Source: Phocaeicola sartorii JCM 17136 = DSM 21941 (lineage in GTDB: Bacteria > Bacteroidota > Bacteroidia > Bacteroidales > Bacteroidaceae). Taken from it: a stretch of DNA of 64,000 nt. Positions 1 to 64,000 of this stretch are shown in pieces (within the stretch, counting starts at the first letter, position 1; the number at the start of each line of letters is the position of its first letter). The notes below the pieces were generated by a model, which was not told the DNA's origin, did no database searches, and saw nothing but the letters and a program-made list of their open reading frames with translations. A program made the position numbers and the translations under genes. The stretch is taken from contig NZ_BAKM01000016.1 of assembly GCF_000614185.1 (NCBI RefSeq), positions 1 to 64,000 on the forward strand. Reading direction: 5' to 3'.

Positions 1-100
1 CCTTCATCTTACTTGTAAGGATGGTTGACGGAGTTAATACTTAGTTATGATATCAGTTGACGCTTTCAAGATGAACAAGGCGGACCGTACGCATCACCAG

Positions 101-126
101 CTCCGGACACCAGCTCCGGACACCAG
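101..126. repeat. 13-bp tandem repeat, two copies
   Basis: CTCCGGACACCAG occurs twice head to tail (101-113 and 114-126). A partial CACCAG precedes the first copy and a diverged CCCCG follows the second. Seen directly; no function assigned. Confidence 0.85.
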
Positions 127-179
127 CCCCGAAAAAAACAGCCGGAAAGCACCGGGCATCCGGAAAGAAAACGAAGAAA

Positions 180-229
180 GGTGGTGGCAGCAGCCCTTTT
201 TACCGCGTAAAAAAAGTGCTGCCACCACC
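180..229. repeat. Long composite hairpin
   Basis: Outer arms GGTGGTGGCAGCA (180-192) and TGCTGCCACCACC (217-229) are perfectly complementary over 13 bp. Inside them TTTTTAC (197-203) pairs with GTAAAAA (207-213) around a 3-nt loop, leaving a small internal bulge. A third copy of the arm, slightly expanded, is at about 268-290. The inner stem is AT-rich and there is no clean U-tract outside, so this looks more like a dispersed intergenic palindrome than a simple terminator. Confidence 0.8.
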
Positions 230-332
230 CCTTGAAACGCCCTGTCCATCGTGGTTTCAGCAAAAAGGGTGGTGGCAGTGGCAGCACTTTTATAAAACCC
301 CGGGAAGGAAGGAGGGAACGAGGGAAAATAAA

Positions 333-986
333 TCACTTTATAATCTTCATCTTCAATCTCTCCAATTTACTATATTTCTTCTGATTTATAATCAACGATA
401 TTTCCTTATCACCACATTCCACTTTTATCACACCAGCCCGTTCTTCCTCCATCGTATTTTCACTAGTTTCAACAACGAGATCGTCATCATCATTTCTTGA
501 TACAGTCAACCATTCAGGAACATCAGTGACTCTCCAATCATCATAATTACATTCTACTTTTACCTTCTTAAATTCTCCACCTTTCGCTTTAAACACCAAA
601 TGGTTATTATTAAAAGCTAACTTTATATCATTGCGAACTTCCTTTTTAGGGAGACTTTCTATTGACAGAGAATCATCCGGATTCATCTCTGTGTTTTTCT
701 TAGCCTTTTCCTTTCCTTCATTAGAAGACGACTTCAGATTTTTGATAATAGTAAGACTCGTTTTTATCTGTTGATCACAAATATTCTTCCGTTCACTCGA
801 ATCATAACATACTTTTGCCTTCTCGAACATAGCAATTGCCCTGTTTTGAGCTGCTATGGTCATGGTTTGTTGTAACTTTACCCCATCAGCAAACAACTTG
901 TCACAACTACTTTGTGCAAGTCCCGCCAAGGGTATAAAAAGCAACATCACTAAAAAAATATTCTTCAATAATCCAAATCTACACAT
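333..986 (-). CDS. Secreted protein with C-terminal BACON-like domain
   Basis: This 217-residue protein has an N-terminal signal peptide (hydrophobic stretch ending LAGLAQ, residues about 9-25), so it is probably periplasmic or surface-exposed. The N-terminal half is helical and polar, with four Cys (C28, C59, C70 and a later one). The C-terminal 90 residues carry the pattern PEWLTVS, then a Glu/Asp-rich strand, then RAGVIKV, which is characteristic of BACON-type Ig-like domains common in Bacteroidetes. It is the last gene of the kinase operon, 47 bp after the kinase at 1034. Its partner is unknown; a ligand- or glycan-binding sensor role is inference. The frame is intact. Confidence 0.75.
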   Translation of the reverse strand: MCRFGLLKNIFLVMLLFIPLAGLAQSSCDKLFADGVKLQQTMTIAAQNRAIAMFEKAKVCYDSSERKNICDQQIKTSLTIIKNLKSSSNEGKEKAKKNTEMNPDDSLSIESLPKKEVRNDIKLAFNNNHLVFKAKGGEFKKVKVECNYDDWRVTDVPEWLTVSRNDDDDLVVETSENTMEEERAGVIKVECGDKEISLIINQKKYSKLERLKMKIIK

Positions 987-1033
987 AATTACAACAATTT
1001 ATTATTTACTATTTATCTTTTTCACTCTATCAT

Positions 1034-2382
1034 CTAGTTTTCTGTTTTTACCGTATCCGATAAAACTTTTCCCACACTTTCAATATCAATAACTGTACTT
1101 ATTTTATCAGCCCGCATTTTAAAGTCATCAGCTATTTCCTTTTCTTCCGCAAAGAAATTCGCTTTTTCATTGAATGTCTTATAAGCAGCATACAACTCGT
1201 TCTCCACACTTTTCATCCCCTCCCATTTCTTTTCGTCTACAGATACCGAATCACCAATAAACTTAAAAGTACAATCCTGCGCGCGCTTATAATTTTCAAA
1301 AGCAGCCAAATAAGCTATTTCATAGTTTTCATAATGTTGATCCCCTATTTTTTTCAAGCTATCAGCTGTAACAAGATACCTCTGAATACAAAAAGATAAA
1401 GAATCATTATATTGCTTTTCCGCCATGACCCGTCTGAGCTCACGTTCATTCTCCCGATGATTATTCAACATGACACCACCTACGACAAAAGAAGCAAATC
1501 CCAATACTACAGCAAGAATTATAACGATCTTATGCTTTTGAAAAAAGGTTTTCTCATCAATAAATCGTATGGTCTCCCCTCTCATCCCCGCCGAAGCATA
1601 TATCTCCAACTGTTCCGCAGTAGGACGTTCCCAAGGATTCGTTCTCAAACATTTTGCTATAACTTTCTTCAACTGCACCGAAAAATCCCCCTGCAACTCA
1701 GGGACCTCAGCCCCCTTCTTCTGCACAAGCCCTCCGTCATCACCAAATGGTGTATCACCAGCCAGCATTTCAAAAGCCGTCGCTCCAAGAGAATAAATAT
1801 CATTCGCCATTATTGGAGTATTATCTTTGCCAAAACGCTCCGGAGCCATATAGCAATGGTTCCCGCCGAACTGAAAGCGGAACTGAGGCTCTTACGTAAT
1901 GTAGATTTTAAATGTGAGCTGACCCCAAAATCGGTTATCATAAAGTCCCCCTTTTCTCCAATCATTATATTATCCGGTTTTATGTCCTGATGAATAACCG
2001 GAGGATTCATTCCATGCAGCCACGCCAGCCCACTAGCGACATCCCGAATCAATTTCCATGCTTCCTGCTCTGTAAATTTCCCCACCTGCTTCATTATGCT
2101 GCCTTGTTTGCAATAAGGCAAGACCAAATAAGGTTTGCGGTCACAAGAATCATAATACAACGGTTTCAACAGATTCTTATGATTTGCATTTACGACTAAA
2201 GAAAATTCCCGTGCGAACACGTTTAATCCGGCATCATCAAGACCTGTTGCAGGAGCATATATTTTTAAGGCGACCTGTATGTCAGTCTTGGTATCTTTTG
2301 CCAACCAGACTTCCGAAAAATTACCACGCCCTAACAAGCGTTCCAAGAAATATCTGTCATGAAATAATTTGTTACCTTCCAT
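1034..2382 (-). CDS. Membrane Ser/Thr protein kinase (frameshifted in this sequence)
   Basis: Eukaryotic-like Ser/Thr kinase of about 449 residues after correcting one missing base near 1850. Visible motifs are the glycine loop LGRGNFSEVW, the catalytic lysine in VALKIY, HQDIKPDN (HQD in place of HRD, so a non-RD kinase), DFGVSS and YMAPERF. The frame breaks exactly between GTIA and YMAPE: the sequence reads GCTATATGG where GCTTATATGG would continue the kinase. A single membrane helix (about residues 285-306) follows the catalytic domain. The last ~140 residues are helical and polar and are presumably periplasmic. The Ser-rich activation loop could be phosphorylated. It lies 13 bp from the upstream gene in a tight operon. 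The break is probably a sequence error; if real, the protein stops before the APE motif and would be inactive. Confidence 0.85.
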
Positions 2383-2395
2383 TTTTCTGTCTTTA

Positions 2396-3268
2396 TCAAT
2401 AAACTGTAAATTCTTTTTTAGCTATCATCTTATTCTTATAGTAAAATTCAAAACGATACTCACCCTTCTTCCAATGTCCCGGATCATTTCCTCCCCAGCC
2501 GGACAACTCATGAGCCTGAAAACCTGTTGCCGATACTGTCACCGCATCTTTATAACTATATCCAGCGGGACTATTGGCATTTGAAGAAGTGGAGAGTCCT
2601 GTTGGTGTATAAAACTTCACATAGATGTCATAAGTTCCAGTCCGGGTGGTATTCATATAAATTTTAGGTTTGAGATATTGGGTTCTGCCACTGTATATTT
2701 TGCTTCCATAGGAAGTAATAATATGGCTTTCACTATCCGTGTTAGCGATAGAGACCGAACTAACGGTAAAAGGATCCGAAGCAGTCTCCCCCCCGTCGGG
2801 ATGTTCATTATAATAATCCGAAACCGTTTTATGCATGGAGTTCAGTTCCTTCAAGCATTTATAAAAGACATAACGAAATTCTTCGGCCGAGTGGCAATAC
2901 ATTTCTATTGCAAAAGATATAGAAGAATCGCCCAGCATCGCTTTTGCACAACGGACCTTTCTATTTCCGTAATTAACAGCGGCAAGAAGAGCCTTCCTGT
3001 CAGCATCATTGCATTTAAGCCCCACTCTATGGAATTCCAGATAGAAAGGATTAGAATCCGATATGGCAATCCAATGAAGAGTCCCTTCTTTCTTGAAGTT
3101 AACGCTATTATCATCCTCGTCAATGGTCGGTGAAAAGCCTTCCTCTTTTAGAAACTGTATAATATTTGAACGGAATTTCTCCTGCTCTGGCGTCAAATCA
3201 GCCGCTTGAACGACCGAGTGCAATATAACGCATGCTGCAAACAACACTATAAACCTCATACTTCTCAT
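2396..3268 (-). CDS. Secreted protein with YbjN-like N-terminal region
   Basis: An intact 290-residue protein with a clear signal peptide (residues 1-22, ending VVQAAD). Residues ~25-145 have the helix-sheet-helix look of YbjN or type III secretion chaperone-like folds (FLKEEGFSPTIDED, later KALLAAVNYGNRKV); this likeness is from pattern, not search. The C-terminal ~120 residues form a predicted beta-sandwich rich in Tyr, Thr and Ser, ending in short strands such as YRFEFYYKNKMIAKKEF. It sits between two membrane kinases in the operon, 13-14 bp from each. A periplasmic partner of the kinases' extracellular regions is plausible but unproven. Confidence 0.75.
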   Translation of the reverse strand: MRSMRFIVLFAACVILHSVVQAADLTPEQEKFRSNIIQFLKEEGFSPTIDEDDNSVNFKKEGTLHWIAISDSNPFYLEFHRVGLKCNDADRKALLAAVNYGNRKVRCAKAMLGDSSISFAIEMYCHSAEEFRYVFYKCLKELNSMHKTVSDYYNEHPDGGETASDPFTVSSVSIANTDSESHIITSYGSKIYSGRTQYLKPKIYMNTTRTGTYDIYVKFYTPTGLSTSSNANSPAGYSYKDAVTVSATGFQAHELSGWGGNDPGHWKKGEYRFEFYYKNKMIAKKEFTVY

Positions 3269-3281
3269 CTTTCCTTATTTT

Positions 3282-6200
3282 TTATATCGTGTACACTGTT
3301 CTATCAGCCTTATCCACAATAACAATCGCCAAAGATACGTTGCCAGGTAATCCCCATGTATTCCGCAATTGAGTTTTCATCGTACTACCTACTTCTTTTA
3401 CAGAATTTCCATCCAATTCACCCATATCATATTTTGAGACACCAGCCAGTTTTATTGTTACCGTAACCGAGGTATTTGTATAAACGATAGACTGTACATA
3501 AACATTATTGTCAAACTTCTGAGGACACATCTTTGCGTCATTACGCACGACATCCTGCCAATTGGAAGAGGGCATATTCAGAGAAGACCGGCCTGTCATA
3601 TTCAATTCCCCCCACTCGCTTTTATCTTCATTCCACTTCTGAGTGCCTAGAAGTCCTCCCGTCTGATTATAATATTTCCGTATAACCGGTATCGTACCCG
3701 TTTTATCATAATCAACCGTCATTCTCGACACTCCATAGAATTTATCCGACAATTTTCCATTACCATCACATACCAGCTGTTCTACAAACTTATTCTTATC
3801 ATTATATTTCCAAGATTCGATCTTAATACATTTTGAAATATCAAAGAATTTAGCTTCCAATTTATTGCCATGATTATCATAAGTATAATCAGCCCGGGCA
3901 TATCCATTGCTTTTATTTAAGATGAGCTTGTCATCTGTGCCTATAAATTCTTCATGAACAATATTCCGACGTTTGTCATATTGAGTTTTACGGATAAAGA
4001 ATCCATCTGCTGACAAACGTGGCTTGCCGAATCCATCGTAGCAAGATATTTCTATCATATTCCCCCACTGGTCATATTTAACCCACCCTTCCGGATTAGT
4101 ATCCAAGCCTGAAATGGCTTATTGTCCACCCCAAAATTTTTCTCGCAAACGACACGGTTCATCATATCATATTCACACATCCTCTTATGTGATTTTTGTT
4201 CATCCAGGGCAGGCTGTCCGTCCACCCCCCAGTAAGTAGTAACGATACGATTTCCTCTTTCATCATATTCATATTTCACTTGAGAATATGAATTCTGAGG
4301 CAGATTAACTTTTTTACCACTCAAATCACAATAATATTCTGTCATAATTCTATTATCCGCATCAAATTCCTTCCTTTCCACCACTGTGCCCGGAGACAGT
4401 TTGCCATTACCATCCAAAGTATAGGACTCTATGACATTTCCCTTTGTGTCGTATTTATAGCGAATATCACCTACCACCTTTCCATTGATATCAGTATTTT
4501 TCACTTCTACAAGGAAGTTACTCTTCAAATCATAAGTATATTCAGCCTTCGAGTAGCCTCCGTCACCCACACAAGGTTTTCCTTCCGGATTGAAATATTG
4601 TATATTTTTCTGATTTCCCATTTCATCATATTCAATAGTGTATCCCGCGAATAAGCCCATTCCCGCGACAAGAGCGCCTTCAGCATCATAAAAAGAGAGT
4701 TTCGTCACCGCACCTTGTCTGTTATATTCAAATCTATATTCAGCCACCACGCCATCAGACGTTGTCACATTTCCTTCAGAATCCAAGTAGTATTCCCGTA
4801 TCGGGTGACTGAATTTATCATATTCCGTTCTACACTCATAATAAAAGCCATTAACAGCAACGGGAGAATTTTCCTTATTAAAATACTTCTGCTCCGTTAA
4901 ATTTCCCTGACTGTCAAATGCACTCACCATGCGAAAGATACCGGCAGATGTTTCCATCGGATTACCATTTTCATCAAAATAGCTCACTTCCAAAGGGAGA
5001 CCGGTCGCGTTAGGCACAATAACCATGGAACTATAGCAATCTCCATCCGCATTATAAAGCACAGGGACGTCGTTATCATCCAAGAAAATGCGATGTACCA
5101 CAAAACCATCCTCATTACAGGAATCGCGCTGAGTCACAAATCCGGCATTACAATAAGCTAAATTACCATCCACTCCGAAACCGGACTGTAAAACTCTAAA
5201 ACCTTTCTCATTGTAAGTATAACGAAATCCGGAAACATTTAAATCAGTGCGTATGGCAGGCTTACCATCAATAGAAAAATAAGATTCCTTTATCCGGTTG
5301 CCATACGGGTCATAATCCAACTTTACGAGCGCACAATTATTTCCGTCATGCGACCCATTTCTCTCCATATTCAAATAAGAAACAGAAGTCCAATCATCAT
5401 CTTCACTGTATGTATAAATTTTTATAGCCAATCCATCACTATTGCTTGTCAAACCACCATCCACGCCTATAAAAGACTCTTCTATTTTACGTCCTTTGCT
5501 ATCATATTTATATCGCTGCCCATAAATATTGTCCTTGTCACTAGCCGGAACATTTTGCAGGCCAACGTACCTTCTTTCAGTAAGCAGCCCATTTTCATCA
5601 TAATCCAACAAATAACGAGATATACGACTCCTTTCAGTAAAAGTTGACGATCCATTCTTATAAAGAACATTCGTGTTGGCCTCAAGATTCATTTCCGTTC
5701 CGTATTCATCATTCTGACGAAAAGTCACTGTCTTAAGGTTTTCATCATAATCCATTTTGAACAACATTCTCCCATTGGGATCATAAATAGTCTTATAATC
5801 AATTTTGCCATCGTCGGTATAGAAATAATACACATCCGAAAAACGGCTGTTCATGTGTTCCGTATCCGTATGCCCTATCACTTTTCCCATAGCATTGACC
5901 AAAGAAAGATGTCTCAGTTTGCGTTGGCTATATTCCAACTTATAACACATCTCCTTATGATTCTTTTTATTGACACTAAGACGTCCTATTCCTTCAGGAA
6001 TCCCCCAATATTCGCTATAATCTTTATAATAATAAACTTTTATCCGATTATAATCCCATAAAAATATACCAAGGCACATCAATACCGAGAGCACACCCGT
6101 AACAGCGATTGCTATTGTTTGTTTTTGCGAATGCTTGACCCAAGAGCCGGTTTCCCAATAAAGTTCTATTTTCTGTCGTATCTCATTCGCCTTAATTCTT

Positions 6201-6940
6201 TTAGCAGGATCCTCCGCAAGGCACCCCATAATCAAGCCCCTCACTTCAGGCTGAAGTTTCGGCAATTCCGGTAAAGTTTCCCCCTCCGCCTGAAGAAGCC
6301 CCCCATGTTCTCCATAAGGAGGATTTCCTGTAAGCAATTCCACGGCAGTGGCCCCCAGAGACCACATATCACTGGCATTATTGGTTATGCCGGTAAAACG
6401 CTCCGGCCCCATATACGCCCTGGTCCCCCCAGACATACCATTAGAATCATTTATCCCACTACTCGAATTTACGCTGATACCAAAGTCTGTAACCATAAAG
6501 TTACAATTATCATCCAGCAGTATATTATCCGGTTTGATATCTTGATGTATAATGTTATGATCATGCAAATACTCCAATCCCGCAGCAACATCATGCAAGA
6601 ACTTTATAAGATCTTCTTCTTCCATCCGTCCTATCATACTGCTGCACGACCCATTCTCGCAATATTGCATAATAAGATATGGACGGCCCTGACATATATC
6701 ATAACCTGTAGGAGGCAACAAGTTAGAATGTTTCATGTTATACACGGTTGTAAACTCCCTCTCAAAATTCTGCAACCCATAAGAATCCATGTCAGCATGT
6801 TCGGAGAAGATTTTCAACGCGACTGTCAAATCATTTGCCTTGGTATCTTTTGCCTTCCATACTTCAGCCGATGCCCCACATCCTAAAGCGCCAACCAATA
6901 AATATCTATTGTGGAATAAACACCCTTTACTCAGCTCCAT
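3282..6940 (-). CDS. Ser/Thr kinase fused through a membrane helix to YD-like repeats (frameshifted)
   Basis: About 1219 residues after correcting one missing base near 4107. The N-terminal kinase (residues ~10-270) shows GCGASAEVW, VALKIF, HQDIKPDN (again a non-RD HQD), DFGISV and a variant APE reading YMGPERF. One membrane helix follows at roughly 275-297. The remaining ~900 residues are a long array of imperfect ~40-residue units of the form YD-x-x-G-N ... Y-F/G-x-D-G-K-P, resembling RHS/YD or MORN-like beta repeats, presumably periplasmic. The final ~80 residues are different, with a mixed alpha/beta pattern. Start chosen at MELSKG (6940), because a longer upstream extension would overlap the previous gene. 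The frame changes at FQA/LDTNPEGW, and the downstream part continues the same repeat. Part of the kinase operon. Confidence 0.85.
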
Positions 6941-6957
6941 ATCTAAACGATTTTTTA

Positions 6958-7758
6958 TTATAATATTGATAAAGTGGTATATACAAGATAAGCCGAAGAA
7001 ACCAATGATATGAGAAACCAGATCACTCCTCCGACCGCCCAATTATGCTGGGCTTTCTTATAAGCCTCGAAGTCCTTATATTTACCACTTTCCCATGCTA
7101 TCCGCGATCCTTTCAAGCCCAAATAAACAGACAGACATAAGCTACATACTTGTCCCACATACGGAATCCCCCCTATGATAAGAATAGCCAAAGGCCAATA
7201 CATTTTATGTACTACCGCCCATAGCCATGAACAGAAAAACGCTCCCCAATTCCATTTCTCCATCGCTCTGTCCATATCCGCCTGAGAATAAACGTTTGCT
7301 TGTCCGTAATTCTCTCTTCTGTCCGGCCTTACATAATTCTGAGAAACATCTTTCACAGCGCCAGGAGTAAACTGTTCGGTCTGTCGCCCCATGCTCTGAA
7401 CATTATCCCTCCTGGAAAAATTATCCATTTGAACAGTTCTCCGCCCTGTGTTCTGCTCCCCTCCATGGATATTCCTTGTAACTGTCGGCCGATGTTGGTA
7501 TGGAAAATAACGGTTTATAATATTCCAATCCAATTCGAACACTCCGGCCAGAAGTATTTTATCACCAGGATAAATACCAACATTTGTATTCTGCACCTTT
7601 TGTCCGTTTATGATTGTTCCATTAGAGCTATGGTCAAAAAACAATAAAGCATCGCCTCTTCTCTCTATCGTGGCATGATCATTGCTGACCGTATCCCAGC
7701 GTTCTTCAATACGAACTGTACTTTTCGGATTACGTCCAATCGTTATTTTCTGTTCCAT
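6958..7758 (-). CDS. FHA-domain membrane protein
   Basis: An intact 266-residue protein. Residues 1-80 form an FHA phosphothreonine-binding domain, with IGRNPKS at the first loop, SNDHATI (SxxH-like) and SSNGTIING (NG motif). A polar linker (~85-165) follows, then two hydrophobic segments (about 185-215 and 240-263) in a small membrane module that starts WNWGAFFCSWLWA, reminiscent of DUF2628-type proteins. FHA faces the cytoplasm if the topology is simple. It lies 6 bp after the PP2C gene and 17 bp before the kinase-YD gene. Probably recruits phosphorylated partners to the membrane. Confidence 0.85.
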   Translation of the reverse strand: MEQKITIGRNPKSTVRIEERWDTVSNDHATIERRGDALLFFDHSSNGTIINGQKVQNTNVGIYPGDKILLAGVFELDWNIINRYFPYQHRPTVTRNIHGGEQNTGRRTVQMDNFSRRDNVQSMGRQTEQFTPGAVKDVSQNYVRPDRRENYGQANVYSQADMDRAMEKWNWGAFFCSWLWAVVHKMYWPLAILIIGGIPYVGQVCSLCLSVYLGLKGSRIAWESGKYKDFEAYKKAQHNWAVGGVIWFLISLVSSAYLVYTTLSIL

Positions 7759-7764
7759 AGCATC

Positions 7765-9288
7765 TTATTTTTTAGGGATTTTAATCTTTTGACCTATTTT
7801 TATCGTTCCAAGATCTACTTTAGGATTCGCATTTTTTACTTCTATCTCACTAAAATCTGTCTTATACTCTTTATTTATGCCGTCCGTTATTTTTTTCCAT
7901 GTGAATTCTCCCTTTTTTATCAGATATTCATCAGGGATTGTCTTTTGTTCTTTTACTTCCGGAGCATCGCCTCATCTTCATTTATATTGCCTACAGGTAC
8001 CAATACGTCCTTCTCACCATTTATCTCCTCACCAGGATCCATTTCCTCTACTTTATCTTTCCCTGGATTTGCATCATTGGGGAAAATACTTTTTCCACTA
8101 CCATGATCCGGCAAAGATTCTGCCTTATTACCTTTCCCGGAAGAGTCTGAAACCTTATCATTGTCTCCAGCATCATCCTTTTGCTTGAGTGTATCGGGAA
8201 TGCTATCCTTCTTCACATCCGTAGAATCCGTTTTTACAACGTCTGTAGCATTCTTTCCGGAAGCTCCCCCCACAAAATACCATATTCCTCCTCCAATTAT
8301 CACCATGACCAAAAGTAAACAAATCAAGAGTGCAGTTATTTTTTTTTTTGCCTTTATGAGCTCCCGCTTTATTTCCATTGACTACTGTATGAATCATATT
8401 ATTGATCCCGCCATTCAAACGGTTCTCCGATTCGATAAAGACATCCGGATTGCAATGCCCCCCTCCTTGAAGTATCTGGCAAAGGCAAACCGTTATATTA
8501 TCAGATCCTTCAGCCTCGCAAGCCGCATGAATCAATTCATCCACCAGCACATCCATGTTGTGCTCATTATTACGGATAACCAGTTCCATTTCATTATCTC
8601 TAACCATACCACATAATCCGTCGGTACATAAGAGAACAATATCATTATCACACAATTCATACGGCTTCAACAAAGACTCCGGCTTTGCCTTCGCCCCTCC
8701 ATCACAAAGAGAACGAGTTATAATATTACTGTCAGGATACTCAAAAGCATCTTCTCTTGAAATGACCCCTTTATCAACAAGCCCCTGCACATACGAATGG
8801 TCCTTCGTTATTTGATGCAAACCTGCAACCGGATTATAAATATAAGCCCGGCTGTCACCACACCACGAAACATAAAGTTGTCCTTCCAATATCCAGCCAA
8901 TCACAATTGTTGTCCCCATTCCTCGTGTTTCCGGCCTTTCTTTCGCTTCGGCTTTAATACGAGCATCAGCAGCAACAATCACCTCCTTCATATATTTCTC
9001 TATTGAGAAACGGTTCCTGGTAACTTCCGGCGTCAGATTTTCCAAAGAAAAATATTCACGCACTGTTTCTATGGCCAGTTCCGAAGCTACCTCGCCGGCA
9101 TTCATTCCTCCCATCCCATCAGCAACAACGAGTAATGCCCCTTTTTCACCCAGCGAGCATATTTCATTATTCACCCAGCGCATTTGTCCGGATGACAAAT
9201 CAGCTGCTGCCTGAAAATTATCCTCGTTATTTGTGCGGACAAGCCCCATATCGGTCTTTGCCGCCAGTCTGAATTTTATCGTACTCAT
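7765..9288 (-). CDS. PP2C phosphatase with membrane helix and LysM-like C-terminus (two frameshifts)
   Basis: The N-terminal ~245 residues are a complete PPM/PP2C Ser/Thr phosphatase. They carry metal-binding motifs ADGMGGMNAGE, RGMGTT, WCGDSRAY, CTDGLCGM and GSDNIT, and should reverse the kinases encoded beside it. A Lys-rich stretch encoded by a run of 11 A (8339-8349) follows; the frame breaks there, and with 10 A it continues into a membrane helix (ALLICLLLVMVIIGGGIWYF). A Ser/Asp/Lys-rich linker follows. A second break near 7970 (one C missing) hides the last ~65 residues, a LysM-like module reading EYLIKKGEFTWKKI ... PKVDLGTIKIGQKIKIPKK. Corrected length is 507 residues. LysM normally binds peptidoglycan, which fits the periplasmic side. 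Overlaps the upstream gene by 4 bp. Confidence 0.85.
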
Positions 9289-10166
9289 TTTTTCTTCTTT
9301 TTCTTATCCTTCGCTTTCTCCTTACCCATATCCTTTACCGGTGTCAGCTCTGACGGTTCGTCACTCCCCACCTCTGTGTCACCCGGAGCCTCATCAGATG
9401 CCTCCTCTCCTTTCATTCCAACAAACGGACAGTATATTTTCCAACCATCGTCCACCAATGAAACAATACCACAAAGACGAAACTCAATGACACCGATTTT
9501 TGTATAAACAGGAACGACATAGATTCCTCCCAATATGTTCTGCTCCAAATTCGGCTTGCTAATATCAAAAGGTTGCTTGTCAACATCTATTGTAATCGTT
9601 TTACGATAAATGGTATAATTCAGATTTGCCGATTGCTCAAAATCATGGTCTTTTTTTGCGGTAATCCAAACGATCCAACCCTCTTTCTTCCCTATAGTGC
9701 CATCCAAGGCAAATCCATTCCCGTCAAATGTGCCGGAAGAAAACTTATATATAGTTGTATCAACCACCCCGTCTAATTCAGCCAACGTATAATCAAGAGA
9801 ATCGTATTTTACTTTATCTGTCATTTCAGAAAATGTTGCCTGGTAAAACACAGGATCATACTTCTGTCTGTACTTTCCGAACTTATTATTGTATAACCAA
9901 GGACGAACAGCTTTATCTGTCAGCACAATTCCATCAGGAATCTTTACTCCAATAGAATATTGTACTCCAAATTCCTTTTTACCATTCAATCCAAACAATT
10001 CACCAGTTTCCCTATCGCAGATTTGAAAACTTTGTTTGGAGATAAATAATCCACTTTTAACCACATCCTCTATGAATTGTTGCTCGGTTGATTTTATATA
10101 AATCTGTGCCTCTACCACCAAACATATACATAAAGAAACGATTACACCAACTATTTTTTTCATCAT
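9285..10166 (-). CDS. Secreted protein with lysine-rich tail, unknown function
   Basis: An intact 293-residue protein with a signal peptide (MMKKIVGVIVSLCICLVVEAQ). The body (residues ~25-245) is predicted mostly beta-strand, with regular aromatic/Asp turns. The last 45 residues are an acidic Pro/Glu linker followed by a very basic tail ending in seven consecutive lysines. I do not recognise the family. It lies between the FHA-protease gene (10 bp) and the PP2C gene (overlapping ATGA, implying translational coupling). A target or regulator of the periplasmic protease encoded just upstream is one possibility, by context only. Confidence 0.7.
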   Translation of the reverse strand: MMKKIVGVIVSLCICLVVEAQIYIKSTEQQFIEDVVKSGLFISKQSFQICDRETGELFGLNGKKEFGVQYSIGVKIPDGIVLTDKAVRPWLYNNKFGKYRQKYDPVFYQATFSEMTDKVKYDSLDYTLAELDGVVDTTIYKFSSGTFDGNGFALDGTIGKKEGWIVWITAKKDHDFEQSANLNYTIYRKTITIDVDKQPFDISKPNLEQNILGGIYVVPVYTKIGVIEFRLCGIVSLVDDGWKIYCPFVGMKGEEASDEAPGDTEVGSDEPSELTPVKDMGKEKAKDKKKKKK

Positions 10167-10176
10167 ATCTTAAATT

Positions 10177-11744
10177 TTACGGAATAACACTTATAGGTAC
10201 AAAACGCCCTTTTGCAGCATTGCTACCAGAAACTATTGCAACAACCTCCCATCCTGATTGAGTCTTAATAAAAATAGGTCCTCCCGAATTTCCTCCTTCG
10301 GTATTATTATTTGAAACCATAATAGTTCCCCCAAGTTCTTCACTCAAACCATTTTGAGAACAAATAGCTGTTGAAAAAATAGGTTTTCCTTTACCCCATC
10401 CATGTGGATATCCCAGTACATATAACTGTGTACCTTGTTTAAGTTCGGTTGATATTCTTTTATTGGATTTCAAGCCCTTCTTTAAATTATTTTGCACATA
10501 AGCAAAATCAACAGCTCCACCTGCTCCAATCCGAATATTTGTTCCAGCTGGAACCTGAGCTAAAACCACAGGATTTCCATTAGCATCTTTTGCTACTTTT
10601 CCATTTATAATTTTATATACTCTATAAGGTTCTTTCAACGTATGTATTTGATCATATTTTCCCACCTCATTGATTTGATTATTCGTAAATAAATATGTAT
10701 CATTTGGAGAAACACACTTAAATTTAATCTGAATATTTCCTTGTTGAGCTAGAACATTAATCATCAATTCCTTATATACATCAATAGGATTTACTCCCTC
10801 ACGAGGATACACTACTCCGTTATCTATATAAAAACTATTTGAGTAAAAAGTACTACACACATGACGTGCTGTTACAAATTTTCCCTCCTCAAGTTGAAAT
10901 CCTGTTCCCAACCAAGAAGAAACTTCTTCCCCATTATAAAATACTGTTGCCGTTATGTGATATACATAAGGATGACAAACAGACATATCCACACTACCAG
11001 TTTGCCCTAAAGTATTGCCGTTTTCAACATATTTAACTATAACTTTAGGTTTTATTTTCTTTAACGAATCTAAAAGTCCTCCTTGATTCTCAAGTAACTT
11101 TCGTTGTTCTGTAATCAATCTTTCATTTTTAGCATTCACTTCTTTAGCATCAGCCAAAGCTAAAGTATTATCATTCAGTTGTTTTCCTTGTTGATAGATT
11201 ACATATCCCCCCCTATGGAAATTAAAACAAGCAAACATGCCAATGTCGTTATCGCCGTCTTATAGGGTCTCAAAGCCTGCTGTCTGAACAAACTCAATCT
11301 ACGAGTCAGTCCGATAGAACCCACTGTGGACTTTTTACCCGTTGGCAAAATAAATCCAAGTTTAGGGCCATTTACCGAAAGTTGTATTTCATCACCATTT
11401 TGAAGATACCATTCCGTCTTGACCGGATGGCCATTGAGAAATGTGGAATTAGTTTTTGAAATCTGAACGAGTTTCCACATATCCCCATCCTTTACAATAG
11501 CGGCATGATGTCGAGACACGGTTTTAAAACTCTCGTCGAAACGCACCTGACAATGTGAATCACGACCTAATTCAATATTGTCCACAATAATTTCTTGCGA
11601 TTCTCCAGCCCTATGATATTTACTGCTCACTTTATGTTCCAGTATATAGTACTTCTTACCCCCTGGAGTAAAAAGAGAACCCATCCCCGCTCCTACGGAA
11701 CCTGATAGGGTATTCTTATATGGTTTTGTTGTATGACCTGCCAT
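10177..11744 (-). CDS. FHA - membrane helix - trypsin-like serine protease (frameshifted in a poly-G run)
   Basis: About 522 residues after correction. Residues ~35-140 are an FHA domain (ELGRDSHCQVRF, SRHHA, NSTFLNG). A single membrane helix (about 161-180, TAITTLACLLVLISI) follows. Next comes a coiled-coil-like linker and a trypsin-fold protease with His in TARHVC, Asp in AVDFAYV and Ser in GGNSGGP. The frame changes inside a run of seven G (11207-11213 on the complementary strand); eight G gives a continuous protein. The layout places FHA in the cytoplasm and the protease in the periplasm, so phosphothreonine binding inside could control proteolysis outside. Neighbours are kinase-FHA upstream (25 bp) and a secreted protein downstream (10 bp). 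The poly-G run could be phase-variable, but similar breaks elsewhere make sequence error more likely. Confidence 0.85.
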
Positions 11745-11769
11745 TTTCTATTAATTTAAAGTTATGTAC

Positions 11770-13060
11770 TTAATATGCTTCCACTCGTAATTTAGTATCT
11801 CCTATCGAAATTATATCACCAGGACTAAACGGTAAACCATTTATAGATACTTCCTTTGAATTGACATAAGTGCCATTGGTAGATTTGCGCCAACCTCCGG
11901 TATCATACCTATCCCACTGGCCATCCCGGATAACCCAAGAACCAATATCATAGTCCAGTTCCAACGTACAATGTTTTCTTGAAATATAGCTGCTGTTTTC
12001 TTCCACGATTGCAATGTCATTATAAACGCCATCATCTTTTCTGCCCATACTAAGAATGGCACTTTCCCCTCTAAGCATATCATCAAGTTTATAGACTTTA
12101 CCATAATCTTCCCCTTGCATGATACGTAAAAGAACCCCGTTTATAATTCTAGTCTGAAAATCACGTTGCTCTTCTACGATACGAGGTCTCACCCGTTGCA
12201 TCTGTGGCACTAAAGCTAGCACTTCATCCGCATCCTGTAACCGGTTTTGAAAATCAGGGATCAAGCATCCCTCTATTAATTTGCACCAGTCTCCGCCCTC
12301 GGCTGTATCCAGCAACAAATATCGATCCCAGTCTCCATTCTTTCCTTTCCGCAGATATTGAATCAAATCACGTTCAGAATCCAATCTACCAAAGGGAAGA
12401 TCTCCGGTAATCAACTGGTACATCATCACTCCAAAAGAAAATATATCCGTTGTAGGTAAAACTGTAGCATCCTTACGAGGGTTCAATTGCTCAGGAGGCA
12501 TATACATAAGTGCCAAATATCTGTTTAGGTTTACCTAAAATATTCCTTTCAGTCATTCGCTTGTTACGATCACCGGAAATACCAAAATCAGTCAAGGCAA
12601 ACTCTCCATTCTTTTTCACCAAAACATTTTCCGGTTTCAAATCACGATGCACCTTCCCACAATTATGCAATGCTTTAAGACCACATAACACATGAGTGGC
12701 AACTTCAGCCAAGTCAAGATGGGACTGAGATGCCGCACTTAACAAATCTCCACCAGGGCAATACTCCATCACTATATAAGGATTACCTTCCACTACTCCA
12801 TGAGAAATAGAATGAACCAAATAATCGCTATTAATACGCCCCGTTTCAAACTCCATATCAAACCGTGTCATCAAAGATTCTCGTATATCCGAAGGAACTT
12901 CCCACAATTTCAAGAGTTTAAGAGCCTGCAAATTTCCACTATAATCTTTTACAGCATACACCTTTCCAAAAGATCCCTCTCCAAGTACTTTACTTACCTG
13001 GAAGCGGTTATCAATGATATCCCCTATAGCAAAATTACATCTCTGAGCAACTACCGGCAT
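11770..13060 (-). CDS. Soluble Ser/Thr kinase with C-terminal FHA domain (frameshifted)
   Basis: About 430 residues after correction. The kinase has VLGEGSFGKVY, LQALKLL, HRDLKPEN (a true RD kinase, unlike its two operon mates), DFGISG and MYMPPEQL. The frame is lost at GT/LMYMPPEQ near 12511, where two bases appear to be missing (GGCACTTATG). No membrane helix is visible. The C-terminal ~110 residues are an FHA domain (SMGRKDDG, SYISRKHC, STNGTYVN). Because the kinase is RD-type and carries its own FHA, it is a good candidate for the operon's upstream kinase, autophosphorylating and docking the other FHA proteins; this is inference. 11 bp from the upstream gene. Confidence 0.85.
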
Positions 13061-13071
13061 ATTAAATGGTT

Positions 13072-13821
13072 TTATTCATGAAACTCAAACAATCTGTTTC
13101 CCAAAAGAATAATATCACCATCGTGTAATTCCACTTTTTTCGCAGCCTGAACAAAAGTCGTTTTCTGCTCGCTTCGATCTTCAATATACCAATGTCCGTC
13201 AACCCGAGTAACAATGGCCTGCTGACGCGATGTAATAGATGAATTATTCTGTTCCGTATTATCACGATTTAAAATCACTTCTTTTCCTTCATATTCTTGT
13301 TCCTCAAAATCATGTCGTTCGTTGACTCTTTTTAAAGGTTTCAAGACAAATGTGGGATCCATCTCCATATTCATCATATATGGATTGACTGTACCACGAA
13401 ACTTATTTTTATTCCCGTCATCTGTGTTCATCCGTGTCGGGCGTCTGGCCGTTTCTCCCCCTCCTCCCGAAGCAGGACCATTGTATCCAGCCTCAAAATG
13501 AGAAGCACTTCCAGAACCTTTGATAGAGAACTTACAGTTGGGACATTTCTCTGTACCCGGACGAACAGGATAACCACATTTAGGACATTGGCTTGTTTCC
13601 TCACTATGTGAAAGATTGTCATCTTTTTGAGAGTTATAGGAACTACCGCCAAAGATTTCCTGCTCCATCACAGTCTTATTCAGCTGTTGTTCACCAGCAA
13701 AAGAATTGCCTCTTCCTGATTCATTATAAACCTCCTCATTGTCCGCTTCTAATGGCGCATGGCATTTTACGCAGACCTTTTCATTTGGCTTATTAGGCCA
13801 ACCACAGTTTTTGCACCGCAT
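13072..13821 (-). CDS. Double zinc-ribbon FHA protein
   Basis: An intact 249-residue protein. Two zinc ribbons are visible: C-x2-C ... C-x2-C at residues ~3-20 (CKNCGWPNKP ... CVKC) and again at ~78-96 (CPKCGYP ... CPNC). A low-complexity linker follows, then an FHA-like domain (about 160-249), with SSITSRQQAIV at the usual SxxH position and DGDIILLGNRLFEF near the end. The second loop lacks a canonical His, so phosphothreonine binding is uncertain. No signal peptide or membrane segment, so it is cytoplasmic. It is the first solid gene of the operon and may be the adaptor or scaffold. Confidence 0.85.
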   Translation of the reverse strand: MRCKNCGWPNKPNEKVCVKCHAPLEADNEEVYNESGRGNSFAGEQQLNKTVMEQEIFGGSSYNSQKDDNLSHSEETSQCPKCGYPVRPGTEKCPNCKFSIKGSGSASHFEAGYNGPASGGGGETARRPTRMNTDDGNKNKFRGTVNPYMMNMEMDPTFVLKPLKRVNERHDFEEQEYEGKEVILNRDNTEQNNSSITSRQQAIVTRVDGHWYIEDRSEQKTTFVQAAKKVELHDGDIILLGNRLFEFHE

Positions 13822-13857
13822 ATTTCTAAATTTAAGGTAATCACTAAAAACTAAAAA

Positions 13858-14112
13858 TCAGGAATAAACGCATAGAAAAAGCGCAAACCCGATTGTCATC
13901 CGCCTCCAGGTATCGCCAAACACCCACTGCACAAATGAACAACTTTGTCTGCGCTTCGTTATATTATAAGAAGTGGTCATAGCACCTGCTTTTTCATAGA
14001 AACAGATAGAAAAAGCAAGCCCATAGATTATACAGGTTATAATAATACGAGGTAAACAAACGTTGTAGCATTCTTCTTGTGCAGTCTTAAAATTTGGCGA
14101 TTTTAGAGACAA
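13858..14112 (-). CDS. Possible small membrane protein (doubtful)
   Basis: An 84-residue frame with two hydrophobic stretches (about residues 22-38 and 72-83), lying between the candidate operon promoter and the first solid gene. Its first 12 codons fall inside a sequence repeated 224 bp away, and it ends without a recognisable domain. It may be a real leader gene or merely open by chance. I recognise no family. Confidence 0.25.
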   Translation of the reverse strand: MSLKSPNFKTAQEECYNVCLPRIIITCIIYGLAFSICFYEKAGAMTTSYNITKRRQSCSFVQWVFGDTWRRMTIGFALFLCVYS

Positions 14113-14113
14113 G
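14076..14113. repeat. Imperfect direct repeat, copy A
   Basis: CTTGTGCAGTCTT, then an AAAATT-GGCGAT core, then GACAAG. A second copy is at 14300-14342 with a few insertions. Ends CTTGT/ACAAG are also mutually inverted. Between the copies lie the candidate operon promoter and a 10-bp inverted repeat. Confidence 0.6.
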
Positions 14114-14184
14114 ATATTAGCTAACTAACGCTCGTAAGCCCAATATTTCAAAAAGCAAAGACTTTCAAAAATCTTTGCTAATCG

Positions 14185-14215
14185 CAAATTTAAAGAAAAA
14201 AAGGAACTCACCAAT
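14185..14215 (-). promoter_or_regulatory. Candidate promoter of the kinase operon
   Basis: On the minus strand TAAATTTG (14185-14192) matches the Bacteroidetes -7 consensus TAnnTTTG. It is preceded, after exactly 19 bp, by ATTG (14212-14215; consensus TTTG). Transcription would start near 14178, about 355 nt before the zinc-ribbon/FHA gene. Confidence 0.5.
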
Positions 14216-14249
14216 GGAAAATCCACCTTTTTCTTTAAATATTAAAAAA

Positions 14250-14292
14250 TCGACAGTACTTGTCCTACATACATAAAACACTGTACTGTCGA
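14250..14292. repeat. 10-bp inverted repeat upstream of kinase operon
   Basis: TCGACAGTAC (14250-14259) and GTACTGTCGA (14283-14292) are perfectly complementary with a 23-nt loop. It sits about 35 bp upstream of the candidate -33 box, where an operator could lie. Confidence 0.65.
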
Positions 14293-14299
14293 AAACAGC

Positions 14300-14342
14300 C
14301 TTGTGCAGTCTTTATAAAATTGGCGATATTCCAGAGGACAAG
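14300..14342. repeat. Imperfect direct repeat, copy B
   Basis: Second copy of the CTTGTGCAGTCTT ... GGCGAT ... GACAAG element found at 14076-14113. The pair flank the promoter and inverted repeat. Confidence 0.6.
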
Positions 14343-14588
14343 CGCTATTTCATTGTCAAATATACGCTATAAAAAAAAGATTCAAAATTAAGATTTGTTC
14401 AGAAATGGATTATATCAGCCGTTTTAATAATTATCCGATCTAAAATAGAGACTATCCTGCCAAAATTCTTTTCTCAAAGAAACATGTTCCAGCTCTGAAT
14501 TAATAAAAAACGGTATTTATCAACCCAAAAGGGTCACGCCGGAATCCGACGAGACCCAGTCTTGCCTCCCAAAAGACAAATACAAAAT
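14343..14588. other. Spacer without visible gene
   Basis: Together with 14113-14342 this forms a ~475-bp non-coding region between two minus-strand genes. Beyond the repeats and promoter listed separately I see no gene, RNA or strong terminator. Confidence 0.5.
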
Positions 14589-14945
14589 TTATTCTTCTAT
14601 CAACTCGTACTTTCCTTCCGGGAACCAGCGCTCCAGTATATTATCCACCTCCGACTCTATTTCGGGAGTCACATAGCGGCATACTTTCTTATAAGCATAA
14701 ACCAAAGATACCGCCTCATCAATCCATCCGATAACCGGCAACCGCTTTGCCGAGATCAAATCGACCGGCAATACCAGATACGAAAGTGCCGCCACAATCA
14801 GCATTTTATCCGAAGAGGGAGTTTCAGGACTTCGCAATACATAATACAATAAAAGTACAGGACGGGCAGTCGTCCTACCGGCAGCCTTTGCATAATCCGT
14901 TATTCTCTCCCACAGCAGCTCATAATCCATCATGTATTTCTTCAT
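14589..14945 (-). CDS. YkvA family (DUF1232) membrane-associated protein
   Basis: An intact 118-residue protein. The central segment (about residues 45-80) has the DUF1232/YkvA signature: a PSSDKMLIVAALSYLVLPVDLIS stretch with the YLVLPxDLI core followed by LPVIGWIDEAVSL. The family is widespread and small, with one or two amphipathic or membrane helices; function unknown. It is downstream of the barrel protein gene on the same strand with an 83-bp gap, so it may be independent. Confidence 0.85.
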   Translation of the reverse strand: MKKYMMDYELLWERITDYAKAAGRTTARPVLLLYYVLRSPETPSSDKMLIVAALSYLVLPVDLISAKRLPVIGWIDEAVSLVYAYKKVCRYVTPEIESEVDNILERWFPEGKYELIEE

Positions 14946-15028
14946 TTTTATCTATTATTTTATCAAGGGTAATTATCTATTGTCTCGTTAAATTCAGGAA
15001 CTTATGTTCATTAAAACGATTATCTTGT

Positions 15029-17353
15029 TTATTTTCCGGTACTCATCACTCCGGAATCATTATCACTATTGTTCACTTTACGCTGACCGGCTTTAAACTT
15101 ACGGCCAAACGAAAAATGATAAGAAACACTTGCCAAGAACATTTGCGAGCTCTCTTTCACATAATTCGCTTTTTTATAGGAAGCATATTTATTCCAATTC
15201 TCGGTCTGCTGCTTATAATTATCCGTAAACGGATTGAAAGCTCCCAAACCTACACGCAAATTCTTGTGCGTATAATACATCGCTAACATTTGAATGTTTT
15301 CACCACCAGACAAAGTTTCCCCCCAGAATTTATTAAAATTGGTATTCATTTGCCAGAAAAGAGAAAACTGCTTATAATTGAAAGATACCATAGCATTACA
15401 ATACCAGTTTGTATAAGTATGAGAATACATATTGCCATGGCTCATATAATGATTCACCCCACCGGTAAACGAGAACTGCAACATGTCCTTAACAGGACCG
15501 ACACGCAAAGTCAGACGCCCCGACAATTTCTGCCAGTCCTTCTGGTTGTCCCATGTCTGTACAATTTTGTCACCATCCTGATATTTCTCATCCATAATAG
15601 CCTTCGGCTGATAATCATACGCTCCCCACAGACTAGAATAGAATATGCCTTTCTGCCATTCGTATGTCAACTCGGTATGATAACGCAGATAGGATTTCAA
15701 ATTCGGGTTGCCCCGCCTGATTTGCAACGAATCCACCATCTGCTCCACCGCACTTAAATCCCCCAATGACGGAGAAGCATTACTGATATCGGACTTCCAA
15801 CGGATGAATGAATTTCCCGGCAACGTGTAATGCAGCACAAAACGGGGGTTAAAACTATAATTCTCATACAAATCATCACCACTTTGTTTGTAATAAGAAC
15901 GGGTAACACCTACACCCAATCTGTAGTCCAATTTATTCAACTTTCCGCGGTATTCACCATAAGCGTATGTATCTCCTTGGTTCATATCCGTTTCATAATA
16001 ATGACCGTTACGGTATTCATTATTGGCAAAAGACTGGGTATGACGCAAACCGAAACTCAACGAATTCCCCTTAGAAAATTGCTTCTCATAAATCGCCTCC
16101 CCAATCAGAGAATATTTATCCCCTGATACATTATTATGAATGTCAGTCAACAACTCGCCTTGCAAGCTTTCCTGATACAAACGGCGTGATTTTTCCCGGT
16201 TATAAGTACCTACCACATTGAATATCAAGAGTTGCTTGTTCTTCAATCCCTGCTGATAATAAAGATCCAACGAAGGACGAGTCCAGCTATTTTTGGTACG
16301 GTCTATCATATCCACCTTATCATCAGGTGCGGAAACATTGACCAATACCCCTTGATAATCCATGTGTGGCTGGCTATTACTTCTCAAACGAAAAGTAGCA
16401 CTGAACAAAGAGTTCTCGGTCTGCTGCAAATTATAGTTCACACTTAAATTATTCATAAACATGGATCCATGCCCCGGTTCACCTTCTTCTATACGATGCA
16501 GTGTCGTTCCGTCCGCCAGGTGGAACACTTCTTCATTATCCCGATACATGCCATAGAAATCGCGAGGACCTGTATAAAACGAGACTCCAAACTCCGACTT
16601 TTTATGGTTCACTTTCCCAAATACATTATGTTCTCCCCACATGGTATTCATCCCCTGAGTCAAATCCATCCCAAAGTTACCACCCGTATCCGGACGGCGG
16701 ACAATATAGTCAAGCACTACCTCGGCGTTCCCATAACGCAGTCCCGGGTTGTCATGATACTCTATGCGGATAATGTCTGACGGCTGTAATGCCCTAATCT
16801 CTTCTATTTCAGCTTTCGCCCCATTGATACGGAGCTGAAGTTCTCCACCTCCCAGCACTCCTATCTCATTATTCATCGGATTGATCTGAATACGGGGAAG
16901 CATCATCTGTTGCAACAAGTTGACTCCATTTGTCGAGACCTTCATTTGTCGCTCGGAAGGAAAGATCAGCTTACGATCCGGCTGACTGACCTGTGCGGAA
17001 GCACTGACCGTGACACCTTCCATAGCCACAGCATCATCTTCCAAAAGAATCTCCCCCAAGTTCACATTCTGTTTAATACCGTCCAATACAATAAACTGCG
17101 TACGATAGCCCACACTGGAGATCGCCAACAAATAATCGCCTGCATAAACCTTATTCAGCAAGAAACCGCCTTTTCCATCCGTGGTAGTCCCTCCAACAAA
17201 AACAGAATCTGCTGTTTGCAAAACCACATTGACATATTCCGCGGCCTTTCTGCTTGCCGCGTCTTTCACAGTACCCTTTATCATTATTTTTTGGGCAAAA
17301 ACTCCCTGCACCATACTGGCTGTCAGTATGGCTATTATTACTATTTTCCTCAT
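15029..17353 (-). CDS. Outer-membrane beta-barrel protein (TonB-dependent-receptor-like)
   Basis: An intact 774-residue protein with a signal peptide (residues 1-20, ending GVFAQ). A carboxypeptidase-regulatory-like beta-sandwich (~22-105; KGTVKDAASRKAAEYVNVVL) precedes a plug-like region (~130-215) and a large barrel rich in alternating aromatic strands. The C-terminal strand ends in YHFSFGRKF. This matches the outer-membrane beta-barrel family 3 proteins of Bacteroidetes, which resemble TonB receptors but often lack a SusD partner; none is nearby. Substrate unknown. Divergent from the sensor-like gene at 17507, which may regulate it. Confidence 0.85.
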   Translation of the reverse strand: MRKIVIIAILTASMVQGVFAQKIMIKGTVKDAASRKAAEYVNVVLQTADSVFVGGTTTDGKGGFLLNKVYAGDYLLAISSVGYRTQFIVLDGIKQNVNLGEILLEDDAVAMEGVTVSASAQVSQPDRKLIFPSERQMKVSTNGVNLLQQMMLPRIQINPMNNEIGVLGGGELQLRINGAKAEIEEIRALQPSDIIRIEYHDNPGLRYGNAEVVLDYIVRRPDTGGNFGMDLTQGMNTMWGEHNVFGKVNHKKSEFGVSFYTGPRDFYGMYRDNEEVFHLADGTTLHRIEEGEPGHGSMFMNNLSVNYNLQQTENSLFSATFRLRSNSQPHMDYQGVLVNVSAPDDKVDMIDRTKNSWTRPSLDLYYQQGLKNKQLLIFNVVGTYNREKSRRLYQESLQGELLTDIHNNVSGDKYSLIGEAIYEKQFSKGNSLSFGLRHTQSFANNEYRNGHYYETDMNQGDTYAYGEYRGKLNKLDYRLGVGVTRSYYKQSGDDLYENYSFNPRFVLHYTLPGNSFIRWKSDISNASPSLGDLSAVEQMVDSLQIRRGNPNLKSYLRYHTELTYEWQKGIFYSSLWGAYDYQPKAIMDEKYQDGDKIVQTWDNQKDWQKLSGRLTLRVGPVKDMLQFSFTGGVNHYMSHGNMYSHTYTNWYCNAMVSFNYKQFSLFWQMNTNFNKFWGETLSGGENIQMLAMYYTHKNLRVGLGAFNPFTDNYKQQTENWNKYASYKKANYVKESSQMFLASVSYHFSFGRKFKAGQRKVNNSDNDSGVMSTGK

Positions 17354-17479
17354 TTTTATTTTATGATTTTTTCTGTTTACAAGATGGCCTGTCCTGCTTA
17401 AAAGTCATTGTTTTACACTTTAGACGCCAGAAGATGAAAAAAAGTTGCACTTTCCGAAACTTTTTGGTTAAAAAAGGGT

Positions 17480-17487
17480 TATATTTG
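17480..17487 (+). promoter_or_regulatory. -7 box for the sensor-like gene
   Basis: TATATTTG matches TAnnTTTG and lies 20 bp before the start codon at 17507. No TTTG lies at the ideal distance; the nearest, at 17462, leaves a short 14-bp spacer. Confidence 0.45.
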
Positions 17488-17506
17488 CAGAAAACCTGTT
17501 TCAATA

Positions 17507-19002
17507 ATGAAAAAAATTCTTCTAACATTAGCACTTGCCTTTTGTTGTGTTGCAGGGCAAGGACAGACAACAGCTACACCGACAGGTGTCAATATTAAAG
17601 AATTAAATGCAAAGTGGGCAAAGTTCACTCAGTATGCCGAACAAAAACAAATAAGCAAAGCGGTAGAGGAGGGAATACGTGTGAGTACGCTTTTTACTCA
17701 AAACAGACAATACAAAGAAGCCTTTGCCACGTGCCGGCAAATGGACGCACTGATTTATCATAGTGAGCAAGAAAAAAAATCCCCTGAATACAAATTACGT
17801 TTCATGGTGGGCAAAGAACGCTTGCGTATGTATACGAATCTGAAGAATACAGAACAGTGCAAGATACTCTTGCAACAACTTCATTCCTACACTGACCAGT
17901 TAAAATCAGATTCTTTACAAGAAGAACTTCTGATGACGGAAGCCAATTATTATCAAACTTTCGGCATGACAGACAAAAGCCTGGAATGTTACAAAAGCCT
18001 GTTCCAAAAGCGCTCTGCCGGTAAAGACGAAAAGGGAATAGACCAATGTTATAAAGACATGCTGGGATATGCGGAGCAGAACAATAACGCCCCACTGGCC
18101 ATTGCCATGAGAAAACTTTATACTTCATGGCAAGACTCCATAAAAGCAGTCAAAACAGCCAATGAGCTAAACACACTGCAACAAAAATATGAGACCAGTC
18201 AAAAAAATCTACGGATAAAAGAAGACAAGATTACTACAAATCTAATTATTATCATTGCACTATGTGTGTTATCGGCCATACTGGCCGCCGGATTATTGTT
18301 CTTGGCCGCCCTGTTATTCAAACACATCCGCCAGGTAAAGAAATTGAAAAACAGCTTGCAGATAGCAAATGAAAACAATGAACAGAAGTCCAAGTTTATC
18401 GGCAACATCAGCGCCAGATCGAACCAAGCCTGAATACAATAGATGAAGCTGCAAAGGAAACAACCCCCACTCCGGTCTTACATGAAAACATCAAGGCACT
18501 GAAAGAACTGATGACAGCTATCCAGACGTATATTTCACTGGAAGAGACACGCGAAGAACATTATCCGCTAAAGGAACTGAACATAAATACGCTATGTGAA
18601 AGTATCATGGAGAAAGCGAAGATAAATTTCAAGTCCGGAGTAGAAGCCGTGGTAAACGTTCCACGTGTAAATATCAAGACAAATGCAGAAGAATTGGAAC
18701 GCATATTAAACCATTTACTGAACAATGCGGCGGCATATACGGAAAGCGGTAAAATTTCACTGGAATTTAAAAAACGAAGCGCTCATACACATCAGTTCAT
18801 ATTAACTGATACGGGAACGGGAATTCCGGCTGAAGCGCGTGAGAAACTGTTCAAACCATTTGCTGAAATACGCGATTTAACGCAAGGGAACGGATTAGGA
18901 CTCCCCACCTGCAGCCTTATCGCTTATAAGTTAAATGGAACACTGGCTTTGGATACTGATTATAAGAAAGGAACCCGGTTCATACTGGAACTTCATGTAT
19001 AA
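17507..19002 (+). CDS. TPR-like sensor with histidine-kinase ATPase domain lacking the H-box His (frameshifted)
   Basis: About 498 residues after restoring one C near 18414. Signal peptide (residues 1-20), then a helical region (~25-240) with TPR-like spacing, then one membrane helix (about 247-270), then a dimerisation helix and a HATPase domain (N-box ILNHLLNNAAAY, DTGTGIP, GNGLGLPTC). Where ordinary kinases have S-H-E-[IL]-R-T-P-L, this protein reads S-A-Q-I-E-P-S-L, so the phospho-accepting His is absent. It may be an ATP-binding regulator rather than a classical kinase. No response regulator is adjacent. Divergent from the barrel protein gene. The frame break sits just after the dimerisation helix begins and is probably a sequence error. 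Confidence 0.75.
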
Positions 19003-19013
19003 TATATAGATTC

Positions 19014-19074
19014 CACAGGTTAACACGGATTATTCATTTTGTAATAAACTTGATCTAATCCGTGTTAACCTGTG
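19014..19074. repeat. 19-bp perfect inverted repeat between convergent genes
   Basis: CACAGGTTAACACGGATTA (19014-19032) and its exact complement (19056-19074) flank a 23-nt loop. It lies between the ends of two convergent genes and could terminate both. It shares sequence style (CACAG, CGGATTA) with palindromes at 20340 and 55832. Confidence 0.8.
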
Positions 19075-19114
19075 ATGTTTTTCTGTATCTCTCCGCTAGT
19101 GAGATTATAAATAA

Positions 19115-20308
19115 TCAATGGGAAGAAAAAGCCAACACATCCAATCCTGATGGGCTTTGGAAAACCCTTAATCCAAATTCGGGAAGAACGGCCAGCAAAT
19201 GGTCAAAAACCTCTGCTTGCAAACGTTCGTATGGAATCCAGTCTTTATTGGCTGAGAAGAAATAAAGTTCTATGGGTAATCCTTGCGGTGTAGGCTGTAA
19301 TTGACGCACCATCAAAATCAATTCTGTATTTACCCGAGGATTATGGCACAAATAATATTCCAGATAGTGACGGAACACATAAAGATTCACCTCCTCTTTT
19401 CCCGTTCTTTCAAAGCCTGACATCCAAACTTTTTTCTCAAACTCCGCCATCTGCTCCGGTGTGCAGAAACGGACTGTATTCATATCTATATTAATAGCAC
19501 GCTTCACTCTGCGTCCACCACTTTCCCGCATACCACGCCAGTTCTGGAACGAATCACTGACCAATGCATAGGGTGGGACTGTAGTTATGGTATTATCCCA
19601 ATTACGTACTTTTACAGTGGTAAGAGTCACCTCTATCACTGTACCGTCCGCTCCATATTTCGGCATGGTAATCCAATCTCCCGGCCGGAGCATATCATTG
19701 GCGGAAAGCTGGACTCCGGCCACCAGTCCCATAATCGTATCTTTAAAAACCAACATCAAGATAGCCGCAGAGGCACCCAGTCCGGTTAGAATATTCACAG
19801 GATCTTTATCTATCAAGGTACTGACTATAATGATCACCCCTACACAAATCACAATCAGTTTTACCATCTGATATACCCCTTTCAGAGGATGGTTCTTCAA
19901 CTTCTCATGTTCGCTTGAAATAGTATAAAGAGAAGTCAGAAAAGAACAGATCAACTTCATGGCCACAGCCGTGATGTAAACCCAGCACAGTTTCAGAATG
20001 AACGTCAAGGTCACAGGCTCATGCGGAAAAGCAAAAGGGAGCAGTACATACAATATGATAGGGGGAATAAGGTGGCACATATTATTCAATACAGCATCAT
20101 TGAATAAATAGTCATCCCAGCTAGCCTGTGTCCTTGCCGTCAGTTTCTTTATAGCAGGAACCACTATTTTTCTACAAAAATAATCCGCTACAAAAGCGAT
20201 GATCAGAATCCCCGCTATAATGATAATACGCTGAGTGACATCCAAACTCTCCTGATGCACCCCCATCTGTTCCAATAAATTAGTAAGATCGTTGTTTATT
20301 GTATCCAT
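19115..20308 (-). CDS. MscS-type mechanosensitive ion channel
   Basis: An intact 397-residue protein. Several hydrophobic helices fill residues ~25-185, followed by the pore-lining helix and conserved beta domain: GLGASAAILMLVFKDTIMGLVAGVQ, DWITMPKYGADGTVIEVTLTTVKVRNWDN region and a C-terminal alpha/beta domain with ELYFFSANKDWIPYE. Members open on membrane tension and release osmolytes. It follows the RND operon on the same strand but with a 116-bp gap holding an inverted repeat, so it probably has its own transcript. Confidence 0.9.
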   Translation of the reverse strand: MDTINNDLTNLLEQMGVHQESLDVTQRIIIIAGILIIAFVADYFCRKIVVPAIKKLTARTQASWDDYLFNDAVLNNMCHLIPPIILYVLLPFAFPHEPVTLTFILKLCWVYITAVAMKLICSFLTSLYTISSEHEKLKNHPLKGVYQMVKLIVICVGVIIIVSTLIDKDPVNILTGLGASAAILMLVFKDTIMGLVAGVQLSANDMLRPGDWITMPKYGADGTVIEVTLTTVKVRNWDNTITTVPPYALVSDSFQNWRGMRESGGRRVKRAINIDMNTVRFCTPEQMAEFEKKVWMSGFERTGKEEVNLYVFRHYLEYYLCHNPRVNTELILMVRQLQPTPQGLPIELYFFSANKDWIPYERLQAEVFDHLLAVLPEFGLRVFQSPSGLDVLAFSSH

Positions 20309-20339
20309 ATTCTACGTGTTTACAGCAAAGATACGGAAA

Positions 20340-20415
20340 TTCACCACAGATTCACACAGATCCATACAGTTTTTAAATAAAGTTGTCTGTACAAATCCGA
20401 TCAATCTGTGGTGAA
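20340..20415. repeat. 13-bp inverted repeat with long loop
   Basis: TTCACCACAGATT (20340-20352) pairs perfectly with AATCTGTGGTGAA (20403-20415). Further partial pairing lies inside (CACAGATC / GATC). Located between the MscS gene and the end of the RND pump gene. Same family style as the palindrome at 19014. Confidence 0.75.
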
Positions 20416-20424
20416 ACCCAACAA

Positions 20425-23400
20425 TTATTTTTTCTTTGTCAGCCATTTCTCCTGGATACGCTGCATCACCTCATACCAGTTAGGAATATAGATCGTAGCA
20501 AAAATCGTATTCACCGCCATACCGAATACCACTGCCGCTCCCAATGCCACACGGCTACCGGCACCGGCGCTGTGGCAAACAACAACGGCATCACCCCCAG
20601 CACGAAAGTAAATGAGGTCATCAGAATAGGGCGCAAGCGAACATGTCCCGCCTCGTATGCCGCTTCACGGATAGAATTGCCGGCTTTACGATAATCACGG
20701 GCGAACTCCACAATTAAAATACCATTCTTCGCAGACAAGGCTATCAGCAGGATAATACCGATCTGTGTATAAATGCTCACCGGAACACCCATCACCCAGC
20801 AGCCCAGCATCGCACCCAAGATAGCAACCGGCAGGCCCATCACAGCAGCCACCGGACTGGTCCAGCTTTCATACTGTGCCGCCAACACCAGATAAGCCAC
20901 CAGCAATGCCATAATCAGAATAATGGTAGTGGTATTACCTGCCTGAGTTTCCTGATAAGCAACAGAAGTCCATTCATATCCGAACTCACCACCCAGCTGA
21001 TTTTTTATCAAACTCCCCACAGCCTCTATCGCCTGCCCGGAACTGCTCCCTTCAGCCGGAGTAATAGTGATAGAAGCAGCCGAGTACATATTATACCGGT
21101 TTATCTGATCCATTCCCAGCTTATGCTCTATCTGCGTAAAACTGCTGAAAGGCACCATCTCCCCCTTCGAATTGACCACACTCAGTTTCAACACATCATC
21201 GATCACTTTTTGGGCTTGTTCGCCAGCCTCCAATTTCACTTGGTAGATACGGCCGAATTCCACAAAATCATTTACATACGCCTGCCCCATGTAATACCCT
21301 AATGTAGAGAAAACCTGATTCAACTGCAAACCCATCAACTGCACTTTATCCCGGTCTATATTCAGGAAATACTGAGGCACATCCGCCTGATACATACTGC
21401 TCATGGAAGCGACAGCCGGCTCATTATGATAACTAGCCAATAAAGCCTCAACCGTCTTTTGCAGTTCTTCCGAGCCCAAAGACTTACGGTCCTCCAGCTC
21501 GAGTTGCAAACCACCTGTATTGCCCATGCCCGGAATAGCGGGAGGAATAATACCAAAGACTTGAGCTTCCTGTATCATGCGTATGCCTGTCCATTAAAAC
21601 GGTTAACCACCGCTTGAGCGGTATGCTCCTTACCTGCACGCTCTTTCCAATTCTTCAGCACCACAAAATAGGTGGCCGCATTAGGCAACTGACCGCCTCC
21701 CATAATACTGAATCCGTTTACGCCCAAATAAGTCTTCACTTCGGGATAGTCTGACAAAATAGCATCAATCTGCTTACCTACCATTTGCGTACGCTCCAAA
21801 GAAGAAGCGGCCGGAAGCTGGATGGCAATCATAAAATATCCGTCATCTTCTTCGGGAATGAAGGTACTGGGCCATTTTACAAACATCAGAATAGCAATGA
21901 CTGATATTATGATATAAGAACCGATAGCAATGACCGGACGTGCCAACAACCACTTTACCGAAGCGTCATAAATCCGCTGCATCCAGTCATTCATACTATC
22001 AAACCAACGGAACAAACGCGCCTTATGCGCCGGAGTGGGACGGAGCAACAAAGCGCAGACCGCCGGAGTCAATGTCAATGAATTGAAGCCACTTATGACT
22101 GTAGAAGCCGCAATAGTCAATGCAAACTGTTTATAAAGCTGCCCGGAAATTCCACTAATCAGCGTAGTAGGGATAAACACAGCAAGCAGTACCAGCACCA
22201 CTCCGACAATAGGTCCGGTAATCTCTCCCATCGCCTGCCCGGTAACCTCCCGGGCGTCCAGCTTCCCTTCATCCAGAATACGGGTGGCATTTTCGGTCAC
22301 CACAATGGCATCATCCACTACAATGGCTATAGCCAATATCAAGCCGAACAGTGTCAAGGTATTGATAGAAAAGCCTAAAACGGCCATTACCGCCAGTGTT
22401 CCGATAAGGGAGACAGGGATAGTAAGACAGGGGATAAGAACCGCCCGCCAGCTTTGCAGGAAGAAAAAGATAACCAGCACCACCAGAATGATCGCCTCCA
22501 CAAAGGTCTTCATCACTTCATCAATGGAATCATGAACCACATCCGTTGTATCCAATGTCACATTATACCTCACCCCTGCCGGAAATGTTTCAGCCAATTC
22601 CGCCATACGTGCACGAACTCCCCGGGACACATCCAATGAGTTACTCCCCGGCAACTGATAGACGGCAATGCCTGCCGTAGGCTGTCCCTTCAATCTGGAA
22701 ACAACTCCATACTCGGCACTTCCCAACTCAATTTTGGCAACATCCCTCAGACGGAGCACCTTCCCTGATCTTCCACTCTCAATATGATGTCTCCAAACTC
22801 TTCAGGAGTAGAAAGACGTCCTTTCACATTCAACGTATATTGAAAGTCATTATTGGCCGAACTACCGACAGGCTGCCCCACATAACCGGCTGAGACCTCC
22901 ATATTCTGACTTTGAATAGCAGCGTACACCTGTTGCGGAGTAATATGGCGGATACGCATTGTTTCAGGATTCAACCATACACGCATGGAGTAATCACCGG
23001 CTCCCATGACATTCACCGCTCCCACTCCCGGCACACGGGTCAACTGGTCTACCAGATTCAGGTTGGCAAAGTTGGTCAGGTAAAGACCATCATAAATACT
23101 GTCACCACTCAGTGTAAGCATCATCACAATATTGGAGGACTGCTTCTGCACCGTCACTCCCTGCACCTTCACTGCTTCGGGCAAAGAATTCAACGCTACG
23201 CTGACCCGGTTTTGTACCATCACAGTCGCCATATCGATATCGGTCCCTACTTCGAAAGTCACGGTCAGCGAATAAGCGCCCGATGCGGAGGAATTGGAGC
23301 TCATATACAACATTCCGTCCACACCGTTCACTTGCTGTTCAATGGGGATACCGACAGTTTGTGCTACAGTTTCAGCATTGGCCCCCGGATATACCGCACT

Positions 23401-23538
23401 GACTTGCACGGTAGGCGGCGTAATATCGGGGTATTGCGCCACGGGCAATATGTTTAGGGTTACAAGTCCGGCCACCACGAATAACAAAGCCAGTACCGTG
23501 GCAAATATAGGCCGTTCTATGAAAAATTTTGAAAACAT
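20425..23538 (-). CDS. RND efflux pump inner-membrane transporter, AcrB-like (three frameshifts)
   Basis: A hydrophobe/amphiphile RND transporter of about 1038 residues once three single-base losses (near 22764, 21579 and 20570) are restored. Recognisable features are the N-terminal [15 protein letters not shown] helix, [17 protein letters not shown], the membrane segment [12 protein letters not shown] with the proton-relay Asp pair, and the late [12 protein letters not shown] and [18 protein letters not shown] segments. The last part reads [18 protein letters not shown] only in the shifted frame. It uses proton influx to expel drugs or detergents via the periplasmic adaptor and outer-membrane channel encoded upstream (19-bp gap to the adaptor). 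All three lesions remove one base from a short G or C run, so the gene is probably intact in the organism. Confidence 0.9.
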
Positions 23539-23556
23539 GTGGTTAGTGGTTAATGG

Positions 23557-24678
23557 TTAGTGATTAGTAATTAATGGGGTCACTTTCATGCCTTGGCGCA
23601 CTTTCAGCAATGCTTTGGTGACATAACGTTCGGACGGTGACAAACCACTTTTGACAATACGCATATTATTATCCGCCAATTGACCGACCTCGATATGCCG
23701 GTAATTCACGATATCACTGTCATTCAGCACATACAAATATTTACCCAACTGGTCTGTTCCGATCGAGGCGTCATTAACCAACACCGCATTCCGCGCTTCA
23801 CCGTATGGCAATGTGACACTGACAAACAATCCGGGACGGAGCAGCCCGTCCGGGTTATCCAATTCCGCACGCAGGCGGAGAGTACCTGTAGTCAACGTCA
23901 CATCAGGAGAAAGATAATCGAGCTTGGCTTTCCATGTCTGCTCCCCGTCAGTCCCCAAACGCAAGGTTACAAAATGAGTTTCCGCAGGAATCTTACTGGC
24001 AGTCTCCCGGGTCAGTTCGTATGTCAGATATTGGTTATCTGCAATATTAAAATAGGAATACATGCGGTCGTCCTTATAAACAGTAGCCAATTTAACCGGT
24101 TGCAAAGCACCACCGATGTATGCCCCGACCGAATAAGCCGACATATCAACCACTCCGTCACAAGGAGCTTTGACATAGCAATAACTCAAGTTGGTACGCG
24201 CAGTTCTCAAAGCAGCTTCGGCATTACTTACGGCAGCCTCACAAGCAGTGACATGGCTCTCCGCCTGCAAATATTGTATGCGGCTCACGGCATCACTTTT
24301 TATCGCTTCTTTCATACGCTGATAACTGCTGACAGCATATTCCAGATTAGCTTTGGCCGTTTTTAATTCAGCTTCCGCTTGTTTCACTGAATTTTCATAC
24401 AGTGTCGGTTCTATAACGAACAATACCTGTCCCTGACGTACCCGGGAACCAGGTGCGAAATTCTTGGATTGTAAGGTTCCATTGACCCGTCCCACCAAAT
24501 CCACCGTGGATTCCGCTTCCAGATAACCGGGGTAATCTTTGGTCAGCGTCACATTTTCCACCAAAGGTTTCGCTACATCTACAGGCAATGCCTGCATTCC
24601 TGCCTGAGAAGGTTTATTTTTATCGCAGGCGGTCAATACACATACCGTCCATGCGAAAGTTATCATTATTTTTTTCAT
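23557..24678 (-). CDS. RND efflux periplasmic adaptor (membrane-fusion lipoprotein), AcrA-like
   Basis: An intact 373-residue protein from the ATG at 24678. The start is chosen there because the lipoprotein signal (ITFAWTVCVLTAC) follows immediately; the open frame runs 21 codons further upstream without a signal. Barrel-sandwich hybrid motifs flank a helical hairpin (residues ~95-165), followed by the beta-barrel domain (LRLGTDGEQTWKAKLDYLSPDV region). Couples the RND pump to the outer-membrane channel. Second gene of a three-gene operon. Confidence 0.9.
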   Translation of the reverse strand: MKKIMITFAWTVCVLTACDKNKPSQAGMQALPVDVAKPLVENVTLTKDYPGYLEAESTVDLVGRVNGTLQSKNFAPGSRVRQGQVLFVIEPTLYENSVKQAEAELKTAKANLEYAVSSYQRMKEAIKSDAVSRIQYLQAESHVTACEAAVSNAEAALRTARTNLSYCYVKAPCDGVVDMSAYSVGAYIGGALQPVKLATVYKDDRMYSYFNIADNQYLTYELTRETASKIPAETHFVTLRLGTDGEQTWKAKLDYLSPDVTLTTGTLRLRAELDNPDGLLRPGLFVSVTLPYGEARNAVLVNDASIGTDQLGKYLYVLNDSDIVNYRHIEVGQLADNNMRIVKSGLSPSERYVTKALLKVRQGMKVTPLITNH

Positions 24679-24744
24679 ATCTTGGGTTAGGTTTATATTA
24701 TTTCTATCGTTCATGAAGGTCACCAACAGCTTTTCCGTCACAGC

Positions 24745-26141
24745 CTACCATCCTCCACCCAATGCCTGATACATCTGAATCAGACAAAGCAATGAATACC
24801 CCTGTGCCTGCACCAATGAATTCTCGTAGGACAGTAACGAACGCTGTGCATCCAATACATTTTGGAAAGGACTCAGCCCTGTTTGTATAAGTCCAATGAA
24901 AGTTTGAATGCCTCTTTCCCCTGATTCAGCATCTCACGACATGCCACAATCTGTTTGATGGAATTCTTATAACTACTCATGGCATTATCCACCTCCTGCA
25001 CCGCTGTAAGAACCGTAGTATTAAACTGATTGATGGTCTCATCCAGTTGTGCACGTTGCAAACGTACATTATTCGCACGCTGGCCACCATCAAAAATCGT
25101 CCAGCTCATAGAAGGAGCGATGCTCCATGTCATACTGCGACGTTTAGTAAAGTCTTTCATATCATGTGAAGCATAGCCAAAGGAACCGTTCAGAAAAAAT
25201 GAGGGAAGCCAATCGGTCTTGGAAGCTCCCAACAGGGCTGCTTGTGCATTGACTTGACGTTCGGCAACTCGTACATCGGGACGTCGTAAGAGTAATTGTC
25301 CGGGAAGACCGATCCCTACCGGTTCTATATAATCGGGTAACGGCTTTCCTGTTTCCAGTGCAGCCGTCACATCCTGAGGATAAAGCCCGAGCAATACAGC
25401 CAACGCATTCATATATTGAATAATACCGGATTCTGTAGCAGGAATAGAAGCCAATGTACTATAATAAACCGATTTAGCCTGAGCCACATCCAGTTTGGAA
25501 GCCAATCCGGTATTATAACGCACTTCAGTTATATCTACCACCGCCTTTTGAGATAAAGCATTGCGCTGTAATACACTGAGTTCCTGTTGGGCCTCACGCA
25601 AATTAAAATAGGCCGACGCCACTTCTGCACAAAGACTTACCATCGTCGCATTGTACTCTTCACGACTTGCCGCAAAATTTTCTTTCTGCGCTTTCACCCG
25701 TTGGCGGATGGAACCGAACACATCCACCTGCCAGCTCATATTAACCGTTGCATCATAATACCCCACTCTGGATTGAGGCTGTCCCGTAGTGGTATTACCA
25801 CTAGTCTGTTGGCGGTTCCACCCGGCATCCAATGACAAAGCCGGATAATAGCTTCCTCTGGCTATCCTCAGATTCGCTTTCGCCATATCTATACGGTTCA
25901 AGGCAGTAAGGACAGACGGATTCTGCCTGACAGCCACATGAATCAATGAATCCAGTGTGGCATCCTGAAATACAGTCCACCAATGGTCATCCACCGGAAG
26001 CAGTTGTTGAAACATCGCATCCTCTTCCTGCCAATGTTCCGGCAAAGGTACATTCAATAATTTTTCGGCCCGCTGCTGGGCATTCAGTGCCAAAGGAATG
26101 ATTAAAAGGAGCCATACTCCCCATCTACGTATTTTCCTCAT
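24745..26141 (-). CDS. Outer-membrane efflux channel, TolC/NodT family (frameshifted near C-terminus)
   Basis: About 465 residues after restoring one base near 24877. Signal peptide (residues 1-21, ending LNAQQ) followed by the duplicated outer-membrane efflux protein domain with long helices (QNPSVLTALNRIDMAKANL region; LLRRPDVRVAERQ, typical of NodT-type channels). The last 46 residues, LSPFQNVLDAQRSLLSYENS onward to a stop at 24745, are only in the shifted frame and complete the final helix pair. No lipobox Cys is seen, unlike many NodT relatives. First gene of the efflux operon; 66 bp before the adaptor start. Confidence 0.88.
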
Positions 26142-26219
26142 AAGTTTATCACATTAAAAAACATTAGGAAAACACATGAAGCAACGTTTTGTTTAACCCT
26201 TTGACTTTCAAAAACAAGA

Positions 26220-26250
26220 CAGCCTCTCCTTCTGAGAAGAAAAGGCTGCA
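26220..26250 (-). terminator. Probable terminator after the small secreted protein gene
   Basis: Read on the minus strand, CAGCCT ... AGGCTG with an inner TTCT/AGAA pairing is followed by a T-rich stretch. It lies ~25 bp past the stop codon of the gene at 26273 and before the efflux operon. Confidence 0.5.
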
Positions 26251-26272
26251 CCATAAAATATGAAAAGAGAAG

Positions 26273-26815
26273 TTATTTACCAAACATATTATTTATTAAT
26301 GACATAGAACCGGTCAGCATACTTCCCAATACATCCTGATTGAATGCTATGGAATAGTTTCCGGGAGATAACTGTATATCCATTTGTACGATACCGTTTT
26401 TGCCGGTTTTCTTCAATTCTTTAGCCTTTATATTATAATAGGCAAAACGGCGGAAACTTTGATACACATCACTCATCTCCACATCTACATGCTGCAATAC
26501 GGAAGCGCCGCCTGCTACCGTAGGCAGCTCTAATGTCTTTCCATTATCCAACGTCAAGACACACTTACTGTCATTAGGAATTTCCACCTCATGCCCCGAC
26601 CCGATAGTAACAGCCAACGAATAACGTATGGTACTTTTATACTGAAATCCAGCGAGTGCCACATATACGTCCATGTTATTGGAAACACCCAGATTCATGC
26701 CCTCGCATACCACTGTACGCACGCCGGTCTGGTTGGTTTCATCATAAATTACTTTTTGCGCCATAGCCCCCATACTCAGAAGCAACAAGGCGAATAAAAA
26801 CAATACTTTCTTCAT
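26273..26815 (-). CDS. Small secreted protein, unknown function
   Basis: An intact 180-residue protein with a signal peptide (residues 1-19, ending MGAMAQK). The body is predicted beta-rich with few Cys (VCEGMNLG, KCVLTL). The middle part has strands such as YSLAVTIGSGHEVEIP. I do not recognise the family. Divergent from the ETF operon and separated from the efflux operon by a probable terminator, so it appears to be a single-gene unit. Confidence 0.7.
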   Translation of the reverse strand: MKKVLFLFALLLLSMGAMAQKVIYDETNQTGVRTVVCEGMNLGVSNNMDVYVALAGFQYKSTIRYSLAVTIGSGHEVEIPNDSKCVLTLDNGKTLELPTVAGGASVLQHVDVEMSDVYQSFRRFAYYNIKAKELKKTGKNGIVQMDIQLSPGNYSIAFNQDVLGSMLTGSMSLINNMFGK

Positions 26816-26953
26816 AATTCCTTTTTTATTTATTTTAAATCATAACAAACAAAACGCTATAAGTATCCACTAATTGTGCCGAAAGTTACAAATAAAACAA
26901 CAAAATCATTGCGCAAACAGCATAACTTTGTGCATATTTTCTTCTCATATCCT

Positions 26954-26983
26954 TTTGTCACTCAAATTGTTTAAGTAAATTTG
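26954..26983 (+). promoter_or_regulatory. Promoter of the ETF-acyl-CoA dehydrogenase operon
   Basis: TTTG (26954-26957), 18 bp, then TAAATTTG (26976-26983): a good match to the Bacteroidetes -33/-7 promoter. Start of transcription would be near 26990, about 32 nt before the ETF-beta start codon. Confidence 0.7.
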
Positions 26984-27021
26984 CCACCGGAATATTACTA
27001 ATACCAAATATATTAAAGTAT

Positions 27022-27915
27022 ATGAGTTTAAAAATTGTAGTACTGGCAAAACAAGTTCCCGACACACGTAATGTGGGGAAAGATGCCATGAACGCTGACG
27101 GTACCATCAACCGTGCGGCACTTCCGGCCATCTTCAATCCGGAAGACCTGAACGCCTTGGAACAGGCACTCAGACTGAAAGACACACATCCCGGCTCTAC
27201 GGTAACCATCCTGACCATGGGCCCCGGACGCGCTGCCGAAATTATTCGTGAAGGTTTATACAGAGGAGCAGACAATGGATATTTATTGACTGACCGTGCT
27301 TTTGCCGGCGCTGACACGTTGGCCACTTCATACGCCATCGCTACGGCTATCCGCAAAATAGGCGAATATGACCTGATAATCGGCGGACGCCAAGCTATCG
27401 ACGGCGATACCGCACAGGTAGGCCCGCAGGTAGCAGAAAAGTTGGGATTGAGCCAGATCACTTACACCGAAGAAATTCTGAACGTGGACGAAAATGCCCG
27501 TCGCATCACCGTAAAACGCCACATTGACGGCGGAGTGGAAACAGTGGAAGGCCCGCTGCCCATTGTACTGACGGTAAACGGAAGTGCAGCTCCCTGCCGT
27601 CCGCGTAATGCCAAATTGTTACAGAAATACAAACGCGCTTTGGGCGCACAGGAAAAAGCAGCCATCACCAAAGAAGGTGCTGCACTTCCCTACGCTGAAC
27701 TATATGAAAAATTCCCTTACCTGAATATCACTGAATGGAGTGTGGCCGATGTAGAAGGAGACACCAAGCAGTGCGGTCTGTCGGGTTCTCCCACCAAAGT
27801 GAAGAAGATTGAAAACATCATCTTCCAGGCAAAAGAAAGCAAGACCATGACAGGAAGCGACCAGGATGTGGAAGGATTGATTGTAGAACTGTTAGCTAAC
27901 CATACAATAGGATAA
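27022..27915 (+). CDS. etfB: Electron transfer flavoprotein, beta subunit
   Basis: An intact 297-residue protein. The N-terminus reads KIVVLAKQVPDTRNVG, the classic ETF-beta start. Further family marks are DLNALEQALRLKD, GRQAIDGDTAQVGPQVAEKLG and an AMP-binding-type loop. With the alpha subunit it binds FAD and AMP and passes electrons from acyl-CoA dehydrogenase to a quinone or ferredoxin acceptor. It is 5 bp before the alpha gene and part of a three-gene operon with the dehydrogenase. Confidence 0.93.
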   Translation: MSLKIVVLAKQVPDTRNVGKDAMNADGTINRAALPAIFNPEDLNALEQALRLKDTHPGSTVTILTMGPGRAAEIIREGLYRGADNGYLLTDRAFAGADTLATSYAIATAIRKIGEYDLIIGGRQAIDGDTAQVGPQVAEKLGLSQITYTEEILNVDENARRITVKRHIDGGVETVEGPLPIVLTVNGSAAPCRPRNAKLLQKYKRALGAQEKAAITKEGAALPYAELYEKFPYLNITEWSVADVEGDTKQCGLSGSPTKVKKIENIIFQAKESKTMTGSDQDVEGLIVELLANHTIG

Positions 27916-27920
27916 CGATT

Positions 27921-28939
27921 ATGAATAATGTATTTGTATATTGCGAGATTGAAGGCACGACAGTGCCGATGTGAGTCTCGAACTTTTAACCAAAGGTCGT
28001 AAATTAGCTAATCAGTTAGGCTGCCAGCTTGAGGCAATCGCTGCCGGAACCGGCCTTGCAGGAATTGAAAAACAAGTATTGCCCTACGGAGTAGACAAAC
28101 TGCACGTATTCGATGCTCCGGGCCTGTTCCCCTATACTTCATTGCCTCACACTTCTATTTTGGTGAATCTGTTCAAAGAGGAAAAACCGCAAATCTGCCT
28201 GATGGGCGCTACCGTTATCGGCCGCGACCTAGGGCCGCGTGTATCTTCCGCCTTGACCAGCGGACTGACTGCCGACTGTACCCAGTTGGAAATCGGTGCT
28301 CACGAAGACAAAAAGAACGGTATCACTTATGAAAACCTGTTGTATCAGATTCGCCCCGCCTTCGGTGGTAACATCGTTGCAACGATCGTCAATCCCGAAC
28401 ATCGTCCGCAGATGGCGACCGTTCGTGAAGGCGTGATGAAAAAAGAGATTCTGGACGAAAATTATAAGGGTGAAGTGGTGAACCACGATGTAGCCAAGTT
28501 TGTTCCTGAGACAGACTATGTAGTGAAAGTCATCGACCGCCATGTAGAAAAAGCCAAACATAATCTGAAAGGTGCACCTATCGTGATTGCCGGAGGCTAT
28601 GGCATGGGTTCTAAAGAAGGTTTCGACAAACTGTTTGAACTGGCCAAAGAACTTCACGCCGAAGTGGGAGCCAGCCGTGCGGCTGTTGATGCAGGTTATG
28701 CGGACCATGACCGCCAGATTGGCCAGACCGGTGTGACCGTCCGCCCCAAACTGTATATCGCTTGCGGTATCTCCGGACAAATCCAGCACATCGCAGGTAT
28801 GCAGGACGCAGGTATTATCATCTCTGTGAACAGTGACCCGAACGCTCCGATCAACACCATTGCCGACTATGTGATTAACGGCACTGTGGAAGAAGTCGTT
28901 CCAAAATTGATTAAATACTATAAAAAGAACAGTAAGTAA
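27921..28939 (+). CDS. etfA: Electron transfer flavoprotein, alpha subunit (frameshifted near N-terminus)
   Basis: About 339 residues after restoring one G near 27965. The true start is the ATG at 27921 (MNNVFVYCEIEG). The frame is lost at TTV/ADVSLELLTKGRKLA, where GTGCC should be GTGGCC. The C-terminal FAD-binding domain is clear: VIAGGYGMGSKEGFDKL, GASRAAVDAGYADHDRQIGQTG, YIACGISGQIQH and SVNSDPNAPI. The stop codon overlaps the next gene's ATG by one base, implying coupling. Probably intact in the organism. Confidence 0.9.
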
Positions 28940-30645
28940 TGGCAAACTTTTATACCGATATACCGGAACTCAAGTATCACTTGAACAATCCGATGATGGA
29001 GCGCATCTGCCAACTGAAAGAGCGCGACTATAGAGACAAAGACGAGTTCGACTATGCACCGCAGGATTATGCCGATGCCATGGACTCTTACGATAAGATT
29101 CTGGAAATCACCGGTGAAATCACAGGTGAAACCATCGCTCCCAATGCCGAAGGCGTGGACGAAGAAGGCCCTCACTGCGGAAACGGACGTGTGGAATATG
29201 CTTCAGGGACCAAGCAGAACCTGGATGCGATGGTCAAAGCCGGACTGAACGGCATGACCATGCCCCGTCGTTTCGGCGGTTTGAACTTCCCCATCACTCC
29301 GTATACCATGTGCGCGGAAATTGTTGCTGCCGCCGATGCAGGCTTCGGAAACATCTGGTCTTTACAGGACTGTATCGAAACACTGTATGAATTCGGAAAC
29401 GAAGACCAGCACAGCCGTTTCATTCCCCGTATTTGTGCCGGAGAAACCATGTCTATGGACTTGACCGAACCCGATGCCGGCTCCGACCTTCAGTCTGTGA
29501 TGCTGAAAGCTACTTTCGATGAAGCCAACAACTGCTGGCGCCTGAACGGTGTGAAACGTTTCATCACTAATGGTGACGCCAACCTCCACTTGGTATTGGC
29601 ACGTAGCGAAGAAGGAACCAAAGACGGACGTGGCTTGTCTATGTTTATCTATGACAAAAACGAAGGAGGTGTGGATGTACGCCGTATCGAGAACAAACTG
29701 GGTATCCACGGCTCTCCTACCTGCGAACTGGTTTACAAGAATGCAAAAGCCGAACTTTGCGGTGACCGTAAACTCGGTTTGATAAAATACGTAATGGCAT
29801 TGATGAACGGCGCTCGTCTGGGTATCGCTGCCCAGTCAGTAGGTTTATCACAAGCTGCTTACAACGAAGGACTGGCATACGCCAAAGAGCGTAAGCAGTT
29901 CGGAAAAGCCATCATCGATTTTCCGGCAGTATATGACATGCTGGCTATCATGAAAGCCAAACTGGATGCAGGCCGTGCATTGCTTTACCAAACTTCACGC
30001 TATGTGGATATTTACAAAGCATTGGACGATATTGCCCGCGAACGTAAACTGACTCCTGAAGAACGTCAGGAACAGAAGACGTACGCCAAATTGGCTGACA
30101 GTTTCACTCCGTTGTCTAAAGGAATGAACTCTGAATATGCCAACCAGAATGCATACGATTGTATCCAGATTCACGGTGGTTCAGGTTTCATGATGGAATA
30201 TGCTTGCCAGCGCATCTATCGCGACGCACGCATCACCAGCATTTACGAAGGTACCACCCAGCTACAGACTGTAGCCGCTATCCGTTATGTAACCAACGGT
30301 TCTTATATCGCAACCTTGCGTAATTACGAAGCTATTCCTTGCAGTGAAGAAATGCAACCGCTGATGGACCGTGTGAAAGAAATGGCCAACAAATTTGACG
30401 CATGCACCAATGCGGTAAAAGAAGCCCAGAATCAAGAGTTGCTTGATTTCGTAGCACGCCGTCTTTATGAAATGGCTGCCGTATGTATCATGTCACATCT
30501 CCTTATCCAAGATGCGACAAAAGCACCTGAGTTGTTCGCCAAGTCAGCCCATGTATATGTAAACTATGCTGAAGCTGAAATAGAAAAGCATTTCAATTTC
30601 ATCCGTAAATTTAAAGCAGATGATTTAGCTGACTATCGTTTGTAA
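28939..30645 (+). CDS. Acyl-CoA dehydrogenase
   Basis: An intact 568-residue protein, longer than the usual ~380-residue dehydrogenase because of extensions at both ends, as in the ETF-linked Bacteroidetes family. Motifs: MDLTEPDAGSDLQS (FAD-binding), RFITNGDANLHLVLA, ERKQFGKAI, and the C-terminal QIHGGSGFMMEYACQRIYRDARI. The catalytic base is probably a Glu in the YEGTTQLQTV segment. It oxidises an acyl-CoA to the enoyl-CoA with FAD and passes electrons to the ETF encoded just upstream. Substrate chain length cannot be told from sequence. Confidence 0.92.
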   Translation: MANFYTDIPELKYHLNNPMMERICQLKERDYRDKDEFDYAPQDYADAMDSYDKILEITGEITGETIAPNAEGVDEEGPHCGNGRVEYASGTKQNLDAMVKAGLNGMTMPRRFGGLNFPITPYTMCAEIVAAADAGFGNIWSLQDCIETLYEFGNEDQHSRFIPRICAGETMSMDLTEPDAGSDLQSVMLKATFDEANNCWRLNGVKRFITNGDANLHLVLARSEEGTKDGRGLSMFIYDKNEGGVDVRRIENKLGIHGSPTCELVYKNAKAELCGDRKLGLIKYVMALMNGARLGIAAQSVGLSQAAYNEGLAYAKERKQFGKAIIDFPAVYDMLAIMKAKLDAGRALLYQTSRYVDIYKALDDIARERKLTPEERQEQKTYAKLADSFTPLSKGMNSEYANQNAYDCIQIHGGSGFMMEYACQRIYRDARITSIYEGTTQLQTVAAIRYVTNGSYIATLRNYEAIPCSEEMQPLMDRVKEMANKFDACTNAVKEAQNQELLDFVARRLYEMAAVCIMSHLLIQDATKAPELFAKSAHVYVNYAEAEIEKHFNFIRKFKADDLADYRL

Positions 30646-30657
30646 ACTCCATTCCAT

Positions 30658-30698
30658 AAAAAAGCGTTCTATTCTTCACGGAGTAGAACGTTTTTTTT
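30658..30698 (+). terminator. Terminator of the ETF operon
   Basis: CGTTCTA (30665-30671) pairs with TAGAACG (30684-30690), flanked by an A-run on the left and eight T on the right. It begins 13 bp after the dehydrogenase stop and could work in both directions. Confidence 0.85.
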
Positions 30699-30724
30699 AT
30701 AAGATTTTCTTATAAACACAATCA

Positions 30725-30755
30725 AAAAAAACGCCCGTTTCGCAACGAGCGTTTT
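30725..30755. terminator. Second hairpin, possible backup terminator
   Basis: AAAACGC ... GCGTTTT stem (about 30728-30734 and 30749-30755) with a 14-nt loop, 30 bp after the main terminator. Confidence 0.5.
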
Positions 30756-31058
30756 CCTTATAAACAAAGCCTTATCCGACCTTATTTACTAACAAACTTA
30801 TTATTAACGTATTTATAAAACGACCCTTTTATCCAGACTGACCAACAATCCGGGTGCCTTTCTACTTTTCTATCTTGATTCTCAGAGTTTTTCTTTTTCC
30901 AGTAGTAAAGTTAAGGCTTTATCATCATGTGAACAAGAGTAATCGACCAATCCCCTTATTTCATCTATTAACACCCGTTTTTGTTCCTTATCAAACTATC
31001 ACGAACTTTTCTTTTCACCCAATGTTATGAGGGAAACTTATTAAAAAAACCTTGACTT
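30756..31058. other. Spacer without visible gene
   Basis: About 300 bp between the ETF operon terminators and the next plus-strand gene. I see no open frame of note and no convincing -7 box. Confidence 0.5.
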
Positions 31059-31667
31059 ATGAAAGAATTAGAATTAACCAGTAACGCCGCTTTGACGGAT
31101 GCGGTATATGAAACCGCCCTGAACGGCTCATTTCTAGAAGTTAAACTTGTAGCAGGTTCCGTAGGGGATGACGAACCCCGAGGAATGCAACCGGAATATG
31201 AATGTTATCATATCAGTTATCCGGGGAAAAAAGACACCGTTCTGTTTGAACAACCTTTGGATGCCGCCGATGACAAAGTAGCCGTATACGATTTAGGAGA
31301 GAAAATTCAATCCGTAGAAGGCTGTTGCCACAAAACGCTGACAAAAGGCGAAAGCCGCACGGCCACAGCACGTAAAGTAGTTGCTCACGGACCTATGTGG
31401 ATTTATGTCGCCATTGCTGTCGGTATGGATCAAGCAGGTACCGAATCACCTTTTATGATCGTCCAAGGAGCAGGCTCTTACGGTTCTGAGGATACAACCG
31501 AGGACGAAATGATAGGTTATGCTAACGGACGTATTCATGAAATGACAGCTTTGCTTGTCCGCCGTGCACATTTGGAAAAACTACATCTGGCAAGTATCCG
31601 CGCAGGCTACAAATATTTGTTCGTAGAACCGGGAAGAATAGGAAAAGCTAAAGTCAAAGAAGGATAA
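31059..31667 (+). CDS. Unknown cytoplasmic protein
   Basis: An intact 202-residue protein without signal peptide or membrane segment. It contains GCCHKTLTKGESRTATARKVV, a paired-Cys segment, and later MWIYVAIAVGMDQAGTESPFMIVQGAGSYGS. It is single-gene, with an unconvincing promoter, and is followed by a bidirectional terminator. I do not recognise the family. Confidence 0.7.
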   Translation: MKELELTSNAALTDAVYETALNGSFLEVKLVAGSVGDDEPRGMQPEYECYHISYPGKKDTVLFEQPLDAADDKVAVYDLGEKIQSVEGCCHKTLTKGESRTATARKVVAHGPMWIYVAIAVGMDQAGTESPFMIVQGAGSYGSEDTTEDEMIGYANGRIHEMTALLVRRAHLEKLHLASIRAGYKYLFVEPGRIGKAKVKEG

Positions 31668-31700
31668 GACAACCATTGCCTTCACTGATAACTATCATTA

Positions 31701-31735
31701 AAAAAGCCTGTTGCCTTTTTTGACAACAGGCTTTT
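31701..31735. terminator. Bidirectional terminator between convergent genes
   Basis: AAAAAGCCTGTTG and CAACAGGCTTTT form a long perfect stem with A-run and T-run flanks, between the unknown gene (plus) and the thioesterase gene (minus). Confidence 0.9.
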
Positions 31736-31747
31736 ATCTATTATGAA

Positions 31748-32158
31748 TTATTCTAATGCATCTACCGGCAAATCAGACTCTTTACGATACCCCGATGAAG
31801 TAAAAACAGCTATCAGTTCCCCCTGTTCGTCTGTTATCTTTACTTCGACAAAAGGAATACGGTGATGATTAAACACCTCAACAGCCTCAGCGTACACGTA
31901 ACCCAACTTAGCGGGACGGAGAAAAGTAATATTGGCATTTACTGAAAGTGTAAGTTTCTTACGGCTGTTCGCCACAGCGGCAAAAGCCAGATCGGCCAAT
32001 GTAAACAAGGCACCGCCTTGACATACTCCTCCCCCATTCAGATGCCGGTCGGTCACCTCCATACGCGCATGGGCATAGCCCGGCTTTATCTCAAGAAGCT
32101 CCACTCCCGCACAAGTAGCAAAACGATCCGATTTCAAAAATTCTTTTAATGTTGCCAT
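31748..32158 (-). CDS. PaaI-type hotdog thioesterase
   Basis: A 136-residue hotdog-fold protein. Markers are HLNGGGVCQGGALFTLADLAFAAVAN (helix and active-site region) and ITFLRPAKLGYVYAEAVEVF. Relatives hydrolyse phenylacetyl- or other aromatic/acyl-CoA thioesters. Start chosen at 32158 (MATLKEFL): GGAGGG lies just upstream as ribosome-binding site, whereas the ATG four codons earlier would have that site inside its own coding sequence. It follows the Smr gene on the same strand by 27 bp, so they are probably cotranscribed. Confidence 0.87.
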   Translation of the reverse strand: MATLKEFLKSDRFATCAGVELLEIKPGYAHARMEVTDRHLNGGGVCQGGALFTLADLAFAAVANSRKKLTLSVNANITFLRPAKLGYVYAEAVEVFNHHRIPFVEVKITDEQGELIAVFTSSGYRKESDLPVDALE

Positions 32159-32185
32159 ACCACCCTCCATATGAATGAGAAAGTC

Positions 32186-33274
32186 TTAATGAACAATCAC
32201 CATGGTAGCCCCGAAACCATATTCACGAAACGAAGCATCCTGACTTTCATAGTTTTTATATTTATACTTCAACTCCTGCAAGATAGATTTGCGTAACACG
32301 CCATCTCCCTTACCATGAATAAAGACAATTTTCTGCCCCTTCTTGTTCTTATATTCCTCCAAGGTCTTACGAAAGACATCCAATTGGTAATTCAATATCT
32401 CGCTGTTACTCATACCGGCAGTCGTATCCAGTAACTCATGGGCATGAAGATCTATTTCCAATATATCATTTTTTATTACTTTCGTCCGGGAAGGCTTTGA
32501 AACGCGCGGTTCCGGTTCATGCTTCTGCAACAATGCGTCCTTTATATCCTCTGCCGACACAAACACCTGTTTCACCGGAACATCATCCTTCACGATATCA
32601 TAAATAAGCGATGGCTCCTCGAAGAAAATACTCTCACGGAAAGTATGCAGTTTATAAAACTTCACGGTATCTATGCGCAATTCCACAGAGACAGCAGGCT
32701 TGAACAAAAAGCTCTTGTTATCCTTAAAAGCGACAAACTGCACAGCCACCCGTTCCAATTCATTCAAAACGCTTTTATCGAACTCCTCGATATAAAATTT
32801 CGTATTCGGCTCCACCGTGCCATGGCTACGTACCCGCCAGTTGCTTCCTTCGGCAGTAAGATAAGTAAAGTACAAAGTGAAATTACTGTCATTGATAAGA
32901 TAAGCATCAAAGGCTGTCGCGGAAATGGCCTTGAGATCCTGCGGCACAAAAGCCAGCATCACATTCAGTATATCTCCCCCCTTCCGCTCGGCCGGGCGAT
33001 AAGTGACAGGGCGTTCGTCTTCCTCTTCATCCGGACGCACCTTGACTGACACTCCTTTTGCCTTCGCACCAGCAATCTCCTGTTTAGGAGCCGGGGCAAC
33101 AGGTTTACGCTTCATGTTATAATCATCCGTATCAATCACCACGCATTCTTTGACGGGCATCGGAATATCAAAGCCATCGGCATCTTCTACCAACACCATA
33201 TTTTTTCCTTTAAATCCGGTCACAATACCGCCCCCTACCTCACTAAGGAAACGGACTTTATCTCCTATTTTCAT
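32186..33274 (-). CDS. Smr-domain protein (DUF2027 type)
   Basis: An intact 362-residue protein. The N-terminus (residues ~1-55) is a small beta domain, [20 protein letters not shown] linker and a central beta-sandwich follow. The C-terminal ~85 residues are an Smr domain: [11 protein letters not shown], then [12 protein letters not shown], then [14 protein letters not shown] (the HGKG motif) and FGATMVI. Smr domains are nicking endonucleases in MutS2-like proteins and RNA-cleaving in others; this free-standing architecture is common in Bacteroidetes and its role is not established. Confidence 0.88.
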
Positions 33275-33399
33275 ACTCTTTTCTTTTTTAGTTAGCGCAA
33301 ATATCGGTACAATTGTTCGAATTTACAAAGATTTGCCCAGATATACTGTAGGCGGCTTTCAAATTAACCGAACTCAAACTGGTGCATATTGAAATAAAA

Positions 33400-33429
33400 C
33401 AACAGCCAGTCATCCCGACCAGCTGTTGC
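33400..33429 (-). terminator. Probable terminator of the SusC/SusD operon
   Basis: CAACAGC and GCTGTTG-type arms around a GGGAT loop, followed on the minus strand by TTTTATTT. About 37 bp past the SusD stop. Confidence 0.65.
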
Positions 33430-33465
33430 CCTAATAAATTACTTTTGTTTAACTTGATATTTATT

Positions 33466-35111
33466 TCAATATCCCTCATTTTGGGAATAAAGTCCAGGGA
33501 CGGCATTCATCTGATCCAAAGGTATAGGATAAAGATATCGTCCGTTCTTTAATTCACTCTTGTCTGTCCCGTCAGGTTGTTATAATTATCGAACATTCTT
33601 GTAATGGCAGACTGCCATTCTCCATACCGGACAAGGTCGAACCAGCGTATCCCCTCACCTGCCAATTCCACACGCCGCTCGCGTTTTATAAACCGCAACG
33701 CCTCTGCACTACTGGAAGCTGTTTCCGGATCACAACCGGCACGTTCTCGGATTTTGTTGACATACTCCATCGCTCCTGCCACATTGCCTTCACCTGCCAG
33801 TATCTCCGCATACAGCAACATCATATCCTCCAAACGAAGTATGGGAAAGTTCACCGGCCAATCATAATCACCCGCCATTGAATTTTCATCAAAAGACATG
33901 CCCAGTTCTGCCAGTTTGTGCTTACTTGGTAAATACTTATAAAACATGGTCTTGGTATATACCTCCACTATCGTACCGTCTTCCAAAGTCACATTATCCC
34001 GGTCATTGGTGTATGCTGGATAGTTGGGTTCCTCCTCATAGCCTTCCAAAGTGGTGAAACCTACTCCACGCCCGTCTTTTCCGCCATTAGAGAAAGTTCT
34101 TTCGAACTCATACTCCAAAGTCTTTTCCACCCAAATGGAATTTCCAAAAATTCTTTTGCTTGTATACGAAGGGGGAAGCCCCGGACTGAAATTAAAGATG
34201 AGATAATTACGGTTCTCATTGGTTCTATGCTGGATTGCAAAGATTGAATATTTATTATAATAATCCGTACTTGGCATCCATTGCTTTCTCCATTCGTCCA
34301 AAGTAGGAGCCCAATACTTGTTTCCATTAGAAGCTGAATAATTCAACACATTTTCCAACTGGGTCTTGGCCAGAGTTTTGGCATTTCCATCATTATAGGG
34401 TGAACCGGCCAGTGTCATATAAACACGTGCCAGCATTGCTTCAGCGGCCATCTTATCAGCACGTCCCTCGGAGGAGATTGAAGTTCCGGAGGCATTCACC
34501 ATCCGTTCCTTGTAAGGCAGTTTGTTTTTTGCCTCGGTCAAATCAGGGATGACAACATTCTCTATAATTTCACGTGGAGTGGACTGCCCTATCCCCTTCA
34601 CCTCGGAAGGAGATACCGGAGTAACGATCAAAGGGACATTTCCCCATAACCGGGCTAGTTCAAAATAACACCATCCCCTCATAAAATGCATTTCGCCCAG
34701 AAACTGTTCCTTGATGGCTGTATTGCCGCCAAAGTCACAACCTTCCATTTTCGCCAGTGCTACATTGGCGTCGTAAATGACTTTGTACAAAAGATTCCAT
34801 ACACTGTTGAACATGCCCAAGTCCTCGCCAGCACGAAAAGTACCAATTTCAGCATATTCCCTCAAACCATTGGGCCTAGGCTCCACCCATGCATTGTCGG
34901 AACGGCACTCAGACATATACAGGTATACATAATTAGAAATCTGATCAAGATCACCATATACACCTATAACACCCTGTTCCGACTGGGCAGCTGTCTGGTA
35001 GAAACTATCGGAGGAAAGCAAGTCGGAAGGAGCTGTCTCTAAAAAATCATCGCAGGAAACGGCGGACAATGCAAGAACGCCCAAACATAATATATTCTTT
35101 AACTTAAACAT
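33466..35111 (-). CDS. SusD-like surface lipoprotein (frameshifted near C-terminus)
   Basis: A SusD/RagB starch-binding-type protein of about 548 residues after restoring one C near 33576. Lipoprotein signal with lipobox ending AVSCDD. TPR-like helices fill the N-terminal half, and the C-terminal family motif is ILRLEDMMLLYAEILAGEGN ... VNKIRERAG ... FIKRERRVELAGEGIRWFDLVRYGEW. The final 30 residues, including NGRYLYPIPLDQMNAVPGL, are read only in the shifted frame and are the expected SusD ending. It caps the SusC channel encoded 17 bp upstream and helps capture an oligosaccharide or other nutrient. No hydrolase lies beside the pair, so the substrate cannot be inferred. Confidence 0.9.
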
Positions 35112-35128
35112 GACTCTGTATTTTTTAT

Positions 35129-38100
35129 TTAGAAATTAACATTGATACCGATTGTGTATATACGCGGAATAGGATAGCCTCCGTAATCCAGCCCTACAGC
35201 ACTTTGTCCTCCGGGAGAGGAACTGGATGCAGTATTGGCTGCCTCCGGCGAGTAACCTCCATAGTAGTTGTCCCATCTGGCCAGATTCTCAATGGAAACA
35301 TAGACACGCGCGTATGAGATGAATTTCGGATTAATAGGAATTTTATAACCAAGCGTCAAATTCTTGATACGCAGATAGTCAGACGAATACAGCCATCTGG
35401 AATCCAAGGTCGTCCCCGTTGTAGTGCTTAGAATATACGGAGTTTTTCCGTCTCCTTGCTCCGTTTCAGACCACCATGCATTCCGCCAACGTCCCAATAC
35501 GTTGCTGCTGGCCCCCATACTCGGACGGTCGAAAGCACGCCCGAACACACCGAATATCTTACCACCTGTCTGTGCGGTCAACAGGATGGAAAGATCAAAA
35601 TTCTTATAACTGAAATTATTGGTCATACCAAACACGTATTTAGGAGTTGGCTGTCCGAGATAGGCCTTGTCATTCGCATCAATATAGCCATTATTGTCAA
35701 GGTCTGCATAACGGATGTCCCCCGGCTTGACCGTGCTTCCCTGAAAAGTGACCGGAGTTCCGTTGTGAGCCGCGCTATAAGCGTCAATTTCAGACTGTGT
35801 CTTCCAAACACCGATTGCATCATACATATAGAAAGTATTGATAGGTTTACCTACCATCAGCACATTTGAATTCTGCCCGCTGCTAAAGCCCGAATAAACG
35901 GGGGTGTCGTCCACGCCCAATGATTTTACAGTATTCTTATTATAAGAGATGTTCAGCGAAGTGCTCCATGAGAAGGCTCCTGTCAGATTTTTTGTATTCA
36001 ATTCTATTTCAAATCCCTTATTGTCGATATCACCCAAGTTATCCCATACTGTGGAAAAACCGGAAGCACCTGGTACAGGAACCTGGTAAAGCAGATCGGA
36101 TGTCCGTTTGGTATAATAATCCAATGACAACTGAATGCGATTGTTCGCAAATCCCAAATCAACTGCAAAATCCGTACTTTTGGTCTTTTCCCATCCCAGA
36201 TCCGGATTGCCTAGAGAGTTGGCTTTGTAACCTGCTTGTCCGGCATAGGTTATAGCTGACAAAGTAGCATAGGCGGCCGTGTTGCTGATATTATTATTAC
36301 CCGTTTCACCATAGCTTACTCTGAATTTCAAAGAGTTCCACCATGGCAGATTGAGCTTCTTAAAGAAATCCTCATTGGAAACCATCCATCCTGCGGATAC
36401 TGCGGGGAAGACACCCCATTTGTTATTGGTTCCAAAAATAGAACATCCATCATACCGCAAACTTCCGGAAAACATGTATCTTTCTTTGTAATTGTATTGC
36501 AGACGACCAAAAACGGATGCCAGATTCTTCTGAGTTTTTTCTGTAACGGTATTGGTCTTCACGCTTACTTTGGATCCATCAAAAGATCCTTGAATCGCAT
36601 CATTGGGGAAAGGACCGGAAAAACTTTGATTCGTGGAGAATCCCGTGTTACTTTTTTCCGAGGACGCACCGGCCATGATATTGAAAGCATGTCCCCCTAA
36701 ATTGAGATCATAGTTTATGACCGCTTGTAACAATGTTTCCCAGGTTCTTTCTGTCAGATGAGACCCCGACGATTTCGCACCTTCTCCTTGCGCCCAGTTA
36801 CCGGAAGCAGCGGTCATATAATAAGTATTGGCATCTTTGTCATAATATTGTGCGGAACCAGAAAACTCTATACGCAGGTCTTTAACTGGAGTAACCCGAA
36901 GGAATGCATTACCGGTCATGCGCATGATACGGTTTTCATTCGTATTGTTTTCCATATAATAAATAGGACTTGAAGCGCTGCCAGCCCAGTTGTATCTAAG
37001 ATTGCCATTCGCATTGGTCGTATACCCCACTCCTGGCTCCGAAACCGGAGTGGATGTCAATACCTGATGCACTTGGGAGTCCTTGCCATTAGCAAGTCCC
37101 GAGCCCTGCTGTACAATATAAGTCGGAGCCAGATTCATACCAACAGTCACGTATTTGTTTATCTTAGATTCCAGATTTGTACGGAAAGAGTAACGTTCAT
37201 AATTAGTTCCGGTGGCAATACCTTCCTGATCCATATATCCTCCGGAAAAGAGATAGGAGGTATTTTCTGTTCCACCGGAAACACTCAGACTATAATCCTG
37301 TACTATCGCATTACGGAAAAATTCATCCTGCCAGTCAAGCAGACACAGCTCCTCCGGATTATTCGTATAAGTATGCGAGCCCTGTATATCCTTGCTCAAA
37401 TATTTAAACCATCGTTCATCAAAAGCATAGTTGTATGATGCGCTGGTGCCGGCTTGAATTCCGAGATTGGCCAAACGCGTCTCATTACTATCCGCTATGC
37501 TGGCATTTGTCACCCCCTTGCTTTTTGCCTGAGCCAAGTAATTGGCGTCCAGCCATTTCAATTTGAACTCCATCCATTCAGTAGAGCTTAACAAGTCCAT
37601 CTTCTTTTCCTGTTGCTGAACACCGTAACTGGCATTGAATGAGATTTTGGGCTTGCCGCTTTTTCCTGTCTTGGTTGTGACCATTACGACTCCGTTGGAA
37701 CCACGAGATCCATAAATGGCGGCAGATGCGGCATCTTTTAAGACTTCAATAGATTGAATATCAGACGGATTAATACCGCTTAAGGTTGACATCGGAACAC
37801 CATCAACCACATATAACGGATCGGAACTAGCATTGACAGAAGCTGCACCACGTACACGAATTTGTAGATCAGCACCCGGTTCACCTGTTGTTGTCCGGAC
37901 CTGCACACCTGCCAGCTGGCCCTGCAAAGCTGTTTCAGCACGCGCCAACGGACGGTTCTCTATTCCCTTGGAATCCATCTTGGTCACCGCTCCCGTCAGG
38001 GTACTCTTCTTAACAGAGCCATAACCGATAACCACAACTTCGTCAAGGGTTTCCGTATCTTCTGTCATGACTATTTTTAGATTATTCTGACCTTTTTGTG

Positions 38101-38387
38101 GGAATATCCAATGTCTCATATCCGACAAAACTAACCTGTAAGACCGCATCGTCCGGTACATTATTCAAGGTGAAATTACCGTCAAAATCAGTAATAGTTC
38201 CATTGGTAGTACCTTTGACTAACACACTGGCACCAATAATACATTCTCCATTTTTATCACACACAGTTCCTGAAATATGCTTTCCTTGTGCAAACAATAT
38301 CATAGTGAACATAACAAGGATGCCGAAAGCGAACATCCTCTGAAAGCCTGGATGCCATTTCACTACAATTTCTTTTAAGTTTTTCAT
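35129..38387 (-). CDS. SusC-like TonB-dependent outer-membrane transporter (frameshifted near N-terminus)
   Basis: About 1085 residues after removing one extra A near 38095. A signal segment (residues ~18-35, ILVMFTMILFAQ) leads into a carboxypeptidase-regulatory-like domain (HISGTVCDKNGECIIGASV). The frame then changes at IPTK/GQNNLKIVM, and the SusC signature TLDEVVVIGYGSVKKSTLTGAV follows, then the plug and a long barrel ending in TIGINVNF. It imports nutrients across the outer membrane using TonB energy, with the SusD lid encoded directly downstream. The lesion is a one-base homopolymer gain, so the gene is probably intact. Confidence 0.92.
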
Positions 38388-38779
38388 TTCGTAATCAATT
38401 AAAGTTAATTTTTATGCAAACAACGCTGCAAATAAAATAACAAAAGTTATACTAAAGAATGTATTTTTGTACAAACACATGGAAAATTGTACATGAAATA
38501 CGGATTATAGACTGTATCATAAACAATATAGAAAATCAACTAGAAGTCATTCATTATCAAGTACTACAAAGAAAGATTAGATAAAATTCTTAATTTTATT
38601 ACTAGTTAAGAATAGTTAAAATTATACACATTTCATTTCAAGGTTCATTATTCTTTAAGTTTTTCTTATATATAAGGTTTTGGACGTATTGGAAAGGAAG
38701 GAAAAAAATTAAAAGAAGATGGTGCTAAATAAAAAATAATCACTACCTTTGTCAAGTTCGATAAGAAGTGTACAAGTAC

Positions 38780-38815
38780 AAGCCAGTCTACATTTTAGTT
38801 ATAATACACTGGCTT
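38780..38815. repeat. 8-bp inverted repeat upstream of queA
   Basis: AAGCCAGT (38780-38787) pairs with ACTGGCTT (38808-38815) around 20 nt. It is immediately upstream of the promoter box and may be an operator or hairpin. Confidence 0.6.
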
Positions 38816-38846
38816 TCAGCGCGTCAAATAAATATCAGTACTTTTG
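38814..38846 (+). promoter_or_regulatory. Promoter of queA
   Basis: TTTC (38814-38817, close to TTTG), 21 bp, then TACTTTTG (38839-38846) matching TAnnTTTG. Start of queA is 24 bp further on. Confidence 0.55.
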
Positions 38847-38869
38847 CGCAGAAAAAGATATAGATTCAG

Positions 38870-40087
38870 ATGGAAGATACCAAACATATCAAAATAAGTG
38901 AGTTCAACTACCCGCTACCCGATGAACGGATTGCCAAATTCCCCCTCGCCACACGCGATCAGTCCAAACTGTTAGTTTACCGCCACGGCGAAGTGAGCGA
39001 AGACGTCTTTACTTCGTTGCCACAATACTTGGAATCCGGAGAACTGATGATATTCAATAATACCAAAGTGATTCAAGCCCGTCTGCATTTCCGTAAAGAA
39101 ACCGGAGCATTAATAGAAGTATTCTGTCTGGAACCTGTCCAGCCCAATGACTATGTGTTAAACTTCCAGCAAACACGCCAATGCAGCTGGTTATGCATGA
39201 TAGGCAATCTGAAAAAATGGAAAGAAGGCACGCTGAGCCGTACTGTAGATGTAAAAGGAAAACAAATAGTGCTGTCCGCCACTCGTGGAGAGTGCAGGGG
39301 AACCAGTCATTGGATTGATTTCTCATGGGATGATGACACAATCACCTTCGCCGACTTGCTGGAAGTGGTAGGCGAATTGCCCATCCCCCCCTATCTGAAC
39401 CGTGAGACACAAGAAAGCGACAAGGAAACTTATCAAACGGTTTATTCCAAGATAAAAGGTTCTGTTGCCGCCCCCACCGCAGGGCTTCATTTTACGGAAA
39501 GAGTACTGGCAGCGCTGGATGAACGGGGAATCGACCGTGAGGAACTGACTTTACACGTAGGTGCAGGTACTTTCAGGCCCGTAAAAAGTGAAGAGATAGA
39601 AGGACATGAAATGCATACGGAATACATTTCTGTAAGCAAGTCTACGATTGAAAAATTAATCGCCCATAATGGAAAAGCTATTGCGGTAGGAACCACTTCG
39701 GTACGTACCTTGGAAAGTCTTTATTATATCGGCGTCCTTATCAACCACAACCCCGATGCCACTCAGGACGAATTGCATGTACAGCAATGGATGCCCTACG
39801 AAGATAAGAATGAACTGACTCCGGTGGAAGCTCTGCAACAGATTCTGGATTATCTGAACCGGCACGAAATGGAAGCGTTGCATAGCAGTACTCAGATTAT
39901 CATCGCGCCGGGATATACATACAAAATAGTCAAGAAAATGGTCACTAATTTCCATCAGCCGCAAAGTACATTGCTGCTATTGGTTTCCGCCTTTGTGAAA
40001 GGAAACTGGCGGAAGATTTATGACTATGCACTGGGCCATTATTTTAGGTTTCTGAGCTACGGAGACAGTTCACTGCTGATACCCTAA
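38870..40087 (+). CDS. queA: S-adenosylmethionine:tRNA ribosyltransferase-isomerase
   Basis: An intact 405-residue protein, slightly longer than the usual ~350. The N-terminus has FNYPLPDERIAKFPLATRDQSKLLV, and later PTAGLHFTERVLAAL, LTLHVGAGTFRPVKSE and the C-terminal TNFHQPQSTLLLLVSAFVKG, all diagnostic of QueA. It transfers and rearranges the ribosyl part of SAM onto preQ1 in tRNA during queuosine synthesis. No other queuosine gene is adjacent. The restriction island begins 87 bp downstream. Confidence 0.95.
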   Translation: MEDTKHIKISEFNYPLPDERIAKFPLATRDQSKLLVYRHGEVSEDVFTSLPQYLESGELMIFNNTKVIQARLHFRKETGALIEVFCLEPVQPNDYVLNFQQTRQCSWLCMIGNLKKWKEGTLSRTVDVKGKQIVLSATRGECRGTSHWIDFSWDDDTITFADLLEVVGELPIPPYLNRETQESDKETYQTVYSKIKGSVAAPTAGLHFTERVLAALDERGIDREELTLHVGAGTFRPVKSEEIEGHEMHTEYISVSKSTIEKLIAHNGKAIAVGTTSVRTLESLYYIGVLINHNPDATQDELHVQQWMPYEDKNELTPVEALQQILDYLNRHEMEALHSSTQIIIAPGYTYKIVKKMVTNFHQPQSTLLLLVSAFVKGNWRKIYDYALGHYFRFLSYGDSSLLIP

Positions 40088-40174
40088 GACTTCATCACGG
40101 ATAGATACTGTACAACAAGAGTTCATTGTCGAAATTTAGTCTTATCAGTAAAAACAAACAACAGAAAACTCAAT

Positions 40175-42151
40175 ATGACAGCAGAAGAATTAGGTCAAAT
40201 GATATGGAACGTGAAGGAACTCCTTCGCAATGTATATGACAATAAGGACGTAGAGGATGTAATCCTTCCGTTCACTCTCCTTCGCCGTCTGGACTGCGTA
40301 CTTGTAGGTTCAGAAAACCTTGTGGCAGCCAACATGAAGCAACTTGAAGAACTGGGTCAGACCTCACAAGAAGATATCGACAATATGATGCCGATGCTCA
40401 TGGATGCTGCCGGCTACAAATTCTACAATACGAGCGGTCTGTCACTCTCTAAGTTGATAACAGTTCCCGCCGACCTGACGAATAACTTCAAGACCTATCT
40501 TGAAGGTTTTAGTCCGAACATCCGTGAAATTCTGAAAAACTTCACCGGTAAAGGTGAAAATGCGAGTCTGAGCGATATTTTTTTAAACCTTGCCCGCAAG
40601 AATCTTCTGCTTCAAGTAACTAAAGCTTTTGTGCTGGACATCGACCTCAGTCCCGACAAAGTAGACAACCACATGATGGGCACTGTTTTCGAAATTGTCA
40701 TTCGTTACGCAAAAGAATCTGTAGGTATCGGTGCCGGTCAATTCTATACTCCTCGTGACATCGTCCGCTTGATGACGGAGATTACCTTGCTCGGCCAAGA
40801 AGATAAGATTTACCAGGATGGGAAGATAATCTCTGTGTATGACCCCTGCTGTGGTACGGGTGGCATCTTGACGTTGACCAAAGATACTATAGAGGAAACG
40901 GCAAAAGAGCGTAGAGTGGATGTAACCGTCAACCTATTTGGTCAGGAGTTAAATGACAAAACATACGCACTCTGCAAGAGTGATATTATCATGAAGGGAG
41001 ACGAAGCAAAGGGTATCGCTGTAGGTGACACGCTTCTCGTCGATGAGTTCCGCGACCAAAAATTCAACTTTATGCTGGCGAACCCTCCATACGGTGTAGA
41101 CTGGAAACGTGAATACGATTCTGTTTCTGCCGAAGCGGAAGATAAAAGCAGTCGCTTTGCTCCGGGACTGCCCGACAAGAGCGATGGTCAGTTACTCTTC
41201 ACCTTGCACATGCTTCATAAGATGGACCCCAAAGGCAGCCGCGTAGGCATTCTCTCTAATGGTTCACCATTATTTAACGGTGGTGCAGGTTCCGGTTGGA
41301 GCAATATTCGCAAGCACATGCTTGATAATGATTTACTTGATGCTATCATTGCTTTACCCGGCGGTTTATTCTATGGCACAGGTATCGCTACCTACCTTTG
41401 GATATTTGATAACAAGAAGCCCGAAAGCCACAAGAATAAAGTGCTACTGATAAATGCAGCTAAAGACGAGTACGTCCAGCCCATGCGCAAGAATCTCGGT
41501 ATGAAAAATGTCTTGGTCAGCGATTACGGTCGAAGTGAAATATGTCGTATCTACCATGATTTTGAGACTTGCGACAACGCAAAACTCATGGATAAGGATG
41601 ATTTCTTCTACACTTATATTACCGTTGAGCGCCCTCTCCGCCTTACATACAAGGATGTAAAGACGAAGTATACTACGCTCGATAAAAAGAAGCAGAGCGA
41701 AGCTTTGGCAAACATCGTTGCGTTGGACAATATTGATACAGAACGCACCGATGCTGAATTCTTTGCTTACTTGGAGTCGAAGAAGGTAAAGACTACCGCA
41801 AAACTTATCAAAGATTGTCGCACCTTCTTTGGTGAAGTATCTGAAACCGCTCCCGAGGTTCATGTCATACCACTTGATGATAGCAGCGACTTAGTTGCTG
41901 ACACTAATTTACGTGACTATGAGTCGATTCCATTCAAGACGGATATTCAAGAGTATTTTCAAAACGAAGTTCTTCGCTTTGCTCCTGACGCATGGATGGA
42001 TAGAGAAAAAGACAAGATAGGTTGCGAGTTCCCTATTTCAAAACTGTTTTATGAATATCAGCCGCTACGCTCAGTAGAGGATATCCTTGCGGATATTCGA
42101 GCACTTGAAGAAGAGGAGGAACAGGAATTATCTTCATTGTTGAATGATTAA
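40175..42151 (+). CDS. hsdM: Type I restriction-modification DNA methyltransferase subunit
   Basis: An intact 658-residue protein. An N-terminal helical domain (~1-150) precedes the N6-adenine methylase core: YTPRDIVRLM, motif I DPCCGTGGIL (about residue 224), motif IV NPPYGVDW (about 302). Extra C-terminal sequence (beyond ~500) is acidic and includes FAPDAWMDREKDK and a closing coiled region. It methylates the site chosen by HsdS and, with HsdR, forms the restriction complex. First gene of the island; hsdS starts 11 bp later. Confidence 0.94.
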   Translation: MTAEELGQMIWNVKELLRNVYDNKDVEDVILPFTLLRRLDCVLVGSENLVAANMKQLEELGQTSQEDIDNMMPMLMDAAGYKFYNTSGLSLSKLITVPADLTNNFKTYLEGFSPNIREILKNFTGKGENASLSDIFLNLARKNLLLQVTKAFVLDIDLSPDKVDNHMMGTVFEIVIRYAKESVGIGAGQFYTPRDIVRLMTEITLLGQEDKIYQDGKIISVYDPCCGTGGILTLTKDTIEETAKERRVDVTVNLFGQELNDKTYALCKSDIIMKGDEAKGIAVGDTLLVDEFRDQKFNFMLANPPYGVDWKREYDSVSAEAEDKSSRFAPGLPDKSDGQLLFTLHMLHKMDPKGSRVGILSNGSPLFNGGAGSGWSNIRKHMLDNDLLDAIIALPGGLFYGTGIATYLWIFDNKKPESHKNKVLLINAAKDEYVQPMRKNLGMKNVLVSDYGRSEICRIYHDFETCDNAKLMDKDDFFYTYITVERPLRLTYKDVKTKYTTLDKKKQSEALANIVALDNIDTERTDAEFFAYLESKKVKTTAKLIKDCRTFFGEVSETAPEVHVIPLDDSSDLVADTNLRDYESIPFKTDIQEYFQNEVLRFAPDAWMDREKDKIGCEFPISKLFYEYQPLRSVEDILADIRALEEEEEQELSSLLND

Positions 42152-42162
42152 AAAGATAGGTA

Positions 42163-43362
42163 ATGGAACAGTACGATAATTATAAGGATAGTGATATCGC
42201 TTGGTTGGAAAATGTACCTAATCATTGGGATATTGCACCATACAAGCGAGCTGTTATAATAAAAAACGGCAAAGATTATAAGGATGTTCAAGTAAATGAA
42301 GGAGGTTTTCCTGTAATAGGATCAGGCGGCGAATTTGCCAAAGCGAGTAACTATCTTTATGATGGCGAGGTAATTTTGATGGGACGAAAGGGAACTATCA
42401 ATAAACCTTTATATTTTAAAGGAAAGTTTTGGTCTGTCGACACGATGTTTTACTGCATACCTCGTAAAGCTGTATGTGGCAAATATATATACTATCAAGC
42501 AACAATATTTCCATTTAACTTATATTCAACATCAACTGCACTGCCCAGTATGACACAATCGGATTTATGTAATAATCCCATTGTACTCCCACCATTAGCA
42601 GAACAGCAGCAAATTGCCTCCTACCTCGATACCAAGACGGAGAAAATTGACAAGATGATTGCTAAGGCAAAAAAGAAAATAGAATATCTTGGTAAACTTA
42701 AACAATCAGTTATCACTCGTGCCGTGACACGAGGACTGAATCCCAATGCACCACTAAAAAATAGTGAAGTAAAGTGGATTGGCGATATTCCTATACACTG
42801 GGACATCGCCTGTTTACGTTTCTTCTTAAAACTTATAAACGGACGTGCGTATTCACAAAACGAATTGCTACCAAGTGGAAAATACAAGGTACTTCGTGTT
42901 GGAAACTTCTTCACAAATGATTCGTGGTACTATTCAAATATGGAACTAGGACCCGACAAGTATTGTGATAAGGATGATTTACTATATGCTTGGTCAGCTT
43001 CTGTTGGCCCATATATTTGGAATGAAGCAAAAACTATATATCATTACCATATATGGAAAGTGCAACTGGCCACATCAATGGATAAAATGTATTCATATTA
43101 TTTATTAAGAGCAGTGACAAATCAAAAAATGGGCGATATGCATGGAAGTACAATGATGCACATTACAATGAGTGATATGAATAAAACAAAGATTCCAATA
43201 CCTCCTATTTCCGAACAACAACAAATCGCCACCTACCTTGACATAAAATGTTCAAAGATTGACCACATTATTGCTACCCAAAAGAAAAAAATTGCTTACC
43301 TTCAAGAACTGAAACAAAGCCTTATCACCAATGTAGTGACAGGCAAGATAAAAGTAAGCTGA
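42163..43362 (+). CDS. hsdS: Type I restriction-modification specificity subunit
   Basis: An intact 399-residue protein with two target-recognition domains, each followed by the conserved helix. The first half ends PPLAEQQQIASYLDTKTEKIDKMI and the second PPISEQQQIATYLDIKCSKIDHII. Each TRD starts with a variant of W(L/I)..P.HWD (VPNHWDIAP; IPIHWDIAC). The two recognition domains differ, implying a bipartite asymmetric DNA site. No invertible partner copy is seen in the window, so domain shuffling is not evident here. Confidence 0.93.
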   Translation: MEQYDNYKDSDIAWLENVPNHWDIAPYKRAVIIKNGKDYKDVQVNEGGFPVIGSGGEFAKASNYLYDGEVILMGRKGTINKPLYFKGKFWSVDTMFYCIPRKAVCGKYIYYQATIFPFNLYSTSTALPSMTQSDLCNNPIVLPPLAEQQQIASYLDTKTEKIDKMIAKAKKKIEYLGKLKQSVITRAVTRGLNPNAPLKNSEVKWIGDIPIHWDIACLRFFLKLINGRAYSQNELLPSGKYKVLRVGNFFTNDSWYYSNMELGPDKYCDKDDLLYAWSASVGPYIWNEAKTIYHYHIWKVQLATSMDKMYSYYLLRAVTNQKMGDMHGSTMMHITMSDMNKTKIPIPPISEQQQIATYLDIKCSKIDHIIATQKKKIAYLQELKQSLITNVVTGKIKVS

Positions 43363-43383
43363 TACATTATAGAATATAAGACC

Positions 43384-44009
43384 ATGAAAGCAAGCAATAA
43401 CAAGGAAGAAGAAACTCATTTCGTAAAGCGAGATAAATTTGCCATAACCGCAGAATATAAGCAATGGTTTGCCGATATCAAATCTCGTTTGCGAAACAGT
43501 CAGATAAAAGCAGCCATCAAAGTAAACAGTACACTGCTGGAGTTCTATCGGAACTTAGGTCGTAACATTGTAAAGATGAAAGCGGAACAAGCATGGGGAA
43601 GTATTGTTTTGCAACAGCTTAGCTTTGATTTTCGAGATGAGTTTCCTGATATGAAAGGATTGTCATACACCAACTTGCGATATGTGGCACAGTGGTTCAG
43701 ATTCTATACAAACGATAAGGAGGCAATTTGCCAACAACTTGTTGGCGAATTATCTATGCCACAAAAATTCGCTCTTGTGCCCTAGGGACATCACGGCAGC
43801 AGACCGTCTTTTGAAAGATGACAATGACAACCCCAGTATAGGACTGCTGGTATGCAAGTCGAAAAACGAGACCGTGGTTAAATGGGCTTTTGAAGGCATC
43901 GACCGACCACAGGGAATAGCAACCTATGAGCTTGATGAAGTACTGAAAAAAAACACTGGCAGAGAAACTGCCAAGTATTGAAAACATAGAAAATGCAATA
44001 GAAGAGTAA
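43384..44009 (+). pseudogene. Decayed DUF1016 (YhcG-type) PDDEXK nuclease
   Basis: The N-terminal part (43384-43783, 133 codons) is a DUF1016 N-terminal domain (VNSTLLEFYRNLGRNIVKM, LSYTNLRYVAQW, MPQKFALVP). It meets a TAG where relatives have a Trp in the ...VPWGHH motif. The sequence then jumps directly to the extreme C-terminus (ADRLLKDDNDNPSIGLLVCKSKNETVV, GIATYEL) in another frame. A further slip in a run of eight A (43946-43953) precedes the natural end LPSIENIENAIEE at 44009. About 150 residues, including the D...ExK nuclease core, are missing, so this is a true deletion, not a sequencing slip. In intact islands this gene usually sits between hsdS and hsdR as an accessory nuclease. Confidence 0.85.
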
Positions 44010-44075
44010 ATTGTGCAGAAACACTGCACTGTTATACACGAGCTTTGCTATCATAAAACGAAAATAGGAACCGAT

Positions 44076-47000
44076 ATGTTTGGACTACTAAACGAAACTC
44101 TCTTTGAGAAACACATGGCAGAATATCTTGCAGAAAGCAAGATGTACAATCAGCGTACACCAAAGGATTTCAATATTCAAAAGTTGGTGGACTCAGATAT
44201 GCTTTTACAGTTCTTACGCGAGCAACCTATGTGGCAGAAACTTATCAATCAAGGCTTCGCTAACGAACAAGACGCACTAAACATTGTGATTGAAACCATC
44301 AACACGAAAATTAACCGTGGTGAGAGTTTACTGTCACTGTTGAAGAACGGCTTCATGCTGCAAGGCCGACGCATCCGGTTAGCAGCTTTCAAACCGGAAA
44401 TGACTCTTGATGCTGCTGCTGACTACCTCTACCAGAAAAATATCTTCAGCGTGGTTCGCCAGATGAAGTACAGCACCCTAGGTTTCGATAAAAATAATGA
44501 ACTTGACCTCTGTATCTTGTTAAATGGTCTGCCTATCATTACCCTGGAGCTGAAGAACGAAGCTACCGGTCAGACTGTGGTGAACGCCATGCACCAATAT
44601 CAGACCAACCGTCATCCGCAGAACCGTATGCTTCGCACCTGTCTAGTGCACTTCGCCATGGATAACAACCGAGTGATGATGACCACCAAGCTGGCCGGCG
44701 ATAACACACAGTTCCTACCATTCAACAAAGAAACGGTAAATCCACAAGTAGAGGGAGATTATCCAACCTGCTATATGTGGAAAGAGGTGCTGCAAGCTGA
44801 TTCTTTACTAAATCTCATTCAGCATTTCATTAAACGCATTACACCTAAGAAGGGTGAAGCGTTCTATATATTTCCCCGTTATCACCAGTTGCGTTGCGTA
44901 CGCAACATCATTAGCGACGTGCGCGAGAAAGGCGTAGGTCAAACCTATCTCGTGCATCACTCTGCAGGTTCAGGCAAAACAAAGAGCATGTCATGGCTGG
45001 CCTTCCAACTGGCAAACCTTCAGAATATAGACAACACTCCAGTATTCGATTCGGTTATCATGATTACCGACCGCATTGTGCTCGACCGGAACATTGCCGA
45101 TGAAATAAAAGGAATGGAAGAAGTAGCCGGTACTGTAAAAGACATCCGCAAAGGTTCACGTAATCTGGCAAAGGCATTAGCAGAAGGCGGTCACCGCATC
45201 ATCATCTCCACTGAACAAAAGTTCAGCTTTGCATTACCTAAGTTGAAGGAGGCTGCCGGTTCACACTTCGCTGTCATCATAGACGAAGCGCATACAGCCT
45301 TTGGCAAGCAAGCATCGCACGATGTACGTCAAGTTCTCACCGACAAGAGTGAGCTTCGCGAAACGGTAGAAGAGTTCGGTATTGAGAGCCGTGAAGCCGA
45401 GAACAATATGCAAGACCAAATGTTGGCCGAACTGCAAGCTGCCCGCAGCATCAATAGCGGTCATATCAGTTACTTTGCTTTCACAGCCACACCAAAGTCA
45501 CAGACTTTTGCACTCTATGGCCGTAACGGAAAGGCATTCGACACCTATTCCATGAAACAAGCCATCGAGGAAGGCTTTATCCTTGACGTGCTGAAAAACT
45601 ATACTACCTTCCAGACCATGTTTGAACTGGTAAGTAAGGTAGATATTCCTGAAGACACACCAGAATACGAAAAGCAGAACGCACTCCGTTTGATGATGCA
45701 ATATGTGAACCAGCACCCATACGTCATCAACTACAAAGCCAATATGGTGGTAGACTACTTCATGCAACACTCTGCCCAAAAAATGAAAGGGCAAGCAAAA
45801 GCCATTGTCGTGACTTCCAGCCGCGCCAACGCCATATTGTTCCACCAAGCCATCACACGCCGATTGAAAGAGAAATACAATGGTGATGTAAAAGCACTTG
45901 TGGCATTCAGTGGTGAAGTAGAAATCAATGGCAACAAATATACTGAGGAAAAAATAAACGGCTTCGGAATCAAAGATAATGGTATTGCCATTGAATTCAA
46001 ACAGCCCAACCAAAAATTTTTAGTCGTAGCTGACAAATTCCAGACAGGATTCGACCAGCCTTTACTCCATACCATGTTTGTAGACAGGAAATTAGGCGGT
46101 GTGCAGTGCATCCAAACACTAAGTCGTTTGAACCGCTGCCATCCCGACAAGCAAGATACCCTGATTATCGACTTCGTAAACAAACACGAGGACATAAAGG
46201 CAGCGTTCGAAGACTATTATGATGCCACATGGTTGCAAGGAAACTATGATCCATCGAACATCTATGAATATAAGAACGACATCGAGCGCAGGAAACTCTT
46301 TACACAGAGCGATGTAGATAAAGTTGTAACCTTATTGCTTTGCGAAGACGAACAGCAGATAGCCGGTATTCCATCTATCTTAGGACAACTGGTAAACGAA
46401 TATGTAAAGCCGTTACCTGAGGAAGAACAGGAACTCATCCGCAAAGAGGTGAATCGTTACATCCGCCAGTACGGATTGCTTGCTCAGCTAATGAAATTCC
46501 TTGACCCTGACTTGGAACGTTTCTACATGTTCTGCAAGCTCTACTACAAATATCTGCCTTATACCAAGGAGACTTTGCCACTGGACATTTTGGAAAAGAT
46601 TGACCTCGACAAGTATCGTATTCAATTAGCAGAACAGGGCTGTATCACATTAGAGGGAGAAGGTGGCAAACTGACACCTCCAAATACTGCCGGCATTAGC
46701 GGTGAGGAGAAGGAGTTTGACAATCTCGATCATCTCATCCACATGATAAATGAGCCTTATGAAGGTTTCCTCAACGAAAATGACCAAATAATCCTTGAGT
46801 TGCTGCGTCAGTTGAGAAATGACCCAAACTTGAAGCAAGCATTCAGCGCAGAAAACTCCCACTCCAGCCTGTTGAAGATGGTAGAAAAGGAGTTCAACAA
46901 AAAAGTCGCGACACAGTTAGGCAAGTATATTAATTTGAAGAAACTGCTCAATAGCAATCAAGCTTTCAATGAAGAATTCTTAAATATGCTGGTAACCTTC

Positions 47001-48107
47001 CTGGGGCAAAGCTTCCATACAAGTAAGGTGCTTGAATATAATGAGGAGTTGCTTAAGGATGTGATGTTTGAGAAACTTGAAGACACTTTCAGTGAACTCT
47101 GCGGACATGGCTATCGTGAACTTGAAGAAGTGCTCGATTGTCTTTTCGCCATCTTGAAAACCCATACAGTGAAGAACTTGGATGGTCTGAACACCATAAT
47201 TCCAAATCAATTGAACAAGTTCTATCGTGGCGAGAACGAGCCGGTAGACTTAAAAGTAATATTCGGAGCATTGTTGCCTAAGTACGAGGCATTCCTCCTC
47301 AAACTGTATTACCTAAAAGAGGGAGAACAATTTGTGCCTGCAAGCGGTGTAGCTGGTTGGGTAGCTATCGTAAAGACTTTCCATGAAATAAATAAACTCT
47401 ACTACAATCATGGCAAAAATCCGAAGTTGAACACTTTTGAAACCTACTACAAGTGTATTTCAAAGTGGAGAAACGAGAACGTTCACCTTGCTCCGGAACT
47501 AGCCGATGCAGAGGTCGCTCCAGCCATCCACATGGTGGTTAGCATGTACATCTATGCCGTGATGGTCAGCATTACAGAGCTAGAGATGGCAGGTTGCGAA
47601 CTTGACAATTCGGGAGTTACTGTTCCTGATGTATGTCCTTCCGCTCCTATAATCCCTTATAAAATGACTACAATGGCTGATCTTGGCAGAGATGATTCTA
47701 AAGACCAAAAGGTAGCGGAGCGTCCTATTGACAAAATGAACGAGGAAGAAAAGATAGACCTCTTGAAGCGCAGTATTCTGAAAGCACAAAGTTACACTCC
47801 GCTATTTACCAAAAAACGTCATTGGATATCAATTTACAAGATGGCAGCGCACAAGAACATCATCATCGATGGCGACTACACATACTTTATACAGCGTATC
47901 GGACTGATGGAACTAAAAAATATGCCTGATGGTTTATCCGCCAACTATCTGGCCCATATGGACAAAGGCGTTTTCGCTGATGACCTCAGTGAATGGGTAA
48001 GTACCGGTTTAAGCGGTATGAAACTATCTGAGTTCACAGATATCAAAGAAACTGCAGAGAAATTCGGCGAAATCATCAATGAGATTAGCCATAAGGAACA
48101 AGTCTGA
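44076..48107 (+). CDS. hsdR: Type I restriction endonuclease, motor subunit
   Basis: An intact protein of 1343 residues from the ATG at 44076 (MFGLLNETLFEKHMAEYL); the open frame continues 21 codons upstream without family likeness. The N-terminal PD-(D/E)xK nuclease is visible at about residues 133-155 (ELDLCILLNG ... ITLELKNE). Helicase motif I is GSGKT (about 300) and motif II is DEAH (about 402), followed by FTATPKSQ, then the second RecA domain with KFQTGFDQPLLHTM and LSRLNR. The C-terminal third is a long helical region. It translocates DNA and cleaves unmethylated sites. Its neighbours supply methylation and specificity. Confidence 0.95.
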   Translation: MFGLLNETLFEKHMAEYLAESKMYNQRTPKDFNIQKLVDSDMLLQFLREQPMWQKLINQGFANEQDALNIVIETINTKINRGESLLSLLKNGFMLQGRRIRLAAFKPEMTLDAAADYLYQKNIFSVVRQMKYSTLGFDKNNELDLCILLNGLPIITLELKNEATGQTVVNAMHQYQTNRHPQNRMLRTCLVHFAMDNNRVMMTTKLAGDNTQFLPFNKETVNPQVEGDYPTCYMWKEVLQADSLLNLIQHFIKRITPKKGEAFYIFPRYHQLRCVRNIISDVREKGVGQTYLVHHSAGSGKTKSMSWLAFQLANLQNIDNTPVFDSVIMITDRIVLDRNIADEIKGMEEVAGTVKDIRKGSRNLAKALAEGGHRIIISTEQKFSFALPKLKEAAGSHFAVIIDEAHTAFGKQASHDVRQVLTDKSELRETVEEFGIESREAENNMQDQMLAELQAARSINSGHISYFAFTATPKSQTFALYGRNGKAFDTYSMKQAIEEGFILDVLKNYTTFQTMFELVSKVDIPEDTPEYEKQNALRLMMQYVNQHPYVINYKANMVVDYFMQHSAQKMKGQAKAIVVTSSRANAILFHQAITRRLKEKYNGDVKALVAFSGEVEINGNKYTEEKINGFGIKDNGIAIEFKQPNQKFLVVADKFQTGFDQPLLHTMFVDRKLGGVQCIQTLSRLNRCHPDKQDTLIIDFVNKHEDIKAAFEDYYDATWLQGNYDPSNIYEYKNDIERRKLFTQSDVDKVVTLLLCEDEQQIAGIPSILGQLVNEYVKPLPEEEQELIRKEVNRYIRQYGLLAQLMKFLDPDLERFYMFCKLYYKYLPYTKETLPLDILEKIDLDKYRIQLAEQGCITLEGEGGKLTPPNTAGISGEEKEFDNLDHLIHMINEPYEGFLNENDQIILELLRQLRNDPNLKQAFSAENSHSSLLKMVEKEFNKKVATQLGKYINLKKLLNSNQAFNEEFLNMLVTFLGQSFHTSKVLEYNEELLKDVMFEKLEDTFSELCGHGYRELEEVLDCLFAILKTHTVKNLDGLNTIIPNQLNKFYRGENEPVDLKVIFGALLPKYEAFLLKLYYLKEGEQFVPASGVAGWVAIVKTFHEINKLYYNHGKNPKLNTFETYYKCISKWRNENVHLAPELADAEVAPAIHMVVSMYIYAVMVSITELEMAGCELDNSGVTVPDVCPSAPIIPYKMTTMADLGRDDSKDQKVAERPIDKMNEEEKIDLLKRSILKAQSYTPLFTKKRHWISIYKMAAHKNIIIDGDYTYFIQRIGLMELKNMPDGLSANYLAHMDKGVFADDLSEWVSTGLSGMKLSEFTDIKETAEKFGEIINEISHKEQV

Positions 48108-48128
48108 AAACTAATTTAAACAGAAAAG

Positions 48129-49159
48129 ATGGCAACAAATAAAAATGCGATTGTTCGATACAGAGCTTTGGACAAATGCTTTAGCAGTAGAACTAGAAGA
48201 TATTACATGGACGATCTCATTGAAGCTTGTCGTATGGCACTTGAACATCAGAATGGTGATAGCGGTTCCAAGGGTGCCGAAGGAGTACAGCGTCGTCAAA
48301 TCTTTGACGATATGAACGACATGGAACTGATGTACGGAGTCATTATCGACAGAGTCCAAGACGGTCATAAAAAATATTACCGCTACGCAGTCGACTCAAA
48401 AACGATGGTCGAAGCGGGTCTTTCTCAAGAAGAAATGGATTGCATACTTGAGCTGCCGCCATCATGAAACGCTTTGAAGGGATTCCTCAGTTCGACTGGC
48501 TGGACGATTTGGAAAAGAAACTTTATACTACTTCAAAACTAGGTAATGCAACTCAAAAGGCAGTTAGCTTCCAGCACAACCAATACCTTACAGGTATAGA
48601 CAAGTGGTATAAGCCCATATTTGAAGCTATTGTAGCAAAAAAAGTAATAGAAATAAGTTACCATCCATTTGGTAAAGATGTTAGAACAGTAATAGTGAGC
48701 CCTTATCATTTGAAACAGTACAACAATCGCTGGTTCTTGGTGGCGAAACGCAAAGACTTCAATAAAATATCCAACTATGCGATAGACCGAATTGAAGGAA
48801 TAAAGGAAAAGTCCCAAACATTTGAGCCTCTAGATGATGACTTTGATTTCGAAGAGTTCTTTAGTGACGTGGTCGGTGTTTCCATAGTTGAAGGCGCCCC
48901 CGTGGAAAATGTCATTCTGCGAGTTACCGACAAGGCGTGGAATTATATTACAACAAAGCCGCTGCATGAGTCTCAATCTGTTCTAAACAGCAAACAAGCC
49001 GACGGCAAATGGGAAGTTCGACTGAAAGTACAAGACAACTATGAATTACGTTCGCTTCTACGTTCTTTTGGCGATAGTGTTGAAGTAATAGCTCCAGCCA
49101 CCTTACGCCAAGAAATGAAAGAAATGGCACAGCGTGTATTCCAAATGTATAACGACTAA
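48129..49159 (+). CDS. WYL-domain transcriptional regulator (frameshifted)
   Basis: About 343 residues after restoring one G near 48455. The N-terminal winged-helix part (MATNKNAIVRYRALDKCFS, DLIEACRMAL, RRQIFDDM) continues across the break as LELAAIMKRFEGIPQFDW, which is the normal family reading. The WYL domain follows (IEISYHPFGKDVRTVIVSPYHLKQYNNRWFLVAKRK), and then a C-terminal WCX-like region. WYL proteins bind nucleic-acid-like ligands and often control defence islands; here it sits 21 bp after hsdR. Two overlapping genes (ATGA) is an alternative reading, but the N-part alone lacks the link helix. Confidence 0.85.
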
Positions 49160-49378
49160 ATCTATATACTATGAAAGACACTATACCTGTAAACGCCATC
49201 TATCACTATTCGACTTCTTATAGTCTTTAATAATAATCAACTTAAAACAAATCCGAAAAATCTCCCATAGTATCTGCTATGGCTATATTTCTAAAAAACG
49301 ACAGTTTATTATATAAAGTTTATATTACTTTATGTCACGAAACATATCTTCAAACCCATAGTATTCCAATAGTTTTCC

Positions 49379-49386
49379 TATCTTTG
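49379..49386 (+). promoter_or_regulatory. -7 box of the histidine-utilisation operon
   Basis: TATCTTTG matches TAnnTTTG. Transcription would start near 49393, about 14 nt before hutU. No TTTG lies at the ideal upstream spacing, as is common where an activator is used. Confidence 0.55.
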
Positions 49387-49406
49387 TGACAAAACACTTG
49401 CATACT

Positions 49407-51404
49407 ATGACTATCACTCTATCTACTGATTTACCTGCCTATCCCACATTCACGGAAGGCATCCGCCGTGCTCCCGACCGGGGCTACCGCCTGACACCCG
49501 CTCAAACGGAAACGGCATTGAGGAATGCATTGCGATACATTCCGGTGGAACTGCATGAGCAACTTGCTCCCGAATTGATGGATGAACTGCTCACCCGGGG
49601 CAAAATATACGGTTACCGTTTCCGGCCCGAAGGCGACTTGAAAGCAAAGCCCATTGACGAATATAAAGGGAATTGCATCGAAGGAAAAGCATTTCAAGTC
49701 ATGATAGACAACAATCTTTCATTTGATATCGCCCTTTACCCTTACGAACTGGTGACCTACGGCGAAACCGGACAAGTTTGTCAGAACTGGATGCAATACC
49801 GGCTTATCAAGCAGTATCTGGAGGTAATGACCAACGAACAAACCTTGGTCGTAGAAAGCGGCCATCCGTTGGGATTATTCAAATCACATCCCGAAGCTCC
49901 CCGTGTTATTATCACCAATTCCATGATGGTAGGCATGTTCGACAACCAGAAAGACTGGGAAATAGCCGCACAGATGGGAGTAGCCAACTATGGACAAATG
50001 ACCGCCGGAGGCTGGATGTACATCGGGCCGCAAGGCATTGTACACGGCACGTTCAATACCCTATTAAATGCAGGACGCATGAAATTAGGCATACCGCAGG
50101 ACGGTAACCTGAACGGCCATCTTTTCGTATCCTCCGGATTGGGAGGAATGAGCGGTGCCCAACCCAAAGCGGCCGAGATAGCCGGAGCAGTGGCCATTAT
50201 AGCCGAGGTAGATTATTCACGCATAGAAACCCGCCACCGTCAAGGGTGGGTACAGCATATCACATCCGATTTGTCTGAAGCCTACCGACTGGCTGCCGAT
50301 GCCATGACGCAACGAATCCCCTGCTCCATAGCCTACCATGGCAATGTAGTCAATCTGTTGGAGTATGCGCTGCATCACGACATCCACATCGAACTTCTCA
50401 GTGACCAGACTTCCTGCCATGCCGTTTACGAAGGCGGCTATTGTCCTGCAGGCATTTCCTTCGAAGAACGTACCCGTATGCTGAAAGAAGACAGAGAAAC
50501 TTTTGATGAAATGGTGAACGAAACTTTGCGCCGCCATTTCCATGTTATCAAGGAACTGGTGGCACGGGGCACTTATTTCTTCGATTATGGCAATTCTTTC
50601 ATGAAAGCGATTTATGACGCCGGAGTGAAAGAAATCTCACGCAATGGAACAGACGAGAAGGATGGATTCATCTGGCCGTCCTATGTAGAGGATATCATGG
50701 GACCCCAACTTTTCGATTATGGTTACGGTCCCTTCCGCTGGGTATGCCTGAGCGGAAAAAAGGAAGATTTGATAAAGACCGACCGCGCTGCTATGGAGTG
50801 TATCCCTAAAGATCGCCGTGGACAGGATATGGACAACTGGATATGGATTCGCGACGCCGAAAAGAATAACCTGGTGGTAGGGACCCAAGCACGAATTCTG
50901 TATCAAGACGCACTGGGACGTATGAATATCGCACTGCGTTTCAATGAAATGGTACGCCGGGGCGAGGTAGGCCCTATCATGTTGGGACGTGACCACCACG
51001 ATGTAAGCGGTACCGACTCTCCTTTCCGGGAAACTTCCAATATCAAGGACGGCAGCAATGTAATGGCAGATATGGCTGTGCAATGCTTTGCCGGAAATTG
51101 TGCCCGGGGCATGAGCCTTGTCGCTTTGCACAATGGAGGCGGTGTAGGTATAGGTAAAGCCATCAATGGCGGATTCGGAATGGTATGCGACGGCAGTGAA
51201 CGGGTAGACCGTATCCTCCGCTCATCCATGTTATGGGATGTCATGGGAGGAGTGGCACGCCGTTCGTGGGCACGCAACCCACATGCTATGGAAACTTCGG
51301 CGGAGTTCAATGAAAGTCATGCCGATGGTTATCATATTACCCTGCCGCATATAGCGGAAGATGAGCTTATTAATAAAGTATTGAAAAATAAAGGAATCAA
51401 CTAA
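49407..51404 (+). CDS. hutU: Urocanate hydratase
   Basis: 665 residues from the ATG at 49407, chosen because it follows the -7 box; an upstream TTG would overlap it. The family is clear: TGQVCQNWMQYRLIKQYL, VVESGHPLGLFKSH, GWMYIGPQGIVHGTFNTL, LFVSSGLGGMSGAQPKA (NAD-binding) and the C-terminal FRETSNIKDGSNVMADMA and LHNGGGVGIGKAINGGFG. Converts urocanate to imidazolonepropionate using NAD+ as electrophile. First gene of the five-gene hut operon. Confidence 0.96.
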   Translation: MTITLSTDLPAYPTFTEGIRRAPDRGYRLTPAQTETALRNALRYIPVELHEQLAPELMDELLTRGKIYGYRFRPEGDLKAKPIDEYKGNCIEGKAFQVMIDNNLSFDIALYPYELVTYGETGQVCQNWMQYRLIKQYLEVMTNEQTLVVESGHPLGLFKSHPEAPRVIITNSMMVGMFDNQKDWEIAAQMGVANYGQMTAGGWMYIGPQGIVHGTFNTLLNAGRMKLGIPQDGNLNGHLFVSSGLGGMSGAQPKAAEIAGAVAIIAEVDYSRIETRHRQGWVQHITSDLSEAYRLAADAMTQRIPCSIAYHGNVVNLLEYALHHDIHIELLSDQTSCHAVYEGGYCPAGISFEERTRMLKEDRETFDEMVNETLRRHFHVIKELVARGTYFFDYGNSFMKAIYDAGVKEISRNGTDEKDGFIWPSYVEDIMGPQLFDYGYGPFRWVCLSGKKEDLIKTDRAAMECIPKDRRGQDMDNWIWIRDAEKNNLVVGTQARILYQDALGRMNIALRFNEMVRRGEVGPIMLGRDHHDVSGTDSPFRETSNIKDGSNVMADMAVQCFAGNCARGMSLVALHNGGGVGIGKAINGGFGMVCDGSERVDRILRSSMLWDVMGGVARRSWARNPHAMETSAEFNESHADGYHITLPHIAEDELINKVLKNKGIN

Positions 51405-51486
51405 CCAAAGACCGGAACACCATGGATGCAACTGTTTCATTCATCCGCATCCATGAATGTTTCCTATAAACCAAATTCTAAAGAGT

Positions 51487-52389
51487 ATGAGCTGGACAAA
51501 AATTATGGAATGCGTCCCCAACTTCAGCGAAGGCCGCGACTTACAGAAAATAGACAAGATTGTATCTCCGTTTCGTGCCAAGGCTGGCGTAAAATTATTG
51601 GATTATAGTAACGATGAAGACCACAACCGGCTGGTAGTTACCATCGTTGGAGAACCGGACGCCTTGAAAGAAGCGGTAATAGAAGCTATCGGCATAGCAG
51701 TAGAACTGATTGACCTGAACCATCACCAAGGACAGCACCCCCGTATGGGAGCTGTAGATGTAGTTCCATTCATTCCCATCAAAGGATGTACCATGGAAGA
51801 TGCCATAACGGTGTCCAAAGAAGTGGGACAACGGGTGGCCTCTCAATATAATCTCCCTGTATTCTTGTATGAAAAATCAGCCAGTGCACCACATCGTGAA
51901 AATCTTGCTGCCATCCGTAAAGGAGAATTCGAGGGAATGAAGGAAAAGATTCACCAACCCGAATGGCATCCCGATTTTGGTCCTGCGGAACGTCACCCCA
52001 CTGCTGGAACTGTAGCCATCGGAGCCCGTATGCCCTTAGTTGCCTACAATATAAATCTCAATACTCCCAGCCTGGAAATAGCGCATGACATTGCCAAGAA
52101 AATCCGTTTTATCGGTGGCGGACTGCGTTATTGCAAGGCCATGGGCGTAGAACTGAAGGACCGGGGTATCACCCAGGTATCCATGAATCTTACCGACTAT
52201 AGCAAAACCGCTATCTACCGGGCATTCGAAATGGTACGTTTTGAAGCCAAACGCTACGGAGTAAGCATCATCGGCAGCGAAATCGTAGGACTTGTTCCCA
52301 TGGAGGCCTTGATAGACACTGCCTCTTACTATCTGGGATTGGAGAACTTCTCCATGCAACAAGTACTGGAAGCACGTATCATGGAATAA
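51487..52389 (+). CDS. ftcD: Glutamate formimidoyltransferase
   Basis: An intact 300-residue protein from the ATG at 51487 (MSWTKIMECVPNFSEGRD), where the family N-terminus MECVPNFSEGR lies. The two halves of the formiminotransferase fold are visible (HHQGQHPRMGAVDVVPFIPI, catalytic-region HPDFGP) with the end NFSMQQVLEAR. It transfers the formimino group of formiminoglutamate to tetrahydrofolate. The cyclodeaminase half, fused to it in animals, is a separate gene here (53667). Confidence 0.94.
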   Translation: MSWTKIMECVPNFSEGRDLQKIDKIVSPFRAKAGVKLLDYSNDEDHNRLVVTIVGEPDALKEAVIEAIGIAVELIDLNHHQGQHPRMGAVDVVPFIPIKGCTMEDAITVSKEVGQRVASQYNLPVFLYEKSASAPHRENLAAIRKGEFEGMKEKIHQPEWHPDFGPAERHPTAGTVAIGARMPLVAYNINLNTPSLEIAHDIAKKIRFIGGGLRYCKAMGVELKDRGITQVSMNLTDYSKTAIYRAFEMVRFEAKRYGVSIIGSEIVGLVPMEALIDTASYYLGLENFSMQQVLEARIME

Positions 52390-52403
52390 ACAAGAACAAA
52401 GTT

Positions 52404-53646
52404 ATGAGCAACAACTTGATTATCATCAATGCCCACATCGTTACTCCACAAGGCAGAACCGCCCGGAAAGGAGAAGCCATGAACGAACTTCTCAACATTC
52501 CTTGCGGAACGGTAAGAGTAACCGACGGCATTATTACCTATGTTGGCGAAAACCGTATAAGCCATGAAAAGCCCGGCTATAAAGTGCTTGACGCCAGAGG
52601 GAATGTATTGTTGCCGGGATTCGTTGACTCTCATACCCATTTGGTTTTCGGAGGATTTCGCCCCGACGAATTCATCTGGCGGCTCAACGGCGACAGTTAC
52701 ATGAGCATCATGGAACGTGGCGGAGGCATTATCAATACTGTACGTGCCACCCGGGAAGCCTCCTTTGAAGAACTGAAACATAAAGCCGAATGGTTTCTGG
52801 ATACCATGAGCCGGATGGGGGTCACCACCGTGGAAGGAAAAAGCGGATATGGCCTGGATCGTGATACAGAACTGAAACAGCTCAGTGTCATGCAAGCTGT
52901 CAATGAATGTCCCGACCGGAAAGTAGATATCGCCACCACTTTTTTAGGTGCCCACGCCTTACCCGAAGAATACAAAGGGCGAAGTGACGCATATATTGAT
53001 TTTCTGATTAACGAAATGTTGCCCATGATTCATCAGAAACAATTGGCCGAAAATTGTGATATTTTCTGTGAGAAAGGAGTATTCACTGTGGAACAGTCTC
53101 GAAAGTTATTGAAAGCTGCGCAAGCTCTAGGCTTCGGTGCCAAGCTACACGCTGATGAAATTGTCAGCTTTGGAGGAGCAGAACTGGCAGGAGAATTGAA
53201 GGCCCTCAGCGCCGACCATCTGTTACAAGCATCCGATGAAGCATAAAAGCCCTGGCCCAAAATAATGTAGTAGCCACTCTATTGCCACTAACTGCCTTTA
53301 CCCTAAAAGAGCCCTACGCCCGTGGCAGGAAAATGATAGACAGCGGCTGTGCCGTAGCCCTTGCCACCGATCTAAATCCAGGCAGTTGTTTCTCCGGTTC
53401 CATCCCGCTGACTTTTGCTCTGGCCTGCATCTATATGAAACTGACCGTTGCAGAAGCTATCACAGCCATCACACTGAACGGTGCGGCAGCTCTCGGACGC
53501 GCGACCGCATCGGAAGCATAGAAGCCGGAAAACAGGGAGACCTTGTTTTACTGGGAACCGACAACCCCCATATATTACCTTATTATACAGGTATGAACGC
53601 AGTCAAGCTGACCATCAAAGGAGGACGTGTTCTACATTCAAATTAA
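52404..53646 (+). CDS. hutI: Imidazolonepropionase (two frameshifts)
   Basis: About 414 residues after restoring one G near 53241 and one G near 53503. Amidohydrolase features: LPGFVDSHTHLVFGG (metal-binding HxH), GYGLDRDTELKQL, TTFLGAHALPEEY, AKLHADEIVSFGG, then across the first break NNVVATLLPLTAFTL, ALATDLNPGSCFSGS and, after the second, DRIGSIEAGKQGDLVLLGTDNP. Hydrolyses imidazolonepropionate to formiminoglutamate. 14 bp after ftcD and 20 bp before fchA. Both lesions remove one G from a GG pair. Confidence 0.93.
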
Positions 53647-53666
53647 CCCATTAAATACTAATAGCC

Positions 53667-54290
53667 ATGTTAACAGAACTTACCATCAAAGAATTTATCA
53701 ATAAAGTACTCAGTAATGATCCTGTCCCCGGTGGCGGCAGTGTCTCGGCACTCAATGGAGCCCTTGCCACCTCACTGGCAGCTATGGTAGCCAATCTTAC
53801 CATAGGGCGCAAAAAATATGCAGAAGTGAACGAAATCATGGAAGACCTTTCCGTACGCTTCGAACAGCTCACCCACCAATTGACAACCGATGTAGACCGG
53901 GACTCAGAAGCATACGATCGTGTTTTCTCCGCATTCAAACTTCCGAAAGAAACGGATGAAGAAAAAGCGATCCGTAGTGAAACCATACAAACGGAAACCA
54001 AATATGCCGCCCAAGTGCCTATGGAGGTGGCACGTACCGTCCATTCCATTCTGCCTATGATTGATGTGGTAGCCAGAAAAGGGAACAGCAACGCTGTAAC
54101 CGATGCCTGCGTGTCCATGATGTGTGCCCGGACTGCCATTCTGGGAGCCTTGCTGAATGTACGTATCAACCTCACTTCTATCAAAGATGAAAAATTCGTC
54201 AAAGAGATGAGCGAAGAGGCCGATATGATAGCACAGACGACCATTGCCGAAGAACAGAAAATACTGGACTATGTGAAAACCATTTTTTAA
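53667..54290 (+). CDS. fchA: Formiminotetrahydrofolate cyclodeaminase
   Basis: An intact 207-residue, wholly helical protein of the FTCD C-terminal/FchA family: VPGGGSVSALNGALATSLAAMVANLTIG, with later LTTDVDRDSEAYDRVFSAFKLP and GNSNAVTDACVSMMCARTAILGALLNVRINL. It closes and deaminates formimino-THF to methenyl-THF and ammonia, completing the C1 transfer from ftcD. 34 bp before hutH. Confidence 0.92.
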   Translation: MLTELTIKEFINKVLSNDPVPGGGSVSALNGALATSLAAMVANLTIGRKKYAEVNEIMEDLSVRFEQLTHQLTTDVDRDSEAYDRVFSAFKLPKETDEEKAIRSETIQTETKYAAQVPMEVARTVHSILPMIDVVARKGNSNAVTDACVSMMCARTAILGALLNVRINLTSIKDEKFVKEMSEEADMIAQTTIAEEQKILDYVKTIF

Positions 54291-54324
54291 TCCCAACCTC
54301 CGCGGTTAAAAAAAGAATCAGACC

Positions 54325-55820
54325 ATGAAGAATGTATATCAAATAGGTTCGGGTGATCTCACTTTTGACATCATCGAACGTATTATCAATGAAAATCTGA
54401 AACTGGAACTGGCTCCCGAAGCCAAGGAACGCATTCAGAAATGCCGGGATTATCTGGACAAAAAGATCGAGCGTCCGATGTCCCCCTCTATGGCATCACG
54501 ACAGGATTCGGCAGCTTGTGCAACCGTAATATTTCTTCCGACGAACTGAGCGCCTTGCAAGAGAACCTGGTAAAAAGCCACGCTTGCAGTGTAGGCTCAG
54601 AAATGCCCCATGTCATTGTGAAGCTGATGTTTTTATTAAAAGCTCATGCTCTTTCTTTGGGACACAGTGGCGTACAAGTCATCACTGTACAACGCATTAT
54701 CGACTTTTTCAATAACGATGTAATGCCCATTGTCTATGACCGCGGTTCATTGGGAGCCTCGGGAGATCTTGCCCCGCTCGCCAATCTCTTCCTTCCGCTG
54801 ATCGGTGTAGGCGACGTGTATTATAAAGGTAAACGTTGCGAAGCCATCAGTGTACTCGATGAATTCGGCTGGGAACCGGTCAAACTGAAAAGCAAAGAAG
54901 GACTGGCCCTGCTCAATGGTACACAGTTTATGAGTGCCAACGGAGTTTATGCCATTCTCAAAGCTTTCCGTCTTTCCAAAAAGGCCGACCTGATCGCAGC
55001 CATTTCTCTGGAAGCTTTCGACGGACGTATCGACCCGTTCATGGACTGCATCCAGCAAATGCGCCCGCATAAAGGCCAGATAGAAACAGGAGCCGCATTC
55101 CGAAGAATACTAGAAGGCAGTGAAATCATCGCACAGCCCAAACAACACGTACAAGATCCCTATTCGTTCCGTTGCATCCCACAAGTTCATGGTGCTACCA
55201 AAGATGCAATCAACCACGTAGCCTCCGTTCTGTTGACCGAGGTCAACTCAGTAACCGACAACCCCACCATTTTCCCTGACGAAGACCTTATCCTTTCCGG
55301 AGGTAACTTCCACGGCCAACCGCTGGCACTAGTATATGATTATCTTGCCATTGCCATGGCCGAACTGGGGAACATATCCGAGCGACGTGTAGCACAACTC
55401 ATCATGGGACTTCGAGGATTGCCCGAATTTCTGGTCGCCAATCCGGGATTGAACTCCGGCTTCATGATTCCCCAATATGCTGCAGCCAGCATGGTAAGCC
55501 AGAACAAAATGTACTGTTACGCAGCCAGCAGCGACTCTATCGTATCCAGTAACGGACAAGAAGACCATGTAAGCATGGGAGCCAATGCCGCAACCAAGCT
55601 CTACAAAGTAATGGACAATCTGGAACATATTCTTGCCATCGAGCTGATGAATGCCGCACAGGGTATAGATTTCCGCCGCCCGCTCCGCAGCTCACCGTTT
55701 ATTGAGAAGTTTCTCGCTACCTACCGCAATGAGGTGCCTTTCATAAAGGAAGATATTGTAATGTACAAGGAAATACATAAAACAGTAGCTTTCCTAAAAC
55801 GGCATCAAGTAAATTATTAA
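54325..55820 (+). CDS. hutH: Histidine ammonia-lyase (frameshifted)
   Basis: About 498 residues after restoring one T near 54473 (CGTCC for CGTTCC). The first 50 codons are in frame at 54325, then VPLYGITTGFGSL continues in the other frame. MIO cofactor triad ASG in RGSLGASGDLAPLA (about residue 143), and YSFRCIPQVHGA, NPTIFPDEDLILSGGNFHGQP and SNGQEDHVSMGANAA. Deaminates histidine to urocanate, the first step of the pathway, though the gene is last in the operon. Confidence 0.94.
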
Positions 55821-55831
55821 AAGGTATTTTA

Positions 55832-55900
55832 GACTCGGATTATAAGGATTTCACGCATCTTTTTACGATTAAAGACTATAAGATTCATATAATCCGAGTC
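55832..55900. repeat. 13-bp inverted repeat after hutH
   Basis: GACTCGGATTATA (55832-55844) pairs perfectly with TATAATCCGAGTC (55888-55900). It shares the CGGATTA core with the repeat at 19014. Lies between the hut operon end and the Nudix promoter box; it may end the hut transcript. Confidence 0.75.
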
Positions 55901-55908
55901 CGAATTCA

Positions 55909-55916
55909 TATCTTTG
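55909..55916 (+). promoter_or_regulatory. -7 box of the Nudix gene
   Basis: TATCTTTG matches TAnnTTTG. It overlaps an upstream TTG, which argues for the ATG at 55938 as the real start. Confidence 0.5.
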
Positions 55917-55937
55917 CAGGAACAAAAAATAGCAGAG

Positions 55938-56438
55938 ATGAATTACGACAATAAAGAAGAAATGTTTCCCATAGTCGATGAGCAAGGAAACATAACAGGA
56001 GCTGCAACCCGTGGAGAATGTCATAACGGAAGCAAATTACTACATCCAGTAGTCCACTTGCACGTATTCAACAGCAAAGGCGAACTCTATTTGCAGAAAC
56101 GTCCCGACTGGAAAGATATCCAACCGGGCAAATGGGATACAGCCGTAGGCGGACACATAGACTTGGGTGAAAGCGTAGAAATAGCCTTGAAACGCGAAGC
56201 AAAAGAAGAACTGGGCATCACCGGCTTTACTCCCGAATTACTGACAAGCTATGTATTCGAGTCCACCCGGGAAAAAGAACTGGTGTTCTCACATAAAACC
56301 ACTTATGACGCCCCCGTTATCCCCAGCGAAGAACTGGATGGCGGCCGTTTTTGGTCATTGGAAGAGATCAGAGCCAACATTGGAAAAGAAATATTTACAC
56401 CTAATTTCGAGAATGAATTTAAGAAGCTAGGCTTCTGA
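55938..56438 (+). CDS. Nudix hydrolase
   Basis: An intact 166-residue protein from MNYDNKEEMFPIVDE. The Nudix box GGHIDLGESVEIALKREAKEELGI is complete (Gx5Ex7REUxEExGU). The N-terminus resembles the YfcD/isopentenyl-diphosphate-isomerase-like branch (PIVDEQGNITGAATRGECH ... LHVFNSKGELYLQKRP). Substrate cannot be told. A single-gene unit ending in a strong terminator. Confidence 0.9.
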   Translation: MNYDNKEEMFPIVDEQGNITGAATRGECHNGSKLLHPVVHLHVFNSKGELYLQKRPDWKDIQPGKWDTAVGGHIDLGESVEIALKREAKEELGITGFTPELLTSYVFESTREKELVFSHKTTYDAPVIPSEELDGGRFWSLEEIRANIGKEIFTPNFENEFKKLGF

Positions 56439-56457
56439 AACCATTTTTTCATAAAAA

Positions 56458-56496
56458 GGGGCAAATTCTTGACTTGCATCAAGAATTTGCCCCTTT
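56458..56496 (+). terminator. Strong terminator after the Nudix gene
   Basis: GGGGCAAATTCTTGA (56458-56472) pairs perfectly with TCAAGAATTTGCCCC (56479-56493) around a 6-nt loop, with A-run and T-run flanks. It separates the Nudix gene from the peptide array. Confidence 0.92.
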
Positions 56497-56541
56497 CGCA
56501 TATATTTTACCCTTATCAGTACAATCTAAAACAAAACAGTA

Positions 56542-56549
56542 TAATTTTG
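56542..56549 (+). promoter_or_regulatory. -7 box of the peptide array
   Basis: TAATTTTG matches TAnnTTTG, 35 bp before the first peptide ATG and 46 bp after the Nudix terminator. No TTTG is seen at ideal spacing. Confidence 0.5.
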
Positions 56550-56564
56550 TGTTGTAAAACATAA

Positions 56565-56578
56565 AAAGAAAGGATAAC
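56565..56578 (+). promoter_or_regulatory. Conserved leader box 1 with ribosome-binding sequence
   Basis: AAAGAAAGGATAAC, nearly identical to boxes at 56696-56709 and 56829-56842 (AAAGAAAGGATAGC). Each lies 3-6 nt before a peptide ATG. The AAAGG is SD-like; conservation past it suggests another constraint. Confidence 0.7.
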
Positions 56579-56584
56579 GAGATT

Positions 56585-56671
56585 ATGAAAAAGGTAAAAA
56601 GTATTTTTAAGAAAGCCCTTGCCTTGATGGGTGAGAACGAAGTAAGAGCTTGGGGCATAGGGATTAAGTAA
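56585..56671 (+). CDS. 28-residue cationic peptide 1
   Basis: Encodes MKKVKSIFKKALALMGENEV then RAWGIGIK. No signal peptide; charge about +5; the first 20 residues would make an amphipathic helix. Peptides 2 and 3 have exactly the same length and share K2, K5, K9, G24 and K28, with an aromatic residue at 23. First of three in a row under one -7 box. I do not recognise the family. Leaderless toxin-like or signalling peptides such as phenol-soluble modulins are a physical analogy only. Confidence 0.7.
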   Translation: MKKVKSIFKKALALMGENEVRAWGIGIK

Positions 56672-56695
56672 GTAAACTTCCCTATTTTTTTAACC

Positions 56696-56709
56696 AAAGA
56701 AAGGATAGC
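56696..56709 (+). promoter_or_regulatory. Conserved leader box 2 with ribosome-binding sequence
   Basis: AAAGAAAGGATAGC, 3 nt before the second peptide's ATG; identical to box 3 and one base different from box 1. Confidence 0.7.
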
Positions 56710-56712
56710 ATT

Positions 56713-56799
56713 ATGAAGAAGTTGAAAGAGATCATCAAAGCAGGTCTCAAAGATATGGGAAATGACGCCCTCCGTGCTTGGGGGTACGATACAAAGTAA
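56713..56799 (+). CDS. 28-residue cationic peptide 2
   Basis: Encodes MKKLKEIIKAGLKDMGNDAL then RAWGYDTK; charge about +3. Identical to peptide 1 at M15-G16 and R21-A22-W23-G24, which argues for duplication and shared selection at the protein level. Start codons of the three are 128 and 133 bp apart. Confidence 0.7.
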   Translation: MKKLKEIIKAGLKDMGNDALRAWGYDTK

Positions 56800-56828
56800 A
56801 GGTACAAAGAATTAGTTTTTAACGTTTA

Positions 56829-56842
56829 AAAGAAAGGATAGC
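56829..56842 (+). promoter_or_regulatory. Conserved leader box 3 with ribosome-binding sequence
   Basis: AAAGAAAGGATAGC, 3 nt before the third peptide's ATG. Confidence 0.7.
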
Positions 56843-56845
56843 ACA

Positions 56846-56932
56846 ATGAAAAGAGTAAAAAGTTTTTTCAAAGAATACATAAAGGCCATTGAAATCAATG
56901 CCGCATTAATGTATGGTTACAGAGCTAAATAA
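56846..56932 (+). CDS. 28-residue cationic peptide 3
   Basis: Encodes MKRVKSFFKEYIKAIEINAA then LMYGYRAK; charge about +5. More diverged than the other two but keeps length, the basic N-terminus, K9, aromatic-Gly at 23-24 and the terminal Lys. Last of the array; a terminator follows. Confidence 0.68.
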   Translation: MKRVKSFFKEYIKAIEINAALMYGYRAK

Positions 56933-56974
56933 GAACCATACTTTTTGATTGAGAGAATTGAATTACAATTATAT

Positions 56975-57013
56975 AAAGAAGCAGTTTTGAGAAATCAAAG
57001 CTGCTTCTTTGTT
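56975..57013 (+). terminator. Terminator of the peptide array
   Basis: AAAGAAGCAG (56975-56984) pairs with CTGCTTCTTT (57001-57010). With the terminator at 56458 it brackets the array as an independent unit. Confidence 0.85.
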
Positions 57014-57078
57014 ATGAATACAGTATGAGTGGAATCAATTTATCCGACAAGCAATATACTCATATTAAAAATATTGCT

Positions 57079-57086
57079 TATTTTTG
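57079..57086 (+). promoter_or_regulatory. -7 box of the GH109 gene
   Basis: TATTTTTG matches TAnnTTTG, 42 bp before the start codon. No -33 TTTG at ideal spacing. Confidence 0.45.
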
Positions 57087-57128
57087 TAACAATCTACTAT
57101 TAACCTATAAATTTTAATTAACAGAGCC

Positions 57129-58544
57129 ATGATTAAAAAACTGTTTACCATTTTTGCCGGTATCGCGTTATTGTGCTCAGCCGGCTGTACCCCAACCTCC
57201 AAAGAAACAGTTGCCACCAAAGAGTACACACCTCTTGAAGTAACCGTTCCCGAACGTCCCACCGGACAACAGGACGTTATCGAACTCGTCGCCCCCAAAC
57301 TTGACACTGTCCGTGTAGGTTTTATTGGCCTGGGTATGCGTGGGCCCAGTGCAGTAGAACGCTGGACACACATTCCGGGAACTAAAATTATCGCCCTTTG
57401 CGACTTGTTGCCCGACAACGCGGAAAAAGCACAAAAAATTGTGACCAATGCCGGCATGGATGCTCCCGCCCTCTACTCTGGCAGCGAAGATGCATGGAAA
57501 CAATTGTGTGACCGGGATGATATCGACTTGGTGTACATCGCAACGGACTGGAAACACCATGCCGAAATGGGTATCTATGCCATGGAACATGGAAAGCACG
57601 TAGCTATCGAAGTTCCGGCAGCCATGTCACTGGATGAAATCTGGGCGCTTGTCAATACTTCCGAAAAGACCCGTAAACACTGTATGCAACTTGAAAATTG
57701 TGTTTACGACTTCTTCGAACTGACTACATTGAATATGGCACAAAAAGGTCTTTTCGGCGAAGTGCTCCATGTAGAAGGTTCATACATCCATAATCTGGAA
57801 GAATTCTGGCCTTATTACTGGAACAACTGGCGTTTGGACTACAACCGGGAATTCCGTGGAGACGTTTATGCTACCCACGGTCTGGGTCCTGCCTGCCAAT
57901 TACTTAACATTCACCGAGGCGACCGCATGAAAACACTGGTAGCCATGGACACCAAAGCAGTAACCGGCCCCGAACTGGTAAAACAATATCAGCAAGAAGA
58001 AGCATCCGATTTCCAAAACGGTGACCATACCATGACCTTTATCCGTACAGAAAACGGCAAAACCATCCACATACAGCATGATGTAATGAATCCGCGTCCC
58101 TACAGCCGTATGTATCAACTAACCGGAACCAAAGGCTTTGCCAACAAATATCCCATCGAACAGTATTGCTTCCGTCCGGATCAGATTGACAGTACCAGCA
58201 TACCCGATCACGAAAACCTGAGTATGCACTCGGCTGTTCCCGAAAAAGTAAAAGAGGCGTTGATGAGTCAATATAAACACCCCATCCACCAGGAATTAGA
58301 AGAAACAGCCAAGAAAGTAGGAGGACACGGTGGAATGGACTTCATCATGGATTATCGCCTGGTATATTGCTTACGTAACGGACTTCCTCTGGACATGGAC
58401 GTTTATGATTTAGCTGAATGGTGCTGCATGGCCGACTTGACCCGTCTTTCTATCGAAAACGGAAGCGCACCCGTTGCCGTTCCCGACTTCACCCGGGGCA
58501 GCTGGAACAAAGTGGATGGTTATCATCATGCTTTCGCTCAATAA
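57129..58544 (+). CDS. GH109-like Gfo/Idh/MocA lipoprotein
   Basis: An intact 471-residue protein. Lipoprotein signal with lipobox SAGC (Cys about residue 20). Rossmann NAD-binding start RVGFIGLGMRGPSAVERW, then IIALCDLLPDNAEKA, and EHGKHVAIEVPAAMSLDE. C-terminal oxidoreductase domain with HDVMNPRPYSRMYQLTGTKG and GGHGGMDFIMDYRLVYCL. GH109 enzymes cleave alpha-N-acetylgalactosamine by an NAD-dependent mechanism, and Bacteroides copies are often secreted lipoproteins. Sugar specificity is inferred from family likeness. Confidence 0.88.
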   Translation: MIKKLFTIFAGIALLCSAGCTPTSKETVATKEYTPLEVTVPERPTGQQDVIELVAPKLDTVRVGFIGLGMRGPSAVERWTHIPGTKIIALCDLLPDNAEKAQKIVTNAGMDAPALYSGSEDAWKQLCDRDDIDLVYIATDWKHHAEMGIYAMEHGKHVAIEVPAAMSLDEIWALVNTSEKTRKHCMQLENCVYDFFELTTLNMAQKGLFGEVLHVEGSYIHNLEEFWPYYWNNWRLDYNREFRGDVYATHGLGPACQLLNIHRGDRMKTLVAMDTKAVTGPELVKQYQQEEASDFQNGDHTMTFIRTENGKTIHIQHDVMNPRPYSRMYQLTGTKGFANKYPIEQYCFRPDQIDSTSIPDHENLSMHSAVPEKVKEALMSQYKHPIHQELEETAKKVGGHGGMDFIMDYRLVYCLRNGLPLDMDVYDLAEWCCMADLTRLSIENGSAPVAVPDFTRGSWNKVDGYHHAFAQ

Positions 58545-58574
58545 AAAGATATGAAATAAATACATACTTCAATA

Positions 58575-58613
58575 AAAAGAGAGGTATTCCCGATACGGGA
58601 TGTACCTCTTTTT
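58575..58613 (+). terminator. Terminator of the GH109 gene
   Basis: GAGGTA and TACCTC arms plus an inner TCCCG/CGGGA stem, with an A-run before and TTTTTCTT after, 30 bp past the stop codon. Confidence 0.85.
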
Positions 58614-58665
58614 CTTATAATCACGAAGTCAACAAGCATCATGTGTGTAAAGGAAAACTCGCATT

Positions 58666-59211
58666 TTATACTTTTGTCAGTTCACCCGTCACCGAATCAA
58701 TAATAAACCCTCTCACCATAATATCTTTAGGTATCAATGGATGTTCCATAATAGCCCGTACAGTCCCTTTCACCGATTTCTCCGTATCCTCAAACCCATC
58801 CAGCCACGCTCCAAAATCCACGCCACAGAAACGAATCATATCAATGGTTTCCTGCTTGACGCCACGTGCTTTCATGTGTTCTATCATCTCATTGCTATTC
58901 ATGTGACAGGCCCCACAATCAGAATGAGCAACAACCATTACTTCCTTTACCCCTAACTCATAAATAGCCACCATCAGACTACGGATTACACTACCAAACG
59001 GATGCGAGATGACCCCACCCGCATTCTTGATAATTTTCACGTCACCATTCCTGATGCCCAAAGCAGCAGGTAACAATTCTGTCAACCGGGTATCCATACA
59101 AGAAAGAATAGCTATTTTTTTATCAGGATATTTGTTGGTAATATACTTCTCATATCCCTTGCTCTCAACAAATTTCTTGTTGAACTCTAAAATATCATCT
59201 ATCATTGCCAT
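58666..59211 (-). CDS. Beta-class carbonic anhydrase
   Basis: A 181-residue protein. Zinc ligands Cys in SCMDTRL, His and Cys in VAHSDCGAC, with the Asp-Arg dyad of the DTR motif. Interconverts CO2 and bicarbonate. The start at 59211 (MAMIDDIL) is preferred over one 13 codons upstream because the -7 box at 59232 falls inside that extension. Confidence 0.92.
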   Translation of the reverse strand: MAMIDDILEFNKKFVESKGYEKYITNKYPDKKIAILSCMDTRLTELLPAALGIRNGDVKIIKNAGGVISHPFGSVIRSLMVAIYELGVKEVMVVAHSDCGACHMNSNEMIEHMKARGVKQETIDMIRFCGVDFGAWLDGFEDTEKSVKGTVRAIMEHPLIPKDIMVRGFIIDSVTGELTKV

Positions 59212-59231
59212 AAGTTTTTTAGGATTTACTA

Positions 59232-59239
59232 CAAACTTA
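59232..59239 (-). promoter_or_regulatory. -7 box of the carbonic anhydrase gene
   Basis: On the minus strand TAAGTTTG matches TAnnTTTG, 20 bp before the chosen start codon. Confidence 0.5.
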
Positions 59240-59386
59240 CACAAAAACAAAATACGATGACACTTTTAAGATAAATATTTATCGGATACCGGCTTTCCGT
59301 ACAAGGATAAACCATACTGGAAAAAGCAAAGAGAGCAATGCGTTTCCATACAAAAACACCTAACACTATAAAACTGATATTCGTCG

Positions 59387-59968
59387 TTATTCTTTTTTCT
59401 TTCTCCCCAGCCCGGCACGGATACGGCTTAACGACTGCGGAGTAATCCATAAATAAGATGCGATATGCTTCAGAGGTACATACTGCAACAGTTCCGGATT
59501 CTCCTCCAGCAATGTAAGATAACGTTCTTCAGCACGGGGGCTTCCGCCCGTTATCATCCAACTTTCAAGTCCCAGAAACTGCTGTTCGAACAAACGTCTT
59601 CCCAAATTGGCCAGCTCGACAGACCCGGCATACAACGCTTCAAGCCTTGCCTTCGAAATACCATAAAGCTCACTGTCGCACATCGCTTCGATAGAAACCA
59701 GCGAAGGGGTATTTTCCACATATCCCCAAGAGGAGAAAATGGTTTCACCTTCAGAAGCAAACCAGACAGAAACATCCACCCCGTCATTAAGATAATGTCC
59801 GCGCCAGATTCCTTTACTCACAATATAGAAGTTTGAATTCCGCCCGCCTTCCTGTACAAGAAAATCCCCTTTACGAAAAGTGAACTTTTCCATATTGCCC
59901 AACAGCTGCAAGCTCAAGGCTACCGGCAAACTATATTTTTTACAAAACTTCTGTATGAATGCATCCAT
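59387..59968 (-). CDS. Crp/Fnr family regulator
   Basis: An intact 193-residue protein. The N-terminal cyclic-nucleotide-binding-like beta-roll (residues ~25-115) includes FRKGDFLVQEGG and YIVSKGIWRG. The C-terminal helix-turn-helix has LKHIASYLWITPQSLSRIRAGL. It lacks the classic cAMP-binding Arg-Ser pair and has no Cys cluster for iron-sulfur, so the ligand is unknown. Followed, after a gap, by the carbonic anhydrase gene on the same strand. Confidence 0.9.
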   Translation of the reverse strand: MDAFIQKFCKKYSLPVALSLQLLGNMEKFTFRKGDFLVQEGGRNSNFYIVSKGIWRGHYLNDGVDVSVWFASEGETIFSSWGYVENTPSLVSIEAMCDSELYGISKARLEALYAGSVELANLGRRLFEQQFLGLESWMITGGSPRAEERYLTLLEENPELLQYVPLKHIASYLWITPQSLSRIRAGLGRKKKE

Positions 59969-59990
59969 ATATCCACTCGATTAATTACCA

Positions 59991-59998
59991 CAAAGGTA
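59991..59998 (-). promoter_or_regulatory. -7 box of the Crp/Fnr gene
   Basis: On the minus strand TACCTTTG matches TAnnTTTG, about 22 bp before the start codon. Confidence 0.45.
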
Positions 59999-60003
59999 AA
60001 AAA

Positions 60004-61368
60004 TCATCTGTCCCCCCGTTGATGTTTACGATAATAAATCGCCATTATCACTAAAAAAGTAAGTACTTCCGCCAAAGGAACTGCCAACCATATTCCCGGC
60101 ACTTTCAACAGCAACGGCAAGCCAAACAGGCAAAACACCATAAAAACAAACCCGCGCAAAAACGTAACCATCATAGCCGGACGTGCCCGCTCCACACTTT
60201 GAAAATAGCCGATGGAAACAATATTCACAGCAAAGAAAATAAAGCCGGATGCAAACAAAGGCAACCCCTCCACAGCAATATCGTATGCCGGATAAGAGCG
60301 ATTAATAAACATAGCCACAATCTGATGGTTGAACAAAGCCGTCAATGCAAAAAACACAAGTCCGCAAGCCACCGCCGTCCCCAGTGCCAAGCGGAAAGCG
60401 GAACGTACCCGCATGGTGTCGCCCGCTCCAAAATTATAACTTAAAATGGGCTGGGCAGATTGTCCTATAGCATTATATACCATAAATATAATGGGGAAAA
60501 AATAACAGGCTATGCTGAAAGCTGCCACCCCGTCTTCTCCCAAATACGAAATAAACACATAGTTACCGGCAAACATCATACAGGCAATTGCTCCCTCACA
60601 CAAAAACGTGGATGCCCCCAACCGGCACATATATTTCACATTACGCCAAGTGAGCTGCATGCTCTTTCTGCTGAGTTTTACGCGGCAGAAATGGATAACA
60701 TTTTTCTTACGGCTCAAATATATGATTATCATAGCAGCCCCAACCACATAACCTAAACTGGTGGCAAGTGCCGCACCCATCATTTCCCAACCGAAAATGA
60801 AGATAAACACATAATCGAGCACAATATTAATCATTGCCGGAATAGCATTACACCACATGGCGTAATTAGGAGAACCATCCAATCGTACAAAAAACATACC
60901 TGAACTGAGCAGTGCGCTGAACACCAGAAAAGGAAGAAACCAATGCATATATTCTACCGCCAAAGGCAACAAGCGTTCCGAACTTCCCAGCAATCGTGCC
61001 ACATGAGGTGCAAACATACATACCACTCCCCATAGTAATGCCAAGAACAAAGAAGAAACCACCACTGCCTGCGTTACATTAATACGCGCTGATTTCTGCT
61101 TACCCTGTGACAAATGAATGGAAGCAACCACGGACGCCCCCACTCCAAACATCAGCCCGATGCCTGTACTTATCAAAAACAGTGGAGCCGTAATATTTAC
61201 CGCCGCCAATGCATCACTACCAATTCCCTTACCTACAAATATTCCGTCTGTTATAACAAACACAGCCGAAAAGACCATCCCCAACACAGTAGGTATCAGC
61301 AATTTCCGAAACAATTTCGGAATTTCCATACTGCCAAAATCAATACTATCTTTCATACCTATATCCAT
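60004..61368 (-). CDS. MATE-family efflux transporter
   Basis: An intact 454-residue protein with about twelve membrane helices in two homologous halves. Signature pieces include PTVLGMVFSAVFVITDGIFVGKGIGSDALAAVNI near the start and YNAIGQSAQPILSYNFGAGD at the start of the second half. Exports drugs or cationic compounds using Na+ or H+. Its upstream Crp/Fnr-like neighbour is downstream on the same strand and may be cotranscribed, but it has its own -7 box. Confidence 0.92.
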   Translation of the reverse strand: MDIGMKDSIDFGSMEIPKLFRKLLIPTVLGMVFSAVFVITDGIFVGKGIGSDALAAVNITAPLFLISTGIGLMFGVGASVVASIHLSQGKQKSARINVTQAVVVSSLFLALLWGVVCMFAPHVARLLGSSERLLPLAVEYMHWFLPFLVFSALLSSGMFFVRLDGSPNYAMWCNAIPAMINIVLDYVFIFIFGWEMMGAALATSLGYVVGAAMIIIYLSRKKNVIHFCRVKLSRKSMQLTWRNVKYMCRLGASTFLCEGAIACMMFAGNYVFISYLGEDGVAAFSIACYFFPIIFMVYNAIGQSAQPILSYNFGAGDTMRVRSAFRLALGTAVACGLVFFALTALFNHQIVAMFINRSYPAYDIAVEGLPLFASGFIFFAVNIVSIGYFQSVERARPAMMVTFLRGFVFMVFCLFGLPLLLKVPGIWLAVPLAEVLTFLVIMAIYYRKHQRGDR

Positions 61369-61382
61369 TGTTTTTCCGGTTG

Positions 61383-61390
61383 CAAAGATA
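61383..61390 (-). promoter_or_regulatory. -7 box of the MATE gene
   Basis: On the minus strand TATCTTTG matches TAnnTTTG, 14 bp before the start codon. Confidence 0.5.
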
Positions 61391-61451
61391 AGATGTTATT
61401 TTAGGGTAAAAATTACCATTTGGTAATTTCAGTTACTTTTTGCTTTAAAAA

Positions 61452-61483
61452 TTTGCGAGATTAAGAAGAAACCACTACCTTTG
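61452..61483 (+). promoter_or_regulatory. Promoter of tRNA-Thr
   Basis: TTTG (61452-61455), 20 bp, then TACCTTTG (61476-61483): both boxes match the Bacteroidetes consensus. Transcription would start about 15 nt before the tRNA. Confidence 0.75.
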
Positions 61484-61504
61484 CACCCGCAAAACAAAAA
61501 CATT

Positions 61505-61578
61505 GCCTCTTTAGCTCAGTTGGCCAGAGCACGTGATTTGTAATCTCGGGGTCGTTGGTTCGAATCCGACAAGAGGCT
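61505..61578 (+). tRNA. tRNA-Thr (anticodon TGT)
   Basis: A 74-nt cloverleaf. Acceptor arms GCCTCTT (61505-61511) and AAGAGGC (61571-61577) pair perfectly, the discriminator is T, the D-loop is AGCTCAGTTGGCCAGAGC, the anticodon loop reads TTTGTAA with anticodon TGT, and the T-arm has GGTTCGAATCC. CCA is not encoded. Confidence 0.95.
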
Positions 61579-61586
61579 CACCCAAT

Positions 61587-61625
61587 AAAAGCCGTTTCTG
61601 AAATTCAGAAGCGGCTTTTCGTTTT
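61587..61625 (+). terminator. Terminator after tRNA-Thr
   Basis: AAAAGCCGTTTCTG (61587-61600) pairs with CAGAAGCGGCTTTT (61606-61619), with one G-T pair, followed by a T-run. Confidence 0.85.
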
Positions 61626-62115
61626 TTATCAATCCCCTCATACTATCGGCTCATCGGCAAAATGGAGGATTAGGAAACAATTCTATCGGGGCAATCAATA
61701 AAAAGTAAATAATGCTTGTGCTTATCAAGTAAATACATGGCTTTAGGAAAAACTGATTACAATTGCTTAACCACGGCCGTGCTTAACAGATATTTTATTT
61801 TGTAAATGCAAAAAGAAGAGGCAGGAACATTATACACTGACGGAATATCTCACGGTCAACCGGAACTTAAGTGATTGTCAGTGAAACCAAGTATAAACCG
61901 AGAAACAATTATTAAGATGGAATGAATGCGATAAGCAAAGCATGTAAGAAAAAAGAGTGAGGGTATAAGAATATAAATGGATGCAACTTATTATTATAAA
62001 ATGAAGAATGGAAGTTCTTGAAAACAAACGGAACGATCCCCACTAAATCCCTACGTTCCCCTTATTTTGTCAAAAGAGAAACGTTTTTTGTCAATTCTAA
62101 GCCGCATTGTATTTG
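61626..62115. other. Spacer downstream of tRNA-Thr
   Basis: About 490 bp with no supported gene; short open frames near the end overlap the next gene's leader. It contains one palindrome (61767-61786). Regions beside tRNA genes are common integration sites, but I see no repeat of the tRNA 3' end here. Confidence 0.5.
61767..61786. repeat. Palindrome TTAAC-CACGGCCGTG-CTTAA
   Basis: A 20-bp near-perfect dyad centred on CGGCCG, mismatched only at the C/C flanking positions. It lies ~350 bp upstream of the fucosidase-region promoter box and could be an operator. Confidence 0.6.
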
Positions 62116-62123
62116 TATCTTTG
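62116..62123 (+). promoter_or_regulatory. -7 box of the fucosidase region
   Basis: TATCTTTG matches TAnnTTTG. The nearest TTTG (62087-62090) leaves a long 25-bp spacer. Confidence 0.45.
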
Positions 62124-62159
62124 TCCCATTAAGCAACCTTATAATAATACCCCCAATTT

Positions 62160-62465
62160 ATGGAGAACTTATTCAGAAACATAGCATATGGAAGCATGGC
62201 CTTAACCCTCCTTGCCACACCGGTAACAGCCCAACAGAAAATGGATGAAATGTGGGGCAATGGCCGAGTTGTATGGAAAGTGGAGACCGATGAAGGACAA
62301 ATGGCTCAAAACCAACAAAGCGCCTCATCCATTTTCTGCAAAAGGCCTATAGGCTGGATACGTTTTGACAAACCGGGCCGGCATACAATAACTGTCAATA
62401 TGCCCGAAGGAGGAGAACAGGCAGATATGTCAGCAATTTCAATGACTCCGATTTATTTTGAATAG
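62160..62465 (+). CDS. Small secreted protein resembling the C-terminal module of GH29 fucosidases; possible remnant
   Basis: 101 residues. A signal-peptide-like start (residues ~1-24, ending TPVTAQQ) is joined directly to GNGRVVWKVETDEGQMAQNQ, PIGWIRFDKPGRHTITVNM and AISMTPIYF. That second part looks like the beta-sandwich that follows some fucosidase catalytic domains (by pattern recall). The full-length parent's catalytic domain is absent, so this may be what is left of an internal deletion, or a separate accessory module. It lies 39 bp before the GH29 gene and probably shares its transcript. Confidence 0.55.
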   Translation: MENLFRNIAYGSMALTLLATPVTAQQKMDEMWGNGRVVWKVETDEGQMAQNQQSASSIFCKRPIGWIRFDKPGRHTITVNMPEGGEQADMSAISMTPIYFE

Positions 62466-62504
62466 CATGAACTATTTTATATTCATATCTAAATAAAAAA
62501 ACAC

Positions 62505-63548
62505 ATGAAAAAACGATTACTTATTTATTTTTTAGCCATTTTGGCGGTACAAAGCATTTATGGGCAAAAACTGATATTGCCTACCCCTTCTACAACTCCC
62601 AACAAAGCACAACAACAACAAATTGCCCGGAAATATGGAATGTTTATCCATTTCGGTATCAACACTTTCCATGATGAGGAATGGACGGATGGTTCGAAAC
62701 CGGCCTCTTCTTATTGTCCAACCCGGATAGATGCAGAACAGTGGGTGAAAACTGCCAAAGATGCCGGAATGAAATATATTATCTTGATAACCAAACATCA
62801 CGATGGATTCTGCCTATGGGATAGCAAATATACAGAATATGATGTTGCCAACTCAGGCAATAAGACCAATGTGATAGAAGCTGTAGCCAAAGCCTGCAAG
62901 AAATATAACATAGGGTTAGGACTTTATTATTCGCTGTGGGACAGAAAGATAAACGGAGACGTTGCAGACCAAAGCCAGGACGCTGCCTACAATGAGTATA
63001 TGATCAAACAATTAAAAGAGCTGATCAGCATAGCCCAAAAACATACGCACATCGTGGAGTTCTGGTTTGACGGAGGGTGGGTGAAACAAAACTACCGCTG
63101 GCCTGTCATGGATATCTACCAAACAATAAAATCCAAAGAGCCAAACTGCCAGATCGGCATCAACTGGAGCATTGGTTCACCCGAAAATGCAGACGCCCAT
63201 CCTGTTCATCCCGACAAACAAAAAGCAGGATTTCCTATCCGCTATTTCCCCAGCGATTTCAGATTGGGAGATCCTTATCTGCCTGCCGACAATGATCCAA
63301 AGACATTCACCCACGATGGAAAAGATTACTATATGCCTTGGGAATCGACCATTTGCATCAGTGGGCGCTGGTTTTACAACACAACAGATACAAAATTCAA
63401 ATCTATCGATGAATTGGAGAGACTTTACAAACAATGTACCAAGAATGATAATATTCTGATCTTAAATTGCCCTCCCAACAGAAACGGACAAATAAGGACA
63501 GAGGATATCAATATATTAAAAGAATTGCGCACACGATTAAACCTTTAA
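62505..63548 (+). CDS. Alpha-L-fucosidase, GH29
   Basis: An intact 347-residue protein with signal peptide (residues 1-20, ending IYGQK). Shorter than typical GH29 enzymes (450-600), because it has only the catalytic domain. Motifs: YGMFIHFGINTF, KYIILITKHHDGFCLWDSKYTEYDV (HHDGF), and FWFDGGWVKQ holding the likely nucleophile Asp. It ends after the LILNCPPNRNGQI strand. Removes terminal alpha-linked fucose from host glycans. An AraC-type regulator is convergent just downstream. Confidence 0.9.
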   Translation: MKKRLLIYFLAILAVQSIYGQKLILPTPSTTPNKAQQQQIARKYGMFIHFGINTFHDEEWTDGSKPASSYCPTRIDAEQWVKTAKDAGMKYIILITKHHDGFCLWDSKYTEYDVANSGNKTNVIEAVAKACKKYNIGLGLYYSLWDRKINGDVADQSQDAAYNEYMIKQLKELISIAQKHTHIVEFWFDGGWVKQNYRWPVMDIYQTIKSKEPNCQIGINWSIGSPENADAHPVHPDKQKAGFPIRYFPSDFRLGDPYLPADNDPKTFTHDGKDYYMPWESTICISGRWFYNTTDTKFKSIDELERLYKQCTKNDNILILNCPPNRNGQIRTEDINILKELRTRLNL

Positions 63549-63561
63549 ACAATTTACTTCC

Positions 63562-64000
63562 TTATACGCTCAGCTGCCTTGCCCTATACTCCTTGGGCGA
63601 GCACTGAGCTATTTTTGTGAACAAACGGGTAAATTGGGAAGGGTTGCAAATCCCCACGCTTTCAGCAATCTGCATGATACTCATATTGGTAGTCAGCAAC
63701 AGTGCCTGAGCACGTTCTATACGTTTCATCTGAATATATTCACAAGGAGGCATTCCTATTATTTTCTTAAAGACTTTAGAAAAATGATCCGGGGTAATGA
63801 ACATCAAGTCGGCCAATTCGATTATTGAAATACGTTTATCCAAATTCTTATTCACATACTGTATTGCCAAGTCAAGTTTCCCATACAAACTGTTTGCCGT
63901 CACTTTCCTTATACTCTCCTCGGTTACAAACCGGGAAAACAACTGCAACAAAATGCCATTGCTCTCCATTAACCGGGCAGTACAAAAGGAAATCTTCTCC
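63562..64000 (-). CDS. AraC-family regulator, C-terminal part (cut by window edge)
   Basis: The frame is open through the window end, so the start and the N-terminal sensor domain lie outside. The visible ~145 residues hold the double helix-turn-helix DNA-binding domain: IIELADLMFITPDHFSKVFKKIIGMPPCEYIQMKRIERAQALL and IAESVGICNPSQFTRLFTKIAQCSPKEYR. Convergent with the fucosidase gene, 13 bp apart, so it may regulate this small glycan locus. Confidence 0.88.
   Translation of the reverse strand, partial: EKISFCTARLMESNGILLQLFSRFVTEESIRKVTANSLYGKLDLAIQYVNKNLDKRISIIELADLMFITPDHFSKVFKKIIGMPPCEYIQMKRIERAQALLLTTNMSIMQIAESVGICNPSQFTRLFTKIAQCSPKEYRARQLSV

Follow-up and report, generated by a model that had tools for sequence, protein, structure and literature searches.

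Three short open reading frames (ORFs), each of exactly 28 codons and all on the forward strand, follow one another in the window, the 64,000-nucleotide (64-kb) stretch of Phocaeicola sartorii DNA that we analysed. Read by eye, one flanking gene encodes a NUDIX hydrolase and the other an oxidoreductase-like protein, and the locus comprises the following features.

55938..56438, + strand: NUDIX hydrolase gene; syntenic, outside the peptide unit
56455..56496, + strand: hairpin 3' of the NUDIX gene, probable terminator (-27.9 kcal/mol, z -8.2)
56469..56482, no strand assigned: FNR/CRP-type palindrome TTGACTTGCATCAA, predicted upstream activator site, inside the hairpin at 56455-56496
56542..56549, + strand: Bacteroidetes -7 promoter box TAATTTTG; TA[A/C]TTTTG in 8 of 8 aligned genomes
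56550..56563, no strand assigned: Cur-type box at the start site, TGTTGTAAAACATA; fits the core of the published Cur consensus
56565..56578, + strand: leader box of peptide 1, AAAGAAAGGATAAC, of ribosome-binding type
56585..56671, + strand: peptide 1, MKKVKSIFKKALALMGENEVRAWGIGIK; net charge +5; pN/pS 0.19 over 8 orthologs
56696..56709, + strand: leader box of peptide 2, AAAGAAAGGATAGC
56713..56799, + strand: peptide 2, MKKLKEIIKAGLKDMGNDALRAWGYDTK; pN/pS 0.12 over 5 orthologs
56829..56842, + strand: leader box of peptide 3, AAAGAAAGGATAGC
56846..56932, + strand: peptide 3, MKRVKSFFKEYIKAIEINAALMYGYRAK; pN/pS 0.34 over 4 orthologs, the weakest single-locus support of the three
56973..57012, + strand: terminator hairpin closing the unit (-24.3 kcal/mol, z -9.0)

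An earlier note on this DNA had described three consecutive 28-codon frames behind a common 14-bp leader box, with conserved K2, K5, K9, aromatic23-G24 and K28, bracketed by a promoter box and terminators, and had judged the arrangement hard to obtain by chance; our analysis bears out each of these points. AAAGAAAGGATARC lies upstream of all three ORFs, in a 14-nt form AAAGAAAGGATA[A/G]C that ends 6, 3 and 3 nt before the ATG of peptides 1, 2 and 3, and the window holds three copies of its core, AAAGGRTARC, all of them at the array (expected 0.54; three copies were reached in 2 of 100 shuffles). M1, K2, K5, K9, G24 and K28 are invariant among the three peptides and position 23 is W, W or Y, with pairwise identities of 34-52% when the stop is counted. 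Three ORFs that were each 28 codons long appeared in none of 5000 dinucleotide-preserving shuffles of 56542-57013, and three equal-length ORFs of at least 20 codons in one, which rules out chance ORFs as the origin of the array. The flanking signals are the -7 box at 56542 and the two hairpins, of which the downstream one stands 117 nt before the next gene. A simple terminator scan listed neither hairpin, and the upstream one has no T run directly 3' of it. Its two arms change together from one species to another, reading GGGGC/GCCCC here and GTGGC/GCCAC in P. vulgatus. Since the palindrome at 56469-56482 occupies the loop and upper stem of this covarying hairpin, one element may have both DNA and RNA roles.

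Of 30 peptide loci examined, 14 have the NUDIX gene, at a distance of 140-314 nt before the peptide ATG, and the other 16, as fetched, lack it. Elsewhere in the window, at 52404-53646, an imidazolonepropionase-like gene of a histidine-degradation cluster is broken up over different frames, into a 280-aa ORF and shorter ones after it, reflecting either decay or an assembly error.

Comparison with related genomes indicates that the three ORFs are real genes under purifying selection. The array carries three peptides in P. vulgatus ATCC 8482 and genome G063, two in P. massiliensis, P. faecalis and G069, and one in P. coprophilus, G005 and G035. In an alignment of eight genomes the promoter, the leader and the first ORF align closely, the ORF free of gaps, and the inter-ORF spacers align poorly; the orthologous peptides are conserved to near the C terminus. 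The earlier note had named a lack of homologs with a conserved frame as a ground for rejecting the genes and had proposed comparing synonymous with nonsynonymous change. Such homologs exist, and the pooled pN/pS values are those of purifying selection for all three peptides. Placing the same substitutions at random, in pairs with the window sequence, gave P values of 0.003-0.15 (peptide 1), 0.002-0.29 (peptide 2) and 0.07-0.49 (peptide 3). Taken alone, peptide 3 is for that reason the least certain; in its favour, its NAALMYGYR segment is unchanged in the four genomes that have it.

The window peptides belong to a superfamily of cationic, probably helical peptides of 24-33 residues that we recognise by sequence likeness in Phocaeicola and Bacteroides. 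Searched with a profile of the three window peptides, 41 of 61 genomes of the genus gave relatives at E <= 1, many of these matches being weak or falling within long frames. With a broader profile, 65 of 399 genomes of the family did so at E <= 0.1, weak matches within long frames again included. Further types are the AMYGQY peptides, Bacteroides arrays of two or three peptides (KADKNIWGYVML, EVGRNEMLMMGY, GKNWMEAMRYYS) and the DPMIWGYVML peptides, which include a second locus of the window's own genome (G000:C154). In this last type the first 24 residues are nearly invariant over 21 Phocaeicola loci, with a pN/pS of 0.07. The own-genome copy (positions 7341-7427 of L064, reverse strand) encodes MKKVKNIFHKIANADPMIWGYVMLNETK and has a leader of ~130 nt. 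P. vulgatus, B. fragilis and B. finegoldii, together with their relatives, carry members on an apparently Cur-linked promoter (see below). The family is widespread in gut relatives of Bacteroides and apparently unnamed: eleven family peptide strings were not found in the main texts of the papers searched, so that anonymous entries in smORF catalogues are likely (for small gene families, see Sberro et al. 2019). The earlier note had not recognised the family either, and Pfam and NCBIfam searches of 13 peptides, which gave no match at the curated cut-off and one sub-threshold RCC1 repeat (E 0.25), speak against a curated family in these two collections.

Across 90 distinct promoter-linked peptides, all of 24-33 residues, the net charge runs from 0 to +7 with a median of +4, 72 carry a [WYMFI]G motif, and the hydrophobic moment exceeds that of shuffles at P<0.05 in 66. 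The amphipathic helices proposed in the earlier note are probable for the family, whereas the window peptides taken alone are borderline (P 0.07, 0.03 and 0.09). For one 30-residue Bacteroides paralog, AlphaFold2 predicts a single helix over residues 2-23 (mean pLDDT 86.7, pTM 0.41). No signal peptide is visible by eye in the window peptides, in agreement with the earlier reading.

The most telling part of the locus is its promoter. Directly 3' of a -7 box of the form TAnnTTTG lies TGTTGTAAAACAT, and a search for the box TANNTTTGTGYTGTAAAACAT with at most one mismatch returned 95 sites, spread over 78 of the 399 genomes of the family, compared with 4 sites for the reversed control. When 27 of these loci were read, the box headed a peptide at 14 and a Crp/Fnr gene at 6, the remaining 7 having neither. 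The exact box occurs twice in the window's own genome, both times heading a peptide locus; at 3 mismatches the search and its control gave 5 sites each, and in this genome we therefore rely on exact matches alone. We then gathered 128 non-redundant boxes, dropping those near a locus end, and sorted them by crude patterns into 75 that head peptide-class ORFs (including two doubtful rows, L194 and L250), 38 that head a large gene (some of them not of the Crp/Fnr type) and 15 that head neither.

A second element, on which the earlier reading was silent, sets the peptide loci apart. The palindrome TTGAN6TCAA is found at -66 to -68 in 66 of the 75 peptide-class loci, compared with 1 of the 38 large-gene and 5 of the 15 unclassed loci, its background rate being 0.022 per 140 nt. 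Its centre falls 68 nt before the start of the -7 box at 55 loci, 67 nt at 10 and 66 nt at one, the window locus. A further Cur-like box stands at -49/-48 in 35 of the 75 peptide-class loci and at -29 in three; the window array has none.

Searching for the composite as a whole gave a similar picture. TTGAYNNNNRTCAA-N(57-65)-TANNTTTG, the TTTG version, has two sites in the window's own genome and two in P. vulgatus, all four at peptide loci, and 23 sites in six other searched genomes, of which 8 are at peptide loci by our count; the reversed control gave 0 in the 8 genomes. The TTTGTG version is present in 34 of 61 Phocaeicola and 58 of 149 Bacteroides genomes, its reversed control in none of either genus; the exact form is missing from the remaining 27 and 91. 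An order-wide draw of 295 genomes yielded it in 8, two of them Phocaeicola and 6 outside the family, with 1 for the control. A family peptide followed within 420 nt of the site at 29 of 30 Bacteroides, 26 of 31 Phocaeicola and 0 of 6 outside-family loci; this test took the loci that had been fetched (30 of 61 Bacteroides and 31 of 49 Phocaeicola sites) and used a profile whose training set came in part from these genera. The promoter architecture, its linkage to the peptides, the family itself and the coding constraint are shown at the sequence level, and a microprotein family could here be recognised from the architecture of its promoter alone. A sigma-70 scan of the window does not apply to the phylum Bacteroidetes.

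Related promoters, some of the other TTTG sites among them, also stand before other genes. At four Bacteroides loci (L305, L308, L314 and L327) the gene behind the palindrome and a Cur-like box encodes an apparently exported protein of 118 residues; repeated AGGTAAAAAG / AGGTATTAG motifs occur in its leader and in the leaders of some peptide genes. In three Bacteroides genomes (L315, L316 and L321) the palindrome and a -7 box, at the same spacing, precede a gene for an apparently exported protein of 124-125 residues.

Several observations point to Cur (BT4338), a master regulator in carbon utilisation, as the factor that reads the start-site box. The published Cur consensus is wwwTATGTTnTAnAACATAwww, and autoregulation has been predicted. 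A TATGTTnTAnAACATA-type site is present at the array promoter, where TGTTGTAAAACATA fits the core, with the 5' TA of the consensus replaced by TG. In several other genera the gene behind the start-site box encodes a protein of ~233 residues; the one that was scanned has a cNMP-binding domain and a Crp-type HTH domain. The window's own genome encodes an ortholog of this Crp/Fnr protein (70% identity) with TATATTTG-TGCTCTATAACAC before its start, and the gene upstream of it, read by eye, ends like a type III glutamine synthetase, the neighbour of BT4338/cur in B. thetaiotaomicron. From the Crp domains, the box and this neighbour we infer that the Crp/Fnr gene is BT4338/cur, and from the consensus match together with the same box before the presumed cur gene, that Cur binds the start-site box. 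At six loci (L178, L181, L183, L184, L185 and L186) a gene of the Crp/Fnr type lies behind the box or a close variant of it, which fits Cur autoregulation.

The palindrome would be read by a second factor. TTGAYnnnnRTCAA resembles motifs reported outside this phylum, the FNR-like and HcpR ones, and an HcpR2 regulon is reported for most Bacteroides; HcpR2 is not the obvious reader, because its common motif, GTAACnnnnGTTAC, differs. A Crp-like regulator gene, so named by eye, lies at 59387-59968 on the reverse strand of the window, 2.4 kb downstream of the array. If the -7 box is taken as centred at -7, the palindrome lies at about -78, the extra box of some loci at about -60 and the common box at about +4, so that upstream activation combined with start-site repression is the natural reading. 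As the window array lacks the extra box near -60, Cur would, on this reading, mainly repress it.

On balance we favour a reading of the locus as an operon of three paralogous Bacteroidaceae microproteins behind a composite promoter of palindrome, -7 box and predicted Cur box, and we propose that the peptides are regulatory. The operon would be expressed from this dedicated promoter, a factor at the palindrome activating it and Cur at the start site repressing it; at loci with a second box near -60, a usual activator position, found in about half of the peptide class, Cur could both activate and repress. The peptides would stay inside the cell. The N-terminal cationic helix may dock on the membrane or on a partner protein, as suggested by helix statistics that are borderline for two of the three window peptides, and the C-terminal aromatic/M-G-Y motif may act as the specificity element. 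Released or restrained with carbon supply, the peptides could serve as intracellular regulators that adjust metabolism or growth as that supply changes, much as CRP-repressed VcdP acts on citrate synthase. Our best reading is that they would be intracellular regulatory microproteins of a carbon-limitation network with the logic of Vibrio VcdP.

Known systems offer partial parallels. Spot 42 is under CRP control. It encodes SpfP (15 aa), and SgrS encodes SgrT (43 aa); these resemble the array products as tiny proteins of carbon-responsive transcripts and differ, by published description, in being enterobacterial and carried on base-pairing sRNAs. VcdP, from VcdRP of Vibrio cholerae, is closer: it is described as a 29-aa microprotein that binds citrate synthase and so acts in carbon metabolism, and its gene is repressed by CRP, a carbon regulator. 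The array peptides share the length of ~30 aa, and Crp-family control of their genes is predicted from promoter sites. By the same published descriptions VcdP is a single protein on a base-pairing RNA, whereas here one to three tandem paralogs are found together with an extra FNR-type site. The Cur regulon is a further parallel, as the array box fits the consensus and the known regulon includes a small RNA, but the published descriptions that we consulted mention no peptide family.

That Cur also drives an sRNA makes an RNA-based alternative real. The transcripts could be dual-function or mainly RNA-acting, starvation sRNAs with peptides as a secondary matter, like MasB, BatR or FopS of B. thetaiotaomicron. 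By published accounts MasB is activated by Cur, some sRNAs induced by carbon limitation lie near Cur sites, and BatR is induced in carbon starvation; among the loci studied here, a short hairpin stands in the ~130-200-nt leader of a paralog type, and AGGTATTAG-like motifs are repeated in some 5' regions. We nonetheless consider this alternative unlikely. Selection on the ORFs acts at the codon level, and such constraint suggests that the peptides matter, whereas the non-coding spacers align poorly outside the promoter and box. The 5' leader of the window array does not fold in a folding energy test, and the hairpin of the paralog leaders comes down to 4 pairs in their consensus structure. An Rfam search returned nothing at gathering score (six sub-threshold matches in one scan, the best at 27.7 bits against 48), ruling out a known RNA family. 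FopS, GibS, BatR and MasB are likewise small Bacteroides transcripts, some of them starvation-linked or multi-copy, but they are described as non-coding, FopS at ~65-70 nt with sORFs excluded; on those descriptions the conserved ORFs set our loci apart from the FopS/GibS family. Identity with BatR is conceivable in view of its starvation induction, but its anatomy as published, 154 nt with a central hairpin, does not resemble these transcripts.

Phenol-soluble modulins and type I toxins are short peptides without a signal peptide, as are the array peptides, and the earlier note had likened the two. Membrane activity, whether as type I toxin-like self-inhibitors or as PSM-like secreted amphipathic peptides acting against other cells, would suit products that are small, cationic, multi-copy and, as a family, amphipathic. 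The likeness found no support, and we regard such a role as improbable. Hydropathy is low, with a maximum 15-residue Kyte-Doolittle mean of 0.63 in the window peptides and 1.74 among the 90 family peptides; the former value speaks against the hydrophobic membrane-spanning segment of a type I toxin. The one antisense -7 box in 56400-57140, at 56755, is lost in P. massiliensis, which speaks against an antisense-controlled toxin. By eye, neither a constant neighbour nor a peptide exporter was recognised beside 20 loci, and at E <= 1 peptide 1 had no match in a phage collection and a paralog peptide none in a plasmid collection. The promoter, moreover, appears to be linked to a carbon regulator. 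Still less credible are leader peptides whose translation controls a downstream gene: the ORFs are short and close behind the promoter, but the array ends in its own strong terminator hairpin 117 nt before the next gene, neighbours vary between paralog loci so that no constant target gene lies downstream, and the peptide sequences are conserved to near the C terminus, which together argue against an attenuation leader.

The reading of the peptides as intracellular regulators of carbon limitation can be carried further, more tentatively. A multi-copy microprotein regulon might form the protein arm of the carbon-starvation network of gut Bacteroidaceae, read by Cur and a second, FNR-type factor, its members binding and retuning Cur itself, the inner membrane, transporters or metabolic enzymes; we think this possible but less likely than not. 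According to published work, Bacteroides needs Cur to colonise the gut, fusA2 accounts for no more than part of this need, and transposon screens tend to miss genes as short as these. Conserved peptides on an apparently Cur-linked promoter are concrete, testable candidate effectors. If the proposal is true, unannotated peptides would account for part of the colonisation phenotype of cur mutants.
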